Below, piece by piece: positions 1 to 64,000 of a stretch of DNA of 64,000 nt (position 1 is its first letter; the number at the start of each line of letters is the position of its first letter). Under the pieces are notes generated by a model that was not told where the DNA came from, did no database searches, and was given only the letters and a program-made list of their open reading frames with translations. Source of the stretch: an uncultured Clostridia bacterium (GTDB lineage Bacteria; Bacillota; Clostridia; Oscillospirales; CAG-272); NCBI GenBank assembly GCA_948466345.1, contig CAOKAC010000002.1, positions 186,001-250,000 on the forward strand, read 5' to 3'. The position numbers and the translations under genes are program-made.

Positions 1-1
1 T

Positions 2-346
2 GAACAGATTTTGTCTACAATACATACCTTTATGAAAAATAAAAAGCAGATGAAATACAACTTTTTATCTGCTTTTGCCTATCCGCTTCATAAATCTGTA
101 AAAATCCGTGACGCATATATTTGCATCGAATTTGTGCGGTTTGTTCTGGGAATCCATGATTTTTTAACCATTCCACAACTGGAAAAGCGGCTGAGCGGGT
201 CTGTCGTATATGAGGGTGGGATGCGTGCGCTTGCAAACACCAGTTCGGATATGGATGATTACTTCGATAGAAAATCCTTTTTCTATCAGCTCAGTCACAC
301 AACGGCAGATCTTGCATTGCTGATCCGTCGGCTTCCAACAAAATAA
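2..346 (+). CDS. Unidentified ORF, possibly 5'-truncated
   Basis: The frame is open from base 2 to a TAA stop at 344-346, so the start may lie outside the window; in-frame candidates are a TTG at 11 and ATGs at 32 and 51. I do not recognise the product. The C-terminal half has no membrane segment or signal peptide. The gene stops just before a strong terminator, which favours it being real. Against this, a hairpin with a short T-run (bases 42-76) lies inside the frame and could instead end an upstream gene, and no good ribosome-binding site precedes either ATG. It may be a remnant. Confidence 0.3.
   Translation, partial: EQILSTIHTFMKNKKQMKYNFLSAFAYPLHKSVKIRDAYICIEFVRFVLGIHDFLTIPQLEKRLSGSVVYEGGMRALANTSSDMDDYFDRKSFFYQLSHTTADLALLIRRLPTK
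42..76 (+). terminator. Hairpin with T-run, possible terminator
   Basis: AAAAGCAGAT (42-51) and ATCTGCTTTT (67-76) are complementary around a 15-base loop and end in four Ts. If it works as a terminator it would serve a gene left of the window. It lies inside the unidentified ORF, so one of the two calls is doubtful. Confidence 0.35.
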
Positions 347-350
347 CTAT

Positions 351-379
351 AAAAAGTCAGCGTATAGCGCTGACTTTTT
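351..379. terminator. Bidirectional intrinsic terminator
   Basis: AAAAAGTCAGCG (351-362) pairs perfectly with CGCTGACTTTTT (368-379) around a 5-base loop. There are A/T runs on both sides. It can end both the plus-strand ORF on its left and mtnN on the minus strand. Confidence 0.9.
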
Positions 380-381
380 CT

Positions 382-1086
382 TTACAACAGCTGCAGCATC
401 TGGTCAATGGCAGCCACTGCTGTTTCTGCCGCAGCAGCAGCAAATACAGGATAGTCCATACCGGAATCTGCGCTGGCACTATCAGATATAGCACGTAAAA
501 CGCCAAAGGGAACCTGATTCAAATAGCACGCCTGCCCAATGGCTCCACCTTCCATTTCGCAGGCCGCAGCATGAAACTGATCTCGAATCCGGCTGCGCTC
601 CTGCTCGGTACATACAAAGACATCTCCTGACGCTACGACGCCCAGCATATGCTGTTTTTCCAAAAATTGAACACTGCGCTGCAGTGCAGAAACCATCTGC
701 CCGTCACAGGGAATCTGTATTATATCGATTCCGGACAGCAGCCCCACAGGATCCCCCAGTCCGGAGGTGTCCATATCATGCTGGACTACATGAGAGGCAA
801 TCACAAGATCCAGAACCTGCAGTCCATCCGCCAGTCCACCTGCAACACCGGTATTTATGATGCAGTCCGGCGCATACCGTAAAATCATAGTCTGTGCGCA
901 TACTGCTGCAAATACTTTGCCAACACCGCATTTCGCTGCAATCACAGTTTTGCCGTGTAGCGCGCCCCGGACGTACCGGATCCCGCTGATGGTTTCTTCT
1001 GTTGGATTTTGGAGTTTTGCCCAAATTCCGTCGATTTCCATCTGCATGGCGGCTATTATGCCTACAGTTTCATATTTCTTCCCCAT
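382..1086 (-). CDS. mtnN: 5'-methylthioadenosine/S-adenosylhomocysteine nucleosidase
   Basis: The enzyme cleaves the N-glycosidic bond of methylthioadenosine and S-adenosylhomocysteine, releasing adenine. It detoxifies SAM by-products and feeds methionine salvage and autoinducer-2 synthesis in the cytoplasm. The sequence shows the family hallmarks: E17 in GIIAAMQME, the GVAGGL loop, CEMEGGAIGQ (E179), and RAISDSAS with the catalytic Asp at about 202. From this start it has 234 residues, close to the family norm. An upstream in-frame ATG at 1113 is rejected as the main start because the -10 box of the only visible promoter (TACAAT, 1114-1119) abuts it. The ATG at 1086 follows GGGGGA with a short 3-base spacer. 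The gene stands alone, divergent from the tRNA genes. Confidence 0.93.
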   Translation of the reverse strand: MGKKYETVGIIAAMQMEIDGIWAKLQNPTEETISGIRYVRGALHGKTVIAAKCGVGKVFAAVCAQTMILRYAPDCIINTGVAGGLADGLQVLDLVIASHVVQHDMDTSGLGDPVGLLSGIDIIQIPCDGQMVSALQRSVQFLEKQHMLGVVASGDVFVCTEQERSRIRDQFHAAACEMEGGAIGQACYLNQVPFGVLRAISDSASADSGMDYPVFAAAAAETAVAAIDQMLQLL

Positions 1087-1113
1087 AAATCCCCCATATG
1101 TACGTTTTTTCAT

Positions 1114-1142
1114 ATTGTACTCCGCAGGTAAAATTTTGTCAA
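1114..1142 (-). promoter_or_regulatory. mtnN promoter
   Basis: On the minus strand, TTGACA (1142-1137) and TACAAT (1119-1114) are separated by 17 bases. Transcription would begin near 1106, downstream of the upstream in-frame ATG at 1113. Confidence 0.75.
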
Positions 1143-1158
1143 GGCGACGCTGCTGCTC

Positions 1159-1187
1159 TTGACAGCAGCATAGATTTGTGATATACT
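1159..1187 (+). promoter_or_regulatory. tRNA promoter
   Basis: TTGACA (1159-1164) and TATACT (1182-1187) have a 17-base spacer and end 19 bases before tRNA-Gln. It is divergent from the mtnN promoter. Confidence 0.8.
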
Positions 1188-1206
1188 ATTTATCATAAAA
1201 ATGAAT

Positions 1207-1280
1207 TGGGATATGGTGTAATGGTAACACACAGGACTTTGACTCCTGTTTTGTAGGTTCGAGCCCTGCTATCCCAGCCA
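1207..1280 (+). tRNA. tRNA-Gln (anticodon TTG)
   Basis: The 7-bp acceptor stem TGGGATA/TATCCCA closes a full cloverleaf with GGTTCGAGC in the T-arm and an encoded GCCA 3' end. The anticodon loop CTTTGAC gives TTG, which reads CAA glutamine codons. It is the first of a two-tRNA transcript. Confidence 0.95.
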
Positions 1281-1326
1281 GTCCGAACAGATGGGCGATA
1301 ATGGGGCGGCAGTTGTCGTCCCATAC

Positions 1327-1403
1327 GGAGGCATAGCTCAGCTGGTTAGAGCGTTCGGTTCACATCCGAGAGGTCGCGGGTTCGAGTCCCTCTGTCTCCA
1401 CCA
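1327..1403 (+). tRNA. tRNA-Val (anticodon CAC)
   Basis: The acceptor stem GGAGGCA/TGTCTCC contains one G-T pair. TAGCTCAGCTGGTTAGAGC forms the D-arm, and CCA is encoded at the 3' end. The seven-base anticodon loop TTCACAT places CAC at positions 34-36, reading GTG valine codons. One C-T mismatch appears in the T-stem as I fold it. Confidence 0.88.
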
Positions 1404-1409
1404 GTCGAA

Positions 1410-1442
1410 AGTCTCGACGCGCATTTGCGTTCGGGGCTTTTT
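1410..1442 (+). terminator. Terminator of the tRNA transcript
   Basis: AGTCTCGACGC pairs with GCGTTCGGGGCT, using G-T pairs and one bulge, and is followed directly by a T-run. It lies 6 bases after tRNA-Val. Confidence 0.75.
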
Positions 1443-1520
1443 ATGTTGCCCTTTTATCAAGCTTCATACCTGCACTGATTGCATACCGTTGTGGTATACG
1501 ATTTTACATTGTGTGGCCAG

Positions 1521-1549
1521 AACAGGGAGAGACGTTGTCTCTCCCTGTT
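1521..1549. terminator. 13-bp perfect hairpin after the amidase gene
   Basis: The arms 1521-1533 and 1537-1549 are fully complementary around a GTT loop. The hairpin lies 10 bases downstream of the stop codon of the phage-type amidase on the minus strand. No T-run follows in that direction, so it may work as a weak or assisted terminator or protect the mRNA end. Confidence 0.55.
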
Positions 1550-1558
1550 TGTGTTCTG

Positions 1559-2662
1559 CTATTTTTTTACATTAATAAAACCATACTGGGTATTTACTTC
1601 CACTCTGGTCCCCTTCTTCACATGCACGTACAGCCACTCGCCTGCGGTCCCGTGACCGGACAGTACATACGTGCCTTCCGCTACCAATATGTTTCCGTTT
1701 CCGTAAATGGCATCCGATGTAGCTACGCCATCTACGATACACACTTCAAATCCATAGGCATTCGTCCCAGTCCTTCCCTTCGTGTAGGCAATCAACTGGT
1801 TTGTGCCTCTGCCTGTGTCTACGCCGTCTAGCGTCCTGCAGCATGCCTTCTGCACCTTCACCCAGCCGTCGTAAACGCCCACAAGGTCTCCTTCATTTAT
1901 ATTGGCATACAGCCACTTTCCTGCTTCTCCGTGACCGGACAGCACATATCCTCCGACCGGTATGGGACTGTTTCCCACATATCTCACTCCTGTTACTGCA
2001 ATCCCGTTCCGGTCAATAGGCACTTCAAATCCATATTCGTTGGTACCGGTGCTTGTCCCGGTATATCGGATCAGCTTGTCTGTTCCTCTGCCGACATTTG
2101 TACCGTCCAAAATATGATATACTGCTTCTACCTTTTCCGGCTCTTCTACAGTTCCCCCCTGCAATTGCTTATTTACTTCACTGGCTATGTACGGAAATTT
2201 CCCCTGGAGATACGGGCCGGGACAGGTTGTCGCCGCAAACATATTGTGCCGCGTCAGATTCCCGCTGGCGTCCCCTGTATAATGCAGCTTGGCAATCCCG
2301 TTTCGTTTGCAGATATCCACGCACAGCTGGATCAGCTTAGCCATAGCCGCATCGCTTACATGCCAGTCGGGCGCACCACCGTCGTTGGCTACCTCGATAG
2401 TGATTGCCTGATGGTCGTTTTCCGCATTGCTGCTGGTCCACGCCCGGTTTTTCTCTTCTACATACATACCCACCCGGCCGTCACTGCCGATGCCATAGTT
2501 TGCACTAGCCTGCCGGCTCGTGGGTGCAAAAATATTTCCTATTGTTTCTACGCTTGCATTCCCCGCACAATGGTGGATTGTGATTTTTTTGATCGTATTG
2601 TTTCGGGGGTTGTTGCTGTTCGGTGATATTTTCGTATAATTTACTAAACTACTGTTGCTCAT
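1559..2662 (-). CDS. Phage-type N-acetylmuramoyl-L-alanine amidase (endolysin) with two C-terminal repeats
   Basis: It probably cuts the amide bond between muramic acid and the peptide stem to lyse the cell wall. Residues 1-155 match the Amidase_2/PGRP fold, with zinc ligands readable as H30 or H31, H139 and C147 (TTCPG). After a short acidic linker, two copies of a roughly 90-residue module occupy about 180-270 and 271-367. Each contains LDG-x(5)-RG, GTN-x-YGFEV and YVLSGHG. The module resembles the region next to phosphodiester-glycosidase-like domains in Clostridia (from memory) and probably binds the wall. The start at 2662 follows GAGGAAG and overlaps the holin stop as ATGA, which fixes it against a much longer upstream frame. 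It is the last gene of the lysis module. Confidence 0.88.
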   Translation of the reverse strand: MSNSSLVNYTKISPNSNNPRNNTIKKITIHHCAGNASVETIGNIFAPTSRQASANYGIGSDGRVGMYVEEKNRAWTSSNAENDHQAITIEVANDGGAPDWHVSDAAMAKLIQLCVDICKRNGIAKLHYTGDASGNLTRHNMFAATTCPGPYLQGKFPYIASEVNKQLQGGTVEEPEKVEAVYHILDGTNVGRGTDKLIRYTGTSTGTNEYGFEVPIDRNGIAVTGVRYVGNSPIPVGGYVLSGHGEAGKWLYANINEGDLVGVYDGWVKVQKACCRTLDGVDTGRGTNQLIAYTKGRTGTNAYGFEVCIVDGVATSDAIYGNGNILVAEGTYVLSGHGTAGEWLYVHVKKGTRVEVNTQYGFINVKK

Positions 2663-2949
2663 TTTTCTTCCTCTTCTTTCTGATGATTTAATGTATTTAA
2701 TTGCTTGTACACCTGGTTGGCGCCGGTTGCCGCAAGGCCGGATACAATGCCTACAGCTGCAGCATTGATCACATCCCCTGTCGGATACTGAGGGATCACG
2801 AACATCCCAACAATTCCTAAAAGCCCACCTGTTATCCCACATATGACAGGTATGTATTTGTTGTTTACCTTTGTAGCCTTTACTCCTATTGCAATCAGAT
2901 AACATATCACCGTGATTGCCGCTACACTCGCTATATTTGTTAAATCCAT
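2659..2949 (-). CDS. Phage holin, Hol44-like (holin superfamily V)
   Basis: This 96-residue protein begins MDLTNIASVAAI and has two or three hydrophobic segments (about residues 5-22, 33-50 and 60-80). Its tail, QLNTLNHQKEEEEK, is charged, as is common in holins. It would make the membrane lesions that release the endolysin. The start is the ATG at 2949, 8 bases after AAAGGAG; an ATG 18 bases upstream lies on that ribosome-binding site and is less likely. The stop overlaps the amidase start by 4 bases, implying translational coupling. The holin family assignment is from remembered similarity. Confidence 0.85.
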   Translation of the reverse strand: MDLTNIASVAAITVICYLIAIGVKATKVNNKYIPVICGITGGLLGIVGMFVIPQYPTGDVINAAAVGIVSGLAATGANQVYKQLNTLNHQKEEEEK

Positions 2950-2975
2950 TCCTTTTGCTCCTTTCATTTAAAAGC

Positions 2976-3245
2976 TTATTGAGGTTTATGGAACGCCTCC
3001 AAATCGGACAGCCGATGATTGGCTACCTTCACTTGTTCCTCTATTACAGGAACACGTCTGGCAAAATCGTTATGCAGCCGTACCTCTCTTGTCAGTTCAC
3101 TAATCCGTTCATCTGTAACCGCCTGGGCTGTTTTCATTTCGTTTTCCATTCTGTTATTGGAACGGTTATTCGTAATTATGACTCCGATCAGCGAAAACGC
3201 ACCTACAACAATTGCTGCTCCTGCCGCTATTACTGCTTCTGTCAT
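2976..3245 (-). CDS. Small phage lysis-cassette membrane protein
   Basis: This 89-residue protein has one N-terminal membrane segment (about residues 5-25, AAGAAIVVGAFSLIGVII), then a charged region with heptad-like spacing that probably forms a coiled coil, ending near VIEEQVKVANHRLSDLE. Similar small proteins sit before the holin in clostridial prophages, resembling haemolysin XhlA in layout. The role is not established; it may anchor or regulate the holin. Its ribosome-binding site is GGGGGGAG just before the ATG. It lies 26 bases upstream of the holin and 62 bases downstream of the tail-fibre gene. Confidence 0.7.
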   Translation of the reverse strand: MTEAVIAAGAAIVVGAFSLIGVIITNNRSNNRMENEMKTAQAVTDERISELTREVRLHNDFARRVPVIEEQVKVANHRLSDLEAFHKPQ

Positions 3246-3307
3246 TCTCTCCCCCCTTTTTGTTCCGGTCTAATTGTACTATGTTAACCGGTCAGGCTCT
3301 GTCCCCT

Positions 3308-5359
3308 TTATTTAATAAAAATTTTTACATGGGTATCGTCCAGTCGTTCCATTACACGGTATTTTGTTTTCACTTCCGACTTTACTGCTGTACCCCCTTC
3401 TGCTACTCTACAATAACCGTTTACCTCGCATGTGCCGTCATCGATTACGACAAGCTGCCCTACAATACCAACTGCGTCCCATTCGCTCCGTTCGTTGCGG
3501 CCCGCATACGGCTGGTCCGAATCGTATGCAGGGTTGATAACAAATCTCGTTTCCGTATGTGCAGGAATTGCCATCCCAGTTTGTTCGTCGACCGTTTCAG
3601 GTACTTCTACCGTCTCCATCAGACGTTCTCCAAATATATCTGTCATGTACATGCCCTGCCACATGTCGCTGTACGTATTGCCAATCAGTGCCGGTGTAGC
3701 GGATACGACACCTAGGATATAATCATCCCCTGCATTAGCTTTTCGTATTTTGTTCCCTTCCAGCGTCACAAAATAGCCCCTGCGGTCTTCCCGATTTGGA
3801 TTCCCATCCATCCATTCGAAATACTCTGCATAGTCCGCACCCGACCCTGAAAACGCATTTTGCCCCCGGCAATATCCGTCCGCTGTTACTCGCAGCGCGT
3901 TAACTCTTGCCGTTTCTCCGGTGCCTACTCCTACTATGAATTGTGTTCCTGTTGCATCTCCCGCGTCTTGCGGACCTGCATATTCCTTATTATATTTTCC
4001 TACGACTACCTGCCCTGTTCCGGCAGAACGTACATAGTGACCAATGGTAGCGTCCCCGCTGCCGGATGTAGATGCGAAATTTCCTGTAGCAAAGGAAAAT
4101 GAACCTGCTGCACTGCTGCACTGTCCCAGCGCCACCGCCCCTGATATATTGGCTGTACATCCCATCACCCCCTGCAAAGTACCGGGCGATGTACCGTTCT
4201 TAATGTTCGTTGTTACACTGTCTAATTTGGATTTATCAGAAGCGCTTATAAGACCCGCTTTGCTGGTAGTCGCCTCAGAATAAGTGGCAGCCGCAGAAGC
4301 AAATAATGGGGTATCCACTCCGTTAATGGTAAGGGTTCCAATTTGCTCTCCTTCCGTTTTTGCTGGGCTGAAGGATACGCTGTCCGCACCCTCTGCGATT
4401 CCTGCAAGCTTGTCCTTTTCCTCTGTTGTATAGTCGTTTGCGGATAGCCCCTTACCCGTTTCTTTCGTTACTTTACTGTCCAGAAGAACTGATACAAGGG
4501 CTGTCGTTGGCGGCAGAAAATTTGTTCTGTTCATTACCGTGCTGTTTACTGTCAACCGCTGCCCCAGGCCACACTCTGCCGGTTCCAGTCTTGTTGCCGG
4601 CTTGTACCATACCACATATTCACGGGGGGCCTGTCTTTCTTCAATTGGCGCTGCAAAGTAGTATTGCGTCTCCTCTCCATATTCCATTCTGGACAGCGGA
4701 TATTCCTTCTCTCCATCCTGCAGTACGATATGACAGCTTCCCACAGGCGCACTCTCTATTGCCTCAAGCACCGCCTTGTTTTGTTCCATTACCGCTTCGT
4801 ATTCCTCATACTGCGCCTCCGTCCATTGCAGCACATATGTTGTCGCCTTGCCTGGCAGCAGTGCCCGCACCTCTTCTGCTGCTTCGTTCGCGTTCTGCGC
4901 CGCTTCCCTGGCTGCCTCGCCTTTCAACTGCACATCCGCGATTGCCTCTGTCAGCGCAGAATATTCATTGCTCGATTCAATGGCCCCGTCGTCCTGAAGC
5001 ACATCTTCCACAACGATCCCAAACTGGGGCGAGGACAATATCGTCGCATCATCCCCTTCTACAGAAAGGATCCTTACCTCACACAGTACCTCTCCTGGAA
5101 CCGCTGTCTCACCGGATGTAAAGGTGTGCACAACAGCGCCCCCCTCCACACTGCACGTACTGTAGCATGCAGTACCGTCCGGTTTTCTCAAATACATGGT
5201 AACGGTGCATCCCGGCGGCACCTGATACGCCGCTCCTCTTTCTACCAGATGTATACATACCGTTCTGGAACGTGCCTCTCCTGCACGAAATCCCGACAGT
5301 GTCTGCTGAATTCCTCCTTGCTGCACATCCAGGTTTATTTTATATTTTATTTCCTCCAT
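3308..5359 (-). CDS. Phage baseplate/tail-fibre protein with BppU N-terminus and peptidase G2 C-terminus
   Basis: This 683-residue protein has three recognisable parts. Residues 1-130 resemble the BppU-type baseplate N-terminus that attaches to the virion. Residues about 130-200 are Ala/Glu-rich and probably coiled coil. Residues about 370-490 carry short Gly/Ala/Ser repeats (AVALGQ, SFSFATG, DATIGH) like trimeric adhesin head repeats. The C-terminal 175 residues, beginning near GADYAEYFEW, match the peptidase G2 intramolecular-chaperone domain, which cuts itself off after helping trimer folding. The start follows GGGAGG at 5-base spacing. It should bind a host surface ligand. No head, portal, tape-measure or integrase gene is in the window. 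Confidence 0.82.
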   Translation of the reverse strand: MEEIKYKINLDVQQGGIQQTLSGFRAGEARSRTVCIHLVERGAAYQVPPGCTVTMYLRKPDGTACYSTCSVEGGAVVHTFTSGETAVPGEVLCEVRILSVEGDDATILSSPQFGIVVEDVLQDDGAIESSNEYSALTEAIADVQLKGEAAREAAQNANEAAEEVRALLPGKATTYVLQWTEAQYEEYEAVMEQNKAVLEAIESAPVGSCHIVLQDGEKEYPLSRMEYGEETQYYFAAPIEERQAPREYVVWYKPATRLEPAECGLGQRLTVNSTVMNRTNFLPPTTALVSVLLDSKVTKETGKGLSANDYTTEEKDKLAGIAEGADSVSFSPAKTEGEQIGTLTINGVDTPLFASAAATYSEATTSKAGLISASDKSKLDSVTTNIKNGTSPGTLQGVMGCTANISGAVALGQCSSAAGSFSFATGNFASTSGSGDATIGHYVRSAGTGQVVVGKYNKEYAGPQDAGDATGTQFIVGVGTGETARVNALRVTADGYCRGQNAFSGSGADYAEYFEWMDGNPNREDRRGYFVTLEGNKIRKANAGDDYILGVVSATPALIGNTYSDMWQGMYMTDIFGERLMETVEVPETVDEQTGMAIPAHTETRFVINPAYDSDQPYAGRNERSEWDAVGIVGQLVVIDDGTCEVNGYCRVAEGGTAVKSEVKTKYRVMERLDDTHVKIFIK

Positions 5360-5521
5360 GCCATCCTCCCTGCCGCAAGTGCGGCAAAATAAATTTGCAG
5401 AAAAGTCCAGGCAGCCCGTGCCGGATCACAGACCGCCATATTCGCCTGCAAAATATGGAAGACTTCCTGCGACACTTATTGTAACGGATTCCGTAAAAGG
5501 ATGCTCCCGTTGTAATGTCAA
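5360..5521 (-). other. Leader region of the tail-fibre/lysis module, possible phage gene remnant
   Basis: On the minus strand a frame ends at a TGA (5428-5426) with the C-terminus SLPYFAGEYGGL. It has no credible start, and upstream it runs into a terminator, so it may be the 3' scrap of a former phage gene. TTGACA (5521-5516) could be a -35 box for the module, but no matching -10 box stands at 17 bases. Confidence 0.3.
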
Positions 5522-5545
5522 AGAAAAAAGCCCCTCAACAGGGGC
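5521..5545 (-). terminator. Second terminator after the foldase lipoprotein gene
   Basis: GCCCCT/AGGGGC with a 4-base loop (5530-5545) is followed on the minus strand by TTTTTTC. It backs up the terminator at 5554-5581 and insulates the phage module from the mfd operon. Confidence 0.8.
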
Positions 5546-5553
5546 GATAAAAT

Positions 5554-5581
5554 AAAAAGAGAGGGATTTCCCTCTCTTTTT
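5554..5581. terminator. Terminator of the pth-mfd-lipoprotein operon
   Basis: AAAAAGAGAGGG and CCCTCTCTTTTT form a 12-bp stem around a 4-base loop immediately after the lipoprotein stop codon. Confidence 0.9.
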
Positions 5582-6692
5582 AAAATGTATAGTTAGGCGT
5601 TACCATCCCGATAGAATATGCAGCAATAGCATCTTCATCCACTTGAATGTCGTCAAAACGCCCTCGGAGAAACTTTCGAAAAACAGTATCTCCTACCGTA
5701 TTCTCAAACCCATCAAAAAAATCTGCGTTATCTTTATTTTTCCAAGCATCCTCGTCCAGTTCCAGTCTTTGGATAATACAGGTTCCGTAGTCCCCTTCTA
5801 CAACCGCTATGTCCTGGAGTTCCATTTCCATCGCCTTTTGGATCAGATCATAATAAATCGGATCGTTATACACAGTACCCTTACTAAAATAATATCCATT
5901 TTTGTATGCCTTTAGTTCGGAATAAGTCTCGTATAGTGCAGCAAAGGATTCGCCGTTTTCTAGTCCTTCCTGCACCTTTTGAATGGACTCGTCCCGCCGG
6001 GCCTTCGTATCCGCATCCAGTTCCTCCGTAACAGCCTGCCCTTTTTCATCCATAACATATTTTCCGTTGCTGTCTGTTTTGTACCGATATTTATTGTTTA
6101 TAAATATCATCTGCAAATGCACGTAATTCTCTTGATAATACAATTCCATCTGCGTATCGTCAATTGGCGTTTGCCCATTTTCACCATACAAATAATCATA
6201 TACCTTTGCAGTTTTGGCATCATCAATATAAATCTTTTCCAAAAGCTTCATATTGATACCATATTCCCCAAGCGTCTGATTCAACAAATTTCGGTTTCCA
6301 TCGGCATACTCTTTTAGATAATCAGAGACACGCTCCTGCATATCCTCCTTTTCCGATGCGGAGATTACCAGCCCATACTCGTCAAACAACTGCATACACA
6401 CCAGCGTATACTGAATGTTTTCCAAAATTATCGTGTCAAAATACTCTGCCGCACTCTTTCCGTCTATCAGTTCCCCGCTCCAGAAATCTTCTGTATTTTT
6501 TACATCCTCATACCTGTACAAAAAATCCCCTTTATAGGTGCTCGCCCAGTAATGATATACATTTTCACTGATGGAAACATCCCCAAGTGTCAGCACCGAT
6601 ACGCTGGAATCCGTTCCACACCCCTGCAGGCAGCAGGAAAAGAGCAGGAGCAGACCTATCAGAGCTGCTGTGCCTTTATATCTTTTTTTCAT
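5580..6692 (-). CDS. Lipoprotein foldase, SurA/PrsA-like
   Basis: This 370-residue protein has a lipoprotein signal (MKKRYKG, hydrophobic core, LQGC with C25 as the lipidated cysteine). It should therefore be anchored outside the cytoplasmic membrane. The body resembles the SurA N-terminal/PrsA group: a helical first part, then a region starting near MELYYQENYVHLQMIFI that looks like a degenerate parvulin domain. I could not confirm prolyl-isomerase active-site residues. The start at 6692 follows AAAGGATAG; the frame extends upstream but without signal or ribosome-binding site. It lies 56 bases after mfd, an arrangement I recall from other Clostridia. It probably helps fold exported proteins. 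Confidence 0.72.
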   Translation of the reverse strand: MKKRYKGTAALIGLLLLFSCCLQGCGTDSSVSVLTLGDVSISENVYHYWASTYKGDFLYRYEDVKNTEDFWSGELIDGKSAAEYFDTIILENIQYTLVCMQLFDEYGLVISASEKEDMQERVSDYLKEYADGNRNLLNQTLGEYGINMKLLEKIYIDDAKTAKVYDYLYGENGQTPIDDTQMELYYQENYVHLQMIFINNKYRYKTDSNGKYVMDEKGQAVTEELDADTKARRDESIQKVQEGLENGESFAALYETYSELKAYKNGYYFSKGTVYNDPIYYDLIQKAMEMELQDIAVVEGDYGTCIIQRLELDEDAWKNKDNADFFDGFENTVGDTVFRKFLRGRFDDIQVDEDAIAAYSIGMVTPNYTF

Positions 6693-6748
6693 GGAATCTA
6701 TCCTTTCTGCGGATGAATCCGCTTTTTTATTGTAACACGCAAAAACAA

Positions 6749-9700
6749 TTATTCCTGTGCGTCTTTCGGAAGAAACTGTATATATTCCGTTAACAAATCG
6801 CACAAAAAGTCCACCGTCTGTACGCCCCGCGGCTTTTTCACCGTAATGGCCGGCAATGCGCCGATGGTCATACGAATCGCTCCCGGATATCTACGAGAAA
6901 GCTGTTGTACTGCTGTAAGATCTGGGCATCTTCCCTGGAGCAGCAGTTCTCTGTCCCGCTCTTCAATTTTCTCCATCTCCGCCTGGATTCCAAGTCCGCG
7001 CAAAAGGGCAATACGGCACAGCATCATAGCGCTTCTGGGCGGATCCCCAAACCGGTCGCACAGTTCGTCAATCATATCGGAGAAGTCTTCCTCGCACTGG
7101 ATTCTGGCAATTTTCCTGTACATTTCCATACGCTGAGACTGATCTCGGATATAGCTTTTGGGAAGATATGCATCGGCACGTACACTGACAGCACATTCCA
7201 CCCGCACCTTTTTCTCTTCTCCCTTTTCTTCCAGAACCGCTTCTTCCAGAAGTTTGATGTACATATCGTACCCTACCGCTTCCATATGACCGTGCTGCTG
7301 TTCGCCAAGCAAATTGCCGGCGCCGCGGATTTCTAAATCCCGCAAAGCGATTTTAAAGCCGGCGCCAAAAGCCGCATACTCCCGGATCGCCTGCAGCCGT
7401 TTGTCCGCAATCTCCGAAAGCTGCTTCATTTTAGGATAGGTAAAATATGCATATGCCCGTCGGCTGGAGCGTCCCACTCGGCCTCGAATCTGATGAAGCT
7501 GAGACAATCCGAAACGATCTGCATTTTCAATAATCAGAGTGTTGGCATTGGGAATGTCCACACCGGTTTCAATAATTGTAGTACAAACCAGTACGTCGAT
7601 ATCCCCCTGAACCAGTCCTTCCCATACCTCTTCCAGCTCGTCCCGATCCATACGGCCATGGGCCACCGCACACCGCGCTTCCGGAATTGCCCTGCCAAGC
7701 TTTGCGGTAATAGTATACAAATACTCCACATTGTTGTTCAGGTAAAATACCTGTCCGCCCCGACGCAGCTCTCGGCGAATAGCTTCATATAAGATTCCAT
7801 CCTCATGCTCCATCACATAAGTCTGTACAGGAGACCGCATCCCCGGCACATCGTCCAGTACGCTCATATCCAAGATGCCCCCCATTGCCATATTCAGCGT
7901 GCGGGGGATAGGCGTTGCAGTCAAGGTAAGCATATCCGCACCGATGGCGGCCTCCTTTAGCTTTTCCTTCTGTGCCACACCAAAGCGCTGCTCTTCGTCT
8001 ACAATAACAAGCCCTAATTTTTTAAATTCAATATCTTGGGAAATTAACCGGTGTGTGCCGATAATGATATCCGTCTCTCCCCGGCGTAGCCGACGCAGGG
8101 ATGCCGTCTGCTGCGCCTTTGTCCGGAACCGGGACAGCATATCTACGGTAACCGGAAACCCACGAAACCGGCTGAGAGCTGTTTGATAATGTTGGTAAGC
8201 TAAAATCGTGGTAGGCACTAAAATCGCCACCTGGCACCCGCCGGATACCGCCTTGAAAGCAGCACGCAGGGCTACTTCTGTTTTTCCGTATCCTACGTCT
8301 CCGCACACGATCCGGTCCATGGGATAATCCGCTTCCATATCCTGCTTTATATCCGCAATGGCTGCAAGCTGACTGTCCGTCTCCTCATAAGGAAAGGCGG
8401 CTGAAAACTGCCGGGCCATATCGTCCTCCGGCGGAAAAGCAATCCCCTTGGCCCGGCGGCGGCGTGCATACAATTCGATCAGCTCCTTAGCCATTTCCTT
8501 TGCGGAAGCGCTGGCTCTGCTTTTGGCTCTTGTCCAGTCTGCGCCCCCCATTTTGGAAAGGCGCACCGCTCCCCCCTCGGCAGCAGCGCCAATATATTTG
8601 GACAACAGTTCCAGCTGATCCACAGGCAAAAACAACTGATCCGTACCGGCATATTTGATCTTTACATAGTCTCGGGACATACCATCTACCGTCAGATTTT
8701 CAATCCCCTCAAACAAGCCGATTCCATATGCTTCATGGACTACATAGTCCCCCTCTGCCAAGTCGCTGTAGGAGAGTATCGCTTCCCGATTCTTTTTGGG
8801 CACGGATTTTTTGCGTCTTCCTCTGCCGGCAGTCGCTCCCGGCATTCCGGAATAATTCAGAAAGGCAAACCGCTCTCCCGTCAGTTCAAATCCCGCGCCA
8901 CCGTCTCCATACAATACAGCAATAGGACGGCGAGCCCCATCGCCTTCAAAAAAGGCAAGCTCCCCATCGCATAGCGCCGCGGTATATCCTTCGCCCATAA
9001 GCATATCTGCAATATTTCTGCCTTCTGCCTCATTGGCGCATAACACCGCCGTACGGTATTTCCCCTGCACAAACTGTGCCAAGTCCTCTAAAAGCAGCGA
9101 TGTATTTCCACCATATGCAGGAATATGTCTGGTCACAAAATGAAACTCTGCCGCCGGAGCAAGTCCCGGATGACTGCGGGCAAACGGATCCACCAATATA
9201 CTTGGCAGAACCTCCAGCGCCTTTTCCATTCGTGCCCACGGATGGATATAGGTTCCCCGCACCTTATGATACAATTCTCCTGCGTCAATCAGCTCCTCCA
9301 GAGTCTGCATGGTAAGCATCTCCGCCGCCTGAGCCTGCTGCTGAACAGCGGCAGCATCGCACAGCACTGCCAGACCATCATAATAGTCCAAAAAGCAAGA
9401 CGCCTCAGGATAAATCAGAGGAATATACTTATCCGCAAAGCTGATATTCTCTTCGTTCTCTAAGGCCGCAAGCTCTCCCCGCAAAATATCTATGGCACGA
9501 GCATTCTCCGTCCCCTGCAATTTTTTCAGCTGTTTTTCACAGGCTGTGCGAATCTGTTCCCGTCCTTGATCACCGATAACGATCTCCCCTGCGGGAGGGA
9601 TTCTAAGCGGCTCGCGGATAGATACGGTGAACCGCTGGGTGGCAGGATCAAAATTGCCCATACGGTCAATTTCATCACCAAACAATTCGATTCGAATAGG

Positions 9701-10294
9701 CGCCTCTGCAGGCGGGTACACATCGATGATCCCACCGCGCATGGCAAATTGGCCGGGTCCTTCCACCAGTTCCACCCGGGTATATCCGCCGCCCACTAAA
9801 ATTTCTGCCAGACGGTCTGTATCCAGGGGCCGCTCCATATCTACCATATAGGTAAGATGAATTAAATCCTCCGGGGGAACCGTAGTCTGCAGCACCGATT
9901 CCACCGTAGCACAGATTACCATAGGCGCATCAGTAAATAAAAGGGCAGACAGCACAAGAAGCCTCCTGTGCTCATAGTCACGAGAGGCAGTGGTGTTGTG
10001 AAACTGATAGTCCCGTACAGGAAAATGATACGCCGGTATGTCTATATCAGACAGGCGCATCGCCGCATCCGCGGCGGCACGGTCACTGGAATATAAAAGA
10101 AGTACCCGGCGAGACGCATCTGTTTCGTCAGATGTGAGCGCTGTGAGAAACAAAGGGGCAGCCCCCTCGCACAGTCCATTGACACAAATCGGCCGCTGCA
10201 CCGCCCGGCGGCGGGATGCGGCCAGCGCATCGGTAAGAGCCGTATATTCCCTGCAGGCACGCATAGTGCTCAACAGCAATGTTGGATTATTCAT
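6749..10294 (-). CDS. mfd: Transcription-repair coupling factor Mfd
   Basis: Mfd pushes RNA polymerase stalled at DNA lesions and recruits UvrA for transcription-coupled nucleotide excision repair. All expected parts are visible in 1181 residues: a UvrB-like N-terminal region with GQFAMRGGIIDVYPP; the CarD-like RNA polymerase-interacting domain near 505-570 (GDYVVHEAYGIG); Walker A GDVGYGKTE near 665; DEEQ near 763; TATPIPRTLNMAM; the VGRSSRRAYAYF helicase motif; and a C-terminal TRCF domain. Length is normal. The ATG at 10294 overlaps the end of pth by 8 bases, so the two are translationally coupled. Confidence 0.97.
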   Translation of the reverse strand: MNNPTLLLSTMRACREYTALTDALAASRRRAVQRPICVNGLCEGAAPLFLTALTSDETDASRRVLLLYSSDRAAADAAMRLSDIDIPAYHFPVRDYQFHNTTASRDYEHRRLLVLSALLFTDAPMVICATVESVLQTTVPPEDLIHLTYMVDMERPLDTDRLAEILVGGGYTRVELVEGPGQFAMRGGIIDVYPPAEAPIRIELFGDEIDRMGNFDPATQRFTVSIREPLRIPPAGEIVIGDQGREQIRTACEKQLKKLQGTENARAIDILRGELAALENEENISFADKYIPLIYPEASCFLDYYDGLAVLCDAAAVQQQAQAAEMLTMQTLEELIDAGELYHKVRGTYIHPWARMEKALEVLPSILVDPFARSHPGLAPAAEFHFVTRHIPAYGGNTSLLLEDLAQFVQGKYRTAVLCANEAEGRNIADMLMGEGYTAALCDGELAFFEGDGARRPIAVLYGDGGAGFELTGERFAFLNYSGMPGATAGRGRRKKSVPKKNREAILSYSDLAEGDYVVHEAYGIGLFEGIENLTVDGMSRDYVKIKYAGTDQLFLPVDQLELLSKYIGAAAEGGAVRLSKMGGADWTRAKSRASASAKEMAKELIELYARRRRAKGIAFPPEDDMARQFSAAFPYEETDSQLAAIADIKQDMEADYPMDRIVCGDVGYGKTEVALRAAFKAVSGGCQVAILVPTTILAYQHYQTALSRFRGFPVTVDMLSRFRTKAQQTASLRRLRRGETDIIIGTHRLISQDIEFKKLGLVIVDEEQRFGVAQKEKLKEAAIGADMLTLTATPIPRTLNMAMGGILDMSVLDDVPGMRSPVQTYVMEHEDGILYEAIRRELRRGGQVFYLNNNVEYLYTITAKLGRAIPEARCAVAHGRMDRDELEEVWEGLVQGDIDVLVCTTIIETGVDIPNANTLIIENADRFGLSQLHQIRGRVGRSSRRAYAYFTYPKMKQLSEIADKRLQAIREYAAFGAGFKIALRDLEIRGAGNLLGEQQHGHMEAVGYDMYIKLLEEAVLEEKGEEKKVRVECAVSVRADAYLPKSYIRDQSQRMEMYRKIARIQCEEDFSDMIDELCDRFGDPPRSAMMLCRIALLRGLGIQAEMEKIEERDRELLLQGRCPDLTAVQQLSRRYPGAIRMTIGALPAITVKKPRGVQTVDFLCDLLTEYIQFLPKDAQE

Positions 10295-10961
10295 GTGTAC
10301 CTTGCTCCGGTTTTATCTTTTTATCGGCAGCGGGCTTCATGCCGTTGAAGCGGCCCATAGCCTCGTCTGCCTTTTTATCCATAATCAACGCAGCGGCATC
10401 ATAGCATGCCGCAAAGCATGGGGCCATTTGCTCCAAATCTGCTTCACTGAATTTTCCCAGTACCCAGCTTATCAAGTCCCCCTGCTTTTTTTCGCCTACA
10501 CCGATACGAATACGGGGAAAGGAGTCGGCGCCCAGATGATAAATAATGTCCTTGAGTCCGTTATGTCCGCCGTCTGTGCCGCCCGCGCGAATCCGCATCC
10601 GTCCCGGCGGCAGATAAATATCGTCTACCAAAACAATAATATTCTCCGGTGGAATTTTATAGAAGGCCGCCGCCTCCCCCACTGCCTGCCCGGACTGGTT
10701 CATATAGGTTTGCGGCTTCATCAGCAGCACACGGTGACCGCCGATCTCGACAGCCGCGTTCATAGAATGAAACCGAACCCGAGCGCACTCTGTACCCAAG
10801 CACCTGGCGATATGATCCGCGGCAATAAAGCCGGCGTTGTGCCTAGTACGAATATACTCCTCTCCAGGATTGCCCAGCCCCACAATCAAATGGGTAGGCG
10901 GGCCGGATGGTTCTTTTTTATCTTTTGCAATCTTTTTGAAAAGCTCAAATATATCTGCCAC
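10287..10961 (-). CDS. pth: Peptidyl-tRNA hydrolase
   Basis: It recycles peptidyl-tRNA released from stalled ribosomes by cutting the ester bond to the tRNA. Family motifs are GLGNPG, the catalytic His in TRHNAGF, MKPQTYMNQSG, VDDIYLPPG, and GGHNGLK. The 224-residue protein has about 20 extra N-terminal residues (MADIFELFKKIAKDKK) before the conserved core. The start is a GTG at 10961 with AAGGA 9 bases upstream. The first gene of the pth-mfd-lipoprotein operon, it has its own consensus-like promoter about 90 bases upstream. Confidence 0.95.
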   Translation of the reverse strand: MADIFELFKKIAKDKKEPSGPPTHLIVGLGNPGEEYIRTRHNAGFIAADHIARCLGTECARVRFHSMNAAVEIGGHRVLLMKPQTYMNQSGQAVGEAAAFYKIPPENIIVLVDDIYLPPGRMRIRAGGTDGGHNGLKDIIYHLGADSFPRIRIGVGEKKQGDLISWVLGKFSEADLEQMAPCFAACYDAAALIMDKKADEAMGRFNGMKPAADKKIKPEQGTHE

Positions 10962-11048
10962 AATCCGCTTCCTTTCTGCCTTTTATGCCTACGCAACAAG
11001 CCCGCCTCGAAAGCCGTGGCGGGTGCCTTTATTTTCTATTAGAGTAAT

Positions 11049-11077
11049 ATTGTACATGAACGCCGGCATTTTTGCAA
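11049..11077 (-). promoter_or_regulatory. Promoter of the pth-mfd operon
   Basis: On the minus strand, TTGCAA (11077-11072) and TACAAT (11054-11049) are 17 bases apart. It is divergent from the sortase promoter. Confidence 0.7.
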
Positions 11078-11128
11078 TGGAATTTTGAAAGAAACTATAA
11101 AATTTCGGGATTGTTTACATATTTTTTA

Positions 11129-11157
11129 TTGTAATTCTCGCGGGTAGGGGCTATAAT
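11129..11157 (+). promoter_or_regulatory. Promoter of the sortase gene
   Basis: TTGTAA (11129-11134) and TATAAT (11152-11157) are 17 bases apart and lie about 55 bases before the start codon. Confidence 0.65.
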
Positions 11158-11210
11158 CAAAGAGTAGAAATTTACCTTAAATGAATTAAAAGTGAATGAA
11201 AGGAGCAGCT

Positions 11211-12335
11211 ATGTCCAAAAATAAAAAGAAAAGAACGGCGCCCTCCCAGGATGAACCGATCCTGGAAGCTGTTCCTGAAACAGTTTTGACAGACGATCTT
11301 GCAATGACCCCGGCGCCAAATGTGGAAATCCCACGCAACAAGGACTTTACACCGGAGGATTTTATCCAGTCGGTAGATACGCTCACAGCGCAGGATATTA
11401 TGGAAAAAAAGGCCGCAATGCAGAGCACGGAAAACGCTCCGCAAAAAAGAAAAAGAAGCAAGGCGGCAAATTTTTTGCAGCTGGCGCTTCTTGGAATATT
11501 TGGCTCCGTTCTTGTAGTGAGTCTGATTATGCTGGGGCAAAATATTTGGGGGAAAATCGAAGGAGGCAAAATATACGACGAAGCCTCGGATCAGTTTAAT
11601 TTGTTTATCCCCGGACAGACGAATACTACCGGCGCATATCCTTGGAACAACACGCTGTCCTGCCTTTCCAGCGATGCTGCCCTGCAGTCTCTTTTTGACA
11701 GAATCAACTCCGGAAGAGGAGACGGCGGTGCCGCAAACATATCCGGATATGCGCAACAGCTGGAACAGATGCGCGCCAGCTTGACTTCCCTGCGAGAAAT
11801 TAACAGCGATGTATATGGATGGATCTATGTAGAAAATACCAAGATCAATTATCCTATCCTTCGCGGGACAGACAACGACTATTACCTGGACCACTCCTAT
11901 AATCACAACTATCTGCCTATCGGATCCATTTTTCTGGACGCGGCTACTAAGGATCCCATCACTGACAACTTTAACGCCGTGCTTTATGGGCATAATGTTG
12001 CGGCAGGATCTATGATGTTCCACGATGTAACCAAATTTTTGAACGCAGATACGTTCTACAACTCAAAAATCTACATCTATACAATGGAAGGCGTATATAT
12101 TTATCAGCCTGTATCCATCTATCAAACCACATCCGACTATCAGTATTTCCGTACGGAATTTGGAACAGAAGCTTCCTTCCTGGAGTTTGCTAGCGAAGTG
12201 GTGTCCAATTCCAAATTTTCCTCTGATGCTACCTTTGCCGCAGGTGATACCATGATTACTTTCTCCACCTGCACTAATGGCGCGCCCGACGGCAGATATG
12301 CCCTCCATGCAAAGCTTGTGGAGACCGTCAGCTAA
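11211..12335 (+). CDS. srtB: Class B sortase
   Basis: Sortases cut a C-terminal sorting signal on exported proteins and join them to the cell wall. The catalytic triad reads as H261 (LYGHNV), C354 (TFSTCTN) and R362 (GRYALHAKL). The GWIYVENTKINYPILRG segment is typical of class B. Residues 1-86 form an unusually long, charged cytoplasmic tail, followed by one membrane segment at about 87-110, so this is a type II membrane protein of 374 residues. The ATG at 11211 follows AAAGGAG. Its stop overlaps the next start as TAATG. No sortase substrate with a clear sorting signal was seen in this window. Confidence 0.9.
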   Translation: MSKNKKKRTAPSQDEPILEAVPETVLTDDLAMTPAPNVEIPRNKDFTPEDFIQSVDTLTAQDIMEKKAAMQSTENAPQKRKRSKAANFLQLALLGIFGSVLVVSLIMLGQNIWGKIEGGKIYDEASDQFNLFIPGQTNTTGAYPWNNTLSCLSSDAALQSLFDRINSGRGDGGAANISGYAQQLEQMRASLTSLREINSDVYGWIYVENTKINYPILRGTDNDYYLDHSYNHNYLPIGSIFLDAATKDPITDNFNAVLYGHNVAAGSMMFHDVTKFLNADTFYNSKIYIYTMEGVYIYQPVSIYQTTSDYQYFRTEFGTEASFLEFASEVVSNSKFSSDATFAAGDTMITFSTCTNGAPDGRYALHAKLVETVS

Positions 12336-13186
12336 TGGCGACAGAATTTGCGCATCTGCACTGTCCCCTGTGCGGCACCCCCCTCACAAAAGACGGTACA
12401 AGCCTGTACTGCCAGGGAGAACGCAGACACTGTTATGATATTGCCGCGGCCGGATATGTAAACCTGCTGCCTCCGGGGAAGAAAAACAACGCCAAAGCCG
12501 GGGACGACAAAGAGATGCTCCGCTGCCGCAGCCGGTTTCTCGCCGGAGGATGGTACGACCCCATTTCAAAGACGGCGGCCAGACTGGGACGGGAAGCAGC
12601 AGGTGATAAAGAAATTTTCTTTACAGACGCAGGGTGCGGCGAAGGATACCACACCTGCCAAATCTCCAAACAGCTTCAAAAGAGCGGAGCTCCCTGTTCC
12701 GGAATCGGCATCGATGCAGCGAAAAGTGGTGCGGCGGCAGGCGCAAAGCTTGCAAAATCCATGGGGCTGAACAACATACAATTTATCGCTGGCAATATTT
12801 TTGCTATACCTCTGCAGGATCAAAGTGCAGATATCGTATATAGTATTTTTGCACCCATTCCGGGAGAAGAAGCCACGCGGATTTTAAAGCGGGACGGTGC
12901 GTTGATTGTGGCCTCCGCCGGACGGGAGCATCTGTGGGAAATGCGCTGCCTGCTATATGGGCAGCCGCGTATGGGAGAGGGTGTAAAAATGCCCGCAGGC
13001 TTTACTGTTGCGCATAAAGAGACGCTTTCCTATCAGATACATTTGCCGGACCAGGACACGCTCTCCTGCCTGTTTACTATGACGCCTTTTTACTATCGCT
13101 GTCCCATAGAGGGCCGGCAGCGGCTGCTGGCCAGTGACTGTCTGACCGTCAAAGTGGAAGTGGATTTTACTGTACTGACCTTATAG
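12335..13186 (+). CDS. RlmA-family rRNA (guanine-N1)-methyltransferase
   Basis: Members methylate N1 of a guanosine in helix 35 of 23S rRNA (G745 or G748); some give macrolide resistance. The N-terminus carries a zinc knuckle (C10, C13, C26 and probably H32) followed by YDIAAAGYVNLLPPGKK, which is diagnostic of the family. The SAM-binding motif TDAGCGEGYH is near residues 96-105. At 283 residues the length is normal. Which of the two guanines is the target cannot be read from the sequence. The start is coupled to the sortase stop (TAATG), although the two functions look unrelated. Confidence 0.88.
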   Translation: MATEFAHLHCPLCGTPLTKDGTSLYCQGERRHCYDIAAAGYVNLLPPGKKNNAKAGDDKEMLRCRSRFLAGGWYDPISKTAARLGREAAGDKEIFFTDAGCGEGYHTCQISKQLQKSGAPCSGIGIDAAKSGAAAGAKLAKSMGLNNIQFIAGNIFAIPLQDQSADIVYSIFAPIPGEEATRILKRDGALIVASAGREHLWEMRCLLYGQPRMGEGVKMPAGFTVAHKETLSYQIHLPDQDTLSCLFTMTPFYYRCPIEGRQRLLASDCLTVKVEVDFTVLTL

Positions 13187-13212
13187 CACGATTTTCTCAT
13201 TATGGAGCGATT

Positions 13213-13938
13213 ATGAAACTTTCCGTTTGTATCCCGATGTATAACGAGCGCGAGATTTGTGTCTCCACTGCCCGCGCCCTTTACCGCGCCATGAATGCAT
13301 TTTGCACCTGCGAAGGATGGGACTGGGAAATTTTGTTCTGCGACGACGGCTCTACAGATGACAGCCGAACTGTTTTGCAGGAGGCCATTCACAAAGAAGG
13401 GCTATGCAAAATACAATGTATCGGATATGAAAAAAATCGGGGTAAGGGAGCAGCCGTACGTACTGCCGTTCTGGCTTCTACGGGAGATATCGTGCTCTAT
13501 ACAGACTGTGACTTGGCTTATGGTACCGATATAATCGGTCCGGCAGCAAAAAAAGTCACCGCTGGTGATAAAATTGTTTTGGGATCCCGCAATCTGAATC
13601 GGGATGGATACGCAGGATACACATTTCTACGGCGCATGGCATCAAAAATATATATTAAAGTAATTGCGGTGTGCGCCGGATTTCGTCTGACCGATTCCCA
13701 GTGCGGATTCAAATGCTTTGATGGAACATGCGCCCGGAAAATCTTTTCTCTTTGCACTATAGATGGTTTTTCCTTTGACCTGGAAATGATCAAGGTCGCG
13801 CAAAAATTGGGATATCCTCTGACTGAAATTCCGGTGCGGATTATCCATCATCGGGATTCTAAAATCCATATAGTGGGAGATGCACTGCATATGCTGGGTG
13901 ATATTCATAAAATTAAAAAGCATGTGCGAAATTTATAA
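13213..13938 (+). CDS. Family 2 glycosyltransferase, dolichyl-phosphate synthase-like
   Basis: The protein probably transfers a sugar from a nucleotide donor to a polyprenyl phosphate at the membrane. It begins directly with the GT-A fold (LSVCIPMYNE), then DDGSTDDS, the ENRGKG-like KNRGKGAAVR, and a TDCDL metal/donor motif. The segment DSQCGFKCF is typical of the DPM1/ALG5-like subgroup. It has 241 residues and no clear membrane helices. The start follows GGAGCG. It is probably co-transcribed with the methyltransferase, 26 bases upstream. The substrate is unknown. Confidence 0.85.
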   Translation: MKLSVCIPMYNEREICVSTARALYRAMNAFCTCEGWDWEILFCDDGSTDDSRTVLQEAIHKEGLCKIQCIGYEKNRGKGAAVRTAVLASTGDIVLYTDCDLAYGTDIIGPAAKKVTAGDKIVLGSRNLNRDGYAGYTFLRRMASKIYIKVIAVCAGFRLTDSQCGFKCFDGTCARKIFSLCTIDGFSFDLEMIKVAQKLGYPLTEIPVRIIHHRDSKIHIVGDALHMLGDIHKIKKHVRNL

Positions 13939-13947
13939 GCGCTACAG

Positions 13948-13971
13948 AAAAACGCCCTGTCGGGCGTTTTT
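13948..13971 (+). terminator. Terminator of the sortase-methyltransferase-glycosyltransferase operon
   Basis: ACGCCC/GGGCGT closes a 4-base loop, flanked by an A-run and followed by five Ts. Confidence 0.9.
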
Positions 13972-14036
13972 CCAGGATTTATGACATAAAAAGTTTGATT
14001 GAACAATAAAAACTACGGTATATGGAGGCAACATAT

Positions 14037-15104
14037 ATGACAAAAATCGATCTATTTTCCGGATTTCTCGGCGCTGGAAAAACTACGCTGATTAAAAAAC
14101 TTATCGCAGAGGCGTATACAGGAGAAAAACTGGTAATCATCGAAAATGAATTTGGTGACATTAGCATTGACGGGGGATTCCTGCAGGAATCCGGCGTACA
14201 GGTGCGGGAAATGAACGCCGGCTGCATCTGCTGCTCCTTAGTAGGAGATTTTAGTACCGCCTTGCTGCAGGTATACCAGGACTATGCTCCCGACCGGATC
14301 CTTATCGAGCCTTCCGGCGTTGGCAAATTATCCGATGTGATCCACGCCGTAGAAGGTACGGCAGAGCATGGACTTTCACTGAACAGCTGCACCACGGTAG
14401 TTGACGCAAAAAAGTGCAAAATGTATATGAAAAATTTCGGTGAATTTTTCAATGACCAAATACAGCACGCCAAAACCATCGTTCTCAGCCATACCAATGG
14501 TATGGCTGAAGAAAAGATCAACGGCTGCATTGCCCTGTTAAAAGAAAAAAATCAACATGCATTGATTGTCACCACTCCTTGGGACATGCTTACCGGTACC
14601 CAATTGCTGGAAGCAATGGAGCAGCCCCAAGCATCTCTTCTGGAAGATGATAATGCCTGTTCCGTTTGTGGAGAGCACCACCATCACGGGAACGGCTGTT
14701 GCGAACATAACCACGGCACGCATGAACATCACGAAGCCCATTGCACATGTGAACACCACGACCACGAGCATCATCATGGAGAAGGCTGCAGCTGCGGGCA
14801 TGGTCATCACCATGGAGAAGGACATCACCACGCAGACGAGGTGTTTATCAGTTGGGGAAAAGAAACCGCCACCCATTACACCCGTGCACGGCTGGAAGAA
14901 ATTTTGCATGCATTGGAAGACGAAAGCAGCTTGGGTATGGTGCTGCGGGCGAAGGGCATCGTAGCAGGCGATGAAGGCTGGTTCCACTTTGATTACACTC
15001 CCGGGGAAGCAGATATTCGTGTTGGCACCCCTGCTGTTACCGGACGGCTTTGCGTAATCGGTTCCGGTTTGCAGGAAGCGGCGCTGGAAAAATTGTTCGA
15101 CTGA
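14037..15104 (+). CDS. CobW/COG0523-family GTPase with His-rich metal-binding region
   Basis: COG0523 proteins are GTP-driven metallochaperones for zinc, cobalt or iron. This 355-residue copy has Walker A GFLGAGKTT (9-17), the metal-binding GCICCS motif (C63, C65, C66), and EPSGVG at 91-96. The usual NKxD specificity motif is replaced by SHTNG near 151, which is odd. Residues 208-266 hold 23 His and 8 Cys, a classic metal reservoir, followed by the CobW C-terminal domain. The start at 14037 is set by GGAGG 8 bases upstream; an ATG 15 bases earlier overlaps that site. A second CobW-like gene follows 22 bases downstream. Confidence 0.9.
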   Translation: MTKIDLFSGFLGAGKTTLIKKLIAEAYTGEKLVIIENEFGDISIDGGFLQESGVQVREMNAGCICCSLVGDFSTALLQVYQDYAPDRILIEPSGVGKLSDVIHAVEGTAEHGLSLNSCTTVVDAKKCKMYMKNFGEFFNDQIQHAKTIVLSHTNGMAEEKINGCIALLKEKNQHALIVTTPWDMLTGTQLLEAMEQPQASLLEDDNACSVCGEHHHHGNGCCEHNHGTHEHHEAHCTCEHHDHEHHHGEGCSCGHGHHHGEGHHHADEVFISWGKETATHYTRARLEEILHALEDESSLGMVLRAKGIVAGDEGWFHFDYTPGEADIRVGTPAVTGRLCVIGSGLQEAALEKLFD

Positions 15105-15126
15105 CTTGGAAAGGGATAAAACTGCT

Positions 15127-16071
15127 ATGCAAGATACACCTGTTTATCTGGTTACAGGCTTTCTGGAATCGGGAAAAACAACATTTGTACAGGAAACCCT
15201 CATGGACAAACGATTTTGCGAGGGAGAACGGATCTTGGTGTTGCTTTGTGAGACTGGAGAAGTGGAATTGGATCCTACGGAGTTTGCTGGGCCGAATATC
15301 TATTTGGAAGAAATCGATTCCGTAGGGGAGTTGTCCCCTGAAAAGCTTATCATTTTGCAAAAGAAGCATGATGCTACAAAAATCCTGGTAGAATATAACG
15401 GCATGTGGCAGCTATCCGATTTGTTTAGCGCGGCGCCGGAGCATTGGATTATCGGTCAGCAAATTTTATTTTTTGACGCTGCTACATTTGCCGGCTATAA
15501 TCAAAACATGCGCAGCCTGGTAGTAGATAAGATACAAAGCGCAGATATGATCATCTTTAATCGGATGGCTGTTGGCGCAGACTATACAGAACTGCACAAA
15601 ATTGTGCGGGGACTGTCCCGGATGGCGGCAATTATATATGAAAACGTGGAGGGAGAAACCACTTACGATGAGATAGAAGACCCGCTGCCCTACGATATAG
15701 AGGCGCCTGTTATTGTAATAGAAGACAGAGACTACGCCTTATTTTATCGGGATCTGTGTGAAAACTTGTCCGCTTATCATGGTAAAACAGTGCAATTCAA
15801 AGCTATGGTTGCCAAAGAAAAAAGTTTGGGCACCGGCTGGATGTTTGCAGGCCGCCACGTGATGACCTGTTGCGCAGATGATATTCAGTTCAGCGCCATG
15901 ATTTGCAAATGGGGCAGAAGCGATGACTACAAAAGCTATGACTGGATTACCGTCACTGGCGAAATTCAGGTAAAAAATCACAAGGTTTATGCAGGAGAAG
16001 GACCGGTGCTGCTGGCACAAAAGGTAGAGCCTGCGTTGGAACCGGATCCGGCAGTCGCCACGTTTTATTGA
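15127..16071 (+). CDS. Second CobW-like GTPase with a C-terminal DUF1980-like domain
   Basis: This 314-residue paralogue begins with Walker A GFLESGKTT but lacks the CxCC motif at the usual place; CETGEVE stands there instead. After about residue 190 it changes into a different domain with RHVMTCCADDIQFSAMICKW and WITVTGEI. That looks like the C-terminal half of the DUF1980/TIGR03943 proteins normally paired with a permease in Firmicutes. No permease gene is adjacent. The ATG at 15127 follows GGAAAGGGA; an upstream TTG at 15106 is less likely. The pair probably works in zinc or other metal supply, but the metal cannot be read from sequence. Confidence 0.78.
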   Translation: MQDTPVYLVTGFLESGKTTFVQETLMDKRFCEGERILVLLCETGEVELDPTEFAGPNIYLEEIDSVGELSPEKLIILQKKHDATKILVEYNGMWQLSDLFSAAPEHWIIGQQILFFDAATFAGYNQNMRSLVVDKIQSADMIIFNRMAVGADYTELHKIVRGLSRMAAIIYENVEGETTYDEIEDPLPYDIEAPVIVIEDRDYALFYRDLCENLSAYHGKTVQFKAMVAKEKSLGTGWMFAGRHVMTCCADDIQFSAMICKWGRSDDYKSYDWITVTGEIQVKNHKVYAGEGPVLLAQKVEPALEPDPAVATFY

Positions 16072-16138
16072 GACTCGTCACTACAAACTACAAATGATCG
16101 AGGGAGAGGCAATGTACTTACCCGCCATCTTACAAAAT

Positions 16139-16166
16139 AAAAAAGAGGGGAAATCCCCTCTTTTTT
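16139..16166. terminator. Bidirectional terminator
   Basis: GAGGGG/CCCCTC with a 4-base loop is flanked by A and T runs. It ends the CobW pair on one strand and the FIVAR protein gene on the other. Confidence 0.9.
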
Positions 16167-16173
16167 ATTTTTA

Positions 16174-18729
16174 TTACCATTCTCGCTTTTTATAGGATGC
16201 CACTGCGCCCACCCCACCGAAAACCAGCAGGATTACAGCGATGCCAAGCACGATATACAGCGCCGGCGGCGTCTGTCCTACCGGATCATCCGAAGGATAG
16301 GTGTCAAGCGCTGCATAAGCGTCCTTTAAGTCGTCGTAAACAGATTGGTAGAGCTCTTCTGATACAGATGCAGTGGTGAGAAGTTCCTTTGCCGCCTGCA
16401 TTTCTTTCTCCAGACGGTTACGGGATTCTTTTGTGTAGGAAGAAATATCCGCGCTGATACACTTCTCCAGAAACGTGTCTAAATCCTTTAAATTGGCCTG
16501 CGTAACATGTATAGACACCCCGATGCAAGTAAGATCATATGCCATACTGCCTTGTCCGTCCTGCCCATACAAAAGCGGTGCATCCTGCATTTTTTGATAT
16601 ACAGGCAATGAAAGCTGTCCCTTTTCCGTATACAGAACCAGCAAATATCCGGCATCCGCTTCCAGCTCCACAGAAAACGAAAATAAGATTCCCTCGTCCT
16701 TCTCCACGCCTCTGGATTCTCCCAGCAAGTCTCCCGGAGAATACCCGTCTTTTTGCAGACTATATACCGCAGCGGTGATGCCATCCATATAAGCACCCGT
16801 CACCAGCACTTCCGACAATTTGCCGGCACCATTGGTGGCAAACGTCTGGCAAATTTTGTCCGCCTGCAGCATGTCCGGCAGTCGGTCAGACGTCTCCCCC
16901 ATCGTCAGAACATAAGCCGACTGCGTGCGGGACAGCATTTCTCCCGCCTTTTCCAGTCGGACAGCAGCCTTGTGCATCTCTGATGCCGGCCCGGTACGGG
17001 CTGCTTTTGCGTCTTTCAGCGCAGGTTCAAACAAAGAAATAGAATACTTGGTATACTCCTTTGCATGTATCCCTTCATAAGCGGCGATTGCAGCTTCCAG
17101 CGCCCGCTCATACTGATATTCCTTGGTAATTTCCCCCACGCTTTTTTTCAGGTGTACCGTAATCTCCGTAATCCCGGCAGGAACGCTGACAATTCCATTC
17201 TCCGAATCAAATCCGCAGGAGGCATATTCAATATTATTCAATAATACTGGAAACTCCAAGGATGCCGCCGTAGGCATGGTTGGAGACAGTCGGATCCGGA
17301 TTTCATTCTCTTTGCCGGTAATAGTACCATCCAACTTGCCGCCCCCCTGGAGTGGATAGTTCTCAAAAGAGAGGCTTTCGCCCTCTAAAAGCCATTCACC
17401 GGGGATTCCCTGCCCAATTACAACTGTATCATCCTCCAATTGGGAAACCACCGCATCGATAGATGTCGTCTGATCTGTATAGGGAAGTTGCTGCCGGGCA
17501 AGACGTTTCAAATAGGTACCGCCCCCTGGGGCAGCAAAAACACTGTCCCTTTTATACCATTCTACCGCGGCAGCGGCGCTGCGTCCAGAGTATAAAGAAA
17601 ACATGCCCGTGTCAAGTGATCCTTCCAAATTTGTAACAGACCAGTGAGAGGTGCAGGAGGCTACAGTATTGCGCATGACTGTTTCTACAGAAGAAAGCAG
17701 TTTTTGATAGACCGCCTGCACGTCCACTTCTCTCGCAGGCTCCTTTACGCGGCACAAATATGCAAAGGCCTTCAACTGGGTAAGCGCGTCCAGATTATCA
17801 TCCAAGACCGCTCCTGCATCAGAGCCTAACAGCAGGTGCACAGTCTCCTCCTGCCCTGCCGCTGTAAACGTATACGTTTCCATTTTGCTGCAAATTGTCA
17901 TGTATCGGCTTTGTAAATCCGCCCACTTGGAATCGAGAAAGGCAGTGTCTCCTGTTTTCATAAAGTAGAGTGCCGTATCATAGCAAGTCATGCAAGATAC
18001 GTCTGCCGGGGGCTTGTGCAGCAGGGGCGCATACGTGCCGCATCCGTCTCCCTGGATCCCGCAAAGCAGATCCACATATCCGGTATTAAGGGCAGCGGCC
18101 AATTTTCCCGCTTCCTCCGGCAGTTCTGTAAAAGAGAAGCTTCCGGCAAGCTGTGTATTCCAATACGCTTCCATGGCTTTCATATTATTATCAAATGTGC
18201 CTACCTGCTCCAAAGTCGTCGACGGCAGCGGTTTCCCTGCTGCATCTACCACAATCGCATAGTCGCAAACAGCTTTATTTCCCGGGAAAACCACACTGGG
18301 TATCTCCGTCAAAGGAGCGAGGCGCTTTGATGCGGCAGGAAATAGTACGTCTTTTTCCGTAATATTTTCAACTGTTAGGCGAGCATATAATACCAGACAC
18401 TGGGTGCCCTCCAAAGAAACGGGGCCGACAAACAACTGCACAGTATAGAGAAGCTGTCCGTCTGAAAAAGTATGAATGGTTGATGGATATGGCTCGCTCC
18501 GATGTATCTGTGCAATTTTAGTAGTATAACCAAAATGTACGCTATCCCCGCCTACAAGAAAAGAGCCGTCTGCAAGAACAGCAAGAGGTGCAAAATCAGG
18601 ATGCCCCAAATATGCTTGGGACTGCGGTACGAACAACTCCGTTCTCTCCGGTGCAGCCGCAGCAGCAACTATAGATAGAACGCTGGTTAGTATAAGTAGT
18701 AATGCAATAAAGATTGCAAGCTTTTTCAT
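16174..18729 (-). CDS. Large secreted, membrane-anchored FIVAR protein of unknown function
   Basis: The 851-residue protein has a signal peptide (MKKLAIFIALLL to about AAAAA), a long extracellular part, and a C-terminal helix (ALYIVLGIAVILLVFGGVGAV) followed by KKREW. The middle, about 180-430, is helical with patterns such as MEAYWNTQLAG and DNLDALTQLKAFAYL. These recall six-hairpin (alpha/alpha)6 glycosidases, but I could not find a convincing active site. A beta-rich region follows. Two helical stretches, near 560-610 and near 750-810 (DLDTFLEKC... YDDLKDAYAAL), resemble FIVAR carbohydrate-binding or spacer modules. The start is chosen for the signal peptide; the ribosome-binding site is poor. 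It has its own promoter and terminator. Confidence 0.7.
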   Translation of the reverse strand: MKKLAIFIALLLILTSVLSIVAAAAAPERTELFVPQSQAYLGHPDFAPLAVLADGSFLVGGDSVHFGYTTKIAQIHRSEPYPSTIHTFSDGQLLYTVQLFVGPVSLEGTQCLVLYARLTVENITEKDVLFPAASKRLAPLTEIPSVVFPGNKAVCDYAIVVDAAGKPLPSTTLEQVGTFDNNMKAMEAYWNTQLAGSFSFTELPEEAGKLAAALNTGYVDLLCGIQGDGCGTYAPLLHKPPADVSCMTCYDTALYFMKTGDTAFLDSKWADLQSRYMTICSKMETYTFTAAGQEETVHLLLGSDAGAVLDDNLDALTQLKAFAYLCRVKEPAREVDVQAVYQKLLSSVETVMRNTVASCTSHWSVTNLEGSLDTGMFSLYSGRSAAAAVEWYKRDSVFAAPGGGTYLKRLARQQLPYTDQTTSIDAVVSQLEDDTVVIGQGIPGEWLLEGESLSFENYPLQGGGKLDGTITGKENEIRIRLSPTMPTAASLEFPVLLNNIEYASCGFDSENGIVSVPAGITEITVHLKKSVGEITKEYQYERALEAAIAAYEGIHAKEYTKYSISLFEPALKDAKAARTGPASEMHKAAVRLEKAGEMLSRTQSAYVLTMGETSDRLPDMLQADKICQTFATNGAGKLSEVLVTGAYMDGITAAVYSLQKDGYSPGDLLGESRGVEKDEGILFSFSVELEADAGYLLVLYTEKGQLSLPVYQKMQDAPLLYGQDGQGSMAYDLTCIGVSIHVTQANLKDLDTFLEKCISADISSYTKESRNRLEKEMQAAKELLTTASVSEELYQSVYDDLKDAYAALDTYPSDDPVGQTPPALYIVLGIAVILLVFGGVGAVASYKKREW

Positions 18730-18795
18730 GATATAAGAGGTGCCTTTCCTAAAATAAAATATATAAGAAATGCTGTAGGTGCTATCATGTAAGAT

Positions 18796-18824
18796 ATTAT
18801 ACAAGGATTTACAGGGCTTGTCAA
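18796..18824 (-). promoter_or_regulatory. Promoter of the FIVAR protein gene
   Basis: On the minus strand, TTGACA (18824-18819) and TATAAT (18801-18796) are perfect consensus boxes 17 bases apart. Confidence 0.85.
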
Positions 18825-18886
18825 TCTTAGGATATGTTCCTGCCTCGGGGCAAGATTTCCGGCACTTGCAATGCAGCCCTGCTCTC

Positions 18887-18915
18887 TTGACAATTCAGCG
18901 CTTGTCAGCTATAAT
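18887..18915 (+). promoter_or_regulatory. Promoter of the rpiR-cmk-ispH cluster
   Basis: TTGACA (18887-18892) and TATAAT (18910-18915) are perfect consensus boxes 17 bases apart, about 70 bases before the first gene. Confidence 0.85.
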
Positions 18916-18983
18916 GATACATTAGGTAATTGTTCATAAAGGACAAAAGACGCAGGCACTGCGTATTAGGAAAGGGATCCGGT

Positions 18984-19865
18984 ATGGCATTTGATCTGAT
19001 TGAGACAATAGAAAAGGCATTGCCCGGCATGTCTAAAGGACAAAAGCGAATTGCCGCTTTTATTATCGAACACTGCGAACAGGCAGCCTATATGACGGCC
19101 TCCCGCCTTGGCATGCATGCGGATGTCTCCGAGTCCACCGTGGTACGCTTTGCTATCGAATTGGGCTTTGACGGATATCCTGGTCTGCACCGAGCCATGC
19201 AGGATACGCTTGGAAAACGGCTTACCAGCGTACAGCGTATGGAAGTAGCCAACGCCAGATTTCGGGAGGCAGGGGTGCTGGAAGCGGTGTTGTCCGCTGA
19301 CGCGGACCGGATTCGGACAACGCTGGAAAATGTGGACAAACGTGCCTTTGACGACGCAGTGGACGCTATTTTATCCGCCGGAAAAATCTATATTATCGGT
19401 ATGCGCTCTTCTTTCTCTTTGGCAGAATTTTTAGACTATAATTTAAGCCTTATCTTCCCTAACGTCCATCTGCTGCGCAATACAGGCAGCAGCGAAGTTT
19501 TTGAACAGCTGATGAAAATGGAAGAAGGGGACACTGTAATCGCGTTCAGCTTCCCCCGCTACTCCAGTCGAATCATCAATGCCGTAGACTTTGCCAAGCT
19601 AAGTGGTGCGCGGGTCATTGCTATCACCGACAGTCTCCAGGCACCCATCGCCAAAAACGCTTACGCCACGCTGTGCGCAAAAAGCGACATGGCCTCTTTT
19701 GCAGATTCTCTGGTAGCGCCGCTGTCCATTGTAAACGCTATTTTGGCTGCTATCGGCATGAAACGACAAGAAATGGTGTCTGATACACTGGCCCATTTGG
19801 AAGCTGTGTGGGACGAATACAACGTATACGAGAAACGCGGCGCCGGCAAAGAGGATACAAAATGA
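18984..19865 (+). CDS. MurR/RpiR-family transcriptional regulator
   Basis: This family senses phosphorylated sugars through a SIS domain. Residues 1-77 form the N-terminal helix-turn-helix domain (SKGQKRIAAFI, then VSESTVVRFAIELGFDGYPGL). Residues about 120-250 form the SIS domain (GKIYIIGMRSSFSLAEFLDYNLSL). The 293-residue length is typical. The ATG at 18984 follows GGAAAGG; the frame is open upstream without a good start. It heads an operon of housekeeping genes with no sugar gene next to it, so its ligand is unclear. Its stop overlaps the next start as ATGA. Confidence 0.9.
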   Translation: MAFDLIETIEKALPGMSKGQKRIAAFIIEHCEQAAYMTASRLGMHADVSESTVVRFAIELGFDGYPGLHRAMQDTLGKRLTSVQRMEVANARFREAGVLEAVLSADADRIRTTLENVDKRAFDDAVDAILSAGKIYIIGMRSSFSLAEFLDYNLSLIFPNVHLLRNTGSSEVFEQLMKMEEGDTVIAFSFPRYSSRIINAVDFAKLSGARVIAITDSLQAPIAKNAYATLCAKSDMASFADSLVAPLSIVNAILAAIGMKRQEMVSDTLAHLEAVWDEYNVYEKRGAGKEDTK

Positions 19866-21106
19866 ATCAAACAATCGCCATAATAGGCGGCGGTCCTGCC
19901 GGAATGATGGCTGCCTGTGCAATATCGCAGGCCGGAGGACAGGCGGTTTTGTATGAGCAGAATACGTCCTGCGGCAAAAAACTGCGGATCACCGGCAAAG
20001 GCCGGTGCAATGTAACCAACGACTGTTCTCCCGCACAGGTACTGGAAAATGTGACCCGAAATCAAAAGTTCTTATACAGCGCTCTGTACCGCTTTTCTCC
20101 CTCCGATGTAATAGAATTTTTTGAAGAATGCGGTGTGCCACTGAAAACAGAGCGGGGCAGGCGCGTCTTTCCTGTATCTGACCGGGCGGCGGACATTTGC
20201 ACCGCATTGGAGCGGCATCTCCAATGTCCCGTCATACGGGAGCAGGTACAAAGCATACTGTATGATACAGAAAATCATGTGCGCGGCGTGCATACCCATA
20301 GCGGCGACCATCCTCACCAGGCTGTAATCATCGCCACCGGCGGGATCTCCTATCCAGCCACCGGATCCAAAGGAGACGGGCATCGAATGGCCCGACAGGC
20401 AGGGCTGCATGTAACACCCCTTTCCGGTTCCCTCGTCCCCATCGAATGCCGCGAGCCAACACAGGACTGGATGGGCCTTTCCCTAAAAAATGTACGACTT
20501 ACTGTAGTGTGTGGACAAAAAGAGGTATTTGTGCAGCAAGGAGAAATGCTATTCACCCATTTTGGCGTCAGCGGTCCGTTGGTATTGTCCGCCTCTGCCC
20601 ATATGCAGGCGGGGGACGTTACAGAATATCGCATGTCTATTGATCTAAAGCCCGCATTATCTGAAAAAGAACTTGATACCCGGCTTCTGAGCGATATTCA
20701 GAAATATGCAGCCAGAGACTTTATCAATTCCCTAGGAGATCTGCTGCCGCGGGTGCTGATCCCAGCCATTGTAGAACGGAGTGGAATCCCGCCCCGCATG
20801 AAAACCGGCGCCATAACGAAAGAAATGCGGGCAAGGCTTCTTTCGGTGTTAAAAAATTTTACTCTGACCCCTACATCCTTTCGTCCTGTGGACGAAGCCA
20901 TCATCACCTGCGGTGGTGTGGACGTGCGGGAAATCGACCCCAAAACCATGATGGCCAAACAAGTTCCAGGATTGTTTTTTGCGGGTGAGGTGCTGGATCT
21001 GGACGCATACACCGGCGGATACAACCTGCAGATTGCCTGGTCTACCGGACGCCTGGCAGGACTAGGCGCCGCCGAGTATATCAATGCTGCAGAAAATTTT
21101 ATCTAA
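19862..21106 (+). CDS. HI0933-family FAD-dependent oxidoreductase
   Basis: The 414-residue flavoprotein starts with a Rossmann FAD motif (IGGGPAGMMAACAISQAGG), then GRCNVTN and, near the end, FAGEVLDLDAYTGGYNLQ, all marks of the HI0933/YhiN group. The physiological substrate of these enzymes is not known; members are often labelled aminoacetone oxidase family. It is translationally coupled to rpiR by a 4-base ATGA overlap and sits 18 bases before cmk. I recall the same order in many Clostridia, which hints at a link to envelope or nucleotide metabolism, but this is inference. Confidence 0.9.
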   Translation: MNQTIAIIGGGPAGMMAACAISQAGGQAVLYEQNTSCGKKLRITGKGRCNVTNDCSPAQVLENVTRNQKFLYSALYRFSPSDVIEFFEECGVPLKTERGRRVFPVSDRAADICTALERHLQCPVIREQVQSILYDTENHVRGVHTHSGDHPHQAVIIATGGISYPATGSKGDGHRMARQAGLHVTPLSGSLVPIECREPTQDWMGLSLKNVRLTVVCGQKEVFVQQGEMLFTHFGVSGPLVLSASAHMQAGDVTEYRMSIDLKPALSEKELDTRLLSDIQKYAARDFINSLGDLLPRVLIPAIVERSGIPPRMKTGAITKEMRARLLSVLKNFTLTPTSFRPVDEAIITCGGVDVREIDPKTMMAKQVPGLFFAGEVLDLDAYTGGYNLQIAWSTGRLAGLGAAEYINAAENFI

Positions 21107-21124
21107 GGTTAGATGGAGTTCTAT

Positions 21125-21808
21125 ATGAATCAAAAAATCAGAATCGCAATTGATGGACCCAGCGGTAGCGGAAAAAGTACGCTGGCTAAAAAAATCGCTC
21201 ATGAACTGGGACTTGTCTATGTCGACACAGGCGCTCTGTACCGGGCGGTAGGACTATATGTCAAGCGCGCCGGTGCAGATCCCGCCGTAGGTTCTCAAAT
21301 TGTCGCCCTGCTCCCTCAGATGCAGCTAAGTCTGCGGTACACAGAGGAGGGGCAGCGGGTTATCCTGAATGGCGAGGACGTATCCGGGCTAATCCGTACA
21401 TCAGAGGTTACAGTATACGCCACCGCCGTTTCTGCGATTCCCTCTGTACGTAAATTTCTCTTGGAAATACAAAAGAGGATAGCTGGAGAAGGCAATGTTG
21501 TCATGGATGGCCGAGATATCGGCACTGTAATTATGCCGGACGCAGATGTAAAGCTCTTTTTGGAGGCTTCCCCTGCTAAGCGGGCGCATCGCAGATTCCT
21601 AGAACTGCAGGCTAAAGGAGAGCAGGTTACAGAGGAAGAAGTTCTGGCTGCAGTAGTACAGCGGGATAAGGCGGACAGCAGCAGAGATGTTGCTCCTGCT
21701 ATACCGGCAGAGGATGCTATTTTTATCGATAACTCTCAGTTGGATGAAGCCCAGACGCTTTCAAAAGCGCTGGAGATTATTAGGGAAAAGCTGCGCCGCC
21801 TGCGGTAA
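21125..21808 (+). CDS. cmk: Cytidylate kinase
   Basis: It phosphorylates CMP and dCMP with ATP, feeding CTP and phospholipid synthesis. The 227-residue protein has the P-loop DGPSGSGKST, DTGALYRAVGLY, the DGRDIGTV motif, and a C-terminal RDKADSSRDVAP that matches the lid and substrate-binding region. The ATG at 21125 is preceded by GGAG at 6 bases; an earlier in-frame ATG at 21113 lies on that site. It is followed 22 bases later by plsC. Confidence 0.96.
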   Translation: MNQKIRIAIDGPSGSGKSTLAKKIAHELGLVYVDTGALYRAVGLYVKRAGADPAVGSQIVALLPQMQLSLRYTEEGQRVILNGEDVSGLIRTSEVTVYATAVSAIPSVRKFLLEIQKRIAGEGNVVMDGRDIGTVIMPDADVKLFLEASPAKRAHRRFLELQAKGEQVTEEEVLAAVVQRDKADSSRDVAPAIPAEDAIFIDNSQLDEAQTLSKALEIIREKLRRLR

Positions 21809-21830
21809 GCTGCCTCATGGAGGGATTATC

Positions 21831-22442
21831 ATGTCCTTTTATCAAAACATTTATAATCTATTAGCCCGACCCCTGCGGACCCTTTTCCGTGTGCAGGTGA
21901 CAGGAACGGAAAACCTTCCACAGGAGCGAGGATGTATTTTATGCGCCAATCACACCAGCCTGCTGGATGTACTCATCATTTCTGCAGGACTGAACCGGCA
22001 GGTGCGGTATATGGCAAAAAAAGAACTGTTTAAAATTCCCGTTCTTGGTTCGCTGATTGCCGCGCTGGGGGCGTATTCCATAGACCGTGGCGGCGCCGAT
22101 GTGGCTTCTATTCGCAAAACGATTCGCTTGTTGGAAGAAGGACAGCTTATTGGCATTTTCCCACAAGGTACTCGTCAGCCAGGTGTGGATCCCAAAACTA
22201 CGGCAGTCAAGCATGGTGTTGGAATGATCGCCTATCACGCCAAATGTGATGTGGTGCCGGTATATATTAAAACAAAGAAAAACAAAGCCCGCTTTTTTCA
22301 TAAAACCCATTTGCTGGTAGGCACACCGATTCCATATGCAGATTTATCCTTTGAAAAGGGCGGGATGCAGGAATATAAAGCCGCCACAGAAAAAATTTTT
22401 AAAGCGGTGTGCGCCCTGGATACCGAGGCGGTAGAGTCATGA
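21831..22442 (+). CDS. plsC: 1-acyl-sn-glycerol-3-phosphate acyltransferase
   Basis: The enzyme adds the second acyl chain to lysophosphatidic acid, giving phosphatidic acid at the inner membrane face. The catalytic NHTSLLD (the NHx4D motif) and FPQGTRQPG motifs are clear in 203 residues. The ATG at 21831 follows GGAGG by 7 bases. The stop overlaps the ispH-rpsA start as ATGA. Confidence 0.93.
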   Translation: MSFYQNIYNLLARPLRTLFRVQVTGTENLPQERGCILCANHTSLLDVLIISAGLNRQVRYMAKKELFKIPVLGSLIAALGAYSIDRGGADVASIRKTIRLLEEGQLIGIFPQGTRQPGVDPKTTAVKHGVGMIAYHAKCDVVPVYIKTKKNKARFFHKTHLLVGTPIPYADLSFEKGGMQEYKAATEKIFKAVCALDTEAVES

Positions 22443-24505
22443 AGATACAAGTCGCAAAGCACGCCGGGTTCTGCTTTGGCGTCCGCCGGGCCACGCAGGT
22501 GGCGGAGGATGCGCTGAAACAGGAAGACGGCGCCATATATACACTTGGGCGGCTCATCCACAACGATGGGTATATAGCCGCACTTCGCCGGTGCGGCATG
22601 GGAGAAATCGGCAGAGAGGATATCCACGATATATGCCGCCGCGCCCGATCTGGTGAAAAGATCACCGTGATTATCCGCGCCCACGGTGAGATGCAGGATA
22701 TTTTATCCCAGCTTCTCACCTGCGCAGCAGAACATAAAAATCTTACCGTGCTGGACTGCACCTGTCCCTATGTTACGAAGGTGCGCAGAATTGCCGCCAA
22801 GTGCAGCGGGGCAAAAAAACTTTTTATTTTAATTGGCGCTGCAGACCATCCTGAAGTGCAGGGAATCATGAGTTGCTGCAGAGGCGAGGGACTGGTTTTT
22901 TCCAGTGCCTCCCTTTTGGAAGAATGGATCTACTCTCCTGGAGCTGAAAAATACAGGGATTTCCAGGTTTGTGTGGCCGCGCAGACAACGCAAAATTTGT
23001 CGGAGTGGAAAAAATGTTTGAAAATTATCAAAAAAGTATATACAAATGCTTTGATTTTTGATACAATATGTAATGTTACGGAAGAAAGGCAGACGGAAGC
23101 CGAGCAGCTTGCCGATTCCTCTGATGCAGTTATCGTCATTGGAAGCCGGGGCAGTTCCAATACGGTCAAGCTTTATGAAATCTGCAAAAAGCGCTGCCAC
23201 GATACTTATCTATGTGAAAATGCAGATTCAATCGGGGATTTGGTCGTTCCCCCCCGCTGTAACATCATATCTATTACTGCCGGCGCCTCGACGCCGTTCA
23301 GTGTAATACAGGAGGTTAAACAAACAATGAGTGAGCAAATGGAAAACTTTGCTGAAATGCTCGAGCAGACCATGAAAACATTGAATCCGGGAGATATTGT
23401 CGTCGGTGTCGTTACGTCCGTATCCCAGAACGAGATCACACTGGATCTGGGTACAAAAACGACCGGCGTGATTGTACATGACAAGCTGACCGACGATCCG
23501 TCCGCAAAACTGGATGAAATGTTCAAAATTGGGGATGAGGTTCGTGCAAAGGTTATTAAAATCAGCGATATCGAGGGCATTGCGACCCTTGATAAATTAA
23601 AAGTGGATTCTGAACAGAACTGGCACGAGATTGTAGCAAAATATGAATCCGGAGAAATCGTTGAAGGAAAAATCGTTGACTGCGTAAAGGGCGGTCTGAT
23701 CATTTCCATTCAATCTGTCCGTGTATTCATCCCTGCTTCCCTTTCCGGTGTTCCCAAAAATGCAGGCCCCGATGCACTGCAGGCACTGGTAGGTACCATG
23801 CAGAAAGTAAAAATTATCGAAATCAAAGAAGATAGAAAGCGCGCATTTGCTTCTATCCGCGCCGTACTGGCTGAAGAAAGACGGGAAAAGGAAGAGGCAT
23901 TCTGGAACCAGGTGGAAGTCGGACAGATTTATGAGGGCCCTGTAAAGAGCCTGACCAGCTATGGTGCATTTGTAGACTTGGGCGGTGTGGACGGCATGGT
24001 ACATACAAGCGAACTGTCCTGGAGACGGATCCGTCACCCTTCTGAAATTGTTTCTCAGGGTGATGTCATTAAAGTGTATGTTAAGGCTCTGGATCGGGAA
24101 AAGGGCAGAATTTCTCTTGGATACAAGACAGAAGACACCGACCCTTGGTTTATCTTCAACCAGAAATACAGTGTGGGCGATACTGCCAGCGTGAAAATTG
24201 TTTCTCTGATGCCCTTTGGTGCATTTGCAGAAGTGGTTCCCGGTGCTGACGGACTGATTCATATCAGCCAGATCGCAGATCACAAAATTGAAACTCCCGC
24301 AGAAGTGCTGAAGATTGGCGATATTGTTGATGCAAAAGTAATTGCGATTGATGACGAAAACCGGAAAATCAGCCTTTCTATGCGTGCGCTCATTGAGGAG
24401 AAAAAAGAAGCGGAAGAACAGGGCAGCGCAGCAGACTTGGAAGAAAGTGCAGTGGTATATTCTACCGACGATCCCCAAAGCTTTGCGGATGTAGACGCTG
24501 AATAA
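22439..24505 (+). CDS. ispH-rpsA: IspH-ribosomal protein S1 fusion
   Basis: Residues 1-295 are 4-hydroxy-3-methylbut-2-enyl diphosphate reductase, the last step of the MEP isoprenoid pathway. The [4Fe-4S] ligands are C12, C109 and C211; AHGE (81-84) and AAQTTQN are also present. Residues about 310-640 carry four S1 RNA-binding repeats (for example GMVHTSELSWRRI and GLIHISQIADHKI), so the S1 part is shorter than the six-repeat E. coli protein. This fusion is known in Clostridia. A strong internal ribosome-binding site and ATG at 23327 suggest separate S1 synthesis too. The full product is 688 residues. Confidence 0.93.
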   Translation: MKIQVAKHAGFCFGVRRATQVAEDALKQEDGAIYTLGRLIHNDGYIAALRRCGMGEIGREDIHDICRRARSGEKITVIIRAHGEMQDILSQLLTCAAEHKNLTVLDCTCPYVTKVRRIAAKCSGAKKLFILIGAADHPEVQGIMSCCRGEGLVFSSASLLEEWIYSPGAEKYRDFQVCVAAQTTQNLSEWKKCLKIIKKVYTNALIFDTICNVTEERQTEAEQLADSSDAVIVIGSRGSSNTVKLYEICKKRCHDTYLCENADSIGDLVVPPRCNIISITAGASTPFSVIQEVKQTMSEQMENFAEMLEQTMKTLNPGDIVVGVVTSVSQNEITLDLGTKTTGVIVHDKLTDDPSAKLDEMFKIGDEVRAKVIKISDIEGIATLDKLKVDSEQNWHEIVAKYESGEIVEGKIVDCVKGGLIISIQSVRVFIPASLSGVPKNAGPDALQALVGTMQKVKIIEIKEDRKRAFASIRAVLAEERREKEEAFWNQVEVGQIYEGPVKSLTSYGAFVDLGGVDGMVHTSELSWRRIRHPSEIVSQGDVIKVYVKALDREKGRISLGYKTEDTDPWFIFNQKYSVGDTASVKIVSLMPFGAFAEVVPGADGLIHISQIADHKIETPAEVLKIGDIVDAKVIAIDDENRKISLSMRALIEEKKEAEEQGSAADLEESAVVYSTDDPQSFADVDAE
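23310..24505 (+). CDS. rpsA: Internal translation start: stand-alone ribosomal protein S1
   Basis: AGGAGGT (23310-23316) stands 11 bases before an in-frame ATG at 23327. The protein from there, MSEQMENFAEML to the end, is 392 residues and holds all four S1 repeats without the IspH part. The N-terminus looks like a natural clostridial S1 start. The cell may thus make abundant free S1 as well as the fusion; or the site may be a relic of two formerly separate genes. This entry spans the ribosome-binding site through the stop. Confidence 0.65.
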
Positions 24506-24520
24506 AATACAAAATTGTAT

Positions 24521-24552
24521 AAAAAACCTACAGGATATCCTGTAGGTTTTTT
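24521..24552. terminator. Bidirectional terminator
   Basis: A perfect 16-bp palindrome (24521-24536 with 24537-24552) is flanked by six As and six Ts. It ends ispH-rpsA on one strand and apbE on the other. Confidence 0.93.
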
Positions 24553-24604
24553 ATGTGGTTTTTTTACTAAAAATCCCCCATATCCCTCCCGCCGTGCAAA
24601 ACTG

Positions 24605-25684
24605 TTACGTTTCTTCCTCGATAAGGAGCGCAGCAAACCCGTCTGTATAGCAAATCGTCCCCTCCCCATCGATCCAGGCAGCTTCCACGTCGTCTAATTC
24701 TTCTATCAATGCTCTGCCCTGATCGTAAGACATATTAAATACAGCTGTGGAAAGGGCATCCGCCATTCCCCCATCCCTGCAGATAACAGACACGGAAACA
24801 AAGTGGTTTTCCGGCCTTAGCGTCTTCGGATGGATAATATGATGATACCGCACCCCATCTACAGTATAATATCGCTGATAGGACCCGCTGGTCACCAGTG
24901 ATAAATCCGTCAAGGCAACACGACAAATAGAGGCATCCTGCGCTCCAAGATCGGGGTTTTGAATACCTGCAGTCCAGGGAGAACCGTCAGCCTTTGTGCC
25001 AATCGTACGCACATTTCCCCCAACGCTGAACGCCAAATGATTCCAACCCATTTCCTGTGCAGCCCCAGCAGCCATTTCTGTGGCATATCCCTTAGCAATC
25101 GAACCCACATCCAGCCGCATCTGCGCATCCGGCAAATACACCGTCCCTGCTTTACGATCAATAACAATGGAGGATATATCCATATGCTGGGCTGCGGCTT
25201 CCAACTCCGCACGCTCCGGCAAAGCCGCGGCCTTTGGATCGTCCGTTCCCGCTTCCCTGTATGTATGCCATACAGAAAGCACACCGCCCATAGCAATATT
25301 GGTCATTCCTTGGGTCAGGCTGTACATTTCAACGCTGTATTCCAGCAGATCAATAATACGTTCATCCACGGATACAGGCCGCATGCCTGCGTTATCGTTT
25401 ACTGTTTTCAAATTGTTGATTCCATCATAATCGTGATAGATATCATATAGCTGGTGATATTGCTCTAAAATCTGCAGAAGCTGATCCGCTTTTTTATCAA
25501 AGGCTTCTTTAGACACATCAAATCCAGTAAGTACTGTTACCGTATCAAATAAATCAAAAGAAGTGCGGGAATACCGATTCAGCTCCGCATCCTTTCCGCC
25601 GGCGGTATGGCTGCTGCAGCCAAACAAAGCAAATAGCAGCAGTACCAGCGTGGTTAGCAGAGCGATACGTTTTCTTATTTGCAT
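24605..25684 (-). CDS. apbE: FAD:protein FMN transferase (ApbE), lipoprotein
   Basis: ApbE moves FMN from FAD onto a Thr or Ser of target proteins outside the membrane. The 359-residue protein has a lipobox (LLFALFGC), the RLDVGSIAKGYATE motif, the SVGGNVRTIG motif, and the conserved HHIIHPKT and DALSTAVFNM segments. The start at 25684 follows GGGGAAAGG. It lies 89 bases downstream of the tandem lipoprotein gene, with a hairpin between them. That neighbour, with two DLYAGCT sites, is its likely partner. Confidence 0.93.
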   Translation of the reverse strand: MQIRKRIALLTTLVLLLFALFGCSSHTAGGKDAELNRYSRTSFDLFDTVTVLTGFDVSKEAFDKKADQLLQILEQYHQLYDIYHDYDGINNLKTVNDNAGMRPVSVDERIIDLLEYSVEMYSLTQGMTNIAMGGVLSVWHTYREAGTDDPKAAALPERAELEAAAQHMDISSIVIDRKAGTVYLPDAQMRLDVGSIAKGYATEMAAGAAQEMGWNHLAFSVGGNVRTIGTKADGSPWTAGIQNPDLGAQDASICRVALTDLSLVTSGSYQRYYTVDGVRYHHIIHPKTLRPENHFVSVSVICRDGGMADALSTAVFNMSYDQGRALIEELDDVEAAWIDGEGTICYTDGFAALLIEEET

Positions 25685-25725
25685 AGCGTACCTTTCCCCG
25701 TCGTTTCAATGTCCTGTTAAAATGC

Positions 25726-25753
25726 AGGGATCCTGCACAACTGCAGGATCCCT
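25726..25753 (-). terminator. 12-bp hairpin between the tandem lipoprotein gene and apbE
   Basis: AGGGATCCTGCA (25726-25737) pairs with TGCAGGATCCCT (25742-25753); on the minus strand GCATTTTAAC follows. It may be a partial terminator or mRNA stabiliser that raises lipoprotein output over apbE. Confidence 0.65.
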
Positions 25754-25773
25754 ACCTATTATCTTATCGTCAC

Positions 25774-26835
25774 TTATTTTTCCAGTGCCTTTTCCAATGC
25801 AGCAATCCATTTGTCAATGCCAACGGTACATCCTGCATAAAGATCCGCGTCCTTAGCAACCATCTTTCCGCTGTCGTTTTGCTGGGTTTCAATATCAGAA
25901 GCCTCATCCGGCGTTTTGCCGACAACATAGTCTGCAAAAGCAGCCGCCTGCTCGTACCATTCCTTACCAATGCCGGAGACGTCTTTCATACCATAGCCTT
26001 CCTTTACTTCCCGCTTGGAACCACTAAACTTGACCTCTCCAATCACGCCGTCCGCATCAAAGGCAATTTTGGGCTCGATAACATCCACACAGCAGGCCAA
26101 AACTCTGCCGTCGTCCTCTACTACAGCGGTAAAGGTTGTGTACATAGCCGCCAGCCCGTCTGCCTCGTCAGAAGCATCCTTGGAAGAAGCATCGTCCGTT
26201 ACAGCTGCAAACTGCAGTTTCGGATTGCTGGTAGACTGGAAAGCGTATGCCTGATCGTCCTTGCAAGCCTTTTCCACTGCCTGGATCATCTCCGTTACAC
26301 CAATTGTACAGCCGGCATACAAATCTTCATCCGCAGCCACTTGAGTGCCAGCGTCATTTGCTTCCGTTTTAATAGCGGAAACTTCGTCGCCGGTCATCCC
26401 TTTTACATATCCGGCAAAAAAGTCTGCCTGTTCGTTCCATTCCTTACCAATGCCGGAAACATCCTTCATGTTGTAGTCAGCACCCAACTCCTGCTTGGTC
26501 CGATAGGTTTGTCCCTTCTCAGCGACTCCGTCTGCCACAGACATTTTGTTCTGCACTGTATCGATGTAGCAGTCCACGATTTTACCGCTATCGTCTGTAA
26601 TAACAGCCGCAATGGTTGCTTCCACCTGTGCGGTGCCATCCTTTGACTTTTCGGTGTCTACCTGCACGCCCATACCCAGCTTGTATGCGCCGCTGTCTCC
26701 TGCCGTGTTATCCGTGACTTTTGCGGTATCGTCCGCAGCAGAGGTGTCTTTGTCCTCCCCATTTTTGTCGCTGCAGCCGGCAAATAAAGCAGCGGTTAGC
26801 AGCAAAACCAAAAATACTGAAACAAATTTTTTCAT
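25774..26835 (-). CDS. Tandem-repeat lipoprotein, possible FMN-bearing electron-transfer protein
   Basis: This 353-residue lipoprotein (LLLTAALFAGC, C21) holds two homologous repeats, about 51-191 and 205-353. Each has an internal KDVSGIGKEW-x-EQA segment and ends with DLYAGCT (171-177 and 331-337) followed by a short helix. DLYAGCT is close to the ApbE target pattern DxxSGAT, with the acceptor Thr at 177 and 337 conserved. The layout recalls Listeria PplA, a lipoprotein with two covalently bound FMNs used in extracellular electron transfer. No ndh2, eetA or eetB gene is in the window. The ATG at 26835 follows AGGAGG. Function is inferred, not shown. Confidence 0.7.
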   Translation of the reverse strand: MKKFVSVFLVLLLTAALFAGCSDKNGEDKDTSAADDTAKVTDNTAGDSGAYKLGMGVQVDTEKSKDGTAQVEATIAAVITDDSGKIVDCYIDTVQNKMSVADGVAEKGQTYRTKQELGADYNMKDVSGIGKEWNEQADFFAGYVKGMTGDEVSAIKTEANDAGTQVAADEDLYAGCTIGVTEMIQAVEKACKDDQAYAFQSTSNPKLQFAAVTDDASSKDASDEADGLAAMYTTFTAVVEDDGRVLACCVDVIEPKIAFDADGVIGEVKFSGSKREVKEGYGMKDVSGIGKEWYEQAAAFADYVVGKTPDEASDIETQQNDSGKMVAKDADLYAGCTVGIDKWIAALEKALEK

Positions 26836-26878
26836 GCGCTTAGTCCTCCTAAAATGAAATATTATATATATATTAACC

Positions 26879-26914
26879 ACGCCGAAAAAAAACATACTAT
26901 TTTTCCGGCGTGAT
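26879..26914. terminator. Hairpin between the LRR gene and the tandem lipoprotein gene
   Basis: CACGCCG and CGGCGTG pair across a loop in which A-rich and T-rich tracts extend the stem. It is just after the LRR gene stop on the minus strand, followed by an AT-rich stretch containing a TATAAT that could be the lipoprotein -10 box. Confidence 0.5.
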
Positions 26915-26929
26915 TGTGCGCGGGTACGA

Positions 26930-29146
26930 CTACTTTTGTAGAATCATAAATTGTAGCCCCAGTCGTTCTATCTCTTCCAAAATCGGTGCGCCTTCTTCCA
27001 CACAAAGCGTGGTCGTTCCTTCTACGGAGTCAGCAGCTATTTGGGTGATTCCCATAGGAAGCGTCAGCCGTGCAAGACTGGCGCAGCCTGCAAACACTTT
27101 GCTATCAATAGCAGATAGTGTGTGCGGCAACTGTACATTCTCCAATGCAGCACATCCCTCAAATGCACCATAGCCCAGTTCTGCCAGCCCTTCTCCAAGG
27201 GTTATAGACTGCAAAGAATCACAATTTGCAAACGCATACATACCAATCAATGCGGCCGCGCCTGTATGAATGCTTTTGAGCGCGCACCCTTGAAAAGCGC
27301 CCGCTTCAATCTTATTGACCTTTGCAGGCACAGTATAATTTTGATTTTGCAGCCCACTGGGATAAAGGAGCAAGGTCTCTCCGTCTGCAGAAAACAATAC
27401 GCCGCTGCGCACGGAATATAAGGAGTCATAGCCCGATGTTCGGATATCCATCAAAGCAGTACAGCCAGCAAACATCCCCGCCGATATCTGAGCAGATGCA
27501 AACAAACCCAACGACTGCAGCCGCTCCATATTTGCAAAGGCGCCGTCTCCTATAAAAGCAATACTTTTTGGAATATCTAAATACTGTACGGCACTGCAGC
27601 CCAAGAAAGTATTTTCTCCGATAGACTGCAAAGAGGAGGGCAGCGTTATTTTTTCCAGAGAAGTACAGCCGGCAAAAGCGCTGTCCCCAACGGACAGGAC
27701 GCCATACGGAATATTTGCATGCAAAAGCCCTGTGCAGCCCTGAAAAGCGCCATCACCCACAGATTGTATTCCTTCCGGGATGGATACATCTGTTAGCCCT
27801 GTACAGCCACTAAAAAAATTTGCGGGAATAGATACGGCGTCCGCTGGAAGCGTATATTCCACAAGAGCGGCGCAGTCTGCAAATACCCCTTTACCAAGGG
27901 TTTCCGTATTGCTTGGTATATTCGCCTGGGTAAGTGTGCTGCAGCCAGCATATGCCTCGTCTCCAATATGCAGTATTTGACTGCTGATGCCAGTGCTGTC
28001 AAGGGCAGTACAACCAGCAAACAAGCGCGGAGGAATTGTCGACACACCTTTCGGCAGGGGAGGAAATTGCAGGGAAACGCAATTCAAGAAAACACCTTCC
28101 GAAAGAGTGGTGCCATCGTTTTCGTATGTCACCTCTGTCAAAGATGCACACCCGACGAACAGCTCTTTTCCAAGGGTAAGCGTTTTTCCGCCAAAAGCAG
28201 CGCGCTCCAATCCAGTACAGTCGGCAAACGCCCGCTCTCCCACACTTAGGCAATTTATTTCTATTTCCGTAACAGAAGTGCAGCCCTGAAAAGCGCCCTC
28301 TCCAATGGAACCTGCATCGGAAATGACAATTTGGGTAAGAGCAGCGCAATTTTCAAAGGCGCTTTGTCCGACTTTAGACACAGCGGCGGAAAGGGTAAGG
28401 TCCCCCCGTACAGCGCCGCAATTCTGAAAAGCGCAGGCGCCAATGGATAGCACATTCTCTCCAAAGGGAAAATCGGTAAGCGCCGTACAATCCTGGAAAG
28501 CATATGCTCCGATGTGAACGAGTCCTTCTGCCGCGGCAGCATCCGTAAGAGATACACATCCGTCAAATGCTCCGTAGGATATCTCCTGTACGCCGCCCAA
28601 ATCAATTCGGGTGAGACCGGTGCAGCCCTCAAAGGCACGTACGCCGATCAAAGGCACATTCCCGCCTACCGTCAGTTCCGTAATTTCCGTCCTTTGGGCA
28701 AATCCCTCATCCGCAATACCCGCAACAGCTTTTCCATCAAAGGTATCCGGAATGATGATAGACTGCGGAACATCGCCTGTATAGTCCGCATTATACGAGA
28801 GCATCCCGTCTGAAAATGAAAGCCAAGGGGCCTCTTTTCCCGTCAGCGCAACGGTTTGATCCGCCGCTTTTTCACCGGAAAATAAATTCCCAAACCGCAG
28901 GGACAATGCAGCGGCTCCCGCCAGTACAAACAAAACGCATCCGACAATCAACCAAAGCTGACGTCTAGCAGCCCGGCGTACCAGATGATCTGTCTGACAC
29001 AGGCCGGCGGTGTTCTGCCCGAACTCTCTTTTTTCCTCAGTAGGATCTCCCTGTGCTTTTTCCATCCGGGCCTGGAGCGCAGCGGCATCCAAATCCTTCA
29101 GGGGGCCTGGAACTTCCCTTTCTTCTCCATTTGTGTGTTGTTCCAT
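26930..29146 (-). CDS. Membrane-anchored BspA-type leucine-rich-repeat protein
   Basis: The 738-residue protein begins with a charged cytoplasmic tail (1-62), one membrane segment (63-83, QLWLIVGCVLFVLAGAAA), then about 25 repeats of roughly 23 residues with the consensus I-x-x-x-AF-x-GC-x-x-L-x-x-x-x-x-P. This is the LRR_5/BspA type, usually on the cell surface and linked to adhesion. The repeats are interrupted near 540-580 by YSVRSGVLFSADGETLLLYP, a known break in such proteins. There is no cleavable signal peptide. The ATG at 29146 follows AAGGAG; a GTG 9 bases earlier is less likely. Ligands are unknown. Confidence 0.85.
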   Translation of the reverse strand: MEQHTNGEEREVPGPLKDLDAAALQARMEKAQGDPTEEKREFGQNTAGLCQTDHLVRRAARRQLWLIVGCVLFVLAGAAALSLRFGNLFSGEKAADQTVALTGKEAPWLSFSDGMLSYNADYTGDVPQSIIIPDTFDGKAVAGIADEGFAQRTEITELTVGGNVPLIGVRAFEGCTGLTRIDLGGVQEISYGAFDGCVSLTDAAAAEGLVHIGAYAFQDCTALTDFPFGENVLSIGACAFQNCGAVRGDLTLSAAVSKVGQSAFENCAALTQIVISDAGSIGEGAFQGCTSVTEIEINCLSVGERAFADCTGLERAAFGGKTLTLGKELFVGCASLTEVTYENDGTTLSEGVFLNCVSLQFPPLPKGVSTIPPRLFAGCTALDSTGISSQILHIGDEAYAGCSTLTQANIPSNTETLGKGVFADCAALVEYTLPADAVSIPANFFSGCTGLTDVSIPEGIQSVGDGAFQGCTGLLHANIPYGVLSVGDSAFAGCTSLEKITLPSSLQSIGENTFLGCSAVQYLDIPKSIAFIGDGAFANMERLQSLGLFASAQISAGMFAGCTALMDIRTSGYDSLYSVRSGVLFSADGETLLLYPSGLQNQNYTVPAKVNKIEAGAFQGCALKSIHTGAAALIGMYAFANCDSLQSITLGEGLAELGYGAFEGCAALENVQLPHTLSAIDSKVFAGCASLARLTLPMGITQIAADSVEGTTTLCVEEGAPILEEIERLGLQFMILQK

Positions 29147-29186
29147 GGGAAGCACTCCTTTCCAAGCAGAAATCCTTCTTATGTAT

Positions 29187-29215
29187 ATGATAGCACACCT
29201 TTATATAAAACTCAA
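29187..29215 (-). promoter_or_regulatory. Promoter of the LRR gene
   Basis: On the minus strand, TTGAGT (29215-29210) and TATCAT (29192-29187) are 17 bases apart, about 40 bases before the start codon. Confidence 0.6.
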
Positions 29216-29271
29216 TAGGAGGTGAAATGGTTTTTGCAAATTAAATTTCAGGAATTTTTCTTGTATCCCCC

Positions 29272-29300
29272 TTGCAAAGAGATACACAAAACGGTAAAAT
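29272..29300 (+). promoter_or_regulatory. Promoter of the oxidoreductase gene
   Basis: TTGCAA (29272-29277) and TAAAAT (29295-29300) are 17 bases apart, 65 bases before the start codon. Confidence 0.65.
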
Positions 29301-29365
29301 AGCTATAAATAAGCGTGCCAGGACACGTGTCTTTTTGAAATCCGCGATCAGCGGAGGGAGGCGTT

Positions 29366-30430
29366 ATGTCTAAAATTAAAGTTGCTATAATCGGATGTGG
29401 CTGTATTGCGCGGTCAGCGCATATTCCCTGCTACTTTGAAGCACAGGATGCTGAAATCAAGTACTTTTGTGATGTGATTCCGGAAAAGGCCCAAGCTTGT
29501 GTAGACGAATACGGCTGCGGCGCTGCTATCACTGACTACAAAACCGCGCTCCAGGATCCGGAAGTCGAGGCGGTTTCTATATGTACACCCAATCTGATGC
29601 ACAGTGTAATTTCCATAGACGCTATGCGTGCCGGCAAGCATGTTCTTTGTGAGAAGCCCGCTGCCCGGATCTACAGCGAAGCGCTGGAGATGCAAAAGGT
29701 GCAAAAAGAGACGGGAAAGGTGCTGAATATTGGCGTTGTCTGCCGTTTCCACGAAGCGGTCAATCAGGTACGCCAGCGTATTTTGGACGGTGAACTGGGG
29801 GAAGTCTATCACGTATTCATCAACTTCCGCGCCCATAGAACCATCCCCGGCATCGGCGGTGCGTTTACTACAAAGGCTATATCCGGCGGCGGGGTGCTCA
29901 TCGATTGGGGCGTACACCGGCTGGATCAGGTCTTATACTGCGTGGGCGATCCAAGCCCAATTTCCGTATCCGGCGCAGCTTATTCCAAGCTGGGTAAGGA
30001 CATAAAAAACTATGTTTACCGAAGTATGTGGAGCGAGTCGACACGGGATGTAAACGGAACCTACGATGTGGAAGACTCTGTATCGGCTTTTATCCGCACC
30101 ACCGGCCCGGTGATCACCCTGGAGGGGGCATGGGCGCAGAATATCGAAGAGGAAGAGCAATATTTGGACTTTATCGGCACCAAAGCGGGCATCCGTCTGC
30201 AGTACTGCGGAAACTATAAAATATACGGCGTGCGGGATGGAGAACTGTTCACAGAAGAAGTGGAGGTGCCAGAAATCAGCATGTTCCAGCGGGAAATCGA
30301 TGCATTCCTACAGTGTGTCCGCACCGGGGAAAAGGAGCGCTCTCACATTGACTACGCCATCAAAACGTCCAAAATTATGGAGGGAATCTACGAGTCCTCC
30401 AGATGCGGGCACGAAATTATATTTGATTAA
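29366..30430 (+). CDS. Gfo/Idh/MocA-family oxidoreductase
   Basis: The family uses NAD(P) to oxidise or reduce sugars and inositols. The 354-residue protein has the Rossmann start AIIGCGCIARSAHIP, CTPNLMHS, and the diagnostic EKPAA (K of the EKP motif is catalytic). GGVLIDWGVHRLDQVLYCVG carries the conserved Asp/His pair. The start follows GGAGGGAGG. It is a single-gene unit between a promoter and terminator. The substrate cannot be read from sequence. Confidence 0.92.
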   Translation: MSKIKVAIIGCGCIARSAHIPCYFEAQDAEIKYFCDVIPEKAQACVDEYGCGAAITDYKTALQDPEVEAVSICTPNLMHSVISIDAMRAGKHVLCEKPAARIYSEALEMQKVQKETGKVLNIGVVCRFHEAVNQVRQRILDGELGEVYHVFINFRAHRTIPGIGGAFTTKAISGGGVLIDWGVHRLDQVLYCVGDPSPISVSGAAYSKLGKDIKNYVYRSMWSESTRDVNGTYDVEDSVSAFIRTTGPVITLEGAWAQNIEEEEQYLDFIGTKAGIRLQYCGNYKIYGVRDGELFTEEVEVPEISMFQREIDAFLQCVRTGEKERSHIDYAIKTSKIMEGIYESSRCGHEIIFD

Positions 30431-30451
30431 GCCCCCCTTTTTAAATACAAA

Positions 30452-30483
30452 TAGAAAACCAGGCCATATGGCCTGGTTTTCTA
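30452..30483. terminator. Bidirectional terminator
   Basis: A perfect 16-bp palindrome centred at 30467/30468 with A/T-rich ends overlaps the mnmG stop codon. It ends both convergent genes. Confidence 0.9.
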
Positions 30484-32355
30484 TTCCTTCAAAGATAAAT
30501 AAATCACCAAAACGGAAATATCCGCCGGACTCACCCCGGAAATTCTGGAAGCCTGTCCCAATGAAGCCGGTCTTGCAGCCTGAAGCTTCTGCATAGCCTC
30601 CAGACGCAGCCCTTTAATCTTCGTATAATCCAAATCCAGTGGCAGGGGCTTTTCTTCCATCTTCTGCTGCTTTTTCGCCTGGGACTGCTGCCGGGTAATG
30701 TATCCCGCATACTTGATCTCCGTCTCCACGGTGCGGATCACATCCTCTGTTAAAGCAGGCCGGTCCGGGTCTGCCTCGGCCAACAACGCATAAGTAACCT
30801 TAGGCCGGCGAAGCAAATCCGCTAACTTTGCGCCAGTGGAAATTTCACTGCTTCCAAGAGACGCCAGAATGCCATTGACCGCTGCCGGCGAAACGGTAGT
30901 CCGCTCCAACCGCTGGATTTCAGCGTCCTCACTATGGCACTTCTCCAGCACAGCGGCATACCGCGCATCGTCAATCAATCCTGCCGCCCTTCCATATTCC
31001 AAAAGGCGCCGGTCCGCATTATCCTGACGAAGCATCAACCGATATTCAGACCGGGACGTCATAATTCGATACGGCTCGTTCGTGCCTTTGGTAACAAGAT
31101 CATCGATAAGTGTGCCGATATAGGAAGAATACCGCGGCAAAATTACCGGTGGGCGGCCTTCCAGCGCCGCTGCAGCATTAATGCCCGCAATCAGTCCCTG
31201 AACGGCGGCCTCCTCATACCCGGATGAACCGTTAAACTGTCCCGCTCCGTATAGTCCTTCAATATTTTTAAAAGCAAGGGTGGGATGCAACTGAGTCGGA
31301 TCAGCACAATCGTATTCAATCGCATAAGCATACCGCATGATCTGCGCCTCTTCAAAACCCGGCAGGCTGCGAAGCATTTCATACTGTACGTCTGCCGGTA
31401 GAGAGGAAGAAAATCCCTGCAAATAGATTTCCTCGGTATCCACACCCATAGGCTCTACAAATAGTTGATGCCGCTCCTTGTCAGCAAATCGCACCACCTT
31501 ATCCTCGATGGAGGGGCAGTATCGCGGCCCTGTTCCATGGATTTGCCCAGAATATAGGGGAGAACGATGCAGGTTGTCTCGAATAATTTGATGGGTATGC
31601 GCACTGGTATATACAATATAGCAAGGAACCTGCTCTATGGCATTGAGCGCCGTTCCATCGGTTCGATACGAAAACGGAATAATGTGCGTTTCACCGTCCT
31701 GACGCTCCAAGCAAGAAAAGTCAATAGATGCCCGATGCACGCGGGGAGGGGTCCCCGTTTTAAATCGGGCAAGACGAATGCCGTTTTCCCGCAGTGACGC
31801 GCTGAGTTCTCCTGCCGGAAGACTGCCGTCCGGTCCTGCACTGCGCTGCACTTCCCCCACATGGGTAGTGCCCCCAAGATATGTACCGCTGGACAAAATC
31901 ACTGCTCTCGCCAGATACTCCCCGCCGGGCGCGGCTGCAACGCCGCGCACCTGCTTTTTCCCTGCTGTGTCTTCAGTAAGCAGGCGGCACACCTCACCCT
32001 GAATCAGGGAGAGGTGGGGCGTATTTTCCAGCACTTGCTTCATTCGCCTGCTGTAAGCGATTCGATCCGCCTGCACCCGTTTGGATTGGACCGCCGCCCC
32101 TTTTCCCGTGTTCAGCGTTCTGGACTGGATTGTGCTGCAGTCGGCAGCATATCCCATTTCGCCCCCCAGAGCATCCAGTTCAAAGACCAAATGACCTTTT
32201 CCCGTTCCGCCTACAGAAGGATTACAGGGCATATTGGCCACCGCGTCCAAGCTAATTGTAAATACTGCCGTTTTCAGGCCGCGCCGAGCACAGGCCAATG
32301 CGGCTTCTACGCCAGCATGCCCCGCGCCTACTACGATCACATCAAAATCCTGCAT
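30481..32355 (-). CDS. mnmG: tRNA uridine-5-carboxymethylaminomethyl modification enzyme MnmG (GidA)
   Basis: With MnmE, this FAD enzyme modifies U34 of certain tRNAs. The 624 residues show the FAD motif GAGHAGVEAALA, NPSVGGTGKGHL, the IEYDC and GLYGAGQFNGSSGYEEAA signatures, and the C-terminal ISGVSPADISVL. Length and order are normal. mnmE is not next to it. It is the last gene of a long minus-strand run and starts 21 bases after the WG-like membrane protein gene. Confidence 0.97.
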   Translation of the reverse strand: MQDFDVIVVGAGHAGVEAALACARRGLKTAVFTISLDAVANMPCNPSVGGTGKGHLVFELDALGGEMGYAADCSTIQSRTLNTGKGAAVQSKRVQADRIAYSRRMKQVLENTPHLSLIQGEVCRLLTEDTAGKKQVRGVAAAPGGEYLARAVILSSGTYLGGTTHVGEVQRSAGPDGSLPAGELSASLRENGIRLARFKTGTPPRVHRASIDFSCLERQDGETHIIPFSYRTDGTALNAIEQVPCYIVYTSAHTHQIIRDNLHRSPLYSGQIHGTGPRYCPSIEDKVVRFADKERHQLFVEPMGVDTEEIYLQGFSSSLPADVQYEMLRSLPGFEEAQIMRYAYAIEYDCADPTQLHPTLAFKNIEGLYGAGQFNGSSGYEEAAVQGLIAGINAAAALEGRPPVILPRYSSYIGTLIDDLVTKGTNEPYRIMTSRSEYRLMLRQDNADRRLLEYGRAAGLIDDARYAAVLEKCHSEDAEIQRLERTTVSPAAVNGILASLGSSEISTGAKLADLLRRPKVTYALLAEADPDRPALTEDVIRTVETEIKYAGYITRQQSQAKKQQKMEEKPLPLDLDYTKIKGLRLEAMQKLQAARPASLGQASRISGVSPADISVLVIYLSLKE

Positions 32356-32376
32356 ACCTATTCCTTTCCGGAACCT

Positions 32377-34104
32377 TCACGCCGCCGGCGCCATTTTCTG
32401 ATAAATCTCCCAGCCGTCTGTTTCGCTGTACGCTACTATAGTACCGCTGGAAATATTGGAAATATAGTTATATTTATAGGGAATTACCAAATTGCCCTTT
32501 GTATCGATTACGCCATAGTATCCATCCTGCTCCACTACGGCCACTCCTTCCAAAAACGGTTTTGCGTCTGCCGCCTGGGGCTGATGAATCCACACCCCTG
32601 TGTTGGACAAAAATCCATACAGGCCATCCTTTTTCAAAAGAAGAATTCCGTCGGAATACGAAATCAGCTGATATCCAACTGGGATACTATACCGGCTGCC
32701 ATCAGGGTATACCAGCACGTCTTCGTCAGAAACGATGCGGATCATGTCCAAATCGGTAAAGTGATACCGGTCATAGGCCTGTACATGCAGGCGCATGAGG
32801 CCATGGTCAAAATAGTAGCTGCCCAAAGCTGCGATCCCCCTGGAAAGCGGCTCTACAAACCGTTCATTGGCAGACCATCCCTCGCTGCTGACATAGTTTT
32901 TCCGGGATGCAAACATCTCTCTCCCGTTTTCGTCTACGACCCGCATTTCGTTGCTGACCACCTCGAAATACCGGTTCTCTGTTACGCCATTTTCCGTTAC
33001 GTTATTAAAATAGTCCCAGTGGATATCCTGCATTACTGCAGCATATCCCCCCCGCATCGCATATGCTTTTGTATATGGAAAAACCAGCTCCTCATCCGCA
33101 TAGTCCGGTTTTTCTGTTGCAAACAGCCAGTCTGCCAGTTCCAGCACCGACGTTTTTCCTTTTAAATCCGTAAATACTTTTGTGCTTCTTTTATAATACC
33201 GGTTATACCGGCTATCCGTATTTCCATAATAAGCGGGATAATCGAAATACAAGCCTCGCCCGTCTACCGTATCATCGTAATCAGACTCCACAAAGGTGCG
33301 GCCGTCCGCTCCCAGATAATAATATTTTTGAGAATCCACCCGCACGGTATCCGTTTGAAGCCACTCCTGATTTCCCTCTTCGTCCGGCTCACCAAGCTGA
33401 GTAGGATACGTCATAGTATAGGAATAAGGGGAGTAAAACAAGGGACGCCCTTCCCGGTCCCTGGTATACGCCGGCATATACCGCTGGTCATTGTACTGTC
33501 CCAGCGGCGTACCATCCGGACCTAGAATATATAAGGTTCCCCTGTCATCATATAAGATATATCCCATATATAGCTCCAGCGCCGGCCGGCGTTCTGTAGT
33601 CTGTACAATCTGGCGCTGCGGTTCTGTTCCGTCTTCAAAATAGATCAGGTCTTCTTTATTATAAGTCTTTTCCGTATAGGAAAAGGAGCGGGGCAAGCTG
33701 TAGGATGTGTCCAAAAGGGCAAATTGCATCCCTTCCGTATATTCCGCATCCGTGCGCCTCCAGCCCTCGCCCTGCAGAGCAGAAACCGTAGAAAACTCCA
33801 AAGGGGTTCCAAAATCCGGCAGTGGAGTGCCGTCTCCATTATTTGGTTTTTTCACCGGATGATCGTCTGCAGGCTCTGTGACCGGCGGTTCTGTTTCCAC
33901 CGGTACCTGCACATCTGTATCTTTTCCAAATAAAACCGTATACAGCCGGTCAATATGATCCGCCCATGCGGCCGGCCTTGGCAAAAAAGAAACATCATAA
34001 ACACCCAGATAATACAATCCCAAAATTGCAACAATAAAAACGGCGCACAAAATCGCCGGCAGTTTTCTTTTCAGTTGCAGCTTCAAACGATCGGTTGTCT
34101 TCAA
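32377..34104 (-). CDS. Membrane-anchored protein with WG-like repeats
   Basis: The 575-residue protein has one N-terminal membrane segment (about 15-34, LPAILCAVFIVAILGLYYLG), a Pro-rich linker near 70-100, then an extracellular part. Its C-terminal third has WG-repeat-like units: KKDGLYGFLSNTGVWI, EQDGYYGVIDTKGNLVIPYKY. The middle holds several Asp/Tyr-rich strands of similar rhythm. The function of such proteins is unknown. The start is a TTG at 34104 with AAGG 9 bases upstream. It sits between rlmH and mnmG, with small gaps that suggest co-transcription. Confidence 0.75.
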   Translation of the reverse strand: MKTTDRLKLQLKRKLPAILCAVFIVAILGLYYLGVYDVSFLPRPAAWADHIDRLYTVLFGKDTDVQVPVETEPPVTEPADDHPVKKPNNGDGTPLPDFGTPLEFSTVSALQGEGWRRTDAEYTEGMQFALLDTSYSLPRSFSYTEKTYNKEDLIYFEDGTEPQRQIVQTTERRPALELYMGYILYDDRGTLYILGPDGTPLGQYNDQRYMPAYTRDREGRPLFYSPYSYTMTYPTQLGEPDEEGNQEWLQTDTVRVDSQKYYYLGADGRTFVESDYDDTVDGRGLYFDYPAYYGNTDSRYNRYYKRSTKVFTDLKGKTSVLELADWLFATEKPDYADEELVFPYTKAYAMRGGYAAVMQDIHWDYFNNVTENGVTENRYFEVVSNEMRVVDENGREMFASRKNYVSSEGWSANERFVEPLSRGIAALGSYYFDHGLMRLHVQAYDRYHFTDLDMIRIVSDEDVLVYPDGSRYSIPVGYQLISYSDGILLLKKDGLYGFLSNTGVWIHQPQAADAKPFLEGVAVVEQDGYYGVIDTKGNLVIPYKYNYISNISSGTIVAYSETDGWEIYQKMAPAA

Positions 34105-34142
34105 TGCTTTGTACCTTGCCTTTGATTGCAGGTGAATTACTA

Positions 34143-34625
34143 TTACTTATGATAGGGAGATCCGCGTCGAATCTCCGTACAGCGGTATATGCATTCATAC
34201 AGCATAACCCGCGCCAGCTGATGCGGAAATGTGAGTGCCGACATAGAAAATTTTAAATGGGCAGCTTTTTTAACCCGCTCCGAAAGTCCATGGGAAGACC
34301 CAATGATAAAACAAAGCTCGCTGGCGCCTCCAGTAAGCTTTTCCTCCAGCAGCGCGGCAAGAGTCGGCGAATCGTACTGCTTTCCTTCAATACACAAAGC
34401 TACCGTAAAGGCTCTCGGCGGAATCTGTGCCAAAATCAAATCCGCTTCCCGCTCTAGCGCAGCTGTAATCTCCTTCGCACCCGGATCCCTGCCTGTACGT
34501 ACTTCACGCAGCTCTACTTCCTGCATGCTGCAGATGTGTGACAGCCGTTTTTTGTATTCTTCACAGGCAGCACGCCAATGGGGTTCCGAAAGCTGCCCAA
34601 GAACGATCAGCTTACATTTAATCAT
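34143..34625 (-). CDS. rlmH: 23S rRNA pseudouridine-1915 N3-methyltransferase RlmH
   Basis: RlmH methylates pseudouridine 1915 in helix 69 of 23S rRNA. The 160-residue SPOUT enzyme has CIEGKQYDSPTLA, FIIGSSHGLSE, the LTFPHQLARVMLYECIYR knot region, and the canonical GSPYHK end. The ATG at 34625, 10 bases after AGGAGG, overlaps the walJ stop as ATGA. The walJ-rlmH order is widely conserved in Firmicutes. Confidence 0.96.
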   Translation of the reverse strand: MIKCKLIVLGQLSEPHWRAACEEYKKRLSHICSMQEVELREVRTGRDPGAKEITAALEREADLILAQIPPRAFTVALCIEGKQYDSPTLAALLEEKLTGGASELCFIIGSSHGLSERVKKAAHLKFSMSALTFPHQLARVMLYECIYRCTEIRRGSPYHK

Positions 34626-35455
34626 ACAATTATTTCCTCCTGGCAGCCCCATATGGGATGCTGTTCCTCTTGACCGCCAGGAAGCACGCAGCCCGGCTGG
34701 TCACGCATGGCCACAGAAAGGGCAAAATTTGTATGGCCCTCCCGGTCCAGCGCTGCACGTACTGTTTGATACGCTATTGCAGGGGTATTATTCTCATGGC
34801 TGAGATGGGCCAAAATAATCCGCTTTGTATCGCTTCTCGCCAGTCCACAGCACAGTCCAGCACAATCCGCATTGGAAAGGTGGCCGCCCGGGGATAGGAT
34901 GCGCTGCTTTAAGGGAAAGGGATAGGGACCCATACGAAGCATATCTATATCATGATTGGCCTCCAGAACTACCGTGCGGCAGCGGCGCAGATGATTGTAT
35001 GCATCCATAGTGGCATATCCTATATCGGTGGCAATCCCAGCCGTATCCCCGTGCGCATCTGCAAACACATATCCCACATGGCCGGCGCTGTCGTGGGGTA
35101 GAGGAAAGGAACGAACCGCCAAATCTCCTACCTGCGCCTCGTACAAGAGTCCTGGGTGCACAACCGCCGTCTCTCCCACACTGCGCCCCCGGCACAACTC
35201 TGGTGCGGAAAGAGCAGTGACGTGAACAGGCATGGCTTTGCGCCGCATCATTACATCCAAAGCGCTGATATGGTCTCTATGTTCATGTGTTACAAAAACG
35301 GCGGACAAATCGGACAAAGTCATGCCAAGCATTTCCAAGGAAGACATCACCGCTTTACAGTTTTTCCCGGCATCCACCAACACGGCAGTTTTCTCCGTGC
35401 GAATGAGCGTGCAGTTCCCACTGGATCCTGAAAACAGCGTTTCTACCGTAATCAT
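34622..35455 (-). CDS. walJ: Metallo-beta-lactamase-fold hydrolase, WalJ (YycJ) family
   Basis: These proteins are metal-dependent nucleases or hydrolases linked to cell-wall and DNA-repair coordination with the WalKR system. The 277-residue protein has SSGNCTLI near the start, the metal motif THEHRDH, a second His in LPHDSAGH, DIGY, and LSHENNT. No walK or walR is in the window. It overlaps both rimO and rlmH by 4 bases (ATGA), so three genes are translationally coupled. Confidence 0.9.
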   Translation of the reverse strand: MITVETLFSGSSGNCTLIRTEKTAVLVDAGKNCKAVMSSLEMLGMTLSDLSAVFVTHEHRDHISALDVMMRRKAMPVHVTALSAPELCRGRSVGETAVVHPGLLYEAQVGDLAVRSFPLPHDSAGHVGYVFADAHGDTAGIATDIGYATMDAYNHLRRCRTVVLEANHDIDMLRMGPYPFPLKQRILSPGGHLSNADCAGLCCGLARSDTKRIILAHLSHENNTPAIAYQTVRAALDREGHTNFALSVAMRDQPGCVLPGGQEEQHPIWGCQEEIIV

Positions 35456-36804
35456 GCCTGGACTTCCCCTACCAGATCATAGTCCATTGCCTCTGTAATA
35501 CGGACGGTAACAAACGCTCCCTCCTGCACTTCTCTTGCTGCAGAAAACCAAATTTTCCCGTCAATTTCCGGGGCTTCCCGGAAGCTTCTGCCGAAATAGG
35601 ACTCGGAAACCGGATCAAACCCTTCGCAAAGCACCTCCACGGTATCTCCTACAAGGGACTGCTGAAATGCTTCGCTAATCGTGAGCTGGTGCCGCATGAG
35701 AATATCATATCGTTCCTGCTTTGTTTTTTCGTCGACTTGATCCTCCATCGAATAGGCAGGCGTATCTTCTTCTTTGGAATAAGGAAACGCGCCGAACCGG
35801 GCAAAAGGCCCTTCACTGATAAACTGGCACAGCGCTTCGAAATCTGCCTCATCCTCTCCTGGGAAGCCTACAATGGCTGTAGAACGGATAACAATATCCG
35901 GAACGGCTTCCTTCAGGCGCCGAATTGCATCCCGTATGCAGGCGCTGTCTCCATGGCGATTCATAGCTATAAGCATTTTGTCGCTGATATGCTGCACCGG
36001 TAAATCAATATATTTTACAATCCGGTCGTTTTCCCGGATTTCCTGAACCAGTTCCTCTGTTATTTTGTCCGGATAACAGTATAAAATCCGTATCCACGGA
36101 ATTTGTGTGTTTTCCGTTATGGCACGCAGCAGCTTTGGCAAAGCATATTTACCATACAGATCCAATCCGTACACAGTGGTGTCCTGGGCAATGACAATGA
36201 GTTCCTTGATGCCCATCTCGTCCAGTCCCTGGGCCTCCGCAACGATATCCTCTATAGGACGACTGCGCAGTCCCCCGCGGATTCCAGGAATGGCGCAATA
36301 GGAGCAGCGGTTGTTGCATCCCTCCGCTATTTTTATGTAAGCAAATGCTTCGCCGGTGGTAACGATCCGGTCTCCCCCAAGGGCACAGGCGTCTTTATCC
36401 GGCAGGCAGCAATATTTTTCCGATTCGCTCCCGCCGTTCATAGCCCGTTCCACCGCTTCTTCAATTTTATCGATGCTTCCCACGCCAATCACGGCGTCAA
36501 TCTCCGGCATTTCCTCCAGCAGTTGCTCACGATATCGCTCCGGCAGACATCCGGCCACCACCAATCCCCGTAAGGATCCGTGCTCCTTGAGCCACGCGAT
36601 ATCCAAGATGTTGTCAATTGCCTCTTTTTTAGCGCTTTCAATAAACGCGCAGGTGTTTATAATGACCACATCTGCTTCCGTCTCTTCCGGAGTGATCTCG
36701 TATCCCGCTTCCATCAGACGATGCAGCATCACTTCTGTATCGCAAAGGTTTTTTGCGCATCCAAGGGAAACAAACCCTACTTTTCCTTTACTATTCTGTG
36801 CCAA
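35452..36804 (-). CDS. rimO: Ribosomal protein S12 methylthiotransferase RimO
   Basis: This radical SAM enzyme adds a methylthio group to an Asp of ribosomal protein S12. The N-terminal cluster cysteines (SLGCAKN, NTCAF, VAGCLPERY), the radical SAM CxxxCxxC motif (EGCNNRCSYCAIP), and a C-terminal TRAM domain are present. The start is uncertain. I chose a TTG at 36804 (MAQNSKGKVGF, 450 residues); a TTG at 36855 with AGGGGA 7 bases upstream would add 17 residues. No ATG fits. It belongs to the recA-recF-recX-rimO-walJ-rlmH run. Confidence 0.94.
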   Translation of the reverse strand: MAQNSKGKVGFVSLGCAKNLCDTEVMLHRLMEAGYEITPEETEADVVIINTCAFIESAKKEAIDNILDIAWLKEHGSLRGLVVAGCLPERYREQLLEEMPEIDAVIGVGSIDKIEEAVERAMNGGSESEKYCCLPDKDACALGGDRIVTTGEAFAYIKIAEGCNNRCSYCAIPGIRGGLRSRPIEDIVAEAQGLDEMGIKELIVIAQDTTVYGLDLYGKYALPKLLRAITENTQIPWIRILYCYPDKITEELVQEIRENDRIVKYIDLPVQHISDKMLIAMNRHGDSACIRDAIRRLKEAVPDIVIRSTAIVGFPGEDEADFEALCQFISEGPFARFGAFPYSKEEDTPAYSMEDQVDEKTKQERYDILMRHQLTISEAFQQSLVGDTVEVLCEGFDPVSESYFGRSFREAPEIDGKIWFSAAREVQEGAFVTVRITEAMDYDLVGEVQA

Positions 36805-36860
36805 ACTATTGATCCGATCCTTTCTGTTTATATCACCCCATGCATCCTGCAACAAGGATT

Positions 36861-36887
36861 CCCCTTGAAAACAATGTTTTCAAGGGG
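36861..36887 (-). repeat. 12-bp perfect inverted repeat between recX and rimO
   Basis: CCCCTTGAAAAC (36861-36872) pairs with GTTTTCAAGGGG (36876-36887). It contains the recX stop codon and lies just ahead of the rimO starts; no T-run follows. It could be an attenuating hairpin or hide the upstream rimO ribosome-binding site. Confidence 0.6.
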
Positions 36888-37530
36888 ATATGCTCTCTTC
36901 CAAAGCGCCAATCTCTTCAAATGCCCGCTGAATTTCTGCAAAAGAAAATCCTAGGCGAGACAGGGCGGCAATCCGTTTCTGCTTTTCTTTGTCGTCCGTA
37001 CAGGGCGCAGCATATTTTTTCTCTACCAGCTGCAGCAGCGAAGAAAAATACTCCTCATCGCTGAGAGAATTCAGCGCGTCCATTACCGCCTTATGGCAAT
37101 ACCCCCTGCCCATTAACTCCGCGGCAATCCGTTTTTTGCCCCAATGCTTGCTTTTACAATAAAAACGGGCGATCCGCAAGGTTTGGTCCGCCTCCCGGAT
37201 ATAACCCTTTTCAATCATATAATCCGCCGCACGTTCACATACGGCCCGCTCAAAGTCATACCGCATGAGCCGATAGATCAGTCGGGTACGACTATAGTCG
37301 GAGTTTGCAAGAAGTCCTTCTGCCCGGGCAATCGCCTGGCAGAACTGAGCCGTGGCGCATAAATGCTCGATTCCCTCTTCATCTACGACGTCACCGGCTT
37401 GCAGCCCTTCCTCCAGCCACAGAGAAGGCTTAAACAGCAAAGTCTTTTCTGATTCGTCTCCATCATCACAAGACAACACCACAGAGATTCCCGCTCGCGT
37501 TTCATAGATATCCGTAATTTGATACTGCAT
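36880..37530 (-). CDS. recX: Regulatory protein RecX
   Basis: RecX caps RecA filaments and limits recombination. The 216-residue protein has three-helix repeats typical of the family: ARAEGLLANSDYSRTRLIYRL, the AADYMIEKGYIREADQT segment and KHWGKKRIAAELMGRGY. The N-terminal 60 residues add a strand-rich region seen in some Firmicutes RecX. The ATG at 37530 follows GGGAGG. It is separated from recA by recF, which is unusual. Confidence 0.9.
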   Translation of the reverse strand: MQYQITDIYETRAGISVVLSCDDGDESEKTLLFKPSLWLEEGLQAGDVVDEEGIEHLCATAQFCQAIARAEGLLANSDYSRTRLIYRLMRYDFERAVCERAADYMIEKGYIREADQTLRIARFYCKSKHWGKKRIAAELMGRGYCHKAVMDALNSLSDEEYFSSLLQLVEKKYAAPCTDDKEKQKRIAALSRLGFSFAEIQRAFEEIGALEESISP

Positions 37531-37583
37531 GTTCCCTCCCCCATTCTTTCGCCGGTGCAGTGCACCGTATCACCTTTGTGCGG

Positions 37584-38714
37584 CTATGCGTTCGTTTCCG
37601 ATCCAATAATTTTACCTTCCTGCACATGGAGCATATGTACCGTATCCGCACCAAAATATGCCGGCTCACAGGAAGTCACTATAATCTGCCGGTCTGTCAG
37701 CGCCTGCAAAATAAATGCCCTGCGCTGTCCGTCCAGCTCGCTGAGTACATCATCCAGCAAAAACACCGGGTATTCTCCGCCAATAGCTTTTGCCAGCTCC
37801 CCTTCCGCCAGCTTCATTGCCAACGCCAGACTGCGCTGCTGCCCTTGAGATGCATAGATTCTTGCTTCCTTATCGTTCAGACGAATGGCAATGTCGTCTT
37901 TATGGGTGCCGTATAAGGTAGCGCCATACCGCATCTCCCGTTCAATGGAGCCAGTGAGAGAACAAAACAGCCGCGCCGCGCCCTCTTTTCGGATTTCTGC
38001 CTCGTCTGGTTCATCCCCTTCCGGAATCGCGCCGGACTGATATGTAAGCCGCGGCGTTTCTCTTCCGTCTGTCATCCCTTCAAAAATTTCCCGTACATGG
38101 GTTTCCAGCAGCTTCATATACGTATGACGGCGGGCTGCTATGTCTGCTCCCAAATGGGCCAACTGCCGGCCGTATACCTCCCAAACCGCCTGATCCGTAC
38201 TACCGCCGGACTTAATCAGCGCATTGCGCTGAAGCAAAATCCGATTATACCGGGAAAGGCTGTCCAGATAACCAGGATACAGTTGGGCCAGGGCAATATC
38301 TAAAAAATTACGCCGCAACGCCGGCCCGCCGCCTACCAGAGACAGGTGAAGGGGGCAGAACAGCACCGCACGAAAAGCGCCGATCAGCTCCCGTACCCCG
38401 GACAGCCGCGCGCCTCCCCGGCGCAGGATTTTCCTGCCTGTCTGGGGCAAATCGGCCTCCAGCGTCACGGGATAAACTGCGCCTTCCTTTTGGAAGGTCA
38501 AGGACAGTTCGGCGTGCTTTTTACCAAATCGAATCAGTTCACGCTCTCTAGCCCCCCGAAAGGACCGGCCGCGGGCAAAAAAGTAAATCCCTTCCAGAAT
38601 ATTGGATTTTCCTTGTGCGTTATTACCCCAAAGCACATTGACTCCTTTGGAAAAAGAGACGGTTTCCAGAGAAATATTACGGTAATTGCAGAAGGAAATG
38701 CTGCTGCAAATCAA
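37584..38714 (-). CDS. recF: DNA replication and repair protein RecF
   Basis: RecF helps load RecA at gaps. The 376-residue protein begins SSISFCNYRNISLE, then Walker A WGNNAQGKSNILEGIYF, GTHKDDIAI, the ABC signature ASQGQQRSLALAMKLAE, and Walker B FLLDDVLSELD. All agree with RecF rather than another SMC-like protein. The start is a TTG at 38714 with GAGG 8 bases upstream. It normally sits by dnaA-dnaN; here it lies between recA (23 bases away) and recX (53 bases away). Confidence 0.93.
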   Translation of the reverse strand: MICSSISFCNYRNISLETVSFSKGVNVLWGNNAQGKSNILEGIYFFARGRSFRGARERELIRFGKKHAELSLTFQKEGAVYPVTLEADLPQTGRKILRRGGARLSGVRELIGAFRAVLFCPLHLSLVGGGPALRRNFLDIALAQLYPGYLDSLSRYNRILLQRNALIKSGGSTDQAVWEVYGRQLAHLGADIAARRHTYMKLLETHVREIFEGMTDGRETPRLTYQSGAIPEGDEPDEAEIRKEGAARLFCSLTGSIEREMRYGATLYGTHKDDIAIRLNDKEARIYASQGQQRSLALAMKLAEGELAKAIGGEYPVFLLDDVLSELDGQRRAFILQALTDRQIIVTSCEPAYFGADTVHMLHVQEGKIIGSETNA

Positions 38715-38737
38715 AATTCATCCTCACTCTATGTATA

Positions 38738-39850
38738 TTAATCTTCATCCAGTGCCATGTCCAAAAGCCGGATGTCCAGTTCTTCCTCGTCCTCCAAGTC
38801 TGCCGCAGGCAGTTCTTCCTCCTGCTCGGTGCCAAGAGACTTGATTTTCTCTTCGATTTCCGCCAGAAGCTGCGGATTTGACTCCAGAAACTTACGGGCA
38901 TTATCTCTGCCTTGGCCAATGCGCTCGCTGTTGTAATAATACCACGACCCACTTTTGTCCATGACGCCGGTTTCCACACCCCGGTCTACGATTTCACCTG
39001 TCTTGGAAATACCGTATCCATACAGAATATCAAATTCCACCACCTTGAAGGGCGGTGCAACCTTGTTTTTGACCACCTTGCATTTTACCCGGTTTCCAAT
39101 GGGTTCCGATCCATTTTTCAGCACTTCCGTTTTACGGATTTCCAACCGCACGGAGGCGTAGAATTTCAGCGCCCGTCCGCCGGTAGTGGTTTCCGGATTG
39201 CCATACACTACGCCTACCTTTTCGCGTAGCTGGTTGATAAAGATTACAATGCAGTTTGTTTTTGCGACAGTTCCCGACAGTTTTCGAAGAGCCTGGGACA
39301 TCAGCCGTGCCTGAAGTCCTACATGAGACGCGCCCATATCGCCCTCGATTTCCTGCTGGGGCACCAGCGCCGCAACTGAGTCAATTACCACAATATCCAC
39401 CGCACCGGAACGTACCAGAGCCTCGCATACCTCCAGCGCCTGCTCACCGGAATCCGGCTGCGACACCAAAAGGTTATCGATATTTACCCCAAGAGCTTTC
39501 GCATACATAGGATCCAGAGCGTGCTCTGCATCAATAAACGCAGCTTCTCCGCCCAGCTTCTGCACCTCTGCCACAGCGTGAAGGGCCACGGTGGTTTTAC
39601 CGGAGGATTCCGGTCCGTATATCTCAATAATTCTGCCTCGGGGAAATCCGCCGACTCCCAGCGCGATATCCAGTCCCAAGGATCCGCTGGAGACGGCGGA
39701 CACATTCATTTTTGGATTTTCTCCCATTTTTATGATCGTACCTTGTCCAAAGTTTTTTTCAATCTGGGAAATCGCTGTTTCCAGCGCCTTTTTCTTATTT
39801 TCCGACGCGGACTGCGCTGCCGGAGCAACCGTTTTTTTCTTCTGTGCCAT
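38738..39850 (-). CDS. recA: Recombinase RecA
   Basis: RecA forms filaments on single-stranded DNA for strand exchange and SOS induction. The 370 residues carry Walker [10 protein letters not shown], the [12 protein letters not shown] Walker B region, [32 protein letters not shown] (here two joined motifs, quoted only as INQLREKVG and [13 protein letters not shown]), and an acidic C-terminus. It heads the minus-strand recA-recF-recX-rimO run and has a good promoter at 39966-39994. No clear LexA box was seen upstream. Confidence 0.98.
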
Positions 39851-39965
39851 TAATTACAACCATGCCTTTCCAAATAATCCTTAGAAACCATACCCGCTTG
39901 CAGTCTCGGATCCCTTTGGCCCGGCGAATGGCAACAGTATGGCAATTTAATCATTTCTACTTCTT

Positions 39966-39994
39966 ATTATATAGCATAGGGGATGTATAGTCAA
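39966..39994 (-). promoter_or_regulatory. recA promoter
   Basis: On the minus strand, TTGACT (39994-39989) and TATAAT (39971-39966) are 17 bases apart. Confidence 0.8.
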
Positions 39995-40000
39995 GAAAAA

Positions 40001-40044
40001 CAGGCTGAAAATTTGTTTTCCAGTCTGAAAATCTATTTTTCCAG
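40001..40044. repeat. Two tandem 20-21-bp repeats, candidate operator
   Basis: Two copies share CAG-x-CTGAAAAT-x-T-x-TTTTTC-like content (40001-40020 and 40021-40041), followed by a third CAG. Each copy is an imperfect dyad (CTGAAAA ... TTTTCCAG). The spacing is two helical turns. They lie between the divergent recA and MATE promoters, so a protein bound here could affect either. Confidence 0.6.
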
Positions 40045-40059
40045 CTCGTCCCGCCTGTG

Positions 40060-40088
40060 TTGACAAAAGGAATATTTTTCTTTATAAT
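40060..40088 (+). promoter_or_regulatory. Promoter of the MATE gene
   Basis: TTGACA (40060-40065) and TATAAT (40083-40088) are perfect consensus boxes 17 bases apart. Confidence 0.88.
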
Positions 40089-40112
40089 AAAATGTCGTAA
40101 TTGCTTATTTTA

Positions 40113-40135
40113 TAGCCTGAGCTGCGCTCAGGCTA
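40113..40135 (+). promoter_or_regulatory. Leader hairpin of the MATE gene, possible attenuator
   Basis: TAGCCTGAGC pairs with GCTCAGGCTA around a TGC loop, then CTTATTTT follows. It lies in the 5' leader, about 20 bases after the expected transcription start, and could be an attenuator or mRNA stabiliser. Confidence 0.55.
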
Positions 40136-40199
40136 CTTATTTTAAAAATGTCGCAGCCGGGAAGCTTTGTCTTCCCCCTTGACGGAAATGGAGGGTATT

Positions 40200-41588
40200 A
40201 TGGAACAAGTCAGAAGGGCACAGGCCAACATAGAAAATCCCCTGGGTACAGCCCCGGTTGGAAAGCTGCTGCGTAAATTTGCCATTCCCAGCATTATCAG
40301 CTTGGTAGTGGCTTCTCTTTACAACATTGTGGACCAGATTTTTATCGGACAAGGTGTTGGCATGCTTGGCAATGCGGCCACAAACGTAGCATTTCCCACA
40401 ACCACCATCGCAACCGCCCTGGCTCTGCTGCTGGGCATAGGCGGTGCTACCAACTTCAACCTGGCGCTTGGAAGAAAGCAGTCGGAAAAAGCCCGGCAGA
40501 CGGCAGGCACAGCATTTGGCAGCCTGCTTCTTGTGGGCATCGCCGTCTGCATCATAATCCGGATATTTTTAAAACCCATTATCCTGGCCTGCGGCGCTAC
40601 AGACCAAAATCTGGACTATTCCCTGGCTTATGTGGGCATTACCTCCATCGGTTTCCCCTTTTATATGCTTACTACCGGGGGCAGCCATTTAATCCGGGCA
40701 GACGGGGCGCCTACCTATTCTATGCTCGCCATGCTGTCGGGAGCTATCATCAACACTATTTTAGACCCACTGTTCATTTTTGCCTTTGATTGGGGGATTG
40801 AAGGCGCGGCCTGGGCCACGGTAATCGGACAAATTTTCTCCGCGTGTATGATTTTGTTTTACCTGCCCCGATATTATAATCGTACCCTTAAAGGAAAAGA
40901 CCTGATCCCCCAATGGAGCGCTTTGCGGCCAGTTCTATCCCTAGGGTCCGCCGCATGTCTGAATCAGCTTGCCATTACAATCATTCAGGTGCTCATGAAC
41001 AACACCCTGCGGCATTACGGGGCAAATTCTCCTTACGGCAGTGAAATTCCGCTGGCCGTAGTGGGCATCGTCATGAAGGTAAACATGCTGTTTCTTTCTG
41101 TAGTCATTGGCCTTTCCCAAGGTGCGCAGCCCATTATCAGCTTTAATTACGGAGCAAAAAAATTTGGCCGTGTAAAAGAAGCATACTTAAAAGCTGCCGG
41201 ACTTGCCACTATTATGGCCGTTCTTGCGACTGCGTGCTTTCAAATTTTTCCCCAGCCAATTATCAGTCTTTTTGGTACGGGAGACGCAATGTACTATCAG
41301 TTTGCCATACAGTTTTTCCGAATCTTCCTGTTATGCACCTTCCTCAACGGTCTGCAGCCGGTGACCGCCAACTTTTTCTCCTCTATCGGCAAAGCAACCA
41401 AAGGCATTTTCCTTTCTCTCACAAGGCAGATTATTTTTCTGGTGCCGCTGGTGCTGCTCTTCCCTCTTTTCTGGGGAATTGACGGCGTGATGTATGCCGG
41501 GCCCATCGCAGACGGAGCTGCTGGAATTTTAGCAATCCTTTTGGTAATCCGGGAATTTAAAAAGATGCAGAAAATAGGCGGAGAATAG
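40200..41588 (+). CDS. MATE-family efflux transporter
   Basis: MATE proteins export drugs, toxins or metabolites using a Na+ or H+ gradient. The 462-residue protein has twelve predicted membrane segments with family features: NIVDQIFIGQGVGMLGNAA, ALGRKQSEKA, an AAWATVIGQ segment and FLSVVIGLSQGAQPIISFNYGAK. The ATG at 40200 is placed by GGAGG 5 bases upstream; the frame is open to 40167 without another good start. It stands alone with its own promoter. Substrate unknown. Confidence 0.92.
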   Translation: MEQVRRAQANIENPLGTAPVGKLLRKFAIPSIISLVVASLYNIVDQIFIGQGVGMLGNAATNVAFPTTTIATALALLLGIGGATNFNLALGRKQSEKARQTAGTAFGSLLLVGIAVCIIIRIFLKPIILACGATDQNLDYSLAYVGITSIGFPFYMLTTGGSHLIRADGAPTYSMLAMLSGAIINTILDPLFIFAFDWGIEGAAWATVIGQIFSACMILFYLPRYYNRTLKGKDLIPQWSALRPVLSLGSAACLNQLAITIIQVLMNNTLRHYGANSPYGSEIPLAVVGIVMKVNMLFLSVVIGLSQGAQPIISFNYGAKKFGRVKEAYLKAAGLATIMAVLATACFQIFPQPIISLFGTGDAMYYQFAIQFFRIFLLCTFLNGLQPVTANFFSSIGKATKGIFLSLTRQIIFLVPLVLLFPLFWGIDGVMYAGPIADGAAGILAILLVIREFKKMQKIGGE

Positions 41589-41706
41589 AACAGCGCGCTT
41601 CTCGTTTATTGCTTGAAGGCCCCCTCATCAGAGGGGACAGAATCCCCTTTGAATGGAGCAGGAACAAGCTTTCCCGGGCAGAATGCAGAAAAATCCATCT
41701 TCCCTG

Positions 41707-41735
41707 TTGACAAAGAAAAAAATCTGTGCTACAAT
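41707..41735 (+). promoter_or_regulatory. Promoter of the lysine operon
   Basis: TTGACA (41707-41712) and TACAAT (41730-41735) are 17 bases apart; transcription would start near 41742, just before the riboswitch. Confidence 0.88.
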
Positions 41736-41746
41736 ATCCGCAACAC

Positions 41747-41905
41747 GGTAGAGGTGCATTGTGCCAAGAGTACTGCAGACGCAATAGGGTTGACCGCCCG
41801 TTGTTTGCAGAAAAGGGGCAGATGCCGAAGACAGACGATGGTTACGTCTGTTCTGGTTTGAATGAATAAGATCATTCCGACTGTCGCTTTTGCGGAGAGC
41901 TATCT
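41747..41905 (+). ncRNA. Lysine riboswitch (L box)
   Basis: The aptamer begins GGTAGAGGTGC and closes with GAGAGCTATC, pairing as the P1 stem. It contains the conserved AAGAGTA loop-E motif, GGGGCAGATGCCGAAG, a P3/P4 hairpin ACAGACG/CGTCTGT, and GAATGA with the final P5 region, matching the L-box layout. A terminator follows at 41944. Lysine binding should cause early termination and shut off dapA-dapB-lysA. Confidence 0.93.
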
Positions 41906-41943
41906 GATTTCGAGTTTCGATAGGTATATTAGCTTTTTTGCAG

Positions 41944-41969
41944 AGTCGGCCCGTGTGTCGGCTTTTTTT
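41944..41969 (+). terminator. Riboswitch-controlled terminator
   Basis: AGTCGGC pairs with GTCGGCT (two G-T pairs) around a 6-base loop and is followed by seven Ts. It is the expression platform of the lysine riboswitch. Confidence 0.85.
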
Positions 41970-42010
41970 ATTTTGTATATGCAAATTGCAGAAAGGTATC
42001 GTAAATTCAT

Positions 42011-42898
42011 ATGAAGAAAACCATTTTCAAAGGAATTGCCACCGCCCTGATTACTCCGTTTAATCAGGAAGGAATCGATTACGAGCAGTTTGGCCGGATC
42101 ATCGACTGGCAAATTCAGTCCGGCATCAACGCCCTAGTAATCTGTGGCACGACTGGAGAGGCCTCCACTCTCACCGACGACGAGCACCGGGACGCCATTG
42201 CTTTTGCAGTGAAGCGGGCGGCCGGCAGAGTGCCGATTATTGCAGGAACCGGATCCAACGATACCGGATATGCAAAAGATTTGACCCGCTGCGCCTGCGA
42301 AGCCGGAGCAGATGCGGTGCTGGTGGTGACACCCTACTACAATAAAGCCACCCAAAAGGGGCTTGTAAAAATGTTTACCGATATAGCGGATATGAGCGAC
42401 GCGCCCGTAATTCTTTACAACGTACCCTCCCGTACTGGGGTAAATATTGAGCCGGACACCTACCGGATTCTGGCAGATCACGAAAATATATGCGGCATCA
42501 AGGAAGCGAACGGCAATCTGTCCAAAATCGTTGAGACAATGTCCTACGTTTACGGCAAGCTGGATCTGTATTCCGGAAACGATGACCAAATCGTCCCCCT
42601 TATGTCTGTAGGTGGAATCGGCGCAATTTCCGTCCTTTCCAACGTACTCCCAAAGGAGACATGTCAAATTACAGAAAAGTTTTTCGCAGGGGATATCCAA
42701 GGGGCAGCCCGTCTGCAATACCAGTATCATGCTCTAATCAGCGCGCTGTTTTCCGAGGTTAATCCAATTCCCGTGAAGGCCGCAATGACTGCAATGGGAT
42801 TTTGTGAAAACACCCTGCGTCTGCCGCTAACCCCCATGGACGAGGCCAAAGAAGCAAAAATGCTACAAATCATGCGTACGCACGGATTGATTTCATAA
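42011..42898 (+). CDS. dapA: 4-hydroxy-tetrahydrodipicolinate synthase
   Basis: It condenses pyruvate with aspartate semialdehyde, the first dedicated step of diaminopimelate and lysine synthesis. The 295 residues show CGTTGEASTLTDDEH, VTPYYNKATQKGL, YNVPSRTGVN, and the Schiff-base lysine in GIKEANG. The start at 42011 follows AAAGG at a rather long 13 bases. It is the first gene of the riboswitch-controlled operon. Confidence 0.97.
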   Translation: MKKTIFKGIATALITPFNQEGIDYEQFGRIIDWQIQSGINALVICGTTGEASTLTDDEHRDAIAFAVKRAAGRVPIIAGTGSNDTGYAKDLTRCACEAGADAVLVVTPYYNKATQKGLVKMFTDIADMSDAPVILYNVPSRTGVNIEPDTYRILADHENICGIKEANGNLSKIVETMSYVYGKLDLYSGNDDQIVPLMSVGGIGAISVLSNVLPKETCQITEKFFAGDIQGAARLQYQYHALISALFSEVNPIPVKAAMTAMGFCENTLRLPLTPMDEAKEAKMLQIMRTHGLIS

Positions 42899-42915
42899 AA
42901 TAAAGGAATAGATCT

Positions 42916-43659
42916 ATGATTAAAATTATTTTAAACGGCGCCGGTGGCCGTATGGGCGCTGCTGTGCGGGAGCAGGTATCCGAAACGATAAACGATGCGG
43001 TGCTGGCAGCAGAAATCGACAAATTTGCAGAAGGTTTTTCTATGCATAGCATTGCTGAATATAAGGGAGAAGCCGATGTGATCATCGATTTCTCCCACCA
43101 TAGCGCAGTACGGGAACTGATCTCCTATGCCATAGGCAGGACATTACCGCTGGTGCTTTCCACCACTGGCCACACAGAGGATGAAAGGGCTTTGATTTTC
43201 GAGGCAGCAAAGTCTGTGCCGGTTTTCTACTCCGCCAATATGTCCCTGGGTATCGCTGTCCTGACAGATTTTGCCCGCCGCGCTGCAGCGCTGTTTCCCG
43301 AAGCCGATATTGAAATCGTAGAAGTGCATCACAATCGAAAGCTGGACGCCCCCAGCGGAACTGCGGAAATGATTGCCGATGAACTGAAAACCGTCCGTCC
43401 GTCCGCTTCCTTTGTATACGGACGCCATGGCATGGGTAAACGGGCGCCGGAAGAAATCGGCATCCACGCCCTGCGCATGGGAAACGAAGCTGGAACGCAT
43501 CAGGTAATCCTGTCTACGGACCACCAGACTATCCGCCTAGAGCACAACGCAGAATCCAGAGCTGTTTTTGCGGAAGGTGCTCTGTCCGCCGCAAAATTCC
43601 TGGTCGGCAAGCCGGCAGGACTGTATGACATGAAAAGCATGGTTAGTCTGACTGTCTAA
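42916..43659 (+). CDS. dapB: 4-hydroxy-tetrahydrodipicolinate reductase
   Basis: It reduces the DapA product with NAD(P)H. The 247-residue protein starts with the nucleotide motif NGAGGRMG, has STTGHTEDE, the catalytic VEVHHNRKLDAPSGTA segment, and a C-terminal KSMVSL. The ATG follows AAAGGA by 8 bases. It lies 17 bases after dapA. Confidence 0.97.
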   Translation: MIKIILNGAGGRMGAAVREQVSETINDAVLAAEIDKFAEGFSMHSIAEYKGEADVIIDFSHHSAVRELISYAIGRTLPLVLSTTGHTEDERALIFEAAKSVPVFYSANMSLGIAVLTDFARRAAALFPEADIEIVEVHHNRKLDAPSGTAEMIADELKTVRPSASFVYGRHGMGKRAPEEIGIHALRMGNEAGTHQVILSTDHQTIRLEHNAESRAVFAEGALSAAKFLVGKPAGLYDMKSMVSLTV

Positions 43660-43689
43660 TCATTATAATAAGTAAAGGACAAAAAATAT

Positions 43690-44985
43690 ATGCTGCATAA
43701 AAATTTATCCATCAACGAAGCAGGCCATCTAACCCTCGCCGGCATGGACACAGTAGAGCTTGCAAAAAAATACGGAACGCCCCTGTATCTCATGGACGAA
43801 AACCGCATCCGCGAAAACTGTCGGATATATATCGATGCTATGAGAAAATATATGGGAGAAGGGTCTCGTCCGATTTTTGCCAGCAAGGCCTGCTGCTTTA
43901 AGCGGATGTACGCCATCATTGCCGAGATGGGCATGGGCACGGATATTGTATCCCCCGGGGAATTATACACGGCCAATGCAGCGGGATTCCCTATGGAAAA
44001 GGCATTTTTCCATGGAAACAACAAGACAGATGCGGACATAGAATATGCCATTAATGTTGGAATCGGCTATTTCATCGTGGACAACCGGGAAGAACTGGAA
44101 GCAGTGAACGCCTGCGCCTTGCGGCATGGAGTCCGGCAAAAAATTTTGCTGCGGCTCACTCCTGGCATCGATCCACACACCCAGAAAAAAATTTCCACCG
44201 GCAAGGTAGATTCTAAATTTGGAACGGCTATTGAAACGGGGCAAGCGCTGGAGCTATGCAAATATGCCCTTAGTCTTTCAGGAGTGGATTTAGAAGGCTT
44301 CCACTGCCACATCGGCTCACAAATTTTCGATTATTATCCTTTCCGGGACGCTGCAGAAATTATGCTGCGCTTCATTCGCACCCTGCTGGACGCATGTGGC
44401 CACGAAATTCGAATCCTAAATCTAGGTGGCGGATTTGGTGTGCGCTATGTGGAGCGTGATCCAGTTGTTGACTACGAGTCGAACATTCGGGGACTTGCAG
44501 GAGAAATTCAAAGAATTTGCAGCGAGCTTTCCATCCAGCAGCCGGATATCCTTATGGAACCAGGGCGGAGTATTGTGGCAGACAGCGGCATGACCCTTTA
44601 TACAGTAGGAAGTGCCAAAACCATTACCGGATATAAAAGCTACGTATCCATAGACGGCGGCATGACCGACAACATTCGGTATGCGTTATATGAGTCAGAT
44701 TATACCGCACTGCTGGCCAACCGACCGGCAGATACGGCAGATTTCTGCGCCACCATAGCCGGGCGCTGCTGCGAAAGCGGCGATATCATCCAGGAGGATG
44801 TGATGCTGCCCCGGCCGATGCGTGGAGATACGCTGGCCGTGCTGGTAACCGGCGCGTACAATTATTCTATGGCGTCTAATTATAACCGAATCCCACGGCC
44901 GCCTGTGGTAATGGTACGGGACGGAAAGGATTATATTGCGGTACGCAAAGAATCCTACGAGGATTTATGTCGTAATGATATGTAA
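43690..44985 (+). CDS. lysA: Diaminopimelate decarboxylase
   Basis: This PLP enzyme makes lysine from meso-diaminopimelate. The 431 residues show the PLP lysine in FASKACCFKRM, HGNNKTDADIEYA, CHIGSQIFD, GGGFGVRYVERD, EPGRSIVADSG, and CESGDII. The second substrate motif sits before YNYSMASNYNR. It starts 30 bases after dapB. The middle DAP steps (dapD, dapH, dapL or a dehydrogenase) are not in this window. Confidence 0.97.
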   Translation: MLHKNLSINEAGHLTLAGMDTVELAKKYGTPLYLMDENRIRENCRIYIDAMRKYMGEGSRPIFASKACCFKRMYAIIAEMGMGTDIVSPGELYTANAAGFPMEKAFFHGNNKTDADIEYAINVGIGYFIVDNREELEAVNACALRHGVRQKILLRLTPGIDPHTQKKISTGKVDSKFGTAIETGQALELCKYALSLSGVDLEGFHCHIGSQIFDYYPFRDAAEIMLRFIRTLLDACGHEIRILNLGGGFGVRYVERDPVVDYESNIRGLAGEIQRICSELSIQQPDILMEPGRSIVADSGMTLYTVGSAKTITGYKSYVSIDGGMTDNIRYALYESDYTALLANRPADTADFCATIAGRCCESGDIIQEDVMLPRPMRGDTLAVLVTGAYNYSMASNYNRIPRPPVVMVRDGKDYIAVRKESYEDLCRNDM

Positions 44986-45008
44986 AAGGAAGGGTCCCCC
45001 TCCTTTTT
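44984..45008 (+). terminator. Terminator of the lysine operon
   Basis: AAAAGGA (44984-44990 region) pairs with TCCTTTT, with an inner GGG/CCC pair, and is followed by Ts. Confidence 0.8.
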
Positions 45009-45032
45009 ATCGCAAATAGAAAGCGATATTTA

Positions 45033-45085
45033 ACATATAAAAGTACACCTCCCCTCAAACAAGGGGGAGGTGTACTTTTATATGT
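45033..45085 (-). terminator. 22-bp perfect inverted repeat, probable terminator of a lost gene
   Basis: The arms 45033-45054 and 45064-45085 are fully complementary around a 9-base loop. It sits right after the stop codon of the minus-strand remnant, so it probably ended that gene. Its length and perfection also fit the end of a mobile element; no transposase is nearby. Confidence 0.6.
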
Positions 45086-45104
45086 GGTAAAAGACGGACG
45101 GAGA

Positions 45105-45212
45105 TTACTTAACTTTAAAGATAACAACACAGCCTGCTGATACATTGCTTGCAGCTACGCCATAGAAACCAAACAATTCAGAAAAGGAGTTTTTTGCATG
45201 TGAACGAGGAAA
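45105..45212 (-). pseudogene. 3' remnant of an unidentified gene
   Basis: On the minus strand a frame ends SELFGFYGVAASNVSAGCVV followed by IFKVK and TAA (45107-45105). Upstream it meets an in-frame TGA after about 35 codons and has no start. The amino-acid pattern looks like a real protein tail, and the strong hairpin directly downstream supports this. The original protein is not recognised. Confidence 0.4.
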
Positions 45213-45398
45213 TCATTTACGCATAAGAATGATAATTTTACAAAGTATTTATTGTAATCAGATAAGCATACAGATTATAATTATTTTGAGTAGTTGGAGT
45301 TATGACAATATGAGAAATCGGCATTTGTTTATAAAAATATATATTTTTGTCACACAGACAAGAGAGCGTTGTCTAATAAAAGTAGGAGGTAAAAATTT

Positions 45399-46250
45399 AT
45401 GAATAAAAAAACAAATGGAGAATTACAGGCTTTGGTCAGCAAAGCCACAGCAGGGGATAAAAAAGCCCTTGAAACCCTTGTTATAGGTGTGCAGGACATT
45501 GTGTTCAATTTATCCCTGCGGATGCTCGGCACATTTTCAGATGCGGAGGATGCCACACAGGACATTTTGCTGAAAATGATTACGCATTTGTCATCTTTTA
45601 GAGGTGACAGTTTATTTACAACATGGGTATTCAGCATTGCTACAAATCATCTGAAAAATTACAAAAAACATATGTTTGCACACTACCCGTTGAGCTTTGC
45701 GTATTATGGGGATGACATAGAAAACGGAAAAATACATGATGTGCCAGACTTAACACAGAATGTGGAAAAGGATATTTTAGCGGAGGAGCTGAAAATGTCC
45801 TGTACCAACGTGATGTTGCAATGTCTTGATACGGAAAGCAGATGCATTTTTATATTGGGTACAATGTTTAAGGTTGACAGCCGCATTGCGGGAGATATTT
45901 TGGAAATGACCCCAGAAGCCTACCGTCAGCGACTTTCTCGCATACGCAAAAAAATGGCTGAATTTCTTGGAAAGTATTGCGGAGAATATGGAAGCGGCAG
46001 ATGCAAGTGTAAAGACAGAGTGAATTATGCAATACAAAGCCACAGGATAAATCCGCTACAACTGGATTACACAGCAGCCACGGAAATTTCCGTTCAAACT
46101 ATGCTTAATGTAAAAAATGCTATGGAAGATATTGACGCCTTATCACAGGATTTCTCGTTTTGTAAGTCTTACCAGTCTCCAGAAAAAACGAAACGTCAGA
46201 TACAGGAATTGTTAGATTCCACGCAGTTTTCCATTATTCAGAATACATAA
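45399..46250 (+). CDS. ECF-like sigma-70 family RNA polymerase sigma factor with C-terminal extension
   Basis: The 283-residue protein has sigma region 2 at about 10-92 (DAEDATQDILLKMITHL, TWVFSIATNHLKNYKK) and region 4 at about 130-192 (TPEAYRQRLSRIRKKMAEFL). Residues 193-283 form an extra domain with CGEYGSGRCKCKDR, where four nearby Cys/His could bind metal. No anti-sigma gene is adjacent, so the extension may act as the sensor. The gene is clearly more AT-rich than its neighbours. AGGAGG precedes the ATG by 9 bases. It lies 15 bases before the DUF2461 gene. Confidence 0.85.
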   Translation: MNKKTNGELQALVSKATAGDKKALETLVIGVQDIVFNLSLRMLGTFSDAEDATQDILLKMITHLSSFRGDSLFTTWVFSIATNHLKNYKKHMFAHYPLSFAYYGDDIENGKIHDVPDLTQNVEKDILAEELKMSCTNVMLQCLDTESRCIFILGTMFKVDSRIAGDILEMTPEAYRQRLSRIRKKMAEFLGKYCGEYGSGRCKCKDRVNYAIQSHRINPLQLDYTAATEISVQTMLNVKNAMEDIDALSQDFSFCKSYQSPEKTKRQIQELLDSTQFSIIQNT

Positions 46251-46265
46251 AGGAAAAAATAAATT

Positions 46266-46949
46266 ATGAATACACAGAAAATCTTAGATTATTTATCAGC
46301 ATTGAGCATGAATAACAGCCGTGATTGGTATCATGCAAACAAAGAAGATTATAAAAAAGCAAATGCTGCGTTTGAAGGACTATTACAGATGTTAATGTTG
46401 GAAATCGGAAAGTTTGATAGCAGCATTTTGCATAACAATCCAAAAGACCTTATATTTAAAATTGTAAGGGATACACGCTTCAGCCATGATAAATCACCGT
46501 ATAATCCTGCGTTCCGTGCCCATATTTCCTCTAAGGGCAAGCTACCTGTTCCTGTCGGATATTATCTTATGATAAAGCCGGGCGATCAGTCCTTTTTGGG
46601 CGGCGGCTTATTTGCAGATATGTTTAAAGATGCAACAACAATGATACGGGATTATATTGCCCAGAATGGAGAAGAATGGGAAACGATTATCCATAAGCCA
46701 GCGTTTGAAAAAAAATTCACTGTACAGGGGAGGGCATTAAAAAATGTTCCTGCGGGGTATGAAAAAGAACATCCGCAAGCAGAATATTTAAAATTTAAGA
46801 GTTGGTATCTGGAATATCAGATAAAGGATGAAGAATTGAACGATGCAGAAGCATTTCTTGCAAAGGCAGCAGAAATTTTTCGAATCATGAAACCTTTTAA
46901 TGACTACCTGAACAAGGCACTTGTGAACTTTCAAATGCCGACAAGGTAA
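46266..46949 (+). CDS. DUF2461 family protein
   Basis: The 227-residue protein shows the DUF2461/TIGR02453 pattern: NSRDWYHANKEDYKKA at the N-terminus, FKIVRDTRFSHDKSPYNPAF, YYLMIKPGDQSFLGGGL, and a C-terminal helix. Function is not known in this family. It has no signal peptide or membrane segment. It shares the AT-rich composition of the sigma-factor gene just upstream, and the two probably form one transcript. Confidence 0.88.
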   Translation: MNTQKILDYLSALSMNNSRDWYHANKEDYKKANAAFEGLLQMLMLEIGKFDSSILHNNPKDLIFKIVRDTRFSHDKSPYNPAFRAHISSKGKLPVPVGYYLMIKPGDQSFLGGGLFADMFKDATTMIRDYIAQNGEEWETIIHKPAFEKKFTVQGRALKNVPAGYEKEHPQAEYLKFKSWYLEYQIKDEELNDAEAFLAKAAEIFRIMKPFNDYLNKALVNFQMPTR

Positions 46950-46962
46950 CAAATATTCAAAT

Positions 46963-46982
46963 TGAGTTTAATAGTAAACTCA
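46963..46982 (+). terminator. Hairpin after the DUF2461 gene
   Basis: TGAGTTTA pairs with TAAACTCA around ATAG. The T-run is short (ATTT), so termination may be weak. Confidence 0.5.
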
Positions 46983-47036
46983 TTTAAGTAAGAAATAGAA
47001 TGGGAAGTTTTTTACGCCTACATATCTCTTCCTCTG

Positions 47037-47960
47037 TTAGCTATGCTTCAGCGCGCCTGCAAACCAACCGTTTTCCCTGCGCTGGTCAATCAAACTCCAG
47101 CCTGCCTGCTCCAAAGCAGATACCGTCTCCGCAGCCCGCTCCGTAATAATTCCAGACACAATCAGCACACCATCGCTTGCCATAAAACGGTCGATATCCG
47201 GCGCCATACGGATAATTACATCCGCCACAATATTGGCGCAGCAAACCTTGTACCCTCCTGGCACCGTCTTCGCCTGCGCCAACAAATCGGATACGCCTGT
47301 CTCTACCTGAGAAGTCTGATTAAGTACAGCATTTTCCCCAGCAATCCGGACCGCTACCGGGTCGATATCGCAGGCAAAACAATGCCCAGCCCCCAGCTTT
47401 GCAGCGCATATCGCTAAAATTCCGCTGCCGCAGCCTACATCCAGCATTGTGTCCCCGGGATGCACATACTGCTCCAGCAGCATCGCACACAGACGGGTTG
47501 TTTCGTGAGTTCCTGTTCCGAAGGCCATTCCCGGGTCCATCAACACCACAAGCTCCCCATCTGCCGCCTCATACTTCTCCCACTGTGGCACGATCACCAA
47601 CCGTTCGCCTGTTTTAATGGGTTTGTAATACTGCTTCCAGGAGTTGGCCCAATCTTCCTCGTGCACACCGATGCACTCTATATCTGCCGGAATCTCCAAT
47701 GTCACCAGCCGCTGCCGGATAAAGCCCTCTGATTCGGCAGGGCTTTTCTCTGTCGGAATGAACACGGAAACAGACGCCACTGTTCGATCTCGTTCCAGCA
47801 GTTCCTGATCAATCAAATCACCATATACCCCGTCCAGTTCCTGCTCCACATCGGAGAAATCCTCTACCATAAGGGAATTATCAACCATGCTCATCACTGC
47901 GCATAAGTCGTCTAAGTACTGCCGCGCTGCCGTTGCTTTGATCTGAATCCAGCTATCCAT
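47037..47960 (-). CDS. prmA: Ribosomal protein L11 methyltransferase
   Basis: PrmA trimethylates L11. The 307-residue protein has the signature FGTGTHETTRL, the SAM-binding DVGCGSGILAI, CANIVADVI (NxxPxx-like region), and the C-terminal ENGWFAGALKH. The start lies 3 bases from the dnaJ stop. Its position at the end of the hrcA operon is classic for Firmicutes. Confidence 0.95.
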   Translation of the reverse strand: MDSWIQIKATAARQYLDDLCAVMSMVDNSLMVEDFSDVEQELDGVYGDLIDQELLERDRTVASVSVFIPTEKSPAESEGFIRQRLVTLEIPADIECIGVHEEDWANSWKQYYKPIKTGERLVIVPQWEKYEAADGELVVLMDPGMAFGTGTHETTRLCAMLLEQYVHPGDTMLDVGCGSGILAICAAKLGAGHCFACDIDPVAVRIAGENAVLNQTSQVETGVSDLLAQAKTVPGGYKVCCANIVADVIIRMAPDIDRFMASDGVLIVSGIITERAAETVSALEQAGWSLIDQRRENGWFAGALKHS

Positions 47961-47962
47961 TG

Positions 47963-49087
47963 TTAGTCCTTTCTAAAGAACTTCTTCATAAATTTTTCTC
48001 TTTTAGAATGATTGCCGCTACCACAGGAATCACTGAACGCGCGCAGCAAATCCTTCTGCTTGGTACTTAGACCCTTAGGAACCTCCACCACCACAGTAAT
48101 GTACATGTTCCCACGGTTCTTGGAATTAACCACCTGTACACCTTTGTTTTTTAAAGTAAATGTTGTACCGGTTTGCGTTCCTTCAGGAATGCGCAAGGTC
48201 TCGTTTCCATCAATAGTGGGTACCTGCAGTTCTGCACCTAAGGCAGCATCTGCAAAGGTGACGGGAACATCGCAGTATATATCATAGCCGTCCCGCTCAA
48301 AAAAAGCATGGGGGCGCACGCTGACAGAAATAGTGAGATCCCCTGCCGGGCCGCCATTTCTGCCGTCGCTTCCCTCTCCCCGCAAAGCAATACCCTGCCC
48401 GTCGTCAATTCCCGCAGGAATGGCTACCTCCAGCTTTTTCGAAGCCCGAACATATCCGCCGCCACGGCAGTTTTTACAAGGCGTTTCTATAATCTTTCCA
48501 CTGCCACGACACCGGTCACAGGTTTTAGTTGTCTGCATCAAGCCAAAAGGAGTACGCTGCTGGGCATTCACCTGCCCGCGTCCACCGCAGTCCGGACACT
48601 GCTTTGCGCTGGTTCCCTTAGCGGCGCCGCTGCCGCCGCAGTCCGGGCACTTTTGTATCCGCTGATACTGCACCTCTTTCTTGCAGCCAAAAACCGCCTC
48701 TTCAAAGGTAAGGGTCACCCGCAGACGCACATCGTCTCCACGGACAGGCCCGTTGGAGCGGCGGGAGGACCCGCCTCCAAAAAAGCTGGAAAAAATATCC
48801 GATATGTCAAAGCCGTCAAACCCAAATCCTCCACCGCCTCCGCCAAAGCCGGACGCAGGATCAAACGCTGCATGACCATACTGATCGTATTTTGCTTTTT
48901 TATCCGGATCTGAAAGGACATCATATGCTTCGTTAACTTCTTTAAATTTTCCCTCAGCCACCTTGTCGCCGGGGTTCATGTCCGGGTGATACTGCTTGGC
49001 CAGCTTTCGATAAGATTTTTTTATCTCATCTTCAGACGCTCCCTTAGCAAGCCCCAGCACTTCATAATAATCACGTTTTTCTGCCAT
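47963..49087 (-). CDS. dnaJ: Chaperone DnaJ
   Basis: DnaJ delivers substrates to DnaK and stimulates its ATPase. The 374 residues hold the J domain with HPD (about 33-35), a Gly/Phe-rich region with three GGG stretches, four CxxCxGxG-type zinc motifs ([36 protein letters not shown]), and a C-terminal substrate domain. It follows dnaK by 81 bases. Confidence 0.98.
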
Positions 49088-49168
49088 GTACTGTCTACCC
49101 TTCTCTATCAGCGGGAAACAGCCGGGGCAAATTTTGCCCCGGCATTCCGGCTGACTTTTAATGCAATC

Positions 49169-51025
49169 TTATTCGTTTGTATCGCTCTTATCTTCGTAAT
49201 CCGCGCTGTAGAAGGTGCCGTCTCCGCTATCTCCGGCAGCGCCCGCGCCAGGATCCCCTGCAAAGCCGGCTCCTGCATCTGCGCCCGCACCGCTTTGCTG
49301 GTACAATTTTTCGCTGATCTTATAGAAGGATTTTTCAAGGGCTTCCATATCCGCCTTGATGGCTTCTGTGTCGCCGCCGGAAATTGTAGCGCGAAGTTTA
49401 TCCACAGCAGACTGCACTTCCGCTTTTTCCCCTGCGTCGATTTTATCTCCCAGCTCACCCAATGTTTTCTCACACTGGAACACAAGAGATTCCGCCCGGT
49501 TTTTGATTTCGATGGTTTCTTTCTGCTTCTTGTCCTCTTCAGCAAACTTCTCCGCATCCTTCATCGCCTTGTCGATTTCATCCTGAGACATATTGGTGGA
49601 AGAAGTAATGGTAATATGCTGTTCTTTACCGGTACCTTTATCTTTAGCAGACACGTTTACAATACCGTTTGCGTCAATATCAAAGGTAACCTCAATTTGC
49701 GGCACACCTCTGGGAGCAGGTGCGATGCCATCCAGAGAGAAGCGGCCTAGTGTGGTATTTCCTGCAGCCATTTCCCGCTCACCCTGGAGCACATGGATTT
49801 CTACAGAGGTCTGACCATCTGCAGCGGTAGAATATACCTGGCTCTTCTTTACAGGGATTGTGGTATTGCGGTCAATGATTCGATTAAATACACCGCCCAA
49901 GGTTTCAATACCCAAAGACAGGGGCGTTACATCCAGCAAAAGCAGATCCTTCACATCGCCGCCAAGGACACCGCCCTGAATTGCTGCGCCAATGGCAACA
50001 CATTCGTCCGGGTTGATTCCCTTAAAGGGTTCTTTGCCTGTATAGTTTTTAATCGCGTCCTGTACGGCAGGGATACGAGTGGAACCACCCACCAAAAGAA
50101 CCTTATCAATTTGTGCGGCAGTAAGACCTGCATCGGAAAGCGCCTGCTTTGTAGGCTCGATGGTTTTCTGCACCAAATCGGCAGTCAGCTCATTAAACTT
50201 TGCACGAGTAAGCGTTGCGTCAAAATGCTTAGGGCCGGTGGCGTCGGCAGTGATAAAGGGCAGATTAATGTTGGAGCTTGCCACGCCGGACAGTTCAATT
50301 TTGGCCTTTTCAGCCGCCTCTTTTAGCCTCTGCAGCGCCATTTTGTCCTCGCGCAGATCAATGCCGTTTTCCTGCTTGAAAGTATCGGCAATCCAGTCAA
50401 TGATCCGCTGGTCAAAGTCATCGCCGCCCAACTTGTTGTTGCCGGCGGTGGCCAGCACTTCAAATACGCCGTCATCGCTGATTTCCAAAATAGAAACGTC
50501 AAAGGTACCGCCGCCTAGGTCGTAGATCATAACCTTTTGATCCTTATCCTGGTCGGCGCCGTAAGCAAGAGCTGCCGCTGTAGGCTCGTTGATAATACGA
50601 AGCACTTCAAGACCGGCAATTTTGCCTGCGTCTTTTGTAGCCTGACGCTGCGCGTCAGAGAAGTATGCGGGAACGGTAATAACCGCCTGGCTTACCGGCT
50701 GACCCAGATATGCCTCTGCATCTGCTTTCAGCTTCTGCAGAATCATTGCTGAAATTTCCTGAGGCGTGTAGGACTTGTCGTCAATAGTGACTTTCTTATT
50801 TGTTCCCATATCGCGTTTGATACTCATAACGGTTCTGTCCGGGTTGGTGATTCCCTGGCGCTTTGCTACCTGACCCACCATTCTCTCTCCTGTTTTGGAA
50901 AAAGCCACTACGGACGGTGTCGTCCGAGCTCCTTCCGGGTTTGGAATCACACTAGGTTCTCCCCCTTCAAATACCGCCACACAAGAGTTTGTGGTTCCCA
51001 AATCTATACCGATAATTTTTGCCAT
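49169..51025 (-). CDS. dnaK: Chaperone DnaK (Hsp70)
   Basis: The 618-residue protein has the ATPase signatures [27 protein letters not shown] and [11 protein letters not shown], the substrate-binding domain, and a disordered acidic tail. The ATG at 51025 is preferred, since GGAGG is 8 bases upstream; an ATG at 51031 is only 2 bases from it. The length is usual. The tail is rich in Gly and Ala, with Asp ([17 protein letters not shown]). Confidence 0.98.
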
Positions 51026-51092
51026 TGTCATTTCCTCCGTTTACTCTGTTTAATTGAAATTTGATTGTACTAAATCGTTTGTTTATGCAGCT

Positions 51093-51665
51093 TTAGTTCG
51101 CTACTTTTACCATAGCATATCGAACGATTCGCTCTCCTATACTGTATCCCTGCTGGAATACTTCTACGATCTCGCTTTCTCCATATGCTTCATCCTCCAC
51201 ATGCATCACCGCATTGTGAATGTTGGGATCAAAGGCGTCCCCCGGGGCCCCAAAAGGCGTGATCTTCATCTTCTCAAATACCGCCGGCAAGGATCCAAGA
51301 ATCATTGCAAGCCCCTCCGCCACCTTATCCGGAGCCGTATATTCCGTCGCCCGCTGCAGGTTGTCGATTATCGGCAACAGTTCCTTAATACTATCTGCCG
51401 CAGCGTCGTTATAAATCCCTTCCCGCTCCTTTTGGCTTCTCTTGCGGAAGTTGTCATACTCCGCTGCCAGACGCAGGTATTTATCCTCTGCCGCTGCAGC
51501 GGCATCCTTGGCCTCCTGCAATTCCTTTTCCAGCTTTTCAACCGCAGTGCGCAGTTTTTTTGCCTCTTTATCCGCAGCCTTTTTTTCTTTCTTATCCGGT
51601 GTTTTTTCCTGTGCTTCCGTTTCTTCCGGCTGCATTTCTTCTAAGGTCTCTGTTTCTTGTTCCAT
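51093..51665 (-). CDS. grpE: Nucleotide exchange factor GrpE
   Basis: GrpE releases ADP from DnaK. The 190-residue protein has a charged N-terminal tail, a long coiled coil (about 45-105), and the C-terminal MKITPFGAPGDAFDPNIHNAVM signature region. The ribosome-binding site is GGGGG 6 bases before the ATG. It lies between hrcA and dnaK in the heat-shock operon. Confidence 0.96.
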   Translation of the reverse strand: MEQETETLEEMQPEETEAQEKTPDKKEKKAADKEAKKLRTAVEKLEKELQEAKDAAAAAEDKYLRLAAEYDNFRKRSQKEREGIYNDAAADSIKELLPIIDNLQRATEYTAPDKVAEGLAMILGSLPAVFEKMKITPFGAPGDAFDPNIHNAVMHVEDEAYGESEIVEVFQQGYSIGERIVRYAMVKVAN

Positions 51666-51677
51666 TATATACCCCCT

Positions 51678-52775
51678 CTAATTTACTGTCTCCCCATCTC
51701 CTGATGGAGCATCGTTGTCTATCACTTCACGGATCCCGTCGGCAATCCCATCGATCATGGAAATCACACGCCTGTAATTCATGCGCTTCGGCCCAATGAC
51801 GCCAAGGGCTCCTACTGTTTTTCCATCCTTTAGCACCGGCTTGAAAACCAGTGTGGAGTTATCCAGCGTAACTACCGGATTTTCGCTTCCAATATATATC
51901 TGCACGCCGCTCTCCTGCTGGCCTGCCAGCATCATAGGCGCCTGTTCTCCGGACACCAGCTGCAAAAGGTCTTCTTTGCGCTCCAGCGCCTCCAGCATTT
52001 CCCGCAGCTTGCCGATATCGTAAAATTCAGGATAAGAAAGAAGCCGGTTGACCCCGTCAACCTTTACTTCCCCACCGGAAACAGCGCTGATCGTCTGACA
52101 TACGCACCGCACCACGGGCGCCGCAAGGAAAGCAAAATCTCCCATCGCAGCTTCTATTTCCATAAGCAGCGGCAACGTCATCTGATCCCCGGTAATCCCT
52201 GTAAGGCGGATATTCATCAGGTTGGCCAGTTTTTTTACAGCTTCTTCCGGCACCGGCTGCTGACACACGATATTCTGGGTACGCACCGCGCCCCCTGCTG
52301 TGACCATAACCAGCACAATACTTCGACCGTCTATGCAGATCAGTTCATATTTCTGCACCGTCATGGACGAAACCCTAGGCCGCACCGCAAGTGCCGTATA
52401 GTTGGTCATGCTGGCTGCCAAGTGCATAGCTGCATCCAATATTCCATCCAACTGTGCTTGTTTGGCCCGCAGCGTTGCCTGAAGACTTTCAATTTCCTCC
52501 GTGGTCATCCGATATCGTTCCACTAGCGTATCTACATAAAACCGATATCCCGCTTCGCTGGGAACCCGGCCCGCAGACGTGTGGGGCTGTTCCAGATACC
52601 CCATACTTTCCAGTTCCGCCATCTCATTGCGGATTGTAGCGGAAGAATAAGAAAATCTGCCGCCTTGGGTAAGATATTTGCTGCCTACCGGTTCGCCGTT
52701 TTCAATATGGGCGTCTACGATGGCTTTCAGAATCGATTTTTTTCTTTCGCTCAGGAAGGCATCTTCCGGTTTCAC
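51678..52775 (-). CDS. hrcA: Heat-inducible transcription repressor HrcA
   Basis: HrcA binds CIRCE and represses the chaperone operon; GroE helps its folding, giving feedback. The 365-residue protein has an N-terminal winged helix (ILKAIVDAHIENGEPVGSKYL, YSSATIRNEMAELESMGYL) and a C-terminal effector domain ending NYRRVISMIDGIADGIREVI. The start is a GTG at 52775 with GGAGA 8 bases upstream. A CIRCE element lies 18 bases upstream. Confidence 0.96.
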   Translation of the reverse strand: MKPEDAFLSERKKSILKAIVDAHIENGEPVGSKYLTQGGRFSYSSATIRNEMAELESMGYLEQPHTSAGRVPSEAGYRFYVDTLVERYRMTTEEIESLQATLRAKQAQLDGILDAAMHLAASMTNYTALAVRPRVSSMTVQKYELICIDGRSIVLVMVTAGGAVRTQNIVCQQPVPEEAVKKLANLMNIRLTGITGDQMTLPLLMEIEAAMGDFAFLAAPVVRCVCQTISAVSGGEVKVDGVNRLLSYPEFYDIGKLREMLEALERKEDLLQLVSGEQAPMMLAGQQESGVQIYIGSENPVVTLDNSTLVFKPVLKDGKTVGALGVIGPKRMNYRRVISMIDGIADGIREVIDNDAPSGDGETVN

Positions 52776-52793
52776 GTCAGCTTCTCCTCTCTT

Positions 52794-52820
52794 TTAGCAC
52801 TGTTGATTCAAGAGTGCTAA
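52794..52820. promoter_or_regulatory. CIRCE operator (HrcA-binding site)
   Basis: TTAGCACTG - 9 bases - GAGTGCTAA matches the CIRCE inverted repeat with one changed base in the left arm. It lies between the hrcA promoter and the start codon. Confidence 0.92.
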
Positions 52821-52831
52821 ATCTTGTTTTA

Positions 52832-52860
52832 AATTTACCATGTTATGCCGGGAAAGTCAA
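52832..52860 (-). promoter_or_regulatory. Promoter of the hrcA operon
   Basis: On the minus strand, TTGACT (52860-52855) and TAAATT (52837-52832) are 17 bases apart, just upstream of CIRCE. Confidence 0.75.
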
Positions 52861-52931
52861 TAAGAATGTGGATATATAATGTGAACTTTCTGTTAAATCA
52901 CCCGCCGAGTGCCAAAATGGCATCAGCCTTC

Positions 52932-52960
52932 TTGACAAAAGAAAGGCGTCTCTTTATAAT
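52932..52960 (+). promoter_or_regulatory. Promoter of the glucokinase gene
   Basis: TTGACA (52932-52937) and TATAAT (52955-52960) are perfect consensus boxes 17 bases apart. Confidence 0.88.
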
Positions 52961-52994
52961 ATGGGTATCCAAGGAAAGGAACGCATACTTTATT

Positions 52995-53960
52995 ATGTAT
53001 AACATTGGAATTGATCTTGGCGGCACCAATATTGCCGCAGGTATCGTAGATGAAAACTACAATATTGTAAAAAAGGCCTCCACCCCCACCAATGCAAGCC
53101 GCAGCGCAGATGAAATTACCGCTGACATCGCCGCCTTGTGCCGGCAGGTAGCAGCAGAGGCCAATCTTACAATGGAAGATATGCAAAGCATCGGTATCGC
53201 AACACCGGGAACGGCAAACTGCGAGACTGGAGAAATTTTATACGCAAACAATCTTCCCTTTTCCAACTATCCCATGGAAAAAAAGCTGTCGGAATTTTTG
53301 GGCTGTCATAAACGGGTATATATTGAAAATGACGCCAATGCAGCGGCAAAGGCGGAAGCGGTAGCCGGCGCGGCAAAAGGATCCAAATATTCCGTGATGA
53401 TTACTCTAGGTACTGGAGTAGGCGGCGGCATCATTTTAGACGGGCAGGTTTACTCCGGCTTTAACCATGCCGGCGCAGAACTAGGCCATATCGTAATTGT
53501 GAAAGACGGCAGACAGTGCACTTGTGGACGGCGGGGATGCTGGGAAACCTATTCATCTGCCACCGGACTGATACGGACTACTCGTGAAAAGCTGGAAGAG
53601 TGCAGAAAAAGCGGCCGCAAAACAATGATGGAAGAAATGATTGGCGGGGATCTAAATCGGATCTCCGGCAGGACGGCATTTCGGGCGATGCAAGCGGGCG
53701 ATGCTACGGGAACCGAAGTAGTTGACGAGTATATTTCCTATCTGGCTACGGGTCTTGTAAATATTATTAATATTTTTCAGCCAAACGTACTGTCTATCGG
53801 CGGCGGAATTTCCAATGAAGGAGACTCGCTTATTGAATTGCTGCATGACCGCGTATTTGCAGAGACATATACGCGAGGAGATACACCGCAGTGTAAGCTG
53901 AAAATTGCCACACTGAAAAATGACGCCGGAATCATCGGCGCAGCAAGTCTGGGCCTGTAA
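52995..53960 (+). CDS. glk: ROK-family glucokinase
   Basis: It phosphorylates glucose (or a related sugar) with ATP. The 321-residue protein has the phosphate-1 motif DLGGTNIAAGIVD, the ENDANAAAKAEAV segment with the catalytic Asp, TLGTGVGGGIILDGQ, and the ROK zinc site CTCGRRGCWE after GHIVI. The ATG at 52995 is chosen for the DLGGT motif; the ribosome-binding site AAGGAAAGG is 15 bases away. It has its own promoter and terminator. No helix-turn-helix is present, so it is not a ROK regulator. Confidence 0.92.
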   Translation: MYNIGIDLGGTNIAAGIVDENYNIVKKASTPTNASRSADEITADIAALCRQVAAEANLTMEDMQSIGIATPGTANCETGEILYANNLPFSNYPMEKKLSEFLGCHKRVYIENDANAAAKAEAVAGAAKGSKYSVMITLGTGVGGGIILDGQVYSGFNHAGAELGHIVIVKDGRQCTCGRRGCWETYSSATGLIRTTREKLEECRKSGRKTMMEEMIGGDLNRISGRTAFRAMQAGDATGTEVVDEYISYLATGLVNIINIFQPNVLSIGGGISNEGDSLIELLHDRVFAETYTRGDTPQCKLKIATLKNDAGIIGAASLGL

Positions 53961-53971
53961 ATCTGTAACAT

Positions 53972-54026
53972 AAAAAGCCTGTCCCCGTGGTGTTTGTAGG
54001 TAAAACACCGCAGAGACAGGCTTTTT
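53972..54026. terminator. Terminator between glucokinase and pmbA
   Basis: AAAAAGCCTGTC pairs with GACAGGCTTTTT; an inner GGTGTTTT/AAAACACC stem sits on top. It can work in both directions. Confidence 0.9.
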
Positions 54027-54101
54027 ATTTATACGCAAATCGCACTCCGTGCAGCCGTAGCAAGCAAAAAAGCTGCCTAAGTGAGAAAAATAGATAGAAT
54101 A

Positions 54102-55400
54102 TTACTTTCCGGAAACGGTAATCCCAGCAAAAGCCGCATACGGCAGAACCGAGGATCCGTCCGTCACTCTTTCCCGGGAAATAGCTACCACGTTTTGCAG
54201 CATATCGGCAAGGTTGCCGGAAATCATCGTTTCACTTACCGCATGGGTAACCTTACCGTTTTCAATCAGAAAACTGTTTTTTGCCACACCGGAGAAATCT
54301 CCGTTCGTACTGGGTTGGCCGCCAGAAAACCGCCCCACCAGAATACCCTTTTCAATGGAGGAGATAATCTCTTCCAGGGAACGGTCTCCAGGACGCATTA
54401 CCATGCTTCCGCCATCATTTTTTGCCCGGGGCACACCAGTCTTGTTTGACACATACAGCCCAATTAGAAAGCTCTCCAGTTGTCCCTCCCGGATGAAATC
54501 AAAATCCTGAGCCAGAAAACCTTCTGTAGTGTATGACTGCCCGCAGACGATTTCTTGATTCCCCGGCGCAAAGGAAATCGTAATCCGCGGATCTGCCACT
54601 TGTTTGCCCAGCTTATCTTTCCAGATGCTGGTACCTTCCAATACCGGCCCGTCAGACGCAAAATTGTCCGCGATATCCCCCAGAAAAGAACCCAGACACC
54701 CTGGAGGCAGCAGCATCACCCCTGTAAATTTTCCATCCACCAGCTTTGTATGAATTTGTTTTTCAACGTCTGCCAAGTCCTTTTCAATTGAACCAAGCTC
54801 CATAAAAGGCCGATCCAGATTGTCCGTGATTACGCCTGTTCCAAAGAAAGAGGAGGCAGTCTCGCCTTCATGTGCAGAAAACATCAATTCTACATTATAA
54901 TATCCGGCATCCTTAGTATAAAACGCACCGTTTGTATTGCGGTAAACACTATGGCTGCGCACATGAGACACGATCAACTGCTCCACCATAATTTTGGGAT
55001 ATTTCTTGCCAATCTGCTCCATCAGCTCTTCTGTCCTGTCAAAGAGGCGATCTGTATCCGCCTCCAGCACCCCCTGGGTAAAGCTGCGTGTCTCACCGTC
55101 CGGCGCCAAATCCCATGCCGAATCCGGCTCCGAAGAAGAAGCGGACGCCACACAGTCGGCCACTGCCTGTGTCACCGCTCCATCGTCAAACCGGTTGATG
55201 CCCACAGAACCTTTTTTCCCGCCCACAATTCCGGTAAGGGACAGGGAATTGTCAAATAATGTACGCATCAGGCTGAATGCGCCGCCATCCACATTAAATT
55301 CCCTGGTAACACTGGTGGCCGCAGTGCAATAGGCCTTGTCTGCCCCGGCAGCCTGCAGCTTCTCTATAACATTCCCGCTTATTTTGTCCAATTCAATCAT
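54102..55400 (-). CDS. pmbA: TldE/PmbA metalloprotease subunit
   Basis: TldE forms a heterodimer with TldD and processes modified peptides. The 432-residue protein matches the PmbA side: no HExxxH motif, with GTSIWKDKLGKQVADP, the FSGGQPSTNGDFSGVAKNSF segment and ISGNLADMLQNVVAIS. The ATG at 55400 follows AAGGGGA. It follows tldD by 15 bases, consistent with a shared transcript. Confidence 0.93.
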   Translation of the reverse strand: MIELDKISGNVIEKLQAAGADKAYCTAATSVTREFNVDGGAFSLMRTLFDNSLSLTGIVGGKKGSVGINRFDDGAVTQAVADCVASASSSEPDSAWDLAPDGETRSFTQGVLEADTDRLFDRTEELMEQIGKKYPKIMVEQLIVSHVRSHSVYRNTNGAFYTKDAGYYNVELMFSAHEGETASSFFGTGVITDNLDRPFMELGSIEKDLADVEKQIHTKLVDGKFTGVMLLPPGCLGSFLGDIADNFASDGPVLEGTSIWKDKLGKQVADPRITISFAPGNQEIVCGQSYTTEGFLAQDFDFIREGQLESFLIGLYVSNKTGVPRAKNDGGSMVMRPGDRSLEEIISSIEKGILVGRFSGGQPSTNGDFSGVAKNSFLIENGKVTHAVSETMISGNLADMLQNVVAISRERVTDGSSVLPYAAFAGITVSGK

Positions 55401-55415
55401 GCCAAATCCCCTTCC

Positions 55416-56801
55416 TTATCTGCCGCCTACCGTAATTTTACAGCGAATTGCCGGACCACCAAGGCCAACCGGCATAGGCTGCTTTTTTCCACAGAAGCCG
55501 GAGGAAGACCAACTGATGGTATCTCCCACCATGTCCACTGTTTTCAGCATGTCAAAAGCTACGCCGGATATGGTTGTATCCAGCAGCGCCTTTCCCAGCT
55601 TGCCGTTCTTGATCTCATAGCCCATACATACACCGAACATAAATTCGCCGGTAGTGTCTGCCTGACCGTTATTGGTATCGATAAAATAATATCCGTCCTC
55701 TACTGAAGCAATCATATCCTCCAGTTTGGACGTCCCCGGGACAATAGCCGTGTTGCGCATTCGGATCAAAGGCTCATCAGAAAAAAGATATGCTCTTGCA
55801 TTTCCGGTAGGCTCCATGTCAAAGTGCTGGGCAGTCTGCCGGCTGTTCATGTATCCGGTAAGCACACCGTCCCGGATCAGCACCGCATCCTTTGCAGGCG
55901 TACCTTCATCGTCTGCAAAGATGGGAAGCGGCGTAGGCTCGCCAAGGCATGTGTGAGCAAAATCTACCATGGTCACCAGTGGGCTTGCCACCGTTTTTCC
56001 CAGATTGTGGGCAGCAACACTGCCGCCCAACACCAGGTCTGCTTCTACCGTATGACCCACAGCCTCATGGGCCAGCATACCGGTAAGCTCCCCGCTGATG
56101 ATACAGGTTTTTTCCCCCGCCGTGGGATATACGCCCTCCCGCTTTTGCATAAGCTTTTCGTAAAGCGCATCCACCTGCGGATACAACAGCGCCGGATCGG
56201 AAAAAACAGTATCAAAGGTACCTTTACCGCCAACCGGAACAAACAGCTCCACCGGAACCCCTGCAGGTGTGTCCGCTGTAAGGCGCAGGTATACATAGCA
56301 TCGGGGCAAAATCACATGGGCGTCATGCCCCTGTGACACACAAAGAATCTTTTCCATAGAATCCGCACGGACGCTGACGCCTCTGCCGGAGAGCCCCGGA
56401 CAATTCTTTTCAATATACGCATCCAGCGCCCCCGCAAACTCAATATACTCTTTTTGTACAGGATCGTTGTCCGAAAACTCCCGCACTGTCCTCCCCGCCT
56501 CTACATCAGGCAGCGGAGGACTTTTTTTACCGGCACGCTTGTCCATAAACACAGCGTTGTCCGTTGCAGCAGAAAGAACAGCTGTCACTGCCTCATCGTC
56601 ATACTCTGCCGTAGAGGAAAAACCACAAACGCCGTTTTTATAAACCCGAGCAGAGACGCCGGACACCTCACTGCGTACATTGGTAGTAAGACTTCCAGAG
56701 AGAAGGCTCACCCCTCTAGTTTTGTTGATTTGCGCTCGCAGCTCCGTGTGTACGCCCCCGGCAAAATCCTTTTTTCGTTTTGTCAAAATATCCTTCAGCA
56801 T
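55416..56801 (-). CDS. tldD: TldD metalloprotease subunit
   Basis: TldD carries the catalytic zinc. The 461-residue protein has the HEAVGHTVEAD motif (HExxxH) near 240, SVAAHNLGKTVASPLVT, MRNTAIVPGTSKLEDMI, and the CMGYEIKNGKLGKAL end region. The ATG at 56801 follows GGAGG by 5 bases. TldD/E act in peptide maturation (for example of microcins) and antitoxin turnover. No peptide precursor gene was seen nearby. Confidence 0.94.
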   Translation of the reverse strand: MLKDILTKRKKDFAGGVHTELRAQINKTRGVSLLSGSLTTNVRSEVSGVSARVYKNGVCGFSSTAEYDDEAVTAVLSAATDNAVFMDKRAGKKSPPLPDVEAGRTVREFSDNDPVQKEYIEFAGALDAYIEKNCPGLSGRGVSVRADSMEKILCVSQGHDAHVILPRCYVYLRLTADTPAGVPVELFVPVGGKGTFDTVFSDPALLYPQVDALYEKLMQKREGVYPTAGEKTCIISGELTGMLAHEAVGHTVEADLVLGGSVAAHNLGKTVASPLVTMVDFAHTCLGEPTPLPIFADDEGTPAKDAVLIRDGVLTGYMNSRQTAQHFDMEPTGNARAYLFSDEPLIRMRNTAIVPGTSKLEDMIASVEDGYYFIDTNNGQADTTGEFMFGVCMGYEIKNGKLGKALLDTTISGVAFDMLKTVDMVGDTISWSSSGFCGKKQPMPVGLGGPAIRCKITVGGR

Positions 56802-56952
56802 TTGACCCTCCGCCTTTCTTGTATTCGGCACCACGCCAACTTAACCGATATAGTAGTATATAGCATATGTAATCTGATTATACACCACCTGGCAGTTGGT
56901 AGCAAGAGCAAATCCGGTAGGAATTGGAAGATTTTTGCCGCCGGCGAATATT

Positions 56953-58350
56953 TTATGTGCAGCTTTTATAAAGCCGGTTCATAATCTCGTTTGCCCGATC
57001 CACATCAATAGAAGAATAATGCATTACATATACATTTTCCGGCGGACGCTCTCCATGATAATAACCGGACAACGCCGCCAGCTTGATTCCCCTGGATTTT
57101 GCACGCTCCATTACCGCGCTTTCCGACAAATCCGTATGAACTGTCATGAGAAAATGTAGTCCGGCTTTCTCCCCCGATATGGAAACCATATCCCCTAGCC
57201 TGCTTTTTTGCAGAGCTTCCAGCAAGATATCCCGTTTTTGACGGTAATGTCTGCGCAGTCGGTTGACATGGGTCTCAAACCTTCCCTCTTCAATAAATCT
57301 AGCCAGAGTATACTGCTCAAAATTGGAAACTGTGCAGGAATAAAACGATAGATTTTCATAAAAGCGGGATAAAAGCCCCGGGGGCAAAATCATGTAGCTG
57401 ATCCGGGCAGTAGAGCATAGCGTTTTTGTAAACGTATTCAAATAAATTACCTTTTCCGACAAATCAATACTTTGCAGGGTGGGAATCGGCTGTCCGCTTA
57501 GCCGAAGCTCACTGTCATAGTCGTCTTCAATAATATAACGTCCTGGCTTCCGTGCCGCCCATCCCAGCAGTTCATACCGCCTGCTGATGGGCATGACAAT
57601 GCCGGTTGGATATTGATGGGACGGCGTGACGTGCACGATATCCACGCCCACGTCTTCTAAATTCGAAACGCAGACTCCTCCTTCGTCCAAGGGAATCCAG
57701 GTACAGGGAACACGAAAGCTGCGATAGATTTTCTCCAGTCTGCTGTATCCCGGATTCTCTACCCCATAAGTCTGCTCCCTTCCCAGAAGCTGAATCAATA
57801 GCCCGTACAGATATTCCGTTCCCGCACCAATAATAATCTGCTCCGGCTGCACATTCATCCCCCGAAAGTCCTTTAAATACCCGGCAATGCTGTTTCGCAG
57901 AGCCGAAATACCCCCGCAGGGAGAATTTGTCATCAGCTGCATGCGGCTGTCGCTGAGTATTTCCCGAACCACTTTTGACCAGGTAGTAAACGGAAAAAGG
58001 TCAGAAGATGTCTGGTTGCTGGAAAAGTCTGCAAAATAGGAGGTATCCCCTCCCGTCAGGGGCACCATTTCCCCAACAAAGGATTGCTTTTTCTCCACCA
58101 TCATACTGCTGAAATCCGCTACGTAATATCCGCGTTTTGGAATGGAATAAATATACCCTTGGGCGATAAGCTGCGCATACGCATTTTCCACCGTAATTAC
58201 GCTGACCCCAAGATTTTCTGCAAATACCCGTTTGGAGGGAAGCTTGTCTCCCGGCTTTAGCGTACCGTGCATTATATCGTTTTTGATGCTTTTGCAAAGA
58301 TACTCATAAAGAGGATCTGACCCTGTCTGCATGAGATTATACGTAAGCAT
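56953..58350 (-). CDS. pdxR: MocR/GntR-type regulator with aminotransferase domain, PdxR-like
   Basis: MocR regulators fuse a GntR winged helix to a fold-I aminotransferase domain that binds PLP. This 465-residue protein has the GntR part at 1-75 ([28 protein letters not shown]) and an aminotransferase domain after about 110 with [24 protein letters not shown] and the PLP lysine region [17 protein letters not shown]. It is divergent from pdxS-pdxT, so it probably senses PLP and controls its synthesis, as PdxR does in other bacteria. The ATG at 58350 follows GGGAAGGG. Confidence 0.88.
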
Positions 58351-58489
58351 AGCCCTTCCCTTTCGCAATCTGGCCTTATTGAATATATATAAATTGAATA
58401 TTTTTATAATGCCATACACATATTATACTCTTTACATAGCAAAAACGCAAACAGAAATTCTGCTGCTAAAAAGAAAGGGATATTTTGCA
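58351..58489. promoter_or_regulatory. Divergent pdxR-pdxS control region
   Basis: Two direct copies of TTGAATAT lie at 58379-58386 and 58394-58401, 15 bases apart. MocR proteins often bind direct repeats, so these are candidate PdxR sites. AT-rich boxes (TATAAT at 58405-58410, TATTATAC near 58421) could serve promoters, but no -35/-10 pair is clear. Confidence 0.5.
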
Positions 58490-59362
58490 ATGGAAAACAG
58501 ATACGAGCTGAACAAACAACTTGCGCAGATGCTCAAAGGCGGTGTTATCATGGACGTCACCACGCCGGAGCAAGCAAAAATCGCAGAGGAAGCTGGCGCC
58601 TGCGCCGTTATGGCGCTGGAACGCATCCCCGCCGACATCCGCGCTGCAGGCGGTGTTTCCAGAATGAGCGATCCCAAAATGATTCGCGGGATCCAGGAGG
58701 CGGTGTCCATACCAGTTATGGCAAAATGCAGAATCGGCCATTTTGCGGAGGCACAAATCCTGCAGGCCATAGAAATCGACTATATTGATGAAAGCGAAGT
58801 GCTTTCGCCCGCCGATGACGTCTATCATATCAACAAAAGAGACTTTCAGGTACCGTTTGTCTGCGGCGCACGGGATTTGGGAGAGGCCCTGCGCCGAATC
58901 AATGAAGGGGCCTCTATGATCCGAACAAAGGGAGAACCCGGCACCGGAGATATCGTACAAGCTGTGCGGCATATGCGTATGATGAACAGCGCTATCGCCA
59001 AAGTTGCCGCTATGCGGGAGGACGTCTTATATGAGGAAGCAAAGCAGCTGCAGGTTCCCTATGAGCTGATTTTATATGTGCATAAAAACGGAAGACTTCC
59101 CGTGGTGAACTTTGCAGCCGGTGGAGTGGCCACCCCCGCAGACGCCGCTCTTATGATGCAGCTTGGAGCAGAAGGCGTTTTTGTAGGCTCCGGCATTTTT
59201 AAATCCGGGAATCCAAAAAAGCGGGCAGGCGCCATTGTCAAAGCTGTAACAAATTATACAGATGCGCAAATGATCGCGGAATTGTCCGCTGATTTGGGCG
59301 AAGCTATGGTAGGAATTAACGAGCAGGAAATCCAGCTTTTGATGGCGGAAAGAGGAAAATAA
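58490..59362 (+). CDS. pdxS: Pyridoxal 5'-phosphate synthase subunit PdxS
   Basis: PdxS makes PLP from ribose 5-phosphate, glyceraldehyde 3-phosphate and ammonia supplied by PdxT. The 290-residue TIM-barrel protein has the catalytic Lys in [14 protein letters not shown], the second Lys in [31 protein letters not shown] and GVFVGSGIF. The ATG at 58490 follows AAAGGGA. Its stop overlaps the pdxT start by one base (TAATG). Confidence 0.97.
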
Positions 59363-59928
59363 TGAAAATCGGCATTTTGGCTGTACAGGGAGCGTTTGCC
59401 GAACATGAAGCCGTGCTGGACGCGCTGCACATTCCTTATAAAGAGATACGCTGTATGAGAGATCTGCAGCAAACTTTTGACGGCGTTATTCTCCCTGGCG
59501 GGGAAAGCACCGTACAGGGGAAACTGCTGCACGAACTGCATTTGTTTGCACCTATGCGGCAATGGATAGCGGATGGGATGCCGGTGCTGGCCACCTGCGC
59601 CGGCATGATTTTGCTTGCGCAAACGATTGAGGGGCAGGATACCGCCTATTTTGCAACAATTCCAATTACTGTACGGAGAAACGCTTACGGCAGACAGCTT
59701 GGCAGCTTTCATACAGAATCCGAATGCAGGGGAATAGGCAAAATCCCTATGACCTTTATCCGCGCCCCCTATATAACTCAGGCCGGCGATGGGGTTTCTA
59801 TATTATCTACCATAGAAGAACATATCGTAGCTGTCCGCTATCAAAATCAGATTGCACTGTCCTTTCATCCTGAACTGGATTGCGACTACAGACTGCATCA
59901 GGGATTTCTGGAATTATGCAAACAGTAA
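59362..59928 (+). CDS. pdxT: Pyridoxal 5'-phosphate synthase glutaminase subunit PdxT
   Basis: PdxT releases ammonia from glutamine and channels it to PdxS. The 188-residue protein has LAVQGAFAEH, PGGEST, the nucleophile C79 in LATCAGMILL, and the His/Glu pair in SFHPELD. Translation is coupled to pdxS by the TAATG overlap. Confidence 0.96.
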   Translation: MKIGILAVQGAFAEHEAVLDALHIPYKEIRCMRDLQQTFDGVILPGGESTVQGKLLHELHLFAPMRQWIADGMPVLATCAGMILLAQTIEGQDTAYFATIPITVRRNAYGRQLGSFHTESECRGIGKIPMTFIRAPYITQAGDGVSILSTIEEHIVAVRYQNQIALSFHPELDCDYRLHQGFLELCKQ

Positions 59929-59934
59929 GCTTCA

Positions 59935-59963
59935 TTGACAAATCGGGACGAAAGCGGTATAAT
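59935..59963 (+). promoter_or_regulatory. Promoter of the CAP-dockerin gene
   Basis: TTGACA (59935-59940) and TATAAT (59958-59963) are perfect consensus boxes 17 bases apart, just after the pdxT stop. Confidence 0.88.
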
Positions 59964-60020
59964 AGCACCGCAAGCGGTTTCGCTTCATGGTACTATTATT
60001 CTGAAAGGCAGGATTTGTCA

Positions 60021-61067
60021 ATGAAACAAAGTCTCTTGAGGCAGGCGCTCCTTAGTGCCCTTTGCCTGATTCTTACGGTTTCTCTGCTGGTCGTTCCCGC
60101 AGGCGCGGCAGCAGACACTTCAATAAGCATCACGGGAGATGCTGTATACCAGTATGCGTGGGATATACTGGACCGCATTAACGCAGAACGTGCTGCCGCC
60201 GGCGTAGCGCCGCTGGCAATGGACACGGTTTTGCTGGATGCCGCCATGGAACGGGCAGCAGAATGTGCCGTCTATTATAAGCACACCCGTCCGGACGATA
60301 GCGGATGCTTTACGATTTGCGACTGGCGCTCCAGCGTTGGAGAAAATATTGCGGCAGGATATACATCCCCCGGCGATGTTATGGACGGATGGATGGACTC
60401 GGAAGGGCACCGGGAAAACATTTTGAGTACAGATTTTCAATCTGTCGGTGTTGGTGTATTCGAGTACGACGGATTTCTGTTCTGGGTGCAATTCTTTGAT
60501 GGGGGCGCTCCTCGGGCCGTGGAAAAATCCACCCAAACCAAAACCGTGACCCGCCGGGTAAATGTCAGCGAAAAATATGTGTCCCTCTTTACTAAGCAAA
60601 AGACAAATATCACCCTGCAGGCAGGAGAAACTTTTCAGATTGAATCCATCTGCAATAAAAATACAGGGTGGGAGTATGCACATGTAAATCTGGACAAGCG
60701 CAATCTTGCATATACGTGTGCAGATACCAAAGTGGCGGCTGTATCCGCAGACGGTGTCATCTCGCCGACAGGCAACGGCAGCACCGCTGTATCTGTCTTT
60801 TTGCCGGGATGTGAGGAAAAAGCCATCACCTATACGGTCACGGTTGAGGGTATTTCAGAAGGCCCCACCAAGGGAGACGTAGACGGAGATGGAGAAATCA
60901 CGATCCGAGATGCAGGACTTCTTCGTCTCCACCTGGCAGACAAGCTTACAGGAAAAACTGCCCTTACCGCCGTTCAGCTAAAGGCAGCAGATATGGATGG
61001 TGACGGAGAAATTACCGTGCGGGACGTAGGACTTTTGCGTCTCCATCTGGCAGATAAAGTAAAATGA
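60021..61067 (+). CDS. Secreted CAP/SCP-domain protein with C-terminal dockerin
   Basis: The 348-residue protein has a signal peptide (MKQSLLRQALLSAL to AGAAA). A CAP domain follows at about 45-170, with its conserved residues in KHTRP, VGENIAAG and EGHRENIL. A beta-rich Ig/Big2-like domain spans about 190-280 (STAVSVFLPGCEEKAITYTVTV). A type I dockerin fills 286-348, with calcium loops GDVDGDGEITIRD and DMDGDGEITVRD, each followed by LLRLHLADK. Dockerins bind cohesins on scaffolds; none is in this window. The ATG at 60021 follows AAAGG. The role of the CAP domain is unknown. Confidence 0.9.
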   Translation: MKQSLLRQALLSALCLILTVSLLVVPAGAAADTSISITGDAVYQYAWDILDRINAERAAAGVAPLAMDTVLLDAAMERAAECAVYYKHTRPDDSGCFTICDWRSSVGENIAAGYTSPGDVMDGWMDSEGHRENILSTDFQSVGVGVFEYDGFLFWVQFFDGGAPRAVEKSTQTKTVTRRVNVSEKYVSLFTKQKTNITLQAGETFQIESICNKNTGWEYAHVNLDKRNLAYTCADTKVAAVSADGVISPTGNGSTAVSVFLPGCEEKAITYTVTVEGISEGPTKGDVDGDGEITIRDAGLLRLHLADKLTGKTALTAVQLKAADMDGDGEITVRDVGLLRLHLADKVK

Positions 61068-61100
61068 AAAAAGGCGCCGGCGATGCCGGCGGCCTTTTTT
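61067..61100. terminator. Bidirectional terminator
   Basis: An A-run, GGCGCCGGC and GCCGGCGGCC with one bulge, then six Ts. It separates the convergent CAP-dockerin and E1 genes. Confidence 0.9.
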
Positions 61101-61102
61101 AT

Positions 61103-63589
61103 TTACAAGCCCTGCTTGTTTCTCTCAATATGTTCAATCTCCGATTCGTTCACTGTGCTTACATGACCAGGGATAGGCAGAATCTTCTGGCTAATTACAT
61201 CAATGATCCCGTCCGCCTGAGGGAAGAAATACTTTTCAAACTCGTAGGCAGGGGTAATCCAGTTGCGGGAGCCAAATACCACTGGCGGTGCATCCAAATA
61301 GTCAAAGGCCATCTCCGCAATATTGGAAGCCATATCCCGCATAACAGAGTTCCTGTCGCAGGCATCGCCAACAATGATAATCCTGCCTGTCTTCTTTACG
61401 CTTTCCAGCACCTTTTCATAATTGAAAGGCACGATGGAGCGGGCGTCAATTACCTCTGCGCTAATGCCATACTGCTCCTGCAGCTTCTGAGCCGCCGCCA
61501 GTCCACGATACAGAACAGCGCCGATGGTAAGAATCGTTACGTCTGTTCCCACTCGTTTTACATCCGGTTCACCAAAGGGTATTTCATAACTGCCCTGGGG
61601 CACGCCGCCTTCATGGAACTGCTCACCGATATCGTAAATTCGCTGGCTTTCAAAGAAGATCACCGGATCGGTGCCGTTCAGCGCGGCGCACATCAGGCCT
61701 TTCGCGTCGTATGGAGTTGCAGGGAAGCACACCTTTAGCCCCGGAATATGGGCGGTAAGCGCCGTCCAATCCTGGCTGTGCTGCGCGCCATATTTAGATC
61801 CTACCGACACCCGAACTACCACTGGCATTTTCAAAATACCCGCAGACATAGACTGCCACTTAGACAACTGGTTGAAAATCTCATCTCCCGCGCAGCCGAT
61901 AAAGTCTGCGTACATAAGCTCCACAATCGCCCGGCCTCCGGCCATAGCATAGCCGACGGCAGAGCCGACAATGGCCGCTTCCGATATAGGAGAGTTGAAG
62001 AAGCGATGGTAGGGGATCGCTTCGGTAAGTCCACGGTAAACGGCAAAGGCCCCGCCCCAGTCTCGGTTGTCCTCTCCATAGGCAATCAACGTGGGATCCT
62101 CATAGAATTTATCTAAAATCGCCTCAAAAATGCCGTCCCGCAGACCAAACTGCTTGATTTTAGGAAGCATATCTCCCTTTTCATCAAAGGCATATCGAAC
62201 CTTGCCGGCAAGCTGTTTGATACGAGGATTTTCCTCTTTGGGAATCAGCACTTCAGCTTCTCTGTCCGGATCCATAGAAGGTACGGACTGATTGGAAAAC
62301 ATAATAGAGGAAATGATATCCGGCTGACTATCCAAATCCATTCGAGGAGAGATTTCTTCGTCAATAGACATCCGACAAATTTTGGTGATCCGTTTTATGA
62401 TATCCGATTCGATGGCGTCAAACTCTTCTTCTGTGGCAATGCCGCCCTCTACCATCTTTTTCCGGTACGCGGCGATGGGACAGGCTGCCTTCCACTCTTC
62501 AATCTCTTCTTCACTTCTGTAGGTAGACGAGTCGGATGGAGAATGGCCGCTGACGCGATACGTTGCTACCTCCAGCATCGCCGGGCCTTCTCCCTTCAGG
62601 AGCAGTTCCTTTTTCCGCTGGGTCGCATCGATTACTGCTAGGGGATCGTATCCGTTCACCTTCTCTGCATGGAGCATATCCGGGCTAAACCCAGCTCCAA
62701 GACGGGCGGCGATATCAAAGCCCATAGTCTCGCCTCTCGTCTGTCCGCCCATACCATAGAAGTTGTTGAACACGTTAAAGAGAATGGGCATACCGCCGTC
62801 CTCATATTTGCCATCCATGCCCCACAGCTTTCGAATCTGATCCATAGACGCCATGTTAAGCGCCTCCAGCACAGGACCACGGCCCAAAGCGCCGTCGCCG
62901 GAATTGGCGATAACGATTCCTTTTTTGTGGTTGCTGCGTTTATATAGGGCCGCACCCAATGCAACCGGCGCTGCGCCGCCTACGATTGCGTTGTTGGGGA
63001 AAATGCCGAAAGGAATGAAAAACGCGTGCATAGAGCCGCCAAGGCCCTTATTGAAGCCTGTGGTCCGAGCAAAAATTTCTGCCAAAGCGCCGTACAGAAG
63101 AAAGTCTACTGCCAGTTCTTTCACGTCCCCCTGCTTTTCTTGTTTGCCTTCCACCACCCGTAAAATATTTCCACCAAGAAACTCCTGCATAATATCATAC
63201 AGTTCCGTTTCCGTGAGCTTTTCAATCGAGGAAAGTCCCTTAGCCAGAATTTCACCGTGGCTGCGGTGAGAACCAAAGGTAAAGTCGTTGATATCCAGAC
63301 AGTATGCCTGACCAACTGCGGACGCCTCCTGTCCGATAGACAAATGCGCCGGGCCGGGATTGTTGTATTCTACCCCGTTATATGCGCTCTTCGTTTTGAT
63401 ATCGTTGAGCATGGTCTCAAATTCCCGGATGATACGCATATCCCGGTATATTCGCATAAAGTCTGCTTTGGTATACAGCTTTTTCTCTTGGGCCAGCGTC
63501 TTTTTATACTGACACAGAGGAATTTTATCAAAGGTAAGGGATCCGGATGCAAATGCATCACTGGGGCTGATATATTGATTCTTTGGCAT
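61103..63589 (-). CDS. 2-oxoacid dehydrogenase E1, fused alpha and beta subunits
   Basis: E1 uses thiamine diphosphate to decarboxylate a 2-oxoacid (or acetoin) and pass the acyl group to lipoyl-E2. The 828-residue chain joins an alpha part (about 35-400, ThDP motif GDGALG then VFNNFYG) to a beta part (about 480-815, AYGEDNRDWGGAFAVYRGL, FFNSPISEAAIVGSAVGYAMAG, HSQDWTALTAHIPGLKV). The order is alpha then beta, in one frame. The start follows GGAGATAG. lpdA is 24 bases upstream. Substrate choice (pyruvate, acetoin or branched) is not readable. The E2 gene is not in this window. Confidence 0.9.
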   Translation of the reverse strand: MPKNQYISPSDAFASGSLTFDKIPLCQYKKTLAQEKKLYTKADFMRIYRDMRIIREFETMLNDIKTKSAYNGVEYNNPGPAHLSIGQEASAVGQAYCLDINDFTFGSHRSHGEILAKGLSSIEKLTETELYDIMQEFLGGNILRVVEGKQEKQGDVKELAVDFLLYGALAEIFARTTGFNKGLGGSMHAFFIPFGIFPNNAIVGGAAPVALGAALYKRSNHKKGIVIANSGDGALGRGPVLEALNMASMDQIRKLWGMDGKYEDGGMPILFNVFNNFYGMGGQTRGETMGFDIAARLGAGFSPDMLHAEKVNGYDPLAVIDATQRKKELLLKGEGPAMLEVATYRVSGHSPSDSSTYRSEEEIEEWKAACPIAAYRKKMVEGGIATEEEFDAIESDIIKRITKICRMSIDEEISPRMDLDSQPDIISSIMFSNQSVPSMDPDREAEVLIPKEENPRIKQLAGKVRYAFDEKGDMLPKIKQFGLRDGIFEAILDKFYEDPTLIAYGEDNRDWGGAFAVYRGLTEAIPYHRFFNSPISEAAIVGSAVGYAMAGGRAIVELMYADFIGCAGDEIFNQLSKWQSMSAGILKMPVVVRVSVGSKYGAQHSQDWTALTAHIPGLKVCFPATPYDAKGLMCAALNGTDPVIFFESQRIYDIGEQFHEGGVPQGSYEIPFGEPDVKRVGTDVTILTIGAVLYRGLAAAQKLQEQYGISAEVIDARSIVPFNYEKVLESVKKTGRIIIVGDACDRNSVMRDMASNIAEMAFDYLDAPPVVFGSRNWITPAYEFEKYFFPQADGIIDVISQKILPIPGHVSTVNESEIEHIERNKQGL

Positions 63590-63613
63590 AACGGTTCTAT
63601 CTCCTTATTTATT

Positions 63614-64000
63614 TTAATCGATCATAAACATACCTTCCCGTATGACTTCACATACGGTAGGATGCGGGAATACCAGCTTTTGTACGTCGCATACCCGCTG
63701 CCGGGCCGCAACTATGGCCGCCGCCCCGTAAATGATTTCCGAAGCGTAGGATCCGATCATATGTACGCCTATGACAGTTTTATGGGCATCGTCCACCACA
63801 ATTTTGACAATGCCATCGCCACCTTCCACCTCAGCTACATACCGTCCGCTGTACCGTAGGCTGACGGTGTGTTCCGTAGCGGACACGCCCCGCCGCGCGG
63901 CGCTTTCTATCGTGTCTCCCACCGTTCCCACTTCTGGCTTTGTGTAAATCGCAGCAGGAATCGCAAGATAATCCACCCGGTCTGATATGCCAAGCATATC
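63614..64000 (-). CDS. lpdA: Dihydrolipoyl dehydrogenase, C-terminal part (cut by the window end)
   Basis: This E3 component reoxidises dihydrolipoate. The visible 129 residues form the dimerisation domain, with AIYTKPEVGTVG near the start, GVHMIGSYASEII, and the catalytic HPTVCEVIRE motif. The N-terminal FAD and NAD domains lie beyond the right edge. It is in the same transcript as the fused E1. Confidence 0.93.
   Translation of the reverse strand, partial: DMLGISDRVDYLAIPAAIYTKPEVGTVGDTIESAARRGVSATEHTVSLRYSGRYVAEVEGGDGIVKIVVDDAHKTVIGVHMIGSYASEIIYGAAAIVAARQRVCDVQKLVFPHPTVCEVIREGMFMID

Follow-up and report, generated by a model that had tools for sequence, protein, structure and literature searches.

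The two genes at positions 24605-26835 of the window, which is the whole stretch of 64,000 nucleotides that was analysed, are best read as encoding a surface electron carrier and its loading enzyme. The lipoprotein would be a divergent PplA-type protein of two FMN_bind-derived domains, and it is probably flavinylated at both T177 and T337 by the neighbouring ApbE, as judged from sequence comparisons. The reading as a divergent PplA-type carrier is based on homology, conservation of the acceptor residues, adjacency of apbE, the occurrence of relatives in the place of PplA and published mutagenesis.

In the proposed mechanism ApbE would split FAD outside the membrane and link FMN to T177 and T337 by a phosphoester bond, and would recognise D-L-x-[AS]-[GS]-[CV]-[TS] in place of D-x-x-[ST]-G-A-[ST]. 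The anchored two-flavin lipoprotein would carry electrons away from the membrane to acceptors outside the cell, for example ferric iron or soluble flavins. The donor would be the Ndh2/demethylmenaquinone module of the extracellular electron transfer (EET) type in many relatives, and likely Rnf, through the flavins of RnfG/RnfD, in the genome of the window.

The lipoprotein and apbE genes

Both genes were confirmed on the minus strand, and the start and end given in the earlier reading fall within them. The features are as follows.

25774-26835, minus strand: lipoprotein gene, 353 amino acids, tandem FMN_bind-like domains (ATG at 26835, stop at 25774-25776)
26770-26772, minus strand: lipobox cysteine C22 (LFAGC), predicted lipid anchor, from the lipobox pattern
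26248-26706, minus strand: domain 1, residues 44-196, 48% identity with domain 2; single-domain model with pLDDT 94.2
26305-26325, minus strand: putative variant flavinylation motif 1, D171-L-Y-A-G-C-T177; Thr/Ser in 98/98 relatives; aligned with DAISGAT of 2kzx
25777-26247, minus strand: domain 2, residues 197-353, from the alignment of the two halves
25825-25845, minus strand: putative variant flavinylation motif 2, D331-L-Y-A-G-C-T337; Thr/Ser in 98/98 relatives
25724-25755, minus strand: hairpin with a 14 bp stem and a 4 nt loop, followed by TTTT, between the lipoprotein stop and the apbE start
24605-25684, minus strand: apbE, FAD:protein FMN transferase, 359 amino acids, itself a predicted lipoprotein (LFGC); PF02424 E 8e-66

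An earlier, sequence-only reading had described a tandemly duplicated lipoprotein with DLYAGCT in both halves, next to the gene for an ApbE lipoprotein, and this description stands. The two halves are 48% identical when aligned with each other (E 2e-37), and the motifs are found at residues 171-177 and 331-337. They differ from D-x-x-[ST]-G-A-[ST] in the manner claimed, by Ser to Ala and Ala to Cys with the Thr kept. A degenerate DNA pattern for DLYAGCT matched twice in the window, compared with 0 matches expected in shuffles. The ApbE reaches 222.7 bits against PF02424 (cut-off 25.6) and keeps the catalytic motifs of the FmnB type, with TSG for the Ser, HHII for the His and ADALST for the metal Asp; the FmnB motifs used for comparison are described in PMC8906456. 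Its signal sequence with lipobox predicts an extracytosolic location.

The apbE gene starts 89 bp downstream of the lipoprotein gene on the same strand. The hairpin between them has a fold of -28 kcal/mol (z -5.1), and hairpins of differing sequence are found at the equivalent position in three relatives of the same genus (L002, L003 and L006). It is possibly an attenuator, which may lower the expression of apbE relative to that of its substrate. Directly upstream of the lipoprotein gene, at 26930-29155 on the minus strand, is a gene for a BspA-type LRR_5 protein that has a single membrane segment at its N-terminus, and a BspA-type LRR_5 gene is likewise found upstream of the lipoprotein gene in the same-genus relatives L002-L007.

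Homology to FMN_bind proteins

No Pfam or NCBIfam family was found for the lipoprotein in profile searches, and the search with PF04205 that the sequence-only reading had suggested gave no match even at E 1. Nothing significant was obtained when the single protein was searched directly against PDB with phmmer. Among 52 diverse family members none reached the PF04205 cut-off, and NCBIfam holds no family for them; the best-scoring member of one family set (A2) had E 0.0025 and 18.9 bits against PF04205, below the cut-off of 22.

A profile of the family matches PDB entry 2kzx (E 5e-9), with DLxAGCTI paired with DAISGATI, and a second family alignment gave E 3e-7 against the same entry. The 2kzx fragment itself exceeds the PF04205 cut-off (25.6 vs 22 bits). 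The multiple alignment shows a gradation from the window family via 2kzx to canonical PplA-type halves. Against standalone FMN_bind (FMN_bind1) domains hhalign gave a weak result (probability 3%, E 0.013) in which the motifs were nevertheless paired.

The full-length two-domain AlphaFold2 model is confident, with a mean pLDDT of 90.5 and a pTM of 0.85. Foldseek related this model to the flavinylated FMN-bind1 protein 3o6u with probability 0.90, but with E 0.1 and TM 0.53, and 3o6u was absent from the top 50 matches of the single-domain model. The family is thus tied to FMN_bind firmly by sequence and at most moderately by structure, and its descent from known electron carriers with covalent flavin is almost certain.

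The single-domain model also gave Foldseek matches to IscU/ISCU2 with probability 0.87-0.99 and TM below 0.46. A distant fold resemblance of the modelled domain to IscU is possible; the TM-scores are low and the matches were set aside as evidence of function.

The family is widespread and unnamed, and is common in gut and environmental Clostridia. A search of 38 genomes of the order found homologues in 15/17 genomes of the genus, counting that of the window, and in two further genomes. When named genomes were scanned, at least 554 related stretches were obtained, of which 79 loci were retained, all from Clostridia and related Bacillota. The mode of anchoring varies while the putative flavin sites are retained, since an N-terminal membrane anchor replaces the lipobox Cys in four relatives of the same genus (L009, L011, L014 and L015) in which both sites are kept. 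A single-domain distant relative (L143, 2589-3152, minus strand) carries DTVTGST, another variant of the site, with no apbE in the 6 kb around it.

Conservation of the putative acceptor site

The acceptor is Thr or Ser at 196/196 sites in the alignment of 98 members, with Thr in 85 and Ser in 13 at the T177 column and Thr in 83 and Ser in 15 at the T337 column. No other column of the alignment is confined to Ser and Thr, and both Thr are invariant in the 18 aligned proteins from the order-level search. Exclusive Thr/Ser is the signature that would be expected of a residue modified at its hydroxyl.

The strict [ST]GA[ST] is absent from the lipoprotein, which has AGCT, and most of the family has [AS][GS][CV][TS]. 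The residue before the acceptor is Cys or Val (one Ile) and never Ala in the 98 members, the second residue before it is Ser or Gly in most, and the Asp of the motif is retained in about three quarters. Most relatives carry DLx[AS]SV[TS] (V-type), and Cys176 and Cys336 are nearly invariant within the genus. The sequence-only reading had suggested that the added Cys could matter. This suggestion was not borne out; Val alternates with Cys across the family, the nearby Cys89 does not covary with the position, and a special role of the motif Cys was rejected.

The mutagenesis of Bertsova et al., as summarised in PMC12052999, showed that a change of the Thr to Ala abolishes flavinylation, that a change of the motif Asp to Ala has a minor effect, and that single Gly to Ala and Ala to Val changes leave about 50% flavinylation; Ser to Ala at the fourth motif position is not reported in that summary. 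The variation in the family falls mostly on the positions tolerant in these experiments, a tolerance that was measured with single substitutions and a different ApbE, while the window motif changes positions four (Ser to Ala) and six (Ala to Cys) together.

Gene neighbourhoods in relatives

The apbE gene adjoins the lipoprotein gene in 66 of the 74 retained loci whose downstream flank spans 1.2 kb or more, in nearly every case immediately after it and in the same orientation, and 8 of the 74 have no apbE nearby; the 79 loci were selected by their similarity to the window family and are not an unbiased sample. The unbiased counterpart was a set of 149 genomes spread evenly over the phylum. In this set 13 genomes have a member of full or nearly full length, each of the 13 also encodes an ApbE, and apbE adjoins the lipoprotein gene in 10 of the 11 carriers where the contig permits a decision. 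The sequence-only reading had raised homologues that consistently lack both the Thr and a nearby apbE; the opposite was found.

Many of the V-type loci have, by Pfam identities, the order Ndh2, polyprenyl synthase, UbiA, lipoprotein, apbE, Hpre_diP_synt_I and NusG_II. This order matches the published EET gene set of Listeria, with the family lipoprotein in the place of PplA, and such a full locus is also found in the order to which the window belongs (L016/L140). In two loci (L144 and L145) the corresponding slot, flanked by the genes for polyprenyl synthase and UbiA, is taken by a 273 amino acid lipoprotein that has two sites of the SGAT type and in L144 matches FMN_bind, which shows that canonical and variant proteins hold equivalent places. 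The resemblance to PplA that the sequence-only reading had noticed is strengthened by these loci. Its observation that the other EET genes are missing also agrees with the locus in the window, where Ndh2, DmkA/DmkB and EetA/EetB-type genes are absent.

EET genes were found in 0/30 C-type and 31/37 V-type relatives (Fisher 2e-13) and rnf neighbours in 12/34 C-type relatives versus 0/46, but these contrasts are differences between clades and not independent evidence, since the tree has only about three changes between the Cys and Val types. With independent pairs p is 0.5, and the contrast is not taken as evidence that the motif Cys causes or marks the loss of EET genes.

Electron-transfer genes of the genome

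The genome of the window is 97.6% complete and no EET-type Ndh2 was found in it. It has two rnf clusters (L029 and L030), both with an RnfG carrying the canonical SGAT. Because EET-type Ndh2 is missing and two Rnf complexes are present, Rnf is the likely electron source for the lipoprotein, as judged from gene content. Directly behind rnfB of the second cluster are NusG_II and Hpre_diP_synt_I. The RnfG of this cluster (L030, 3932-5197, outside the window) has two FMN_bind domains, the first with DVHAGVT and the second with the canonical SGAT.

The census of ApbE in the genome found intact catalytic motifs only in the window ApbE. A second ApbE-like gene (L031, 3101-4138, beside miaB, outside the window) lacks both the HHII block and the metal Asp and has the substitutions GGN to GDS, AKG to GNG and DALST to NALAY; it is probably an inactive paralogue. 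The window ApbE is therefore probably the only active one of the genome, in which case it would have to serve both the RnfG proteins (SGAT) and the lipoprotein (AGCT).

Alternative explanations

An alternative is that the FMN_bind-type fold was kept while the covalent flavin was lost, so that the protein would bind FMN/FAD non-covalently, bind quinone or act as a structural partner, with the Thr/Ser serving in helix capping. The canonical motif is absent in every member seen, Ala is never found before the acceptor and PF04205 is not reached, all of which would fit such a loss, and PMC11334425 shows that flavinylated proteins can be closely related to flavoproteins that bind their flavin non-covalently. 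Pure helix capping would however permit Asp, Asn and Gly, which occupy none of the 196 sites, and apbE remains adjacent even in genomes with another ApbE. Loss of the covalent flavin is accordingly considered unlikely. A redox or metal centre at the motif cysteine, by IscU-like or disulfide chemistry and with flavin in a secondary role, is very improbable; it would agree with the near invariance of Cys176 and Cys336 in the genus and with the high Foldseek probabilities for IscU/ISCU2, but the TM-scores stay below 0.46, Val replaces Cys in about half of the family and Cys89 shows no covariation.

The apbE could also serve only the two Rnf complexes, through the SGAT of RnfG, with the lipoprotein as an unrelated passenger. 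That the window ApbE is the only intact one in a genome where both RnfG carry the canonical motif would be expected under such an arrangement, as would the 12 relatives that lie beside rnf operons. It is nevertheless improbable, even more so than loss of the covalent flavin, since the pair of lipoprotein and apbE is conserved across Clostridia whether or not rnf genes are close by, and several genomes (for example G053, G056, G070, G105 and G180) have a second, higher-scoring ApbE elsewhere in addition to the one adjacent to the lipoprotein. The homology to FMN_bind proteins also makes a passenger role unlikely. A PplA-type carrier flavinylated at both Thr remains the preferred reading. A bolder extension of it, in which a Clostridia-wide lipoprotein family would have its own ApbE recognition code, D-L-x-[AS]-[GS]-[CV]-[TS], and EET in the branch of the window would be driven by Rnf in place of Ndh2, is put forward tentatively and is rather doubtful as a whole.

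Comparison with known systems

PplA is the flavin-based EET lipoprotein of Listeria with FMN at T143 and T265 (PMC8906456), and its cAD1/Cad orthologues are described in PMC7074142. Like PplA, the window protein is a lipoprotein whose two homologous halves each have a single acceptor Thr, encoded beside apbE/fmnB, and its relatives are found at the equivalent position of the Ndh2/DmkA/DmkB/EetA/EetB-type locus. Unlike PplA, its sites are 160 residues apart (122 in PplA), its family has [AS][GS][CV][TS] rather than SGAT with an FMN_bind domain that Pfam does not recognise, and the window copy has no adjacent EET genes in a genome without EET-type Ndh2. The lipoprotein would thus work like PplA, yet it is not classed as PF04205 or as canonical PplA because of its Pfam score, the missing [ST]GA[ST] and the missing local EET genes.

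The FMN-bind2 proteins are described in PMC11334425 as having domains of about 160 amino acids, often in even numbers, that form a pseudo-symmetric two-flavin unit; no C/V motif is mentioned in the sections of that paper used for the comparison. The window lipoprotein likewise has two domains of about 160 amino acids with sites 160 residues apart, and a full-length model with the pTM given above. The window family may be the same as FMN-bind2 or its sister, a comparison made by size and copy number only. With FMN_bind/FMN-bind1 (PF04205; PDB 3o6u and 2kzx) it shares profile homology to 2kzx, in which the motif and the following helix are aligned, but it differs in falling below the Pfam cut-off, in its longer domain and in lacking [ST]GA[ST]. 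The RnfG proteins of the genome are similarly extracytosolic and of FMN_bind type, and the N-terminal domain of the second has the similar DVHAGVT, whereas they are Rnf subunits with the canonical SGAT that are neither lipoproteins nor encoded beside apbE.

Flavinylated electron carriers are found through searches for FMN_bind and [ST]GA[ST]. The window family fails both searches though it is often found in the carrier slot of an EET locus, and no description of the D-L-x-[AS]-[GS]-[CV]-[TS] motif family was found in a search of the literature. It is a candidate substrate for some of the 670 genomes with an ApbE but no known substrate (PMC8238504). Confirmation of the flavinylation would broaden the substrate rule of ApbE, and flavin-based extracellular electron transfer could then be predicted for many more bacteria.

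On the other side of apbE, at 22409-24505 on the plus strand of the window, the sequence looks like that of a fusion between an IspH/LytB-type protein and ribosomal S1-like repeats.
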